From: Gammaproteobacteria bacterium
GTDB lineage: Bacteria; Pseudomonadota; Gammaproteobacteria; SZUA-152
Length of the DNA stretch: 33,926 nucleotides
Direction: 5' to 3'
Assembly (NCBI GenBank): GCA_021647505.1
Contig: JAKIUN010000005.1
Coordinates: forward strand, 1-33,926
The notes beneath the pieces were generated by a model. The model saw only the letters and a list, made by a program, of their open reading frames with translations. It made no database searches and was not told the origin of the DNA. Positions 1 through 33,926 of the stretch are shown here, in pieces. The position numbers and the translations under genes were made by a program. Numbering within the stretch: the first letter of the stretch is position 1; every line of letters begins with the position of its first letter.

Positions 1-2
1 TG

Positions 3-206
3 CTGGCGCGGGCGGATGCCGGTTGGTTATTGTCGCCGGACTTCAAGAGTAACCAGTACCTGGCCGAGACCCGTTACCGCTGGAACCTCGCCAAGAAACA
101 GCGCCTCGAAGTCCGCGTGCGTTACCGCACCGATATCGAACAGGAGATTGGCTTGCAAAAACGTAAGGACAAGGATCTGTATGCGCGTTATACCGTGAAA
201 TTCTGA
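3..206 (+). CDS. C-terminal end of an outer-membrane beta-barrel protein (partial)
   Basis: The reading frame enters from the left edge and ends with TGA at 204-206, so only the last 67 residues are visible. The segment alternates polar and hydrophobic residues in short strands (LAETRYRWNL, LEVRVRYRTD, DLYARYTVKF) and ends in Phe, the usual last residue of beta-barrels inserted by the BAM complex. This fits a Gram-negative outer-membrane protein but does not say which family. A strong hairpin terminator follows 25 bases after the stop, so this is the last gene of its transcript. Confidence 0.55.
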   Translation: MARADAGWLLSPDFKSNQYLAETRYRWNLAKKQRLEVRVRYRTDIEQEIGLQKRKDKDLYARYTVKF

Positions 207-230
207 ACTGAGCCCCGGCCTTTGGTCTGA

Positions 231-272
231 CCGGCAATTCCTGCGCCTCCCCGGGGATTGCCGGTTTTTTTT
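231..272 (+). terminator. Rho-independent terminator after the partial barrel gene
   Basis: An 8-bp arm CCGGCAAT (231-238) pairs with ATTGCCGG (257-264) around a GC-rich loop and is followed directly by eight T residues (265-272). It lies 25 bases after the stop codon on the plus strand. Confidence 0.85.
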
Positions 273-289
273 GCGTCTTTATCAACAAG

Positions 290-366
290 TAGCCTGGGTT
301 GAGCCCGCGAAACCCGGGATATCTCCTTTCCTTAGTTCCCCGGGTTTCGCAGGCTCAACCCAGGCT
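290..366. repeat. Long REP-like inverted repeat
   Basis: Arms of 29 bases (290-318 region and 338-366) are reverse complements with one mismatch, around a loop of about 20 bases. The arms start with TAGCCTGGGTTGAGCCCGCG. They sit between two convergent terminators. The motif resembles the dispersed palindromes nested inside the elements at 15.8 and 24.8 kb (GTAGGTTGGCGGTGAGCCTG), in that both have a GAGCC-YGCGAA-CCC core. Confidence 0.7.
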
Positions 367-382
367 ACGCGCTGAGGGCAAT

Positions 383-412
383 AAAAAAGCCGGCGTGGTT
401 GCCCACGCCGGC
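383..412 (-). terminator. Rho-independent terminator of the porin gene
   Basis: On the minus strand the sequence reads as an 11-bp GC stem (GCCGGCGTGGG / CCACGCCGGC) with a short loop, followed by a run of six T. It lies about 60 bases beyond the porin stop codon. Confidence 0.85.
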
Positions 413-471
413 CTTTCTTACTACTTCACACGCTACCGGGGCAGCATGTTGACGGTGCGTCTAAGTCTGAC

Positions 472-1482
472 TTAGAAGCCCACCTGGAACTGGGCCAGGA
501 AGATATCGTCGGTGTAGCCTGTGGCAACGCCACTGTAGACATCGGCACCATCGGTATCGCCGCTGGCCAGCACGTAGTTCAGCTGAATACGTGCATTGTT
601 TTTCTCGGCCAGATAGATGTTGGCGCCGATGTAGGTATTGCCCAGGCTGAAGTCGTCGCCGTTGGCATAATCCTGGGTGGCGTTGTAATGACGCACGACA
701 CCTTCAAAGGTGTCGTTGAAGGCATAACCGCCGTGCAGGTACCAGACGCTTTCGTCATCACCATCAGCACCCAAAACATTGCTACCGAGAATGTATTCGG
801 CCTTGAAGGTCATGGCGTTCAGCTTGTAGGCGGCGGCCACGTCGAACACGGTGTAGTCTTCGGCACCAGCAAGAGCGGTGTCGTCCTGGGTGCTGGTGCC
901 ATAGGAGGCCTCAATGTGCAGGGAATCACCCATGTCGTACATCACGCGACCGGCGTAGGCCATGGCGTCACCAGCGTCACCGAAGCCGACGGCACTGGAG
1001 CGCTGGGTCGGATTAAATACGCCAACGTCATAACCAAAGCCACTAAGATTGCGACCGCTGACCATCAGACCGGCAGCACGTTCCAGCACCAGCTTCTTTT
1101 CCATGCCGCGCTGCACGATGTCCAGGCCCTTGCCGGAGGTGTTGAAGTCCATGCCCACGGGGGTCTTGAAAATACCGGCGCTGACGTTGGCGGCGTCACT
1201 GAACTTGTAACCGACCACGGCGTCCTTGATGATCTCGGTACTGCCAGCCTTCATAAAATCCACCTGCAGCTTGCCCCAGGCATTGCCCTGCTTGATCTTG
1301 TAACCCAGACGGATGCGGTCGGCGCCGAAACGCAGGCCATCGGCGTCGTCATTGCCTTCAGCCCCCTTTCCGACGGCAGCGGTGATCTGGGAATAACCGA
1401 AGAACTTGGCTTCGGCGGCGCTAACGGTCATCGGCACAGCAACGGCCGCGACGATGGCCAGGGTGATCAGACTCTTTTTCAT
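472..1482 (-). CDS. Outer-membrane porin
   Basis: 336 residues. Residues 1-22 form a signal peptide (MKKS, hydrophobic stretch, cleavage near VSA-AEA). The rest is a chain of amphipathic strands rich in Gly, Asp and aromatic residues, for example KFFGYSQITAAVG near the mature N-terminus, and the protein ends FLAQFQVGF with the terminal Phe typical of porins. It would form a passive diffusion channel in the outer membrane. Length and layout fit the general Gram-negative porin families; the substrate cannot be told from sequence. A GGAGAG ribosome site precedes the ATG. The gene is monocistronic, with its own sigma-70-like promoter upstream and a terminator downstream. Confidence 0.8.
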   Translation of the reverse strand: MKKSLITLAIVAAVAVPMTVSAAEAKFFGYSQITAAVGKGAEGNDDADGLRFGADRIRLGYKIKQGNAWGKLQVDFMKAGSTEIIKDAVVGYKFSDAANVSAGIFKTPVGMDFNTSGKGLDIVQRGMEKKLVLERAAGLMVSGRNLSGFGYDVGVFNPTQRSSAVGFGDAGDAMAYAGRVMYDMGDSLHIEASYGTSTQDDTALAGAEDYTVFDVAAAYKLNAMTFKAEYILGSNVLGADGDDESVWYLHGGYAFNDTFEGVVRHYNATQDYANGDDFSLGNTYIGANIYLAEKNNARIQLNYVLASGDTDGADVYSGVATGYTDDIFLAQFQVGF

Positions 1483-1554
1483 GGGAGAACTCTCCAGGTG
1501 TTGTTAACAAAAAAAGTGTGGTAAAAATCCTGCATTTCAAATGCTTCGAGCGTA

Positions 1555-1582
1555 TTTATAGCAGTATTTGGTGAAAATGCAA
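1555..1582 (-). promoter_or_regulatory. Candidate sigma-70 promoter for the porin
   Basis: Read on the minus strand there is TTGCAT, 16 bases, then TATAAA, in an A+T-rich stretch. Transcription would start about 65 bases before the porin ATG. Confidence 0.45.
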
Positions 1583-1812
1583 CAATCTTTTATAAATAAT
1601 CACGGGGGTTGGTGCTTTTCGTTGTTTATTTGCAACAATAGTCCCGTGACATGACTCCAGGCGGAACACCTTTATTTTTTAGGGGGATTGGGCGCGTAGG
1701 GATGCTGCTGTTGCAGGTGGTGGTAACATATATAAGAGGGAGCGAGCCGCATCGTTTGTGTGTTACCTCGACTGGATTATGGCTTGGTTTGGCTTGAAAC
1801 CACAGATTTAGG
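1583..1812. other. Non-coding gap between the porin and tonB
   Basis: About 230 bases of A+T-rich DNA lie between the porin promoter and the tonB stop codon. A 66-codon frame on the minus strand here (1626-1826) shows no recognisable protein features. No terminator with a clear T-run was found for the tonB operon. Confidence 0.4.
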
Positions 1813-2535
1813 TCAAAGCAAATCAAATCTCACCGGTAAACGCAGTAACACCGCTACGGGCTCATTTTCTACTTCGGCCGGGTAAAAACTTGAGGCCAAA
1901 ATGGCGCGCCTGGCGGCCTCGTCAAAATGCTTCCCGGCGGACTTTAAAATATTGACCTTCCTCACTCGCCCTTCCTTATCGATTAATGCCTCCAGCTTGA
2001 CGACGCCGCTGATGCCCTGCGTGCGCATCGTTTCAGGGTAAACAGGAACCTCCCGGTGTAAAAAGCGCGGGGCCTGTGTGAGCTTGAAAATGGGCACGGG
2101 GTTTGGCAGCGCGTCTTCTGCCGGTTCGATGAGCATCGGTGGCGTGGGTTCGCTGAGGACGGGTTCAACTGTTTCATCGTTTTCTTCGACGATTTCCTCT
2201 GTGGTCTCATGCTCCTTAGGAGCCGGTAGTATCTCTTCCACAATTTTCTTTGCTTGAGGGGAAATTTCCGGCTCAGGAGGTGGCGGGGGCTTTTTCACCA
2301 CCGGTCTCTTGGGCATGGGTTGCTTCTCGGGTTTGGGTGGCGGGGCTTGCTTTTCCTGTTTTACAGGCATTGGCCATGCCGTCAGATCCACCACCAGCAG
2401 AGGGCGCGGCTCCGTGGCATGGGCGCGATAATTTGCCAGTACATTGATAAATAACAACAAGCCCAGGGTGACCAGAATGCCGCCTGCCATGGCGAGACCG
2501 ACATGGGGGAAGGCCCGGCTAGTCACGCTTTTCAT
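1813..2535 (-). CDS. tonB: Energy transducer TonB
   Basis: 240 residues from the ATG at 2535. An earlier in-frame start at 2589 would extend deep into exbD and is less likely. One membrane helix lies at about residues 12-32 (VGLAMAGGILVTLGLLLFIN), followed by a Pro/Lys-rich spacer with many PPP and KP steps that would span the periplasm. A TonB C-terminal domain of about 80 residues follows (YPETMRTQGISGVVKLEALI..., then KVNILKSAGKHFDEAA). It transmits proton-motive force from ExbB/ExbD to outer-membrane receptors. The start overlaps the exbD stop by 17 bases, so translation is probably coupled. It is last in the receptor-exbB-exbD-tonB operon and is probably dedicated to that receptor. Confidence 0.85.
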   Translation of the reverse strand: MKSVTSRAFPHVGLAMAGGILVTLGLLLFINVLANYRAHATEPRPLLVVDLTAWPMPVKQEKQAPPPKPEKQPMPKRPVVKKPPPPPEPEISPQAKKIVEEILPAPKEHETTEEIVEENDETVEPVLSEPTPPMLIEPAEDALPNPVPIFKLTQAPRFLHREVPVYPETMRTQGISGVVKLEALIDKEGRVRKVNILKSAGKHFDEAARRAILASSFYPAEVENEPVAVLLRLPVRFDLL

Positions 2536-2941
2536 CGGTGGCGATTCCCAGTTGCCGGGCTCCCCCGGCCTTTGCCGCATCAATGACATCGATCAACGAT
2601 TCAGTGGTGGTGCGGCGGTCTGCATGAATCGTGACGGCCAGTTGTGGTTTGCTGGCCAGTTCAATTTCAAGCAGCCGCTTGATGTCGTCAGCCGTCACGG
2701 GTCGCGCTTCCATATAGGCAATCCCTTGCCGGTCAAGCTTGATAATGACATGTTCATTATCGAGTGCGGCGGCATTTTCCGAGCTAGGCTTCTCGATGAG
2801 CAGACCATCGTTTTCCGGGAATACGGTCGTTACCATAAAAAATATCAACAGCAGGAAGACGATATCGACCAGCGGCGCCATGCTGATTTCGGGCTTTCCC
2901 GTATTGACGGCCGGCATAGGACATAGGTCATCTGTTGACAT
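2519..2941 (-). CDS. exbD: Biopolymer transport protein ExbD/TolR family
   Basis: 140 residues. A short cytoplasmic head is followed by a single membrane helix at about residues 21-40 with the family motif MAPLVDIVFLLLIFFMV; Asp26 is the expected proton-carrying residue. The periplasmic domain ends with the pattern IHADRRTTTESLIDVIDAAKAG typical of ExbD/TolR. It forms the proton channel with ExbB and energises TonB. The start overlaps the end of exbB by 14 bases and its stop overlaps the tonB start, so the three genes appear translationally coupled. An ATG at codon 9 is an alternative start. Confidence 0.88.
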   Translation of the reverse strand: MSTDDLCPMPAVNTGKPEISMAPLVDIVFLLLIFFMVTTVFPENDGLLIEKPSSENAAALDNEHVIIKLDRQGIAYMEARPVTADDIKRLLEIELASKPQLAVTIHADRRTTTESLIDVIDAAKAGGARQLGIATDEKRD

Positions 2942-3560
2942 TGTGATATGCCTTTTTCAATGTACTCACATCACGATGTAAAATGACCTGGATCGCTTGG
3001 TGCGTCATCGCCATTAAAATATTGATTCGACGTGATAACAGGTGGTGCAGAAAAATCACCGGAATGGCGATAATCAAACCACTGGCCGTTGTAAGCAGTG
3101 CCTGTGAAATGCCATCGGCCATTTCATCCGGCTTGCCGCTGCCGTGCAGTGCAATGACTTCAAATACATTGATCATGCCAGTGACGGTGCCAAGCAGGCC
3201 TAACATAGGGAGTAGCGAGGCAAGGATGGCGATGGTGGCAAGGCTGCCTTCCACCTTGGGTGTGATTTCCGCCAAATGAATATTGAACTCTCTGGCCATG
3301 TCTTCTCTTGATTGAACTTCTGACCAGTGGGTTGTGGCGAGTAATTGGGCAATAGGGCTCACGCTGCCATTTTCCACGGGCAAATAGTCGTCACTTGAGC
3401 GCAGTTTGTCGTAATCATGCCGGGCATTTTTTATTAGCTTTTGCCCGCGTAATGCCTCCCATAGCACCAGCGCCATGGCGATGCAGGCGACAAAAAAAAT
3501 GACCCACATAATAGGGCCGCCGCTATCCATCAAGGCCATAAAATCATAGTGAATATTCAT
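2928..3560 (-). CDS. exbB: MotA/TolQ/ExbB proton channel protein
   Basis: 210 residues with three membrane helices: about 15-34 (PIMWVIFFVACIAMALVLWE), about 108-130 (TIAILASLLPMLGLLGTVTG) and about 150-172 (ALLTTASGLIIAIPVIF). The stretch LLGTVTGMINVFEVIA and the QALLTTASGLIIAIP motif are the MotA/TolQ/ExbB signature. It forms the pentameric stator for the ExbD dimer in the inner membrane. It starts 4 bases after the receptor stop codon, so it belongs to the receptor operon. ExbB is more likely than TolQ because the neighbours are a TonB-dependent receptor and TonB. Confidence 0.88.
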   Translation of the reverse strand: MNIHYDFMALMDSGGPIMWVIFFVACIAMALVLWEALRGQKLIKNARHDYDKLRSSDDYLPVENGSVSPIAQLLATTHWSEVQSREDMAREFNIHLAEITPKVEGSLATIAILASLLPMLGLLGTVTGMINVFEVIALHGSGKPDEMADGISQALLTTASGLIIAIPVIFLHHLLSRRINILMAMTHQAIQVILHRDVSTLKKAYHNVNR

Positions 3561-3564
3561 TCTT

Positions 3565-5886
3565 CTAAAACTCCATTTCTACACCAAAGAAGGGAAAAAA
3601 TGACATGCCGGTAATTTCGCTGGGATTGTCAGTTTTTTCATATTCATCTCCATAGTCATACTCAACAATATTTCTGGCGAAGGTGATATTTTGCAGATCA
3701 AGATAAAACTTCATCTTCGAGTTATTAAACAAAACCTCGCGCCCGACACGGAGGTCGATTTTGTAGTAAGTGGGTAGGCGCTCAGCATTGTGCTCGCCAT
3801 ATTCAGCAATCCAGCGGCTGGTAGGGTCGTTGGGGTCTTCCCGGTGGCGGCCTGTTATTGCGGTATAGGGCCTGCCGGAGTTCGCTTGAGCTTTGATGCT
3901 CCAGTCCCAGCGCTTCCAGTTCCCACCAAAAGGCTGTCCCCACACGGCGGTCACGGTCAGTGGCTGGTCGCCGGAAAAATCACGCGTGATGCCGGTGATT
4001 TCATTGGTGCGACGGGATTTGGCCCAGGAGAGTGACAGCCAACCGATTTTTCCCTGGCTGGGGGTTCGCTTGATAAACAGGTCAAAACCATAGGCCTCAC
4101 CGCTGCCTCGGTTGGTGAAGTTGTCGGGGGGATCTTTCTCATCAAGGGCGATGACCAGGTTTTTCATGGGTTTGTGATAAACCTCTGCCTTGACACTGTA
4201 AAGCGGATTAATTTGATGTTCAATGCCCAGAATCCGGTGCTCTGCCTCTGTCATCAATAAGGCCGGATTACCAAAGGACTCAATGATCTCGCTGCCACGC
4301 GGCATTTGAATAAATTGGCCCCAGGTGGCCATCAACAGGGTGTCGGTTGTCAATTGATATTCCACCGTGGCGCGCGGTGAAAGTTTGTGGGTATGAAATC
4401 CGCCGGTGATTTCAATATTGGTATAACGCAAGCCAAGCTGGCTGGTCAATCGGTCTGTCCATTGTTGGCGGTATTTGATGTAGGGGGAAGCTTCGCTACC
4501 TTTAATCACTTTCTTCAGGCGATACTTCTTCTGTGAGGTGAAATCACAATCAGGATCACTTTCAGTACAGCGTCGGGGGGCATAGACATCCACAGGAATA
4601 TCTACGTAACTGCTGGAGAGGCCAAAGCTGAGTTGTGATTCTCCCTGTACCCGCCAGCGTAATTCTGGCTGTAGATGGATCTGGTTGCTTTCTGTACGGA
4701 CAAAAAAAGGCTTTCCCTGCTCATCACGACCGATACGCACTGAATTTTTCTCATGTAGGTAAGCCAGGGTTGAAAGGCTGTCCCATTTGCTGTTCCAGCG
4801 CTTCTGCCAGGTAAGGCCGGTGGTTTGATATTCTTTTTTACTACGCAATTCTCCGGCCAGTTGAGGGTCGGATTTGGCTGAGCTGCGCAGCTCCATCTCC
4901 ATGGCATCACCTGCGGTAAACAGATAAGCATCAAGATAGCCGTTGTCAAGCTGATGGCGATAGAGTGCCTGAAAGTCATAAAAACGCGGTACCAGCAACA
5001 CTTGATCCGGGTCACTTTCATCATCATCAGAAAACAGGTCAGTGGCGGCGCTGGGGGATAAGATCAGATCGATATAGCTGCGACGACCGGCAACAAAAAA
5101 ACTGTCACCGCTTTCTCCCGCCGGCCCCTCTGCCAGAAAAGAACTGGCGATGGTTGAAATATCGAATTTGTAATGCATGCGGTCATTTTTTGGCGGGCGT
5201 AATTTGACGTCGATCACACCGCCCAGGGCGTCGCCATACTGAACGGGAAAACCACCCAAAAAGACGTTAATATCTTCAACCAGTGCTGGATTGATTGTCG
5301 ATTGAAGTCCGCCAAAATGGTAAAGATAGCCGACGGGGGCATTGTTGATCCAGGTAATATTTTCATTGCCATCACTGCCTCGCATATAGACTTCCGCCGA
5401 ACCTTCTTCCGTGGGGGTGATTCCCGGCAGCGCCGCAATGGCCTTGAGAGGGTCTCCGCCACTGCCGGCAGCCCTGGTTAGCTCATCCACGGAAAGAGAC
5501 AGTTTCGATGTTTTTTCCGTCAGTCGTTCTGCGGTCACCTTCAGACCTTCGCCCTCAATGACAAACGGCACCAGATAGAGAACGATCTCTGCTTGCGTCA
5601 GTCCCCGGGTTTTAACCAGGGTTTCGAACCCTGCCGCCAGAACTTTGATTTGTTTAGGCGGTGAAATATCAGGAAATACGACACGCCCGGTTTCCGCCGT
5701 TTCGTCATATACGTCGCCATTATCAATAACAACGGTCGCCCCCTCAATGGGCTCACCGCTGCCCTTTTCTTTGACAATGACAGTCATGTCGGCAGCAAAA
5801 GCGGCCTTCATGCCGAATATGGCTATGATTAACAGGCTACCAAGGTGGCGTGCACTTAGGGAGCCATTTCTGACTGAAGTGCTCAT
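3565..5886 (-). CDS. TonB-dependent outer-membrane receptor with N-terminal carboxypeptidase-regulatory-like domain
   Basis: 773 residues. There is a signal peptide to about residue 31 (AFA-AD), then a beta-sandwich domain at about 33-110 (MTVIVKEKGSGEPIEGATV...) as in CarboxypepD_reg-like domains. A plug domain covers about 125-230 (LKAIAALPGITPTEEGSAEV, VYMRGSDGNENITWINNAPV, FGGFPVQYGDALGGVIDVKL-type motifs). The barrel runs to residue 773 and ends FFGVEMEF. A Cys pair in CTESDPDCDF may close an extracellular loop. It imports a ligand across the outer membrane using TonB; the ligand is unknown. AGGAGGGG precedes the ATG. It leads the operon receptor-exbB-exbD-tonB and is divergent from the Rieske/molybdoenzyme genes. 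Confidence 0.85.
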   Translation of the reverse strand: MSTSVRNGSLSARHLGSLLIIAIFGMKAAFAADMTVIVKEKGSGEPIEGATVVIDNGDVYDETAETGRVVFPDISPPKQIKVLAAGFETLVKTRGLTQAEIVLYLVPFVIEGEGLKVTAERLTEKTSKLSLSVDELTRAAGSGGDPLKAIAALPGITPTEEGSAEVYMRGSDGNENITWINNAPVGYLYHFGGLQSTINPALVEDINVFLGGFPVQYGDALGGVIDVKLRPPKNDRMHYKFDISTIASSFLAEGPAGESGDSFFVAGRRSYIDLILSPSAATDLFSDDDESDPDQVLLVPRFYDFQALYRHQLDNGYLDAYLFTAGDAMEMELRSSAKSDPQLAGELRSKKEYQTTGLTWQKRWNSKWDSLSTLAYLHEKNSVRIGRDEQGKPFFVRTESNQIHLQPELRWRVQGESQLSFGLSSSYVDIPVDVYAPRRCTESDPDCDFTSQKKYRLKKVIKGSEASPYIKYRQQWTDRLTSQLGLRYTNIEITGGFHTHKLSPRATVEYQLTTDTLLMATWGQFIQMPRGSEIIESFGNPALLMTEAEHRILGIEHQINPLYSVKAEVYHKPMKNLVIALDEKDPPDNFTNRGSGEAYGFDLFIKRTPSQGKIGWLSLSWAKSRRTNEITGITRDFSGDQPLTVTAVWGQPFGGNWKRWDWSIKAQANSGRPYTAITGRHREDPNDPTSRWIAEYGEHNAERLPTYYKIDLRVGREVLFNNSKMKFYLDLQNITFARNIVEYDYGDEYEKTDNPSEITGMSFFPFFGVEMEF

Positions 5887-6596
5887 TTACCCCTCCTTTC
5901 GTGTGTCTTATCCAGTTGCCAGTTTAGTGTGATGAGTGGGCCCAGTCTATTGAAAGACCAAGTGTCAATCACTCCATTGTGAATAGAGTCTGGCGGGAAG
6001 TGGGTCTGAACTCCCATTTGACACACCAGTTTAAGATCAGTAATGACTTACACTTTATTCCGACGAGTTCATCCTGACACAGGGGGATAATGGCGGGGTA
6101 TGTCCGCTGGCTTGTTCTTTGTCTTGAAATAGCGTAACGGTAAATCGCCACACAATATAAAGATCCGCCCCCTTATCTTGTTTCTAAGCTTTGCTGGTTT
6201 AGTGGGATCTATTTCGAGTTATTTTTAACTAAAAGTAGTGGATTTTTTTAAAGGCCCTATATAAGATTGGGGCTAGTGGCGTAAAAGTGAATCGCAGAGT
6301 TTGCCAAAAGATCAGAGGGCAGCCCTGAGATTTCTACTGGTTACTCCGCGAATAAAAAGCATCGCATGCCTAATTGCTGGCAATTATGAAAAGCTGGGAG
6401 TTGTTTTTGAAAATTGATTGGAAAATCTCGAAACTCTACCAAATAATAAGATTTTTAAATATGCTCTAGATATTAAATAATTGATATGTAAATAACCTGC
6501 GATATCTTCCTCAGTAATCTATTCGATCTGCCGAATATGTTGGCGAAATAAGCTTATTTTCAAGGGCTGTAAAGCTCGTTAAACCTGGATAGAAAG
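5887..6596. other. Divergent intergenic region, A+T-rich
   Basis: 710 bases separate the receptor operon (minus) from the Rieske operon (plus). A 60-codon minus-strand frame at 5969-6151 has no recognisable features. A spaced inverted pair GTGTCAA / TTGACAC occurs near 5960-6025. The right half becomes markedly A+T-rich, matching the downstream cluster. A promoter candidate for the Rieske gene lies at 6481-6508; no sigma-54 motif was found. Confidence 0.5.
6481..6508 (+). promoter_or_regulatory. Candidate sigma-70 promoter for the Rieske/molybdoenzyme operon
   Basis: TTGATA at 6481-6486, a 16-base spacer, then TATCTT at 6503-6508, about 88 bases before the Rieske ATG. The A+T-rich background raises the chance of a random match. 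Confidence 0.35.
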
Positions 6597-7160
6597 ATGA
6601 CATCAAACAATGACAACATTATAGATATCAAAAAAGAATCTGAGCATCCAGAATCTGAACGTTTATGTATGACTAGAAGAAATTTTTTGCTGATGGGTGC
6701 CGGCACCATTGTCTTATCCACTATGCCGGGTATTGTTGCAGCCGTAAAACTAATAGCTAAAGACTATCCGCGCCAAGAAATCATTTCCTTGAAAGATCTA
6801 AAAAAAGATCAGCCCATAGATTTTTTGTACCCACCCAACAACCCGTCATCATCATTTTTTATTGTAAAATTGGACGAAGAAGCCGGAGGTGGTGTAGGGC
6901 CTAACAACGATATTGTTTCATTCAGTAATTTATGTAGTCATATGGGAGGCCCACTAAATGGTACTTATAAAGCAAGTCACAAGGCTATTGGCCCCTGCCC
7001 CCTGCATCTAACCACTTTTGATTTGACTCGTCATGGCATGGTGATTTCAGGTCACGCAACTGAAAGTTTGCCTCAAGCTCGTCTTGAGATTTCAGAAGGC
7101 CATATTTATGCCGTGGGAGTTACGGGTCTTATTTATGGTCAGCACGACAACCTGGCTTAG
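6597..7160 (+). CDS. Rieske [2Fe-2S] subunit, arsenite oxidase/iodate reductase small-subunit type
   Basis: 187 residues. A Tat-type signal lies at residues 25-48 (MTRRNFLLMGAGTIVLSTMPG; the twin Arg are 27-28), so either the first ATG or Met25 may be used. The Rieske ligands are C113-x-H115 (CSHMGG) and C134-x2-H137 (CPLH). The two extra cysteines that form a disulphide in classical Rieske proteins are replaced (Gly118, Leu136), as is known for some AioB proteins. It should pass electrons between the molybdenum subunit encoded next and a periplasmic carrier. The large subunit has no signal of its own, so this subunit probably carries it through the Tat pore as a folded pair, as in AioBA. No cytochrome gene is adjacent. 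Confidence 0.82.
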   Translation: MTSNNDNIIDIKKESEHPESERLCMTRRNFLLMGAGTIVLSTMPGIVAAVKLIAKDYPRQEIISLKDLKKDQPIDFLYPPNNPSSSFFIVKLDEEAGGGVGPNNDIVSFSNLCSHMGGPLNGTYKASHKAIGPCPLHLTTFDLTRHGMVISGHATESLPQARLEISEGHIYAVGVTGLIYGQHDNLA

Positions 7161-7174
7161 AGGATGTGAGATAT

Positions 7175-10096
7175 ATGAGCAAAATAAGCAAGCCGCATTA
7201 CATGCCTGAGGACAAAGTACCTTTACCTCCCACGGATGCAGAAATATTTACCACTGTCTGTGATTATTGCGTTACCGGTTGTGGTTATAAAGTGTATCGT
7301 TGGCCGGTAGGTAAAGAGGGTGGGCCAACAGCAGATCAGAATGCTTATGGCGCTGATTTTCCAGTATCTATCATGGCTGGTGTCTGGGCCAGTCCAAATC
7401 AACATAACATTGTGTCTGTAAATGGTAAGCCTCACCATGTCACGGTTATTGCTGATAATGAAAACCAGGGGCCTAACCTGGGAGGAGACCACAGTATTCG
7501 TGGTGGAACCATTGCGAAGAAATGTTACAACCCTGACACGCCCACTCGTGACCGCCTGCAATACCCTATGGTTCGTGTCAATGGCGAGTTGCAACGGGTA
7601 TCCTGGGATGATGCCATCGACATCATGGCAGAAGTCTCCAATCATGTGCTTGATAAATATGGCAAGTCTGCATGGGGTATGAAAATGTATTCCTATCAGT
7701 ACTGGGAAAATACCCACGCACTGACAAAGCTTGCATTCCAAGGTATTAAAACACCAGCCTGGGCCGTACATGATCAGCCTACCGGTCATGGTCCTGATAC
7801 ACCGGGAATGGCTGATGCTGGCATTGATAACTTCAGTCCGTGTTATGAGGACTGGAGTTTAGCTGATGTTTTGTTCATTGCAGGGACAGACCTGTTTGAG
7901 TCAAAAACCATTATTTTCAATGACTGGGTTCTTCCAGCAATTCGCCGTGGGATGAAAGTAATTTCTGTTGTCCCGCGCAAGACTACTGGCATTGCTTTTG
8001 CTGAAAAAAATGGTGGCCTATATCTGGAAATTAATCCCGGTACAGACACTCTATTGCTCCATGCCATCTCGAGAATCATTGTTGAAAATGGCTGGGAAGA
8101 TAAGGAATTTGTCAGTAAATGGATCAACAACCGTACTGAAGAGGATAATGAAGTTTTCCAGGCTGATGGTTTTGACGACTACAAGGAATGGATTGTTCGA
8201 TATAAATATGCCGAGCTAGACTATGTGGTTGAGAAAACCGGTATCCCTGCGGATAAAATCCGCTTGGCAGCTGAGTGGATAGCTAAGCCAAATGCAGATG
8301 GTACGCGCAAGAAAACTTCTGTCGGTTTCGAAAAAGGTCTTTACTGGTCAAATAATTACCTGGGTACAGCGGCCATTACAGCGCTTGGTTTGATTTGTGG
8401 TGCAGGTAATCGCCCTGGACAGGTGATTGGCCGTTTCGGTGGTCACCAGCGAGGCATGATGCCAGGAGGAAAATATCCGGCTGCTGAAGCACCAGAAAAA
8501 TTCCCTGGATGGAGAAAACAAGGTATTGATCTAGATCGTTGGGTTGAAGATGGTCGTGCTAAATTTGTCTGGGTCGTTGGCACAACCTGGATCCAAGCTT
8601 CACTGGCCTCAGATCACTTGAGCAGTGTGCTTAAAAAACTGACTCGAGGAAATCCGCATCAGCCAACCAGCCTCGATAAGCAGCACATTATTGATACGTT
8701 CAAAAAACGTGCAGATAGTGGCGGAATGGTATTGGTTGATCAGGATATTTATCCAGTCAAACCGATTGGTACTGAGCATGCGGATATCGTACTACCTGCG
8801 GCGACCTGGGGTGAAGAAAATTTCACCCGCGCCAATGGTGAGCGTCGCATCCGTCTTTATGAGAAATTTTATGACTCTCCTGGAGAGTCATTGCCTGACT
8901 GGAAAATTGCGCAGAAGTTCGCCAAGCGCATGGGTTTCTCAGGTTTCGATTGGAAAGATAGTAACGAAGTATTTGAAGATGCTGCATTCTTTAATAAGGG
9001 TCGGCGTACCAGTTATGTAGCTTTGGTTGAATATGCCCGTGCGCATGACCGTAAAGCGCACGATGTGCTGCGCGAAATGGGCACCACTGGTATTCAAGCA
9101 CCAGTTCGCTGGGAAGATGGCAAACTGGTAGGCACCAAACGGTTACACGATTCAACGCTGAAAACTGGTACGCCTCATGGCCTAACGGTAATCAATCCCG
9201 GGTGGCTACGTAAGTTCAAGACCAAGACAGGCCGCGCGAATCTGCTGAAGGCGCCGTGGGAAATGTTTATGGATTACTGGGAATTCATGAAGCCAGAAGG
9301 TGATGAGCTTTGGGTTACCACGGCCCGGATTAATGAATTTTGGCAATCTGGTTTTGATGACCAGATGCGCCGACCATATCTACAACAGCGCTGGCCTGAC
9401 AACTTCCTAGAAATTCACCCAGATGATGCCAGGGCTCGCAAAATCGAAAGTGGTGACCTTGTACATATATCACATAACAGGATTCCCATTGAGGTGGGTG
9501 GCTACAGCAACTCCGAAGAAGATAAGAAAGTTCGCGGAATTATTCCTCTGCACGCCAATGCGGATCAAGAAACACCTGATTTGCTACAGCAAAGTGTGGA
9601 TGATAATTATACTGGTTCAAAAGGCATTGCGGCTCGTACCATGGATGATGATTCCTTGGAAATAGATGATGAACTGATGAGATTCAGTGATTCCAACATT
9701 TCTCCCAGCGAGAAAAATCATATACCCATGAGCCCTGATCTAGAAGAAAAAGACCCAATCATGGACAACCTGGAGTCTGCCATTGGTCTGAGCTGGGAGG
9801 ATGTCAAGCCTATGACATTTTCAGAAATGCAGAAAAATGGCTACGTCAAATATGTTAGCGCCAGTTTTGAAGCTGTGGCAATTGTGACAGAAAATATAAA
9901 AAAAGGTGTCACGTGTAGTTACTTTAATTTGCCTTCGGGTAAGGGCTCGGCTAATTCACTCGCAGGTCGCATACTCGACCCGATCAGTCAGCGCCCACGC
10001 TTCAAGCTGGCCCGCGGCAGCATTAAAAAAATTGGCGAGTCGAAATACAAGCATTCTTTTGCAGCCATGAGTTTTAAGTCAAGAGCGATACTGTAA
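7175..10096 (+). CDS. Molybdopterin oxidoreductase, AioA/IdrA-like large subunit
   Basis: 973 residues from the ATG at 7175, which has AGAGG at a fitting distance; the GTG at 7166 is too close to that site. Numbering below counts from that GTG. The N-terminal cluster motif is C32-x2-C35-x3-C39 (CDYCVTGCGYKVYRWP), close to arsenite oxidase, which holds a [3Fe-4S] cluster. A Cys120 occurs where AioA has none, two residues beyond the place of its Ser. R423-F-G-G-H427 matches the Arg/His active-site pair of AioA, but the AioA stretch with its other active-site His and Glu is replaced by a Pro/Gly/Asp-rich segment (about 205-225). The cofactor-binding segment TEHADIVLPAATWGEENFTR and the C-terminal SFKSR also match the family. 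The protein is longer than AioA (about 825 residues), mainly through an acidic insertion at about 781-897. The substrate is unknown; calling it arsenite oxidase would be too strong. Confidence 0.8.
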   Translation: MSKISKPHYMPEDKVPLPPTDAEIFTTVCDYCVTGCGYKVYRWPVGKEGGPTADQNAYGADFPVSIMAGVWASPNQHNIVSVNGKPHHVTVIADNENQGPNLGGDHSIRGGTIAKKCYNPDTPTRDRLQYPMVRVNGELQRVSWDDAIDIMAEVSNHVLDKYGKSAWGMKMYSYQYWENTHALTKLAFQGIKTPAWAVHDQPTGHGPDTPGMADAGIDNFSPCYEDWSLADVLFIAGTDLFESKTIIFNDWVLPAIRRGMKVISVVPRKTTGIAFAEKNGGLYLEINPGTDTLLLHAISRIIVENGWEDKEFVSKWINNRTEEDNEVFQADGFDDYKEWIVRYKYAELDYVVEKTGIPADKIRLAAEWIAKPNADGTRKKTSVGFEKGLYWSNNYLGTAAITALGLICGAGNRPGQVIGRFGGHQRGMMPGGKYPAAEAPEKFPGWRKQGIDLDRWVEDGRAKFVWVVGTTWIQASLASDHLSSVLKKLTRGNPHQPTSLDKQHIIDTFKKRADSGGMVLVDQDIYPVKPIGTEHADIVLPAATWGEENFTRANGERRIRLYEKFYDSPGESLPDWKIAQKFAKRMGFSGFDWKDSNEVFEDAAFFNKGRRTSYVALVEYARAHDRKAHDVLREMGTTGIQAPVRWEDGKLVGTKRLHDSTLKTGTPHGLTVINPGWLRKFKTKTGRANLLKAPWEMFMDYWEFMKPEGDELWVTTARINEFWQSGFDDQMRRPYLQQRWPDNFLEIHPDDARARKIESGDLVHISHNRIPIEVGGYSNSEEDKKVRGIIPLHANADQETPDLLQQSVDDNYTGSKGIAARTMDDDSLEIDDELMRFSDSNISPSEKNHIPMSPDLEEKDPIMDNLESAIGLSWEDVKPMTFSEMQKNGYVKYVSASFEAVAIVTENIKKGVTCSYFNLPSGKGSANSLAGRILDPISQRPRFKLARGSIKKIGESKYKHSFAAMSFKSRAIL

Positions 10097-10210
10097 TTGC
10101 TTAATGTCGGTAAATGGTAAAATGTCGAAGACAAACAAGAGTGGAGATTTCTATATAATGCTGCTGTCATATCGCTGTAATAGTGCTTCTGTTCTTGTTA
10201 GGGAGTAAAT

Positions 10211-10660
10211 ATGAAAAATCAAAAACCAGTCTGTTTTTTAGTCGCACTATTCTTCACCATACATCATGGTGTAGCAATGACTGAAGATGAAGTAAACATA
10301 AACCTAGCAGATGATATAGAAATGCCGGATACGTTGTTGCAAACAACTGATCCGGAAAAACAAAAAAACCGTTATAGAGAAGAGGAAATTGTCATCTCCG
10401 AAGACGGCGCCAAGGATAGTGCCATTGTCAAGCCAGATCCACTTGAAGCTGATTTTGACGATAAAGAAAAAAAATCTGACACGTCGAAAGATATCGAACT
10501 GAAGTCAGAAGGCGTCACAAAAGAAAATAAATCCATCGAGCACCCTGATCGGTTATTAAAAACAACCAAGGATAAGAGTGATATACAAAATAACAATAAC
10601 AAGCAAAGTCCGTATGACGACCTGGAAATTCCTGACCCTTTGTTGGATAACATAAATTAA
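10211..10660 (+). CDS. Small acidic secreted protein with repeated PD-x-LL motif (unknown function)
   Basis: 149 residues; I do not recognise the family. Residues 1-22 look like a signal peptide (MKNQKPVCFLVALFFTIHHG...VA). The remainder is strongly charged, rich in Asp, Glu and Lys, with no Cys after the leader and no obvious folded domain. Three spaced copies of a short motif occur: IEMPDTLLQTTD, IEHPDRLLKTTKD and LEIPDPLLDNI, the last ending the protein; VKPDPLEADF is a weaker fourth. It lies 114 bases after the molybdoenzyme and 103 before the porin, all on one strand, with AGGGAG upstream of the ATG. It may be a periplasmic linker or binding partner for neighbouring proteins, which is inference only. 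Confidence 0.65.
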   Translation: MKNQKPVCFLVALFFTIHHGVAMTEDEVNINLADDIEMPDTLLQTTDPEKQKNRYREEEIVISEDGAKDSAIVKPDPLEADFDDKEKKSDTSKDIELKSEGVTKENKSIEHPDRLLKTTKDKSDIQNNNNKQSPYDDLEIPDPLLDNIN

Positions 10661-10763
10661 TTCTTGGCGGTAGGTTTGTTGAAAGGTAATGGTTCCGGTG
10701 GTTTTATAAAAAAATATAAATATCAAAAAAATGTGTACTTTGCTGTAAAAACTTAGAGGTGAA

Positions 10764-11831
10764 ATGATGAGGAAATTTGCTGTTCCACTCGCTATTGGGT
10801 TATCACTGAGCATATCTAGCGTGCCTGTTTTGGCTAAATCAACTATTGGGGGTATCGTGTTTTTAAATACGTATGTCGATGATTCGACAGATAATCTGAC
10901 GCTGGCCAACGCGGGAAATTCTCGTTTGCGAATTAAATGGTCAAATGAAGATAGCGTCAGCATGTATTATGAATTCGCCATAAAAGGGGGGGGTAACAGT
11001 GTGCGTCATGCCTATGGTAAATGGGATTTCAGTGAAACTGGACAAATTTTGGCAGGTGTGACATCAACACCCTTTGCGCCACTGAACCCGTCTGTAGCCA
11101 TGGTTAACAATTCCGGCAATGGGTATGGCAATGTGAACCCTGGTCGTCCCTCTCAGATCCGTTATACCTATAAGTTTTTAAATCGTAATGGCGCGCTGGC
11201 ATTTGCCTTAATTGACCCCAATGCAGGTGGTGAAGTGGCAGGTGGGACAGGGATTAGAAAAAGCTCATTACCTCGTCTTGATGTCGGTATGGCATACAGA
11301 ACCTTTAATTGGCAAATATTCCCTAGCCTATATGTCCATAAGCAGAGTTTTTCTGATGGATATGATTCGCTAATATCGAGTGCGTTTGCGCTGGGTTTCA
11401 AGACAGCTAGAGGCCCGTTTACTCTAAGCGGGGAAATTGGTTCAGGCAAGAATTGGGGTAATACCAAAATGTCTGTGAGCGGTTCAACAAACTCTACAGC
11501 GGGTGCACAGGCAGTTGCTTTGTATGCGGGTACCAGCAAAAGTAAAGACGTTGACAACATGGGTTACTGGCTTGATGTGGGTTACCGCTTTACTGGAGGG
11601 GAAACCAAAGGCTCTGTTCACTTCATTTATGGCAGTATGAGTAGCGAAGCGGGCGCTGGTGTTGACTCCGAAAGCAGTATGCTGGGCATCAGTGTGCCGA
11701 TTGATCTGCCTTACATTGCTCGTGGATTCCGTATTCGTCCAGAGCTATTTACCTTTACGGATAAAGACAATGTAGCAAATACAGATCGTGATCGTACCAT
11801 TGCAGGTGTTCAGCTCCAATTTACCTTCTAG
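10764..11831 (+). CDS. Outer-membrane porin of the molybdoenzyme cluster
   Basis: 355 residues. Signal peptide at about 1-24 (MRKFAVPLAIGLSLSISSVPVLA). The mature protein is a run of amphipathic strands, including RLRIKWSNEDSVSMYYEFAI, with Gly/Ser/Asn-rich loops, and it ends GVQLQFTF with a terminal Phe, as expected for a porin-like barrel. GAGGTGA precedes two adjacent ATG codons (10764 and 10767). It is not obviously similar to the porin at 472-1482. Its position after the Rieske/Mo genes suggests that it admits the substrate or releases the product of that enzyme, but this is inferred from context alone. Confidence 0.75.
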   Translation: MMRKFAVPLAIGLSLSISSVPVLAKSTIGGIVFLNTYVDDSTDNLTLANAGNSRLRIKWSNEDSVSMYYEFAIKGGGNSVRHAYGKWDFSETGQILAGVTSTPFAPLNPSVAMVNNSGNGYGNVNPGRPSQIRYTYKFLNRNGALAFALIDPNAGGEVAGGTGIRKSSLPRLDVGMAYRTFNWQIFPSLYVHKQSFSDGYDSLISSAFALGFKTARGPFTLSGEIGSGKNWGNTKMSVSGSTNSTAGAQAVALYAGTSKSKDVDNMGYWLDVGYRFTGGETKGSVHFIYGSMSSEAGAGVDSESSMLGISVPIDLPYIARGFRIRPELFTFTDKDNVANTDRDRTIAGVQLQFTF

Positions 11832-12355
11832 GCGGTGGTTAAAAAACTCTGCTTTTTGGCCGTCTGTATGTCGGCACGGGAGGCTTCGTAAAACTGTATG
11901 AGACTCCGGTATAGTTTCCCGTTTCAGTCATTGATTGGAGCGATGGGTTTATTTTATGGGCTCAAGCGTGCCAAGCCCAATGGTTTAGAGTATGGCAGAG
12001 TTGGTGTGGATAGTTTTTATGGGAAAACTGCCTGACAGGCTTACCCATATCGCAGGGATTGGCAAGCACGGGATTATCGCGACCGATGCAACATACCAAA
12101 AAGAGTCGTGCCATTTTAACGAGTAAAGCCGTTAATACTGTTGTCCGTGTGTACGATATTTGTATCAAAATGTAACCTGCCGAGTGACATGAGGCCGTGT
12201 GCATGGTCAAGCAATGTGCGGTGCGTATTGACGGCGAACGGGTCGAAGACTGCTTTGCTCCCTGGTGGATAGGTGCCGTTTCGCAGACATCAGCGTAGCT
12301 TGAGAAAATCTGGAGCGGGCCATATTCGCGATGGCTGTAGGGAAGAGCGTCAATC
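11832..12355. other. Intergenic region after the molybdoenzyme cluster
   Basis: About 520 bases without a convincing gene. Short open stretches exist on both strands (for example minus 11962-12210), but none shows a ribosome site, signal peptide or known motif. Base composition returns to GC-rich towards the right, so the border of the A+T-rich cluster lies in this region. Confidence 0.45.
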
Positions 12356-12423
12356 TGTGGGAGCGGCTTCAGCCGCGAAGAAAGCCGGCTATAATCTGCT
12401 TCGCGGCTGAAGCCGCTCCCACA
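12356..12423. repeat. REP-type palindrome
   Basis: Perfect 25-bp arms at 12356-12380 and 12399-12423, beginning TGTGGGAGCGGCTTCAGCCG, around an 18-base loop. This is a typical gammaproteobacterial REP sequence. It is a close relative of the palindrome at 19251-19312 and sits just beyond the stop codon of the LON-domain gene. Confidence 0.85.
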
Positions 12424-12436
12424 CTAGTGTGATGCA

Positions 12437-13024
12437 TCAGTGAATCTCCAGATCCAGGAGTAGGGCTGAAAGCCGCTCCAGGCGTTGGATTGGGTCATCT
12501 AACTGTAAAAAATATTGTTTCTGTTCCAGCCGGATGGGCAGCAGCTCCGACAGCCGGCTGCTGACCCAGCTGGCGTCATCATAGTGTTTTTGCATGTTGA
12601 TGAAGGGTTGATCCAGCTGTTCCAGCAGGCTGCGCAGTACGTCGGCGGCGCTGCGGTATTGCGATGGCAGGGGTGAGCTGGGTTCGTTCTCCAGTAATTC
12701 GACGTTGGCCATGGTGAGCTGGTTGGCCTGCACTTTCCGTGAAATGATGCGGAAGCGTTGTTGACCGCGTGCGGTGATGCCCAGCAGGCCGTCCGGGTGC
12801 TGGTTGAAATAGACGATTTCACTGAGGGTGCCGGTGTCGAAGGTATCGGCTGCCTGACCCACCTCGGAGCCTTCACGGATCAGGGTGACGCCGAAACCAT
12901 GTCCGGCCTTCATGCATTGGCTGACCATGTCGAGATAGCGCGGCTCGAAGATGCGCAGTGGCAGGGTGCCACCGGGAAACAGCACCGTGTGCAGTGGGAA
13001 AATGGGAATGGTGATGATGCTCAT
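12437..13024 (-). CDS. LON peptidase substrate-binding domain protein
   Basis: 195 residues, essentially one Lon N-terminal domain: it begins IPIFPLHTVLFPGGTLPLRIFEPRYLDMV, the hallmark of the family, and continues with GFGVTLIREG and GLLGITARGQQRFRI. There is no ATPase or protease domain, so it is a stand-alone substrate-binding-like protein rather than Lon itself; its role is poorly known. Its ATG overlaps the ubiX stop codon (ATGA), making it the last gene of the mpl-ubiX operon. Confidence 0.85.
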   Translation of the reverse strand: MSIITIPIFPLHTVLFPGGTLPLRIFEPRYLDMVSQCMKAGHGFGVTLIREGSEVGQAADTFDTGTLSEIVYFNQHPDGLLGITARGQQRFRIISRKVQANQLTMANVELLENEPSSPLPSQYRSAADVLRSLLEQLDQPFINMQKHYDDASWVSSRLSELLPIRLEQKQYFLQLDDPIQRLERLSALLLDLEIH

Positions 13025-13632
13025 TGTGGTTCTCCCCAGCGGGGAATCAGGGAGTGTTTGATGTGTAATTGATCCAGTATTCGCGCCACCAGGAAGTCGG
13101 TGAGTTCTTCGATCGTCGCCGGTTGGTGATAGAAGCCCGGGCTGGCGGGCATGATAACGACGCCTTCGCGTGACAGTTTGAGCATGTTTTCAAGGTGGAT
13201 GCTGGAAACGGGTGTTTCGCGGTGTACCAGGATCAGCTGGCGGCGCTCTTTGAGCATCACGTCGGCGGCGCGCTCGATGAGGTCGCGGCTGGCGCCATTG
13301 GCGACCGAGGACAGGGTGGCCGAGGAACAGGGGCAGATAACCATTGCGCGGGCGGTGTTGGAACCGCTGGCCACCGGTGACATCCATTGGTCACGCCCAA
13401 AGACGTGGAGCTGAGCATCTGCGGCGTCGAAATATTCGCTGAGAAATATCTGTTGTTCATCGACCCGCCCTGGCAAGTCGAGGTCGGTTTCGGTGGCGAT
13501 GACCACCTGCGCCGGCTGCGAAATCATTAGATACACTTCGCGTTCCGCGCCCAGCAGGCATTCCAGCAGGCGCAGGCCGTACTGGGCGCCGGAGGCGCCG
13601 GTGATGGCGAGGATGATGCGGTCGGAATTCAT
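13021..13632 (-). CDS. ubiX: Flavin prenyltransferase UbiX
   Basis: 203 residues from the ATG at 13632, which places TGASGAQYG near the N-terminus as in the family. An ATG at 13653 has a GA-rich ribosome site but would overlap mpl by 17 bases. Family signatures are ITGASGAQYGLRLLE (flavin-binding), ADVMLKERRQLILVHRETP and IMPASPGFYHQP. UbiX joins dimethylallyl phosphate to FMN to make the prenylated flavin used by the decarboxylase UbiD in ubiquinone synthesis. It lies between mpl and the LON-domain gene and overlaps the latter by four bases. Confidence 0.92.
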   Translation of the reverse strand: MNSDRIILAITGASGAQYGLRLLECLLGAEREVYLMISQPAQVVIATETDLDLPGRVDEQQIFLSEYFDAADAQLHVFGRDQWMSPVASGSNTARAMVICPCSSATLSSVANGASRDLIERAADVMLKERRQLILVHRETPVSSIHLENMLKLSREGVVIMPASPGFYHQPATIEELTDFLVARILDQLHIKHSLIPRWGEPQ

Positions 13633-13636
13633 TACG

Positions 13637-15055
13637 TTAACTGCCTGTTTCATCTACCCCCTCTCCCTGAGGGAGAGGGGACTGTTTGGTGTCTTCGTTA
13701 TTGCCTTTCCGTATGCCCAACAAATGTAGCAGCTTTTCGTGCAGCCCCCCAAAGGCGCCGTTGCTCATGATCACTACGTGGTCACCGCAGCGGGCAGTCT
13801 CGGCGATGTGCACGGCCAGCCGGTCGATATCATCGAAGACCTGCGCCGTACCCAGCGTACGGGTTACGCTGTTGAGGTTCCAGTTCAGCCCGGTGGGCTG
13901 GTAGAGCAGAATGTCGTCTGCCTCGCTCAGTGCCGGGCCGAGGGTGTCGCGATGGATGCCAAGGCGCATGGTGTTGGAGCGTGGTTCCAATACGGCGAGG
14001 ATACGGGCCGATCCGACCCGTGCGCGCAGCCCGGCGAGGGTGGTGGTGATGGCCGTGGGATGGTGGGCGAAATCGTCGTAGACGGTGACGCCGCCGATCT
14101 CGCCACGCATTTCCATACGCCGCTTGGGTGACTGGAAGTGACCCAGTGCCTCGGTCGCGTATTTTGTCGGTACGCCGGCGTGACGGGCACCGGCGATAGC
14201 GGCGAGGGCGTTTTGTACGTTGTGCTGGCCGAGCAGATCCCACTGCACGCGGCCTTGGCTGTCGTCGCCGAAGAAGACCTCGAAGTCGCTGCCGTCGGGG
14301 GTGTTCAGTCGGGCATGCCAGCCGGTTTTAGCGAGGGGCTCCCGTGGAGTCCAGTAGCCCATCTCCAGCACTGCGGCGATATGTGGATCATCGTCCGGGG
14401 CGATGATCAGGCCATTGCCGGGCACTGTACGCAGCAGGTGGTGGAATTGGCGCTCGATGGCCTCAATGTTGGGAAAGATGTCGGCATGGTCGTATTCAAG
14501 ATTGTTCAATATCACCGTGCGTGGGCGGTAGTGGACGAATTTGGAGCGCTTGTCGAAGAAGGCGGTGTCGTATTCGTCCGCCTCGACGACGAAGAAGGGC
14601 GCTTTGCCCATGCGCGCCGAGAGGCCGAAGTTGCGTGGCACGCCACCGATGAGAAAGCCCGGCGCGAGACCGGCATCTTCGAGTATCCATGCCAGCATGG
14701 ACGCGGTGGTGGTCTTGCCGTGGGTGCCGGCTACCGCCAATACCCAGCGATCCGTCAGCAGGTGTTCGGCGAGAAAGGCCGGGCCGGAGGTGTAGTGCAG
14801 GCTGCCGTCGAGCACCGCCTCCACCATCGGATTGCCGCGTGACAGGGCGTTGCCTATGACGACCAAATCGGGTGGTGATTTCCACTGTGCAGGGTCGAAG
14901 CCTTCGCTGAGTTCGATGCCGGCCTCGGCCAGTTGGGTGCTCATGGGTGGGTAGACGTTCTGATCCGAGCCGCTCACGGTCAGCCCCATTTCCCGGGCCA
15001 ACAAGGCGATGCCGCCCATGAAAGTGCCGCAGATACCGAGGATATGGATGTGCAT
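13637..15055 (-). CDS. mpl: UDP-N-acetylmuramate:L-alanyl-gamma-D-glutamyl-meso-diaminopimelate ligase Mpl
   Basis: 472 residues from the ATG at 15055. The frame stays open further upstream, but that extension is the neighbouring gene read in another frame. It starts MHIHILGICGTFMGGIALLA, has the ATP loop AGTHGKTTTASMLAW at about 110, VVEADEYDTAFFDKRSKFVH and the NNLEYDHADIFP motif of Mur ligases, close to MurC but with the Mpl-type N-terminus. Mpl reattaches the recycled murein tripeptide to UDP-MurNAc in the cytoplasm. The last dozen residues (SPLPQGEGVDE...) are encoded by a repeat hairpin, so the C-terminus is slightly longer than usual. Confidence 0.92.
   Translation of the reverse strand: MHIHILGICGTFMGGIALLAREMGLTVSGSDQNVYPPMSTQLAEAGIELSEGFDPAQWKSPPDLVVIGNALSRGNPMVEAVLDGSLHYTSGPAFLAEHLLTDRWVLAVAGTHGKTTTASMLAWILEDAGLAPGFLIGGVPRNFGLSARMGKAPFFVVEADEYDTAFFDKRSKFVHYRPRTVILNNLEYDHADIFPNIEAIERQFHHLLRTVPGNGLIIAPDDDPHIAAVLEMGYWTPREPLAKTGWHARLNTPDGSDFEVFFGDDSQGRVQWDLLGQHNVQNALAAIAGARHAGVPTKYATEALGHFQSPKRRMEMRGEIGGVTVYDDFAHHPTAITTTLAGLRARVGSARILAVLEPRSNTMRLGIHRDTLGPALSEADDILLYQPTGLNWNLNSVTRTLGTAQVFDDIDRLAVHIAETARCGDHVVIMSNGAFGGLHEKLLHLLGIRKGNNEDTKQSPLPQGEGVDETGS
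13658..13680. repeat. Short GA/CT hairpin repeat at the mpl end
   Basis: 11-bp arms CCCCTCTCCCT and AGGGAGAGGGG meet around a single base. This dispersed hairpin type lies inside the 3-prime end of mpl and directly upstream of ubiX, so it adds a low-complexity tail to Mpl and may hide or supply a ribosome site. Confidence 0.6.
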
Positions 15056-15069
15056 AGTGTTTGTTTTCA

Positions 15070-15579
15070 CTAGGTTCCCGCGATGTACAGTGTGCTCATG
15101 ACGCGGAGGGAGAGATACATGTAAAACAGGGCCACGCCCGAGGCGGCCCACATCGTGATGCCCAGGGCGCGGTGCAGGATATGACCAATGACCATGATAT
15201 TCCAGATCACCAAGCCGAGTAGCAACAGTGGCAGGCTGCTGCTCTGTCCCTCCGGCAGGCCCTGCAGAAAGGTAAGTAGTGGCCAGGCCACGAGGCCGAA
15301 CAGGATGCCGATGCCGGCCAAGGCAGTGTAGGTTTGGGTGAAACGCGGTGTCTTGCCGGTGATCCACAGGCTGAACCAGGCCAGGGCCGCCAGCATGAGC
15401 GTATCGACCGTCGCCGACAGTATCGCCATGCCCAGCGGCAGCTCCAGCAGTGACATCGCCAGGCCGATGGCGAAATAGCCGGCGGCGGTGAGCATCATCA
15501 GAAAGTGGGAACAGGGCAGATCCTGGGGTGTGCCGCGTAGGCGGCAGAGATCGATGAACAGCAGGAGCAGGGTGGTCAT
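15070..15579 (-). CDS. Inner-membrane protein of unknown function upstream of mpl
   Basis: 169 residues with about four to five hydrophobic helices, among them LMMLTAAGYFAIGLAMSLLE, AILSATVDTLMLAALAWFSL, TALAGIGILFGLVAWPLL and LPLLLLGLVIWNIMVIGHIL. The N-terminus contains LCRLRGTPQDLPCS, which reads as a cytoplasmic loop with two Cys. No catalytic motif is visible. It ends 14 bases before the mpl start, so it probably shares that transcript. The function is not recognised. Confidence 0.7.
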   Translation of the reverse strand: MTTLLLLFIDLCRLRGTPQDLPCSHFLMMLTAAGYFAIGLAMSLLELPLGMAILSATVDTLMLAALAWFSLWITGKTPRFTQTYTALAGIGILFGLVAWPLLTFLQGLPEGQSSSLPLLLLGLVIWNIMVIGHILHRALGITMWAASGVALFYMYLSLRVMSTLYIAGT

Positions 15580-15753
15580 AGCGGGTTGTTTTTCTTCATC
15601 TTGTTTTATCGATACGCCTGCGGTGCCGTGGGTGTTATGTTTACTATCAATCGCTTGCGCCCTTTTTTAAGGCCTGTTCGCCCTCGGCACTGCAATTTTT
15701 CGCAAGGCTAATCCGCCTGTAGGGCCAGAGGTTGCAAGATTAGGATGCGCCCC
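15580..15753. other. Intergenic region left of the rnd-proximal element
   Basis: About 170 bases separate the divergent membrane-protein gene from the palindromic element. With that element the whole gap to rnd is 392 bases. No gene is seen here; promoters for both directions should lie in it. Confidence 0.4.
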
Positions 15754-15895
15754 AATGCCATTAAGTTAACAAAATCACGACTGTTTTGTAGGTTGGCGGT
15801 GACAAAGGAACCCCAACATTGTTGGCTTCGTTGGGGTTCGCAGGCTCACCACCAACCTACAACAAGCAGGATCTCAGGCTTAACTTAATGGCATT
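15754..15895. mobile_element. MITE-like element, copy A
   Basis: 142 bases bounded by terminal inverted repeats AATGCCATTAAGTTAA (15754-15769, 15880-15895). The first 49 bases match copy B (24749-24797) with one difference. The centre is a nested REP-like pair (GTAGGTTGGCGGTGA and its complement) with the inner loop inverted relative to copy B. The right arm has a different sequence between the terminal repeat and the nested pair. Flanks GGATGCGCCCC and AGGACGTGCCCTTT resemble inverted copies of each other, so the ends may extend by about 11 bases. No coding capacity. Confidence 0.65.
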
Positions 15896-15971
15896 AGGAC
15901 GTGCCCTTTCACTGGCCGGTTGCCGGTATGAGGCGCATCATAGCAGGCTCGCTGAAATCACAGGACACCCC

Positions 15972-17120
15972 ATGAAAGAAATTTTCGTCGATACCCCCGA
16001 GGCGCTGGCCGCCCTGTGCGACAGCCTGCGCGGCTGCGAAGCGTTGGCGCTGGACAGCGAATTCCTGCGTGAAAAGACCTATTACACCCAGCTCTGTTTG
16101 TTGCAGATCGCCAGCGATGAGCTGATCGCCTGTGTCGATCCGCTGGCGCTGGAAAACATCGACCCTCTGCTGGATATTTTTTACGATCCGCAGGTGGTGT
16201 TGGTGATGCACTCGGCTCGGCAGGATCTGGAGATTTTTTTTGATCTGCGCGGAAGCTTGCCTGACCCGGTGTTCGATACGCAGGTCGCTGCCACTCTACT
16301 GGGTTATGGCGATCAGATTGGTTACGCCAACCTGGTGCGTGAATTCACCGGCGTTGAACTGGACAAGCAGCACACCCGCACGGACTGGAGTCGTCGTCCC
16401 CTGGGCGAAGGACAGTTGCGCTATGCCGCTGATGACGTGCGCTACCTGCTGGATATCTACCGTGAACAGCGTCGCCGCCTGCAGGAAAAGGGTCGCGAGG
16501 AATGGCTGCAGGCCGATTTCGATGCCCTGGTGGACACCAGCATCTACGACCCGCCGGCGGAAAGCCTGTGGAAACGGGTACGTGGTAACCAGTCGCTCAA
16601 GGGGCATCAGTTGGCCATTGCGCAGGTGCTGGCCGTGTGGCGGGAAGAACAGGCGCGGCGCGTCAACCGTCCGCGCCGCTGGGTGCTGAAGGATGATGTG
16701 ATTGTGGATATCGCCCGCCGTGTACCCAAAAATTTGGCGGCGCTGGAGCAGATCCGAGGATTGGAAGGCCGCACCCTGGAACGTCATGGCGAGAAACTAC
16801 TGAGCTTGGTCGAGCAGGCGCGTCAGTTACCGAAGGAGGCCTGGCCACAACGGCCTAAGCTTGCCCGTCTGACGCCACAGCAGGATGCGGTGGTGGATCT
16901 GATGATGGCCATCGTGCGCACGCGCGGCGCCGAGCACGATGTCAGTACCGCCCTGCTGGGCAACCGCAAGGCGCTGGAGGCGTTGATAGCGGGGGCGGAG
17001 GACAGCCTGCTGCTACAAGGTTGGCGTGCGTTGCTGGTGGGACGGGATTTGCAGGCCCTGCTGGCCGGCGAGTGTGGTTTGCGGGTGGCCGATGGGCGGC
17101 TGGTGATCGAAGGGGGTTGA
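15972..17120 (+). CDS. rnd: Ribonuclease D
   Basis: 382 residues from the ATG at 15972. The frame is open upstream to 15819 but there it reads through the palindromic element, so that part is not protein. DEDD exonuclease motifs are visible: LDSEFLREKTYYTQL (Exo I), VMHSARQDLEIFFDL (Exo II) and LRYAADDVRYLLDIY (Exo III). An HRDC domain follows from about residue 210 (LAIAQVLAVWREEQARRVNR). It trims tRNA 3-prime ends in the cytoplasm. Length matches E. coli RNase D (375). The promoter must lie in or next to the mobile element 80 bases upstream. Confidence 0.93.
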   Translation: MKEIFVDTPEALAALCDSLRGCEALALDSEFLREKTYYTQLCLLQIASDELIACVDPLALENIDPLLDIFYDPQVVLVMHSARQDLEIFFDLRGSLPDPVFDTQVAATLLGYGDQIGYANLVREFTGVELDKQHTRTDWSRRPLGEGQLRYAADDVRYLLDIYREQRRRLQEKGREEWLQADFDALVDTSIYDPPAESLWKRVRGNQSLKGHQLAIAQVLAVWREEQARRVNRPRRWVLKDDVIVDIARRVPKNLAALEQIRGLEGRTLERHGEKLLSLVEQARQLPKEAWPQRPKLARLTPQQDAVVDLMMAIVRTRGAEHDVSTALLGNRKALEALIAGAEDSLLLQGWRALLVGRDLQALLAGECGLRVADGRLVIEGG

Positions 17121-17170
17121 CAGCTTATTTTCACCACAGAGACACGGTGTACAAAGCAGATCGGCAGCCT

Positions 17171-17250
17171 GGTAGGGTGGGCAGGCTTTCCATGCCCACG
17201 GGAGACGTGAATCAATCACTAGGATGGGCACATAACACGTGCCCCTAGCG
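17171..17250. repeat. Degenerate REP-like sequence between rnd and yacG
   Basis: GTAGGGTGGGCA at 17172 onward and TGCCCACGGG just after it form a short imperfect palindrome. A second GGGCAC/GTGCCC pair follows near 17224-17246. It lies between convergent genes, where REP units are usual. No clear T-run terminator is present. Confidence 0.35.
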
Positions 17251-17451
17251 ATCCTGATTCGATGATCCATCGGGATCGAAATCAGGCGGCGTGGCATCGG
17301 CAATACGATGCGATTCATCGGCCCAGGCGCCCAGGTCAATGAGGCGGCAGCGGTCGTTGCAGAAGGGGCGCGCAGGGTTCTTTTCTTTGTTCCACACGGC
17401 GGGCTTAGCGCAGGTGGGGCACTTTACGGTCTTGATGATTTTCGCACTCAC
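17245..17451 (-). CDS. yacG: DNA gyrase inhibitor YacG (zinc-binding)
   Basis: 68 residues. A four-Cys zinc site C-x2-C...C-x3-C is seen as [11 protein letters not shown]...PFCNDRC, followed by [15 protein letters not shown], which is characteristic of YacG. In E. coli it binds gyrase subunit B and inhibits supercoiling. Its ATG overlaps the zapD stop by four bases. It is the terminal gene of the conserved order coaE-zapD-yacG. Confidence 0.93.
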
Positions 17452-18248
17452 AGGGCGCAGCAGCTGAGTTGGAAGGGAATGTCCTCCGTGGCCTGCAGGG
17501 CGCGCTCACTGGTGCTGGCCTGTAGCAGGCGCACGGTGAAGCGGTGGCGGCCACCACTGATCTCGACAAAGTATGGCGAATCCTCGGGCAGGGTGACACG
17601 AATCAGTTGGAAGGGTGAGGCGCTGTCCAGGCTCTGTTGGTAGATGCCACCCTCGGCGATGCAGTTCTCGGCGATGGCGCTTTCGCGAATCAGTTTCAAT
17701 ATCAAATCCACGGACAGGCGCAGGGTGTCGAGGCAGCCATACCAGTGGCGCAGATCAGCGATGCGTGTCTCGGCATGGCGCTGCAGCCAGTGGCGGTACG
17801 GTGGTAGATCAAAGTCACACAGGCCGCCAGAGATGCCACTGCGCTGTAGCAGCAGTTTGAAAAATTCGTTGTCGCGCAGTTCCTGGGCGATGGGGGCGTC
17901 CATATTGCGCAGGTGTGACTTGAGGCCGCCAAGAGTGACGAGCAGGGAATCCAGGGTGTCGTGGTTGACACCCGGGGTCTGCGCCAGCGGCTCGAGGGTG
18001 GCGATGATGCGCTCCAGCTCCTTTACCACCTCGGTCTTGATGTCCACACGGCCGATGACGTGCAGGATCTCCAGCAGGGTACCGAGACAGGTATGGCTGT
18101 CCTGTCCGGACTCGCTGCGCAGGCAGTGGCGGGTCTGGCTAAACAGGCATTCCAAGCGCAGGAAAAAGCGTAGGCGTTCGCTGAGGGGTTGTTCGTAAAA
18201 GGTGATGGGTGTTTGCACGGGCCGGATTCGTATTCGCTGAAGCGGCAT
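17448..18248 (-). CDS. zapD: Cell division protein ZapD
   Basis: 266 residues from the ATG at 18248; the open frame further upstream has no family resemblance. The protein shows [19 protein letters not shown] near the N-terminus, then a helical domain ([20 protein letters not shown]) and a beta-rich C-terminal part ([17 protein letters not shown]), as in ZapD (YacF). It cross-links FtsZ filaments at the division site. It lies between coaE and yacG in the usual gammaproteobacterial order and overlaps yacG by four bases. A GTG at codon 11 is an alternative start. Confidence 0.92.
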
Positions 18249-18535
18249 TGTCCACGAGACGGAGGGCGTAGGCAAATGTGCAGGATCTAGGTGAATTTCA
18301 AAAGCGCCCGATTTGTCGGGCTTACGGCATAGCTGAGGGTATTCGGGGCAGGTATCCGGGCAAATTCTCTTGTCAGGGTTTGCCCCGCGAAGCGCTTTGG
18401 ATATGCAGGATACCGGGTTAAGCCCTGCATGACGATATGTTGTTGGCAAGACAGTATTGGGACTTTACTAAGCATTTCTTTACGTCTCTGCATTCTTTGC
18501 GTTTCATTGTAGGGTGTGACAAGGCCGACCGGACA
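18249..18535. other. Gap between coaE and zapD
   Basis: 287 bases, open in one frame but with no family similarity to the following ZapD. No mobile element, terminator or RNA gene was recognised. coaE and zapD are usually closer, so some unrecognised insertion or a separate zapD promoter may lie here. Confidence 0.35.
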
Positions 18536-19144
18536 TCACAGCTGTTTTTCGGCCAGTTGGCGATAGTGTTGGTGCTGGATTTCCACCTGCGTCTGCAAGG
18601 CCGCGAAGTCGCCGTTATTGTTGATTACGTCATCGGCGGCCTGCAGGCGGGTAGCGCGCTCGGCTTGGCTGGCGATAATGGCCTCAGCCTGCCGGCGTGT
18701 TATGCCGTCACGGGCGCTGCTTCGCTGAATCTGTGCCTCGCGTGGAGCATCCACCACCAGCACCCGTTGCACCAGATCCTGCCAGCCACTTTCGATCAGT
18801 AGCGGTACGCTGACCAGGCAGTAGCCGCAGGCTGGCGTGAGGCTGGTGATACGGCGCTGGATCTCGGCGCGGATGCGCGGGTGGAGGATGGCCTCCAGCT
18901 CACGGCGTTGTTTGGGATGTGTGAAGACTTGTTCACGCAGGCGAGTCCGCTTGAGGTGGCCTTTGTCGTCGAGCATGTCTGAGCCGAAGTGTTCAACGAT
19001 AGCGGCCAGCGCGGGTTGGCCCGGTTCGACCAGCTGATGGCCGATGGCGTCGGCGTCGATCACGGGCACGCCAAGGGTTTCAAAGTGGCGGGTGACGGTA
19101 CTCTTGCCGCTGCCGATGCCGCCGGTGAGTCCGATGATGAGCAT
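18536..19144 (-). CDS. coaE: Dephospho-CoA kinase
   Basis: 202 residues from the ATG at 19144. The frame is open 20 codons further, but MLIIGLTGGIGSGKSTVTR is the normal N-terminus and includes the P-loop GGIGSGKST. Other family features are VIDADAIGHQLVEPGQPAL and HPRIRAEIQRR, and the lid region has VSVPLLIESGWQDLVQRVLV. It phosphorylates dephospho-CoA in the last step of coenzyme A synthesis. It lies downstream of pilD, as in many gammaproteobacteria, but here about 230 bases containing nested REP palindromes separate the two. Confidence 0.94.
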   Translation of the reverse strand: MLIIGLTGGIGSGKSTVTRHFETLGVPVIDADAIGHQLVEPGQPALAAIVEHFGSDMLDDKGHLKRTRLREQVFTHPKQRRELEAILHPRIRAEIQRRITSLTPACGYCLVSVPLLIESGWQDLVQRVLVVDAPREAQIQRSSARDGITRRQAEAIIASQAERATRLQAADDVINNNGDFAALQTQVEIQHQHYRQLAEKQL

Positions 19145-19192
19145 GCGCGGAGCATACCGGGTGCTAAGGGTGGCGTATAGCGGCTGGGCTGT

Positions 19193-19372
19193 GGAGCGGG
19201 CCATGCCCGCGATTGCTGCGAGGAGTAAGGTGGTGAGAAGACAAACAATCTGTGGGAGCGGCTTTAGCCACGAATAAAACCTGCTTTCTTCGCGGCTAAA
19301 GCCGCTCCCACAATGTCCAAAACAGCAACCTCTGTGGTGAAAAGCAAGACTATCGCGGGCATGGCCCGCTCC
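19193..19372. repeat. Nested REP palindromes between pilD and coaE
   Basis: Outer 21-bp arms at 19193-19213 and 19352-19372 are exact reverse complements (core GAGCGGGCCATGCCCGCGAT). Inside them lies a second palindrome at 19251-19312 with 24-bp arms (TGTGGGAGCGGCTTTAGCCA...), one mismatch, related to the one at 12356-12423. Each outer arm can also form its own small hairpin (GGGC-CAT-GCCC). Confidence 0.8.
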
Positions 19373-19375
19373 GGG

Positions 19376-20257
19376 TTAGGGCAAACCAATACCGGCAAAT
19401 TGCAGGTAGGTCTGGGTGATCCACTCACCCCACAGAAAGGTAATCCAGCCGGCGATGGCCAGATAGGGGCCGAAGGGGATGGGGATGTTGCGGTCGCGAC
19501 CGCGCAGGACGATGAGGCCGATGCCGATGACAGCGCCGACGGCAGAGGAGAGCAGGATGATCACCGGCAGGGCCTGCCAGCCCAGCCAGGCACCGAGCAG
19601 GGCCAGCAGCTTGAAGTCACCGAAGCCCATGCCCTCCTTGCCGGTCAGAAGCTTGAACAGCCAATAGATGCTCCACAGGCTGAGATAGCCGGCCATGGCG
19701 CCGATGACGGCGGAATCGATGTCGGTGTAGGCGCCGCCCAGATTGAAAACGAGGCCGAGCCACAGCAGGGGCAGAGTGATGTTGTCCGGCAGCAACTGGT
19801 GGTCAAAATCGATCATGGTCAGCGCGATCAGCGACCAGGTGAGCAGCAGGCCACCGGCCAAGAGCCAGCTGAAGCCGAAGTGCCAGGCGATGGTCACGCT
19901 GAGCAGGGCAGTAACGATCTCGATAACGGGATAGCGGGGCGAGATGCGGATGCCGCAGCCCGAACACTTGCCGCGCAGCCACAGGTAGCTGATAACGGGA
20001 ATGTTTTCCAGTGCGCCGATGGCATGGCGGCAGTGGGGGCAGTGAGAGCGGGGCCGGGAAAGGCTAAGGGGCGCGTCTGTCGGCGCCTGTTCCGGTTGTT
20101 CGAGGAATTCAGCGCACTGGTCGCGCCAGTCACGCTCCATGATCAGCGGCAGCCGGTGGATTACCACATTGAGAAAGCTGCCCACCATCAAGCCCAGCAG
20201 GGCGGTGAAGGTGAGCAGCCAGACGGTGTTAGTCGCCAGTAGGTCGAGTAAGGCCAC
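19376..20257 (-). CDS. pilD: Prepilin peptidase/N-methyltransferase PilD
   Basis: 293 residues. The N-terminal helix LTFTALLGLMVGSFLNVVIHRLP leads into a zinc-binding methyltransferase domain with two CxxC pairs (CPHCRHAIGAL, CSGCGIRIS). About six more membrane helices carry the aspartyl peptidase motifs MIDFDHQLLPD and GMGFGDFKLLALLGAWLGW (GxGD type). It cleaves the prepilin leader before Phe+1 and methylates the new N-terminus in the inner membrane. It follows pilC by 23 bases in the pilBCD operon. The PilA leader in this window (GFTLIE) is a suitable substrate. Confidence 0.94.
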   Translation of the reverse strand: MALLDLLATNTVWLLTFTALLGLMVGSFLNVVIHRLPLIMERDWRDQCAEFLEQPEQAPTDAPLSLSRPRSHCPHCRHAIGALENIPVISYLWLRGKCSGCGIRISPRYPVIEIVTALLSVTIAWHFGFSWLLAGGLLLTWSLIALTMIDFDHQLLPDNITLPLLWLGLVFNLGGAYTDIDSAVIGAMAGYLSLWSIYWLFKLLTGKEGMGFGDFKLLALLGAWLGWQALPVIILLSSAVGAVIGIGLIVLRGRDRNIPIPFGPYLAIAGWITFLWGEWITQTYLQFAGIGLP

Positions 20258-20280
20258 GGAGTATCCGGTACTCGGCGGGC

Positions 20281-21501
20281 TTAGATCGCTTCACCCATCT
20301 TGAAGATGGGCAGGTACATGGCGACCACCAAGCCACCGATGAGGATGCCCAACACGGCCATGATGACGGGTTCCAGCAGGCTGCTGAGGCCGTCCACCAT
20401 GTTGTCCACCTCTTCTTCGTAGAAGTCGGCGACCTTGGACAGCATGGTGTCCACCGAACCGGTTTCTTCGCCGATGGCGAGCATCTGCACCACCATGTTG
20501 GGGAACAGGCCGGTCGCTTTCATGGCGACATTGATCTGCGTGCCGGTGGCGACTTCATCACGCATGCCGAGGATGGCCTGGGTATAGACATGGTTTCCGG
20601 AGGCATTGGCCACGGTCTCCATGGCCTCTACCAGCGGCATGCCGGCGGCGAACATGGTGGAGAGTGTGCGCGCAAAGCGGGCGATGGTGGCCTTGGTGAT
20701 GATGTCACCGATGATGGGCAGCTTGAGGATCATGGCGTCCATGGCATGGTTAAACTTTCTGGAACGTCTTTTCAATTGCATCAGCCCGTAGATCGCCAGT
20801 CCGATGCCGCCGAAGATGGCCCACCACCATTCCTGGAAGATTTTCGACATGACAATAACCGCCTTGGTGAGGGCGGGCAGGTCGGCGCCAAAGCTGGAGA
20901 ACATGTCTTCAAATTGCGGAATGACGAAGATCAGCAGGATGGCGGTGATAATGAAGGCCACGGCCACGATGGCGGCCGGGTAGAACAGGGCCTTCTTGAT
21001 CTTGCCCTTGATGGACTCGATCTTTTCCTTGTAGGTGGCGATCTTGTCCAGCAGGGTTTCGAGGATACCGGCCTGTTCGCCGGCGTGCACCAGGCTGCAG
21101 TAGAGGTCATCGAAATAGAGCGGGTGTTTGGCCAGTGACTCGGCGAGGGATGAACCACTCTCCACATCGGCCTTCACGGCCATGATGAGGTCTTGCATGC
21201 TGGGGTTTTCGTGCCCCTTGCCGACGATCTCAAAAGACTGCACCATGGGCACACCGGCGGCCATCATGGTGGCCAGCTGGCGGCTGAAGATGGCAATGTC
21301 GCTGGCGGTGATCCTTTTCTTGCTCTTGCCAAACAGCGGCTTGGACTTTTTCTTTACCTTCAGCGGGGTGATGCCCTGGCGGCGCAGGTCGGCCTTGACC
21401 AGAGCCAGGGTGGAGCCAGAAACTTCTCCCTTACTGCGTTTGCCCTGCTTGTTCATGCCTTCCCAGACGTAGGTGCCGGTGGCCGTCGAATTTTTCGCCA
21501 T
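20281..21501 (-). CDS. pilC: Type IV pilus inner-membrane platform protein PilC
   Basis: 406 residues with two repeated T2SSF domains (about 70-195 and 272-395): FSRQLATMMAAGVPMVQSFE and FARTLSTMFAAGMPLVEAME are the matching starts. Membrane helices follow each (AAIVAVAFIITAILLIFVIP, AIFGGIGLAIYGLMQL, LEPVIMAVLGILIGGLVVAM). The N-terminal part YVWEGMNKQGKRSKGEVSG is also typical. PilC couples the PilB motor to pilus growth. It begins 3 bases after the pilB stop codon. Confidence 0.94.
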   Translation of the reverse strand: MAKNSTATGTYVWEGMNKQGKRSKGEVSGSTLALVKADLRRQGITPLKVKKKSKPLFGKSKKRITASDIAIFSRQLATMMAAGVPMVQSFEIVGKGHENPSMQDLIMAVKADVESGSSLAESLAKHPLYFDDLYCSLVHAGEQAGILETLLDKIATYKEKIESIKGKIKKALFYPAAIVAVAFIITAILLIFVIPQFEDMFSSFGADLPALTKAVIVMSKIFQEWWWAIFGGIGLAIYGLMQLKRRSRKFNHAMDAMILKLPIIGDIITKATIARFARTLSTMFAAGMPLVEAMETVANASGNHVYTQAILGMRDEVATGTQINVAMKATGLFPNMVVQMLAIGEETGSVDTMLSKVADFYEEEVDNMVDGLSSLLEPVIMAVLGILIGGLVVAMYLPIFKMGEAI

Positions 21502-21504
21502 GCG

Positions 21505-23217
21505 TTATTCCTTGGTGACGCGGTTAACTTCTTCCAGACTGGTCAGGCCGTTCTTGACCTTGATCAGCCCCGAGCGGCGCAGGTTGTTGACCCCCTCTTT
21601 GGCCGCCTGGTCGGCAATCTCCATGGAGTTACCGTTTTCCATAATGATACGCTGCATCGCCTCGGAGAGCGGCATGACCTGATAGATACCGACCCGGCCC
21701 TTGTAGCCGCCGTCGCATTGGTCGCAGCCTTCCGGGCGGTGGACTGTCAGGCCGTCCAGTTCGTCTTCGCGGAAGCCCTCTTCCAGCAGGGCCTCATGGG
21801 GGATATCGACCGGCTTCTTGCAATTATTACACAATCGGCGCGCCAGACGCTGGGCGATGATCAGCGAGACGGAGGAGGCGATATTGAAGGGCGCCACACC
21901 CATGTTCAACATCCGGCTCAGGGTCTGTGGGGCGTCGTTGGTATGCAGGGTGGAGAGCACCAGGTGGCCGGTCTGCGCCGCCTTGATGGCGATCTCGGCG
22001 GTTTCCAGGTCACGAATCTCACCCACCATGATAATGTCCGGATCCTGACGCAGGAAGGCCTTGAGGGCCGAGGCGAAGGTGAGGCCCACCTTGTTGTCCA
22101 CATTGACCTGGTTGACGCCCGGCAGGTTGATTTCCGCCGGGTCTTCCGCGGTGGAAATATTACGGTCTTCCGTATTGAGGATGTTCAGTCCGGTGTAGAG
22201 CGACACGGTCTTACCACTACCGGTAGGCCCGGTCACCAGGATCATGCCCTGCGGCTGTTCCAGTGCCTCCATGTAGAGCTGCTTCTGGTCTTCCTCGTAG
22301 CCCAGGGCATCGATGCCCAGCTGGGCGCTGGTGGGGTCGAGGATACGCAGCACGATCTTTTCGCCGAACAGGGTGGGGCAGCTGTTGACACGAAAGTCGA
22401 TGGCGCGGTTCCTGGACAGCTTCATCTTCATGCGGCCGTCCTGGGGGACGCGGCGTTCCGAGATGTCCAGCCGCGCCAGCACCTTCAGGCGCGCTGAGAT
22501 ACGGCGATTCAGGGCGACCGGCGGAGTGGCGATCTCCTTGAGGATGCCGTCACGGCGATAACGCACCCGGTAGGTCTTTTCATAGGGTTCGAAGTGGATA
22601 TCCGAAGCACCCGTGTTGATGGCGTCCAGTAATACCTTGTTGACGAAGCGCACCACCGGAGCATCGTCGGCATCGACGTCGCTGGCATCGCTATCCTCAT
22701 CCTCGCCGGAGCTGATATCCAGGGTATCGAGATCACCATCGCCGGAGAGTTCGGCAAGGGCGGTATCGGCGCTGGCCATGGCCTTTTCGATGGTGCTTTT
22801 GAGTTTGCCTTCCTCGACTAAAATGGCCTCGGTGCCGGTGCCGACGTGGAACTTGATCTCATCCAAGGCCTGGAGGTTGGTGGGGTCGGAGACGGCGACG
22901 AACAGGCGATTGCCACGCTTGAACAGGGGCAGGGCATGGTGCTGACGCACCAGCTTTTCGTCCACCAGCTTGGTGACTTCGGCGTCGATGTCGACACTGT
23001 CTATATCCAGTAACGGGATGCCGAATTCCTCGGCACCGATGCTGGCGATGATATTGCCGTCCGTCAGCTTCTGTTCCACCAGGTAGCTGACCAAGGGCAT
23101 CTTCTTCGTCTCTGCGGCGGCCTGGGCCTTCTCAGCAGCAGCTTCGTCCAGGTGTCCGTCCTGTATCAGCTTGCGTGCCAGTCCGCTCAGAATGACTTGG
23201 GAACCTGCTGTTGCCAT
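21505..23217 (-). CDS. pilB: Type IV pilus assembly ATPase PilB
   Basis: 570 residues. Walker A is GPTGSGKTVSLYTGL, Walker B region DPDIIMVGEIRDLETAEIAI, and a HLVLSTLHTNDAPQTLSRM motif is present. A four-Cys zinc site CNNCKKP...CDQCDGGYKGRVGIYQ sits near the C-terminus, and the MshEN/GSPII_E N-terminal domain covers about 10-150. An acidic run (DTLDISSGEDEDSDASDVDAD) lies just before the conserved VRFVNKVLLDAINTGASDIH. It is the cytoplasmic extension motor. First gene of pilBCD; the pilA gene that would normally adjoin it is displaced by an accessory insert. Confidence 0.94.
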   Translation of the reverse strand: MATAGSQVILSGLARKLIQDGHLDEAAAEKAQAAAETKKMPLVSYLVEQKLTDGNIIASIGAEEFGIPLLDIDSVDIDAEVTKLVDEKLVRQHHALPLFKRGNRLFVAVSDPTNLQALDEIKFHVGTGTEAILVEEGKLKSTIEKAMASADTALAELSGDGDLDTLDISSGEDEDSDASDVDADDAPVVRFVNKVLLDAINTGASDIHFEPYEKTYRVRYRRDGILKEIATPPVALNRRISARLKVLARLDISERRVPQDGRMKMKLSRNRAIDFRVNSCPTLFGEKIVLRILDPTSAQLGIDALGYEEDQKQLYMEALEQPQGMILVTGPTGSGKTVSLYTGLNILNTEDRNISTAEDPAEINLPGVNQVNVDNKVGLTFASALKAFLRQDPDIIMVGEIRDLETAEIAIKAAQTGHLVLSTLHTNDAPQTLSRMLNMGVAPFNIASSVSLIIAQRLARRLCNNCKKPVDIPHEALLEEGFREDELDGLTVHRPEGCDQCDGGYKGRVGIYQVMPLSEAMQRIIMENGNSMEIADQAAKEGVNNLRRSGLIKVKNGLTSLEEVNRVTKE

Positions 23218-23511
23218 GGATTTGTCGCTACCTCTAGGGTGCTCTTGCGAATTTTATTTTGCGTATGAATAACAGCGGTTTATCTTGTGGTTATCTGTGC
23301 TGTATGTCAATTTCGGGGAGTGTGTATCATTCTCAGGTAACCCGCCAAGTAGGGTGAGGGCAAACCTCCCACCCCTTCAACGGCACATTGTTGTGTCTAC
23401 CGCGTGATGTGCGTCACTGAACGGAGAGAACTCTGGCTGACTTTTTGCCGCTGCCCTCGCTAGATTAGCGTCACCGGCGGCAGATAATTTAGCGGTAATG
23501 ATGATGTGCAT
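23218..23511. other. Region upstream of pilB
   Basis: About 290 bases between the pilB start and the IS21-like remnant (393 to the next gene). It should hold the pilB promoter. No gene or palindrome was identified. Confidence 0.4.
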
Positions 23512-23556
23512 ATTCCGATCCATCGTGAACACCTATTCCGGTTTAACGTGAACACT
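23512..23556. mobile_element. Terminal repeat remnant resembling an IS21-family end
   Basis: Two tandem units with a 23-base period: ATTCCGATCCATCGTGAACA then ATTCCGGTTTAACGTGAACA. Multiple copies of a CGTGAACA-containing unit are characteristic of IS21-type ends. No istA/istB coding sequence is present nearby, so this is only a leftover. Confidence 0.5.
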
Positions 23557-23558
23557 TT

Positions 23559-23590
23559 TTCAATGACATTGGGTAGCGTCCCTTTTCCCT
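23559..23590. repeat. Truncated end of the MITE-type element
   Basis: CAATGACATTGGGTAGCGTC at 23560 and following bases CCTTTT match the outer right border of copy B (GACATTCATTGGGCAGCATC, 24884 on) and, inverted, its left border. The inner part with TTAACTTAAT is missing and is replaced by the IS21-like end. Confidence 0.45.
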
Positions 23591-23610
23591 TGACTCATGT
23601 CAGGCTTTAC

Positions 23611-23982
23611 TTACAACAGCTTCCGATAATCACAGTCCAGGATATTTGATAACTTCTTGGCGTTGGCTTTACCCAGTACACGCTTGTTGTTTTCCATTTC
23701 GGAGAGGTGGTGCTGACGGATACCGGCTTGCTCGGCTAATTCGGCCTGGGTCAGTCCGGCGCGTTGGCGATACAGGCGCAAGTAATAACCGGGCATGCGG
23801 TATGCATCACCGTGACGTTGTTTGGCTTCATCATGGATGGCCTTCGCAGACACGCGGTCTTCAGCCAGATATTGATCCAGCGCAGAGCGGATCATCTTTT
23901 TCAAGCGTGTCTGATTGATTTTTCCACTGGGTTTCAGAACCACGTCGCACAGGTCATGATGAATTTTTAATGCTTGACTCAT
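23611..23982 (-). CDS. XRE-family HTH antitoxin (module 1)
   Basis: 123 residues. A C-terminal helix-turn-helix of the Cro/C1 type is clear: YRQRAGLTQAELAEQAGIRQ followed by HHLSEMENNKRVLGKANAKK at about 70-115. The N-terminal part (about 1-60) is charged and probably binds the toxin. It overlaps the stop of the upstream RelE-like toxin by four bases, the usual coupling in a type II toxin-antitoxin pair with the toxin first. It probably represses its own operon by binding the palindrome at 24252-24275. Confidence 0.82.
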   Translation of the reverse strand: MSQALKIHHDLCDVVLKPSGKINQTRLKKMIRSALDQYLAEDRVSAKAIHDEAKQRHGDAYRMPGYYLRLYRQRAGLTQAELAEQAGIRQHHLSEMENNKRVLGKANAKKLSNILDCDYRKLL

Positions 23983-24245
23983 CGGTAAGCCTCCCGTCGG
24001 TGTCCGACATAAAATATTTCGATCTCGACTATCTGGCTGTCGGTGACCCGGTAACGCATCCGGTAACGATAGTTCAATCGCAGGCGGTATTCATCATCAT
24101 CCGTTTTCAGGGTGTTCCACCCTTGTGGGTTGATACCTTGCTCTTCCAGATCGGCCACCGCAAGGTCGGCTAAATCCTGGATGGATTGCGGTAGCTTTAG
24201 CAGCTGCTTATGTGCTTTTCGGGTCAGGTAAACAGTCCAGGCCAT
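23979..24245 (-). CDS. RelE/ParE-superfamily toxin (module 1)
   Basis: 88 residues from the ATG at 24245. An earlier in-frame ATG at 24263 lies inside the operator palindrome and is less likely. The fold signature is MAWTVYLTRKAHKQLLKLPQ at the start, a helical middle, then YRLRLNYRYRMRYRV and the final strand with VEIEIFYVGHRREAYR, typical of RelE-type toxins where a late YVGHR carries key residues. It probably cleaves mRNA on the ribosome or poisons gyrase; which of the two cannot be told. There is no ribosome site before the ATG and the -10 box ends 6 bases upstream. Confidence 0.82.
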   Translation of the reverse strand: MAWTVYLTRKAHKQLLKLPQSIQDLADLAVADLEEQGINPQGWNTLKTDDDEYRLRLNYRYRMRYRVTDSQIVEIEIFYVGHRREAYR

Positions 24246-24251
24246 TGCGGG

Positions 24252-24275
24252 ACTATATACCATTTATTGGTATAT
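24252..24275 (-). promoter_or_regulatory. Operator and promoter of TA module 1
   Basis: ATATACCA (24255-24262) and TGGTATAT (24268-24275) form a palindrome with 8-bp arms and a 5-base centre. It overlaps a TATAGT -10 box (24252-24257 on the minus strand) located 6 bases before the toxin ATG. The -35 region is poor. Confidence 0.5.
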
Positions 24276-24363
24276 TTCATTTCTTTTGTTTATCGGTGGA
24301 TGAAGCTGGCTCTTAAGCCGTTTCTCGTGCCACACAGCTGTCCGGCAATACCTCTGTATTGGG

Positions 24364-24727
24364 TCAGGATGCGTTGTCTGGCAGTTTCAGGTTACACAGT
24401 TCGGATCGCCGGATGCTGGTGCTGTAAAACAGTTCGAGGATGGCGCGATCCCGGATGCCACCGGCGGTGTGTGTCTCGGGTTGTTGTATCAGGGCGTCGA
24501 TTTCTTCGATACTCAGCACCATTTGGCAAGCTGATATTTTGCTTGATGATCATCAATTCGCTGGCGGGGTTGTAGAGTAAGTCGTTTTGCTGGGTCAGCC
24601 ATTTAAAGTATTGCTTCACGCTGGTCAGGTAATGATTCTGGCTGGTGGGACTTAAGGGCCGGTCATTGCGTGCCTGTCGATAGTCATACAGGTAACGCTG
24701 ATAGCGTTCCAGGATCGGTTTGGTCAC
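24364..24727 (-). pseudogene. Broken tyrosine recombinase/integrase (XerC/D type)
   Basis: The first part reads MTKPILERYQRYLYDYRQAR ... NHYLTSVKQYFKWLTQQN ... NPASEL, the SAM-like core-binding domain of phage-type integrases. Around 24530 the frame shifts; the next frame continues MVLSIEEIDALIQQPETHTA, then RDRAILELFYSTSIRRSELC and NLKLPDN, the start of the catalytic domain with its first Arg, and stops at 24364. The remaining catalytic residues (His-x-x-Arg, Tyr) are missing. It is probably the decayed integrase that brought the adjacent accessory DNA. Confidence 0.8.
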
Positions 24728-24748
24728 CTTGATAAAGGGTAGCGTCCC

Positions 24749-24889
24749 AATGTCATTAAGTTAACAAAATCACGACTGTTTTGTAGGTTGGCGGTGAGCC
24801 TGCGAACCCCAACGAAACCAACAATGTTGGGGTTCCTTCGTCACCGCCAACCTACAAAACAGTCGTGATTTTGTTAACTTAATGACATT
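24749..24889. mobile_element. MITE-like element, copy B (almost fully palindromic)
   Basis: 141 bases with perfectly complementary 49-base arms (24749-24797, 24841-24889) starting AATGTCATTAAGTTAAC. The inner part of the arms is a REP-like unit (GTAGGTTGGCGGTGA), and the 43-base centre is an inverted copy of the corresponding loop in copy A. Borders GGGTAGCGTCCC (left) and GGGCAGCATCCCC (right) are inverted relatives, so the true ends may extend about 12 bases further. Non-coding. It sits between the broken integrase and pilA. Confidence 0.7.
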
Positions 24890-24920
24890 CATTGGGCAGC
24901 ATCCCCTTTTCTCCTGCACT

Positions 24921-24949
24921 AAAAGCCCCGCTGAATAGCGGGGCTTTTA
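24921..24949 (-). terminator. Rho-independent terminator of pilA
   Basis: 12-bp arms AAAAGCCCCGCT (24921-24932) and AGCGGGGCTTTT (24937-24948) with a 4-base loop. The stem runs into T-rich sequence on either strand, so it could act in both directions. It lies about 20 bases beyond the pilA stop. Confidence 0.88.
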
Positions 24950-24970
24950 GTCGTCAAGCTTTAAGCTAAA

Positions 24971-25432
24971 TTAACGACAGCTTGCTGGAAGGTATTTTGC
25001 GTCTACAGAGCCGGGCGCACAAACCCATCCAACGCCTGCAGCGCTACCTGTGCCGGTCAAAGTGAAAGTATCGCCAGCTGTGGTGCTACCGCCAATCTGA
25101 TTGATGGAGATGGTAATAACGCCCACGGTGGCGCTGGTTTGCGCATAATTCATTTCCTCAACAACGGGGGTCGCATAAACGGTGCCAGTAGCATCAATAC
25201 CTGCATCGGCTTCAGTCGCTGGCATTGCGCCTTCTGAAATATAGTATTCGGAGACTGAGTTTTTGGCTGAAGAGCCGAGCGAAATAGCTTCACTCATTTT
25301 AGCTCGAATTGTATAGTCCTGATAAGCCGGAATAGCAATAGCGGCCAAAATACCGATGATGGCGACCACGATCATCAGTTCGATGAGGGTGAAGCCCTGT
25401 TGTGCTTTTTTTACGAGTCTTACATGCTGCAT
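24971..25432 (-). CDS. pilA: Type IV major pilin PilA
   Basis: 153 residues from the ATG at 25432, preceded by GGAGG at good spacing. The leader [13 protein letters not shown] is cleaved by PilD before [20 protein letters not shown], the N-methylated pilin helix with Glu5. Next comes [18 protein letters not shown], and the C-terminal D-region is closed by two Cys ([17 protein letters not shown]), as in Pseudomonas-like pilins. It is the main pilus subunit, exported to the inner membrane and polymerised by PilB/PilC. It has its own sigma-54 promoter and terminator and is separated from pilB by about 1.7 kb of accessory DNA. Confidence 0.94.
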
Positions 25433-25607
25433 GGATAAATCCTCCACAGTGTTTTCAAGATCAATAATAAATTGATGTCGTTTGTGCATTTCCCGGTTAA
25501 ACCAGTGATGCCGTTGGGTGACGCATTCCCTCTACGGTCGTAGCCAGAGATCCTTTAATCCCTTGGCAGTTGATCAACACGGGGAAATCCGCACTTGCCT
25601 TGATATA

Positions 25608-25624
25608 AGCATAAGGCGTGCCAA
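25608..25624 (-). promoter_or_regulatory. Sigma-54 promoter of pilA
   Basis: Read on the minus strand: TTGGCACGCCTTATGCT. This matches the -24/-12 consensus YTGGCACGNNNNTTGCW except for A in place of the first T of TTGC, with exact spacing. Transcription would begin near 25598, giving a leader of about 165 bases before the pilA ATG. PilR encoded at 29717-31063 is the expected activator. Confidence 0.75.
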
Positions 25625-25970
25625 AGTTTCGATAATCCTAGGCCTTGCTAGTCTTTAGGTCTTTATTTTTTTGATAACCAATTGATTTTGCAGGGGTAAG
25701 CTGGGCGCAAAAAGGCGTGGATTTTTCTTGCCGTGTGACTGAGTCCTAGCTTTCAGGCGCCAGGGTGCGGGTTGCGGGTTTTGAGCAGAGTCACAAAGTG
25801 ACAATTTTGGTCACCTGGCCGTTCGGTGGCCTTTAGTCGTGCCGATGTTTTAGACGGTCATGAAAAAGGGTGCACATGATCTCAAGATTGGGCGGTTGAG
25901 TGGGATGACCGGGCCTAGTGCTCTATCAATGTGATAACTTAGGATTCAGTTGGTCTGGGCGGGGAGTTTT
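25625..25970. other. Upstream region of pilA, probable PilR-binding region
   Basis: About 345 bases between the sigma-54 promoter and the next gene. No gene is seen. PilR enhancer sites would be expected here, but I could not identify a convincing repeated TGTC-type motif. Confidence 0.35.
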
Positions 25971-26258
25971 TTATGCGCGCTTGCCTGCAGTTTTGTATGC
26001 ATCTTTATTGCGCCTCGGGCCAACGGCAAGAATGAGCACCTCGATGCGCCTGTCATCTGCTTTGTAAATAATCCGATAAGACCCTGTTCGGATACGGCGG
26101 CAGCCTGCGAGGTTGCCGCGCAACGGTTTTCCGGTTTTATCTGGAGAGCCGTTGATGATCCGCTCATCGATGGCTTTGAGGATGCGGCGGGCTTCAGCTG
26201 CACCAATGCTATCGAGATCGTCTGTTACATCGGGATGGTAGATAACCTCCCATACCAT
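25971..26258 (-). CDS. RelE-family toxin (module 2)
   Basis: 95 residues. MVWEVIYHPDVTDDLDSIGA begins the first strand and helix; KPLRGNLAGCRRIRTGSYRI followed by IYKADDRRIEVLILAVGPRR is the RelE core, with basic residues (Arg, Lys) that act in mRNA cleavage in the family. It follows the YefM-like antitoxin on the same strand with a 6-base gap, the antitoxin-first order of relBE and yefM-yoeB. It probably acts on translating ribosomes. Confidence 0.88.
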   Translation of the reverse strand: MVWEVIYHPDVTDDLDSIGAAEARRILKAIDERIINGSPDKTGKPLRGNLAGCRRIRTGSYRIIYKADDRRIEVLILAVGPRRNKDAYKTAGKRA

Positions 26259-26264
26259 CTGTTG

Positions 26265-26558
26265 TCACTCCTCGTCGGCAGAGTATCGGGCATGCATGTC
26301 AGCGTGACGGATTGCTTTGCTGGCATCAAAGCTGGCCAGCCGATCGACGGCTACGGATTGAAGCCGCAAATCCTCCAGCTCGTTCTGCATGGCCTCGAAG
26401 GTGTCGACGGGCAGAACAACCGCAGACGGCTTGTTGTTTTTCATAACAACAAACCGGTCTTGCCTTCCACTAGTCAGCGCATCAAAAAAGCGCTTGGCCG
26501 TGCGGGTAAAGTCGGTGATGGAAACCGATTGATCCTTTCTTTCTAGCAGAGCAGCCAT
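26265..26558 (-). CDS. Phd/YefM-family antitoxin (module 2)
   Basis: 97 residues from the ATG at 26558, which has GGAGG 6 bases upstream; the frame is open a further 14 codons, which are unlikely to be used. The N-terminal DNA-binding fold is seen in VSITDFTRTAKRFFDALTSG, then RFVVMKNNKPSAVVLPVDTF and EAMQNELEDLRL, the Phd/YefM pattern. The C-terminal tail, ending ADEE, would wrap the toxin. It is likely to autorepress through the paired sites at 26596-26636. Confidence 0.88.
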   Translation of the reverse strand: MAALLERKDQSVSITDFTRTAKRFFDALTSGRQDRFVVMKNNKPSAVVLPVDTFEAMQNELEDLRLQSVAVDRLASFDASKAIRHADMHARYSADEE

Positions 26559-26595
26559 AACAGCCTCCGTAGTCATTACATACAACAACACACAT

Positions 26596-26636
26596 ATCAT
26601 ATAATACTGTGGAGTTTATACAAGCAATTATATGAT
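26596..26636 (-). promoter_or_regulatory. Promoter and paired operator of TA module 2
   Basis: On the minus strand TTGTAT, 16 bases, TATGAT form a promoter (26596-26623). Two inverted 10-base sites, ATCATATAAT (26596-26605) and ATTATATGAT (26627-26636), sit on the -10 box and just upstream of the -35 box, 21 bases apart. That is where a dimeric Phd/YefM repressor would bind. Confidence 0.6.
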
Positions 26637-26695
26637 AATTATACGTATCGATCTTGAGGTCAATTGCAACAAGGGCAGCTTGGGCCTTACTGGGG

Positions 26696-26883
26696 TAATA
26701 GGGGACAGACCACGGTTTTCCTCATATTTGCCGTGGAAACCGTGGTCTGTCCCGAATGGCACTAAGTTAAGCCTTTTTGCATAGGGATGACCTGCGGGAA
26801 AGCCGCGCCAGAACGAGGCTAAGCTATTGATAGTCGGTGCTAAACACCCTTAACTTAGTGCCATTCTGGTCTGTCCCCTATTA
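26696..26883. repeat. RAYT-type REP palindrome interrupted by element C
   Basis: The outer arms TAATAGGGGACAGACCA (26696-26712) and its exact complement (26867-26883) enclose 154 bases. The left part also forms a tight hairpin of 17-bp arms (26702-26718, 26737-26753: GGGACAGACCACGGTTT). GGGGACAGACCACG units commonly accompany REP-associated tyrosine transposases, but no transposase gene is present here. The insert is MITE copy C. Confidence 0.65.
26754..26866. mobile_element. MITE-like element, copy C, with target-site duplication
   Basis: 113 bases with perfect 18-bp terminal inverted repeats GAATGGCACTAAGTTAAG (26754-26771, 26849-26866). It is flanked on both sides by the direct repeat TGGTCTGTCCC (26743-26753, 26867-26877). 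The ends match copies A and B in the pattern AATGNCAYTAAGTTAAS, but the 77-base core is different. It is too short to code for a transposase. An 11-bp duplication is the length produced by IS4-type transposases. Confidence 0.7.
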
Positions 26884-26961
26884 TCCCGGTGGTAAACCGG
26901 CTTGGCCGTTGGCGCCTATTCCAACCCTGACTTCTTCAACCGATACGCAGGATCTGCAATA

Positions 26962-27246
26962 TCACCTTGAAAGGGTGCTGGCCATTTCAGATTTGATTTG
27001 CTCACCCATGGCCTGCTCAGCATTTCCGAGTTCGTATTGGCTTTGCAGATTCATCCAAAACAGGCTGCTATTACCAAAATACATGCCAAGTCGAATAGCC
27101 GTTTCAGCGCTGATGCCCCGTTTGCCATTAATGATATCGGTGATCCGCCCTGAAGGGACGTGCAGACTGAGTGCTAGCCTGTTAGCCGATAATTTGCGCG
27201 CAGTAAGCTCATTTTTGAGTATGCGTCCCGGATGAACAGGTCTCAT
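26962..27246 (-). CDS. higA: HigA-family antitoxin (module 3)
   Basis: 94 residues. It begins MRPVHPGRILKNELTARKLS, the HigA signature (HPG-x-x-L), followed by the helix-turn-helix SANRLALSLHVPSGRITDII and then NGKRGISAETAIRLGMYFGN, with SSLFWMNLQSQYEL. It neutralises HigB encoded 11 bases upstream and represses the operon through its HTH. The gene order toxin-antitoxin is normal for higBA. Confidence 0.9.
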   Translation of the reverse strand: MRPVHPGRILKNELTARKLSANRLALSLHVPSGRITDIINGKRGISAETAIRLGMYFGNSSLFWMNLQSQYELGNAEQAMGEQIKSEMASTLSR

Positions 27247-27257
27247 TGTCTTCTTCC

Positions 27258-27536
27258 TCAGTGATAGTCAGTAATCTCGACGTTAAAAACATCGCCATTC
27301 TTGAATTCAAAGCAAATGCGCCACGGCCCATTAATGGTGATTGCCCACTGCCCTGATCGATTGCCGCGTAGCTTGTGTGATCCAACGCTGGCCAATGGGG
27401 AAATGTCGTTTAGATCGTTCATGGCATTGAGTACACTCAAGCGTTCGTCGGCAATATCGACGTCCATACCGGCAAATTTGGATTTTCCCATTTCAACAAA
27501 TTTGCGTGTTTTGCTATTTGCATACGATTGAATCAC
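27258..27536 (-). CDS. higB: HigB-family toxin (module 3)
   Basis: 92 residues from the GTG at 27536, which gives the family-like N-terminus (M/V)IQSYANSKTRKFVEMGKS; a TTG at 27542 is also in frame. Core motifs are LRGNRSGQWAITINGPWRIC and FEFKNGDVFNVEITDYH, ending in the conserved DYH. It is a RelE-fold ribosome-dependent mRNA endonuclease by family. No ribosome site is visible. The -10 box ends 6 bases before the GTG, so the transcript may be leaderless. Confidence 0.88.
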   Translation of the reverse strand: MIQSYANSKTRKFVEMGKSKFAGMDVDIADERLSVLNAMNDLNDISPLASVGSHKLRGNRSGQWAITINGPWRICFEFKNGDVFNVEITDYH

Positions 27537-27542
27537 TGCCAA

Positions 27543-27571
27543 AGGATACTACGCTATGCGTAGTACGTCAA
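27543..27571 (-). promoter_or_regulatory. Promoter/operator of higBA module 3
   Basis: TTGACG, 17 bases, TATCCT on the minus strand. The spacer is a palindrome with 8-bp arms TACTACGC/GCGTAGTA (27547-27565) that HigA would cover to block RNA polymerase. Confidence 0.7.
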
Positions 27572-27635
27572 AGAAAGGTGCACTGTGTTGTGTTGGCGGT
27601 GGATCATCGTCGTACCGTGTATCGGTAGTGCATTC

Positions 27636-27680
27636 CTACGCGATCCACTCAATCCGTCGCTATTCCTCTTCTTTACCTCC
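27636..27680 (-). pseudogene. Remnant of a HigA antitoxin C-terminus
   Basis: On the minus strand the sequence reads KEEE, stop, RRIEWIA, stop. This mirrors the end of the intact HigA at 28664-28954 (KEEYQRIERVA, stop), and the DNA is visibly similar over about 45 bases. The in-frame stop and the lack of an upstream HTH show it is dead. It indicates that a second copy of that antitoxin once lay here. Confidence 0.6.
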
Positions 27681-27766
27681 TCATACCTCCTCAGTAGTTT
27701 TTCTTTTGTTTCCCCGCTCTGTGCTATCCTCTATATAAATCTATAAAACTGTAGGAAGGTGTAATT

Positions 27767-28033
27767 ATGTCCACAGGTACACAGGTTTCTGCTTACATTT
27801 CTGAAGAGACCAAGGCCCAGATAGAGGCCTATACGAAGAGCCACGGTGTGAAGAAGGCCTACCTGATCGAAGAGGCGCTACAGCATCATCTGCAGGCGTT
27901 ACGTGAGATCCCCGAGGATCTCATCATCCCTTCACGGCTGCTGTTGACCTGCAAGGCGATGGAGGAGGTTGCTGACCGTATCGCCAAGGAGCGCCAGCCA
28001 ACAGAGACCCTCAACGTGCTGTTTCGTGATTAG
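27767..28033 (+). CDS. Ribbon-helix-helix antitoxin (module 4)
   Basis: 88 residues, with AGGAAGG at good distance before the ATG. The N-terminal TQVSAYISEETKAQIEAYTK followed by SHGVKKAYLIEEALQHHLQA is a ribbon-helix-helix DNA-binding domain. The C-terminal half (LIIPSRLLLTCKAMEEVADR) would bind the toxin. It is followed by a GNAT acetyltransferase overlapping by eight bases. RHH/GNAT pairs such as TacA-TacT are type II systems. It is transcribed opposite to the surrounding higBA genes. Confidence 0.82.
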   Translation: MSTGTQVSAYISEETKAQIEAYTKSHGVKKAYLIEEALQHHLQALREIPEDLIIPSRLLLTCKAMEEVADRIAKERQPTETLNVLFRD

Positions 28034-28592
28034 TGCAGAGAGGGAGATACGCATACGCCGCCTGGAATCCAATGATGACCGCTCCGGATTCCGTAGCTGG
28101 AATATCGATCTTGACCGTTTTTTTCAGCGCTACGCAGGACAGAATCAGTTTCGTCGCCACATAGGCACCACCTATGTGGCGACTCAGACGGATGGCATTA
28201 CTGGTTTTGTAACGGTTTCCAGTGGTGAAATGATGACGGAGGAATTACCGAAGCCCCTGCGCGGTCGCTTGCCAGCTTATCCCCTGCCTATTCTCCGCAT
28301 TGCCAGGCTGGCGGTGGATGAACGCTTCCAGGGTCATGGCATTGGTCGCTTGTTGTTGCGGGCTATGCTTGAGCTTGCCTTGGAGATGCGAGACCGGGTC
28401 GGTTGTACCGGTGTGGTGGTGGATGCAAAACCGGGTGCGATAGACTTCTATTCTGAGCTGGGATTTAAGGTCATTGATTTGGTCAGTGGCGCGTTGGGTG
28501 ACCGGCCGGAACCTATCGCCATGTTCTTGCCTATACGGCAGATTGCAGCGGCCGTGGATGAAGGGAGTGAGCCTGTCGCAAGGAGGGGTTAA
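28026..28592 (+). CDS. GNAT acetyltransferase toxin (module 4)
   Basis: 188 residues from a GTG at 28026; no good ATG exists in the right place, and the frame upstream is inside the antitoxin gene. The pattern FRSWNIDLDRFFQRYAGQNQ, then RRHIGTTYVATQTDGITGFV, and the acetyl-CoA loop RFQGHGIGRLLLRAM (R-x-x-G-x-G), plus GAIDFYSELGFKVID near the end, match toxin-type GNAT proteins. These acetylate the amino group of charged tRNA and stop translation. Translation is probably coupled to the antitoxin because the genes overlap by eight bases. The tRNA target is unknown. Confidence 0.8.
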   Translation: MISAEREIRIRRLESNDDRSGFRSWNIDLDRFFQRYAGQNQFRRHIGTTYVATQTDGITGFVTVSSGEMMTEELPKPLRGRLPAYPLPILRIARLAVDERFQGHGIGRLLLRAMLELALEMRDRVGCTGVVVDAKPGAIDFYSELGFKVIDLVSGALGDRPEPIAMFLPIRQIAAAVDEGSEPVARRG

Positions 28593-28663
28593 GTCAGAGT
28601 AATGTACAAAGCGAGCAGTGTCGTTTGATTCTCAGCCTTGTAGAACAGAAAAACAGTATTCAG

Positions 28664-28954
28664 TTACGCGACGCGCTCAATCCGCTGGTATTCTTCTTTA
28701 TGCCGTTTTATCGTCTGCTGTAAATCGTAAAGACCCTGCCAGTTGATCCAGAATTCTGCACTGGTTCCCAGGTAGCTGGCGAGACGAAGTGCGGTATCCG
28801 GTGTAAGGGCTCGCTTGCCATTGAGCAACTCATTGGCCCGCGGATAGCTGATATGTACATCACGGGCAAAGCGGCTCTGGCTAATACCCAGAGGCTGTAG
28901 GTACTCTTCCCACAGGACGATGCCTGGATGTTCTACGTCAAATCCAATATCCAT
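28664..28954 (-). CDS. HigA-family antitoxin without an intact toxin (module 5)
   Basis: 96 residues from the ATG at 28954, which has AGAGGGTGAG upstream; the GTG at 28960 is too near that site. Features: HPGIVLWEEYLQPLGISQSR at the start, HTH SRFARDVHISYPRANELLNG, then KRALTPDTALRLASYLGTSA. It is longer at the N-terminus (MDIGFDVE) than module 3. Ten bases upstream lie only the last ten codons of a higB, so this is an orphan that may still regulate neighbouring operators. Confidence 0.87.
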   Translation of the reverse strand: MDIGFDVEHPGIVLWEEYLQPLGISQSRFARDVHISYPRANELLNGKRALTPDTALRLASYLGTSAEFWINWQGLYDLQQTIKRHKEEYQRIERVA

Positions 28955-28963
28955 TCTCACCCT

Positions 28964-28996
28964 CTAATCGTGGTAATTGATAACCTCGATATTTTC
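28964..28996 (-). pseudogene. Last ten codons of a deleted HigB toxin
   Basis: The minus strand reads ENIEVINYHD then a stop, matching the ends of the two intact HigB proteins (VEITDYH, VEIVDYH). It lies 9 bases before the orphan HigA, the normal higB-higA distance. The rest of the toxin is gone; its place is taken by the stop codon of the next module's HigA at 28996. Confidence 0.7.
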
Positions 28997-29349
28997 TATG
29001 CTGCCCGCGGCGATACCTCGGCCTCGATCTTGACACGTAACTCGCGCTTTGCTTTGTTGAGTTCATAATCCTTTTGGATGCTTAGCCAAAATTCTGCCGA
29101 CATGCCAAGATGGCGTTCCAGGCGTAGCGCGGTGTCTCCTGTTACGCTCCGCTGATGCTTGATAATGGCGCTGATGCGGTTTGGGGGCACGTTAAGTGCC
29201 TTGGCCAGTGCATTGGCGGTAAGGCCCAACGGTTCCATAAAGTCGTGCAGCAGGATATCACCGGGGTGCACAAGGGGGAGTGGGGCGGCATCCGGAGAGA
29301 CAATATCGCTGAAATCAATCTGATCCAATTCTTCTTTTCGAATAGTCAT
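28996..29349 (-). CDS. higA: HigA-family antitoxin (module 6)
   Basis: 117 residues from the ATG at 29349. The frame is open ten codons upstream into higB, but this ATG gives the normal 13-base gap to the higB stop. Features: an acidic lead (KEELDQIDFSDIVSPDAAPL), then PLVHPGDILLHDFMEPLGLT, the HTH ANALAKALNVPPNRISAIIK, and SVTGDTALRLERHLGMSAEF. It resembles HigA forms of about 100-120 residues. The final residues (VSPRAA) end exactly where the deleted higB of module 5 begins. Confidence 0.88.
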   Translation of the reverse strand: MTIRKEELDQIDFSDIVSPDAAPLPLVHPGDILLHDFMEPLGLTANALAKALNVPPNRISAIIKHQRSVTGDTALRLERHLGMSAEFWLSIQKDYELNKAKRELRVKIEAEVSPRAA

Positions 29350-29362
29350 GTTTGTTACCTTT

Positions 29363-29644
29363 CTAGTGGTAGTCCACAATCTCTACGTTACAGGCGTCGC
29401 CATCGTGCCACTCGAAGCAGACTCGCCATTGACGGTTGATGCGGATGCTCCACTGTCCTTTGCGGTTGCCTTTAAGCGCCTCCAGGTGGTTCGACGGTGG
29501 AATGCGTAGTTGATTCAGATGTTTAACGTGATGAAGCATGATCAATTTTTCACGCGCCCGTTTGGCAATGTCGGGTGGCAAACGGCGGACACTGAGCCCT
29601 TGGTACACGGCGGCAGTCAGTTTATCCGCAAAGCTACTAATCAT
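29363..29644 (-). CDS. higB: HigB-family toxin (module 6)
   Basis: 93 residues. The start MISSFADKLTAAVYQGLSVR fits HigB. Core motifs are LKGNRKGQWSIRINRQWRVC and FEWHDGDACNVEIVDYH at the end. It is a ribosome-dependent mRNase by family. There is no ribosome site before the ATG, and the -10 box ends 6 bases upstream, as in module 3. Confidence 0.9.
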   Translation of the reverse strand: MISSFADKLTAAVYQGLSVRRLPPDIAKRAREKLIMLHHVKHLNQLRIPPSNHLEALKGNRKGQWSIRINRQWRVCFEWHDGDACNVEIVDYH

Positions 29645-29650
29645 GGCTTA

Positions 29651-29679
29651 ACAATAGTACGCGTTACGTAAACCGTCAA
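29651..29679 (-). promoter_or_regulatory. Promoter of higBA module 6
   Basis: TTGACG, 17 bases, TATTGT on the minus strand. The spacer carries TTACGTAA and ACGCGT palindromes, a likely HigA site. The geometry relative to the start codon is identical to module 3. Confidence 0.65.
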
Positions 29680-29716
29680 CCTGGGGCTGAAGAGTGCTTG
29701 CAGGGCACGTTGTGAC

Positions 29717-31063
29717 CTATTCCAGCCCCAGCTTCTTCAACCGATAACGCAGCGCCCGAAAGCTGAGCCCCAGCAGCTTGGCGGCGGCGGTCTTGTTGTA
29801 TTTGGTCTGTTCCAGGGCCTGCTGGATGGCCTTTTTCTCGATTTCACCGAGGTGCTCTTCCAGCTGGATCTGGCCGGAATCGAATGCCCCGGGCGTGGGC
29901 AGGCTGGTTTGGGCGGTGGCGGGCAGTTGCAGGTCTTGTGTGCGAATGGTGTTGTCCTCGCACAGGGTCATGGCGCGTTCGAGGATGTTTTCCAGTTCGC
30001 GGACATTACCGGGGAAGGGGTATCGGTTGAGATTTTTCAGGGCGCCGGGGGTGATGTGCGGGGTGTCGAGGCCGGTCTGTCGGGCGAGTTTGTGCAGGGT
30101 GTGCTCGGTGAGTTGTGGGATGTCTTCGCGGCGCTCGCGCAGGGGAGGTACGTGCAGCTCGATGACGTTGATACGGTAGTAGAGATCCTGCCGGAACCTG
30201 CCGTCCTCGACCAGCGTGGCGAGGTTTTTGTGGGTGGCGCTGAGGATGCGTACATCGACGGACTGTTCTGTGGCTGAGCCCACGGGGCGCACGGCCTTTT
30301 CCTGTATGGCGCGCAGTAGCTTGACCTGCATCTGCAGGGGCAGGTCGGCCACTTCATCGAGAAACAAGGTGCCGCCTTCGGCGGCCTGGAAGAGTCCGTC
30401 TTTGTCGGCGCCGGCGCCGGTGAAGCTGCCTTTCTTGTGACCGAAGAATTCACTTTCCATCAGTTCGTCGGGGATGGCGCCGCAGTTGACGGGCACGAAA
30501 GGTTGGTTGGCGCGCGGCCCTTTATTGTGGATCAGCCGGGCGACGAGTTCCTTGCCGGTGCCGGACTCACCACCGATGTAGATAGGGGCCTGGCTGCGCG
30601 CGACCTTGGCGATGGTGGCGCGAGTGCGCTGCATGGCCTTGGAGTCGCCCAGCAGTTCGTTGCGTGAGCGACGATCCAGCCGTGGGTGGCTTTCGGAGAC
30701 CTTGAGCGCGGTGTTGACCAGGTTGCGCAGGATATGCAAATCCACTGGTTTGGAGACAAAGTCGAAGGCGCCGGCCTTGAGGGCGCGGATGGCCCATTCC
30801 ATGTTGCCGTGGGCGGTGATCACCGCCACCGGGGTCTTCGCGTGATGCGCAGAGATGTGCTCGACCAGTTCAATACCGTTGCCATCCGGCAGCTTCATGT
30901 CGGTGAGACACAGGTCGAAGCGGTGCTGTGACAGCAGCTCGCGAGCCTCGGCCAAGTCGGCCGCTGAGCGGGTCTCGATGTTCATCCGGCCCAGGGTCAG
31001 CTCCAGGAGTTCGCGGATATCGGGTTCGTCGTCGACGATGAGGGCGAAGGAAGGTGGTGTCAT
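29717..31063 (-). CDS. pilR: Sigma-54-dependent response regulator PilR
   Basis: 448 residues from the ATG at 31063, which overlaps the pilS stop (ATGA). Receiver domain at about 1-120 with ALIVDDEPDIRELLELTLGR and the phosphorylation site in LCLTDMKLPDGNG. The AAA+ sigma-54 interaction domain covers about 140-370: Walker A GESGTGKELVARLIH, GAFTGA loop seen as GSFTGA, and GTLFLDEVADLPLQMQVKLL. The C-terminal Fis-type HTH is TKYNKTAAAKLLGLSFRALR. It activates pilA transcription from sigma-54 promoters, and one is present at 25608-25624. It follows pilS directly and is separated from pilA by the TA cluster. Confidence 0.93.
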   Translation of the reverse strand: MTPPSFALIVDDEPDIRELLELTLGRMNIETRSAADLAEARELLSQHRFDLCLTDMKLPDGNGIELVEHISAHHAKTPVAVITAHGNMEWAIRALKAGAFDFVSKPVDLHILRNLVNTALKVSESHPRLDRRSRNELLGDSKAMQRTRATIAKVARSQAPIYIGGESGTGKELVARLIHNKGPRANQPFVPVNCGAIPDELMESEFFGHKKGSFTGAGADKDGLFQAAEGGTLFLDEVADLPLQMQVKLLRAIQEKAVRPVGSATEQSVDVRILSATHKNLATLVEDGRFRQDLYYRINVIELHVPPLRERREDIPQLTEHTLHKLARQTGLDTPHITPGALKNLNRYPFPGNVRELENILERAMTLCEDNTIRTQDLQLPATAQTSLPTPGAFDSGQIQLEEHLGEIEKKAIQQALEQTKYNKTAAAKLLGLSFRALRYRLKKLGLE

Positions 31064-32685
31064 GTTCTCTTGGCGTGTGTTCGGGTATCGGCGAATTCTA
31101 TACGAAAACAGCTGCCGCCGGTGGGTACGGCAATATAGCTCAGGCGTGCGGCGTTGCCTTCGCAAAGCTCGCGTGCGATGTAGAGCCCCAGTCCCGAACC
31201 TTTGGCGTCGGTGGTGAAGAAGGGCTCGAAGATGTGTTGTACATCCTCCGGCTTGATGCCGGGGCCGTGGTCGATGACGTCAAGCACGGGATGACTGATG
31301 CCGGGCTGCCGTCCTCCGTGCAGTTCCAGCTTGGGTTGGCCGGGATAATTGTGGCTGTAGCGCAGGCCGTTCTGACACAGATTCCACAGGATCTGGTGGA
31401 GCTGGGTGGCATCCATACGAACGTTGATGTTGCTGGGCTCGATACTGATGCTGATGTTCTCGCTGGCGCAGCCTTGGCTGAGGGTGAATTCAGCGATGAA
31501 CTGCGTCAGCCAATCTTTGAGGGACAGATCCTCGGGTTTGGCGCGGTCACGGCGGTTTAGTCGTAGCACATTTTCAATGATGTCATTCACGCGCGCGGTG
31601 TTACTGTGGATGATCTCCAGCAGACGCCGATCCGAGGGGTTGTCCGGTACCGTCTCGGCGAGCAGTTGTTCGGCGTGGCTGATGGCGCCCAGTGGATTAC
31701 GGATCTCGTGGGCGATGCTGGCGGTGAGCCGGCCCAGCGAGGCCAGTTTCATTTGTTGGGCCTGTTGCGCCATGCGTGCGGTGTCTTCGAGAAAGATCAG
31801 GGTGCCGGCCTGTTTGTCGTAGCCCAGGGCCGTCATGCTGGGCAGCAGGTCGGTGGAGCCGCTGCCGGTGCGAAATATCCAGGGTTCGTTCAGTTTGTTG
31901 TTTAGCCAGGCGGCCAGTTGTTTATCCAGTTCCGTGGACACCAATTTCAGCGGTTTGTTGGTGGGGCCGCTCAGTAAAGGGAGCCCCAGCATATGCCAGG
32001 CAGACTCATTCATCAGGCGGATACGGCTGTCGGCATCGACGACGATGATGCCGGACTGCATGCGCTGGATGACGTGCTGGTTGAGTTGTGCCAGATTGGC
32101 CAGGTCGACGCCTCGCTGCGCCGCCAGTGCCTCACTTTCGCGGATACGCCTGGACAGGACATGGGCGAGAAAGGCGGTGGCGAACAGTGTTGCGCCGAGG
32201 ATGCCGGCCTTGGTGTAATCGACCGGCAGAGTTTGTGAAATTTGTGCATAGACCTGCTCCGCCAGCACCGCCAGTGCGGCGATAGCAGCGAACAGGATCG
32301 AGGTTCGTCCCCCCAGCAGCAAACTGTTGCCGGCGATGGCCACCACCAGTAGCATGCCCAGTCCAGAGGCGATGCCGCCGCTGGCACGCATCAGCAGGGT
32401 TAAGGCGATGATATCCAACACCACCAACCCGTAAGCGAGGGCTCGGAAGCTGAGCCAGCGCCAGTGGATGGCAAAGCTGGCGATACTGGCCAGCAGTAGA
32501 TAGACGATACTGACGGCGATGAATAGGTGTGGGTCGTGGCTGCCCAGCTGCGGCAAGTTGGCATCGATAAAATAGAAGCTAACGAACAGCGATGTCAGTA
32601 GGATACGATACAGGTTTAGGTAGCGCAGGGGGCGCCAGACCTGGTCGCCACCACGGCCAGAGAGGCTGTTAGGAGTGGGGGGCAT
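31060..32685 (-). CDS. pilS: Sensor histidine kinase PilS
   Basis: 541 residues. About six membrane helices lie in the first 190 residues. A PAS-like domain covers about 205-315 (MQSGIIVVDADSRIRLMNES). The dimerisation/phosphoacceptor motif is SIAHEIRNPLGAISHAEQLL, with N box NLCQNGLRYS, G1 DHGPGI, F box FEPFFTT and G2 GSGLGLYIA. The layout matches PilS, which monitors pilin in the inner membrane and phosphorylates PilR. It starts 2 bases after the PP_0621-like gene and overlaps pilR by four bases. Confidence 0.92.
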   Translation of the reverse strand: MPPTPNSLSGRGGDQVWRPLRYLNLYRILLTSLFVSFYFIDANLPQLGSHDPHLFIAVSIVYLLLASIASFAIHWRWLSFRALAYGLVVLDIIALTLLMRASGGIASGLGMLLVVAIAGNSLLLGGRTSILFAAIAALAVLAEQVYAQISQTLPVDYTKAGILGATLFATAFLAHVLSRRIRESEALAAQRGVDLANLAQLNQHVIQRMQSGIIVVDADSRIRLMNESAWHMLGLPLLSGPTNKPLKLVSTELDKQLAAWLNNKLNEPWIFRTGSGSTDLLPSMTALGYDKQAGTLIFLEDTARMAQQAQQMKLASLGRLTASIAHEIRNPLGAISHAEQLLAETVPDNPSDRRLLEIIHSNTARVNDIIENVLRLNRRDRAKPEDLSLKDWLTQFIAEFTLSQGCASENISISIEPSNINVRMDATQLHQILWNLCQNGLRYSHNYPGQPKLELHGGRQPGISHPVLDVIDHGPGIKPEDVQHIFEPFFTTDAKGSGLGLYIARELCEGNAARLSYIAVPTGGSCFRIEFADTRTHAKRT

Positions 32686-32687
32686 AC

Positions 32688-32948
32688 CTAGGCCTTACGG
32701 TTCCTGTTCTGGCGATCTTTAGTCACACGCCTGGTATCCCGGTGTTGCGGGCAGCAGTAAAAGTGTTTCCCCTGCACCAGTGCTTGTTCGCGAGGGACAT
32801 GTACCCGGCAATGTCGGCAGGCAACGGTTTCGACATAATGCTCCAGCGGGCGAGGGGCGCCTGCGCGGGGTTTGAGATACAGTCGCCGGATCAAGGCGAT
32901 GGCCAGCCACACGGCGAGGCCGATAATGAGAAAACGGAATATAGGCAT
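32688..32948 (-). CDS. PP_0621-family small membrane protein with two CxxC-like pairs
   Basis: 86 residues. An N-terminal membrane helix (FRFLIIGLAVWLAIALIRRL) is followed by a cytoplasmic zinc-ribbon-like segment with VACRHCRVHVPREQA and FYCCPQHRDTR. The pattern matches the conserved PP_0621 family commonly found just upstream of pilS. The role is unknown; the position suggests a link with pilus regulation or simply a shared promoter. Confidence 0.82.
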   Translation of the reverse strand: MPIFRFLIIGLAVWLAIALIRRLYLKPRAGAPRPLEHYVETVACRHCRVHVPREQALVQGKHFYCCPQHRDTRRVTKDRQNRNRKA

Positions 32949-33247
32949 GGAGCGAATTATAGGGCATTTCTAATGCCAGGGCCCCGCAAGTGGTCGTGCT
33001 TCTTGCTCAGTGCACTATATTGATCCGCAGAGCGAATGACAGCGTTGAGCATAATCCTTATTGTGATGCCAAAAAGCTTCATATCGTTCTACGGATCAAG
33101 AGCTTGTGCTGAGTGAGTGCAAGCACTTGCAAGATCCAGATAATAATGGAAATACCTTATGGATCAGGTACCGCTTTTGTCTGTGCTATGTTTTGCATAG
33201 GCATTTGCGGAATAAACACAAGACGTGTCAGTGATGGGGAGGGGGGC
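32949..33247. other. Divergent promoter region
   Basis: About 300 bases between the PP_0621-like gene (minus) and the response regulator (plus). No gene, palindrome or convincing promoter pair was picked out. Confidence 0.35.
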
Positions 33248-33926
33248 GTGTCCGGCAAGATATTGAAAGTTCTGGTGGTGGATGACACCGAGGCCAACCT
33301 GAGCCTGTTTGACAAGTTCATCCGGCGCATGGGGCATGAGACGGTTTTCGCCACCAATGGTCTGGAGGCGGTGGCGCGATTCGAGGAATGCCGGCCGGAT
33401 CTGGTGCTGATGGATGTGATGATGCCTGAAATGGATGGCTATGAGGCGACGCGGAAAATTCGTACTCTGTGTAATGAGAACTGGGTGCCGATCATTTTCA
33501 TGAGTGCCAAGGCCTCTGTCGATGATCAGGTCATGGGTCTGGAGGCCGGCGGTGATGACTATCTTACCAAACCGGTCAATCTAAAAATTCTTACCGCCAA
33601 GATTACCGCTATGCAGCGCATCGCCGAGATGCAGCAGACACTGGAAGACTCGGCCAGTGAGCTGCAGCAGTACCGCGACGATGCAGAGCAGGAGATGCGG
33701 TTGGCGACCCGTCTGATGGCGCGTATTACCCGCAGTGCCACGCTTGCCGACCCCTTGCTCAAGGTCTGGGCTTTGCCTGCTGTGCACATGAGTGGTGATC
33801 TGGTTGCTGCCGCCCGGCCTTTCGAAGATCGCCTCTATGTCCTGCTGGCCGATGCTACCGGCCATGGCCTGTCGGCGGCGTTGATGCAGATGCCGGTTTC
33901 GCAGACCTTTTATGACATGGCGCAGG
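33248..33926 (+). CDS. Response regulator fused to a SpoIIE-type serine phosphatase (5-prime part)
   Basis: The gene starts with GTG at 33248 after a strong GGGGAGGGGGG ribosome site and runs off the right edge; 226 residues are visible. The receiver domain spans about 4-125: VLVVDDTEANLSLFDKFIRR, phosphorylation site LVLMDVMMPEMDGYEATRKI, conserved Lys in DDYLTKPVNL. A coiled-coil linker follows (MQQTLEDSASELQQYRDDAE). Then a PP2C/SpoIIE start with HMSGDLVAAARPFEDRLYVL and LADATGHGLSAALMQMPVSQ; the two Asp are metal ligands in the family. Such fusions dephosphorylate anti-sigma-factor antagonists on receiving a signal. A GTG start explains why no ATG fits. Confidence 0.85.
   Translation, partial: MSGKILKVLVVDDTEANLSLFDKFIRRMGHETVFATNGLEAVARFEECRPDLVLMDVMMPEMDGYEATRKIRTLCNENWVPIIFMSAKASVDDQVMGLEAGGDDYLTKPVNLKILTAKITAMQRIAEMQQTLEDSASELQQYRDDAEQEMRLATRLMARITRSATLADPLLKVWALPAVHMSGDLVAAARPFEDRLYVLLADATGHGLSAALMQMPVSQTFYDMAQ

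Follow-up and report, generated by a model that had tools for sequence, protein, structure and literature searches.

A rare sister branch of bacterial iodate reductases encoded in a four-gene cassette without IdrP1/P2

We describe here a rare, previously unnoticed branch of Rieske/molybdopterin enzymes, which the phylogeny of their sequences well supports as sister to the bacterial iodate reductases. Its representative is encoded in the window, i.e. the whole stretch of 33,926 nucleotides of a gammaproteobacterial contig that was analysed. Sequence comparisons strongly support its assignment to the IdrBA type, i.e. with iodate reductase and not with arsenite oxidase (AioBA), and a conserved four-gene cassette without IdrP1/P2 is likewise well supported. 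We give roughly even chances to the reading that this enzyme reduces an oxyanion in the periplasm, probably iodate or else another oxyanion of a halogen, and is served by a dedicated anion porin.

The gene pair

The pair comprises an IdrB-like Rieske [2Fe-2S] subunit of 187 aa with a Tat signal (motif TRRNFLLMGAG; 6597..7160, + strand) and, after a spacing of five bases, an IdrA-like molybdopterin catalytic subunit of 976 aa without signal peptide (7166..10096, + strand). Both ORFs exceeded the cut-off of their respective family models (TIGR02694: 115.9 bits for a cut-off of 95.65; TIGR02693: 453 bits for a cut-off of 359), and domains PF18465, PF00384 and PF01568 were found in the large one. 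The AioBA/IdrBA architecture recognised in a preliminary description of this DNA, i.e. a Tat-signal Rieske subunit followed by a signal-less large subunit, was thus confirmed. So were the CxxCxxxC motif of the [3Fe-4S] cluster (C32, C35 and C39; 7259..7282, + strand) and the Arg-x-Gly-Gly-His segment (R423-GGHQ, followed by Arg429); a serine (Ser110) takes the fourth cluster position, which is also the case in AioA and IdrA. Neither a CxxCH gene nor an IdrP-like gene was found within the window, in agreement with the earlier statement that no cytochrome c or IdrP-like peroxidase gene is adjacent.

For both subunits, the best sequence matches among solved structures were arsenite oxidases (E 5e-28 for the Rieske ORF against PDB AioB sequences). 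A structure prediction, a check proposed at the outset, was made for the large subunit with AF2 (mean pLDDT 75.6). This model, too, matched arsenite oxidase structures best (Z 38-39, with about 760 residues superposed at about 2.5 A), followed by formate dehydrogenases and nitrate reductases (best Z 30-35) and by perchlorate reductase (Z 24), these solved-structure matches including no IdrA. Likeness to AioBA (PDB 1G8K, 4AAY, 8CFF) extends to the fold (Z 39), to the [3Fe-4S] plus Rieske architecture and to the His/Arg/His substrate residues, whereas sequence identity is only about 30 %, Asp replaces Glu203 and GGHQ-Arg replaces GGHQ-Glu in the window clade. The Rieske subunit of the window also differs in lacking the CxHxGC...CPCH cysteine pair of most AioB; its motif, CSHMGG...CPLH without the disulfide cysteines, is the same as in the IdrB rows of the alignment.

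Phylogenetic placement

The final tree was inferred from 39 rows under LG+C20, "IdrA" denoting homologues that group with IdrP-linked loci (the characterised IdrA of strain SCT and Denitromonas were not included). AioA was separated from the window clade plus IdrA with a support of 100/100, the window protein falling on the IdrA side. The window clade was recovered at 97/93, and all 23 IdrP-linked IdrA formed one group (99/96), to which the window clade was sister. Nesting inside IdrA, for which a first tree had left the branching order open, was rejected on this basis. The separate clade of unassigned substrate put forward in the preliminary description therefore stands: the protein was not placed inside the AioA or IdrA clade with all substrate residues in place. 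Concordantly, when the 23 IdrP-linked IdrA rows were compared with 11 AioA-side rows, 42 diagnostic positions were common to the window protein and IdrA and absent in AioA, against none shared uniquely with AioA.

These counts bear on the possibility that the enzyme is an arsenite oxidase in function, its IdrA-like residues being incidental. The name of NCBIfam TIGR02693 and the rank of AioA among the solved structures, where no IdrA was matched, speak in its favour; the absence of any residue shared uniquely with AioA, the Asp at the Glu203 position and the Arg after GGHQ speak against it, and no arsenic gene was present among the window ORFs with a Pfam match. We regard this explanation as improbable. 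The window pair passed both TIGR02693 and TIGR02694, but the name of the former does not discriminate AioA from IdrA: an Azonexus plasmid carries an IdrA that is IdrP-linked (L032, 7983-10661) and yet bears the same product name, "arsenate reductase (azurin)".

Several further homologues were encountered. Two loci (L057, 4034-6529, and L058, 7436-9928) represent an AioA-side clade with a GGHQEA motif, whose identity with the window protein is about 35-40 %; one genome (G249) has both this type and a canonical IdrA. A partial homologue from Chloroflexi (L031, 7-2049), which lies at a contig end and is followed by a MobA-like gene, fell on the IdrA side of the first tree, its exact position there being uncertain, and the final tree was built without it; it possibly resembles the Dehalococcoidia outgroup named in PMC8692401. 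No relative was found on viral contigs.

Active site

Two segments of the large subunit were examined in the alignment, i.e. the loop H202-DQPTGHGPDTPG-M215 (7769..7810, + strand), invariant in the six aligned members and found also in L096, and R423-F-GGHQ-R429-G (8432..8455, + strand), whose Arg429 is of the IdrA type. We take the substrate residues of AioA to be H195, E203, R419 and H423 (A. faecalis numbering). The equivalents of His195, Arg419 and His423 (H202, R423 and H427) are kept in all clade members, and the Glu203 equivalent, Glu in every AioA row and mostly Ser or Asp in IdrA, is Asp in the window clade, which consequently reads H, D, R, H in place of His, Glu, Arg, His.

Between H202 and G214, all clade members have the HDQPTGHGPDTPG loop, with Thr206 at the Mo-ligand-equivalent position, an inserted Gly207 and then a clade-specific His208. 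The Thr206 position is where other superfamily enzymes bind molybdenum; its equivalent is Ala in most AioA and Ser or Ala in most IdrA. Twenty-five positions are exclusive to the clade, six of them in the two active-site segments (Q204, T206, G207, H208, M215 and P433).

The altered active site of the preliminary description was upheld in part. The segment near residues 205-225 had been considered replaced; three of the four substrate residues are in fact intact and Asp occupies the Glu203 position, but T206, the inserted G207 and H208 are indeed specific to the clade. Arg rather than Glu does follow GGHQ, yet this is the ordinary state of IdrA, found in 22 of the 23 IdrA rows as well as in the window clade. 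Cys120, singled out for its vicinity to the cluster, was dismissed as a distinctive residue because it is common in canonical IdrA and replaced by Val in one clade member. Most features of the supposedly altered AioA site, i.e. the lost acidic Glu and GGHQ-Arg, are hence ordinary IdrA features, being shared with the IdrA rows. What truly sets the clade apart is the one-residue insertion with Thr/Gly/His by the Mo-ligand-equivalent position, a C-terminal insert that is predicted disordered, and a conserved operon that includes a new barrel of the outer membrane and the small protein with repeated motifs.

The four-gene cassette

Two cassette genes (10211-10660 and 10764-11831) and the insert at residues 781-882 had escaped the preliminary description. 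The gene order Rieske subunit, large subunit, small exported protein and outer-membrane barrel was found in every member with flanking sequence on both sides, in Gammaproteobacteria as well as Campylobacterota. The cassette is complete in L025, L026, L027, L028 and L096; in one Methylococcaceae genome it is divided between two contigs, L030 and L094, which were taken as carrying one split gene. Its genes overlap in an operon-like manner: the overlap is a single base in L094 and a few bases in L096 and the two Sulfurimonas-like loci (L027 and L028). Comparison of the closely related L027 and L028 gave dN/dS values of 0.05-0.32 across all four genes, which indicated purifying selection.

Additional genes were observed around the cassette. 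The Methylococcaceae locus has a monohaem cytochrome c gene directly after the barrel gene (L094, 2639-2935), a candidate electron carrier. In L096, the Rieske subunit (4495-5358, - strand) is fused to a C-terminal AMIN domain, a possible anchor of the enzyme to the cell envelope and in keeping with a link between the two. In the window itself, TonB, ExbD, ExbB and TonB-dependent receptor genes (1813-5886, - strand) lie divergently from the cassette and were rejected as a part of the system, as they were not found at related loci; a phosphate-selective-porin-like gene is located at 472-1482.

The small exported protein (149 aa; 10211..10660, + strand) occupies the same position in L025-L028, L094 and L096 and had no Pfam or NCBIfam match and no match among solved structures. 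It contains four PDxL[LE] motifs, one of them near the C-terminus; two to four motifs were found in most members (one in L094), one of them generally at or near the C-terminus. Similar PDxLL-like motifs occur in the C-terminal insert of the large subunit (residues 781-882; 9506..9811, + strand), which spans 90-106 aa in the C-terminal domain of all complete large subunits, is absent from the IdrA rows aligned and is predicted to be disordered (pLDDT < 50 at residues 780-869, AF2). Each insert, along with shuffled versions of it, was scored with a matrix derived from the small proteins of all members but the one concerned. Four of the six members had an insert that beat its shuffles (p 0.0002 to 0.03; the other two not significant), the best site often lying at offset 23. 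The four significant inserts scored 13.3 to 15.7 bits, and 0 of 211 background segments reached at least 12 bits. In L096, the insert has STPDPLESIV and the small protein ends in STPDPLLDEI. These sequence patterns point to PDxLL as a docking motif that the insert and the small protein would share.

The last gene encodes a putative outer-membrane beta-barrel of 355 aa (10764..11831, + strand), with partners 44-59 % identical at the same position in related loci. None of five barrels had a Pfam family at E up to 5, and searches against solved structures gave chance-level matches only. A barrel profile searched against 369 genomes of the class gave strong matches only in two cassette genomes and very weak ones (E 5e-4 and 9e-4) to two DcaP-like porins, of which one was verified to belong to PF19577. 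DcaP was also the top structure match of a model built from five sequences, whose pLDDT of 40 makes such fold matches hints only. These weak similarities suggest an anion porin distantly like the DcaP-type channels (PDB 6EUS, PF19577), from which the barrel differs in having no Pfam match (PF19577 included), no visible N-terminal coiled coil, and a strict linkage to the window-type enzyme in the genomes searched.

Distribution and peroxidase context

The window type was found in seven genomes, i.e. the host, OB6 (Gammaproteobacteria), DT_4 (Alteromonadaceae), two Sulfurimonas-like bins, a Methylococcaceae bin and the genome of L096, which is from the family of L028. It is present in one of 24 genomes in the host order, one of 54 in the OB6 family and two of 151 in the L028 family, a rare and scattered distribution that suggests horizontal transfer.

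Iodate reducers have been described with the gene order idrP-idrP-idrB-idrA (PMC8692401, PMC10989891), and the published view ties iodate respiration to the idrABP1P2 set (PMC8692401, PMC8801600). IdrP homologues stood beside every IdrA-type locus with enough flank; no idrP1/idrP2 was found at window-type loci, nor were IdrP1/P2 orthologues elsewhere in the cassette-only genomes searched. In these genomes (OB6, DT_4, the two Sulfurimonas-like bins and the Methylococcaceae bin), nothing closer than general cytochrome c peroxidases, of 33-40 % identity, was found. As for earlier mention of IdrA in Sulfurimonas or of an IdrP-less clade, the literature searched yielded only a clade labelled unknown and two outgroups, Halorubrum and a Dehalococcoidia bacterium (PMC8692401).

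The host also has a second homologue, 50-53 % identical to the window protein, on contig C83 (L009, 4347-13991), where a canonical idrP-idrP-idrB-idrA cluster is accompanied by an 802-aa cytochrome c/ethylbenzene-dehydrogenase-like protein. This homologue adjoins two di-haem cytochrome c peroxidases (PF03150) and multihaem cytochromes, and the host itself is predicted to be an iodate reducer because of the canonical cluster. The window pair might then be a redundant iodate reductase paralogue using IdrP1/P2 of contig C83 in trans. We consider this very unlikely, given that the five cassette-only genomes have the window-type enzyme only, together with their general peroxidases.

Discussion

The system is best compared with IdrBA accompanied by IdrP1/IdrP2, as in Pseudomonas sp. 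SCT and Denitromonas (PMC8692401, PMC8801600). Common to both are the Rieske plus molybdopterin pair, the IdrA-type residues, Ser at the fourth cluster position and a Tat signal on the small subunit only, and the window protein is about 50 % identical to the IdrP-bearing homologues compared. By contrast, the window clade is a sister and not a member (99/96), is without IdrP1/P2, and has the insert, the HDQPTGHGPDTPG loop, the small PDxLL protein and the barrel.

Our reading of the enzyme as a putative oxyanion reductase draws on the tree, the 42 versus 0 diagnostic residues, the IdrB-type Rieske subunit, the cassette, the linkage of the barrel, the dN/dS values, the L094 cytochrome and the DcaP links. 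In this model, the heterodimer would be folded and then exported by the Tat system, and the substrate, most likely iodate or some other oxyanion of a halogen, would enter the periplasm through a dedicated anion-type porin. A cytochrome c would donate electrons, by way of the Rieske [2Fe-2S] cluster and the [3Fe-4S] cluster, to the bis-MGD molybdenum, which, probably having no protein ligand, would take oxygen off the substrate. The PDxLL motifs of the disordered insert and of the small protein would probably dock both on one shared cell-envelope partner. Oxidant by-products might be dealt with by ordinary cytochrome c peroxidases, or harmful amounts might never be formed. Counting against this reading are the published tie of iodate respiration to idrABP1P2 (PMC8692401, PMC8801600), the canonical idr cluster already present in the host, beside which a second iodate reductase looks redundant, and a porin assignment derived from weak similarity and a poor model.

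A substrate differing from that of IdrA (selenate or selenite, arsenate, an organic oxide, or iodide or antimonite as a substrate to oxidise), with the loop setting specificity and the porin being dedicated, is quite possible in view of the changed loop and of the lack of IdrP in cassette-only genomes, and we see it as a serious though less probable alternative. T206, G207, H208, Q204, M215 and P433 are clade-specific and invariant in the aligned members, the barrel is a specific partner, and the clade branches beside the IdrP-bearing IdrA as their sister instead of within them; as far as sequences tell, T206, G207 and H208 together with the missing IdrP1/P2 could signal another substrate. Conversely, every substrate-contact residue kept by IdrA is kept here too, the cassette holds no substrate-specific resistance or transport gene, and the likeness to anion porins fits many oxyanions. 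Bolder, and in our view rather unlikely, is a new class of respiratory or detoxifying molybdoenzyme that branched before IdrA gained its peroxidases, acts on a substrate new to the AioA/IdrA family and is coupled through PDxLL to its own channel.

Conclusions

Automatic models name such enzymes arsenite oxidase, an annotation trap. In one survey, the IdrA search score was tuned to exclude peroxidase-less genomes (PMC8692401), a rule under which the window clade would drop out. Being excluded in this way and sitting at the AioA/IdrA split, the clade offers a natural test case for the need for peroxidases, for which activity came first and for how substrate choice beside molybdenum is set. It would thereby provide a way to test the origin of iodate breathing and which other compounds the family is able to respire.
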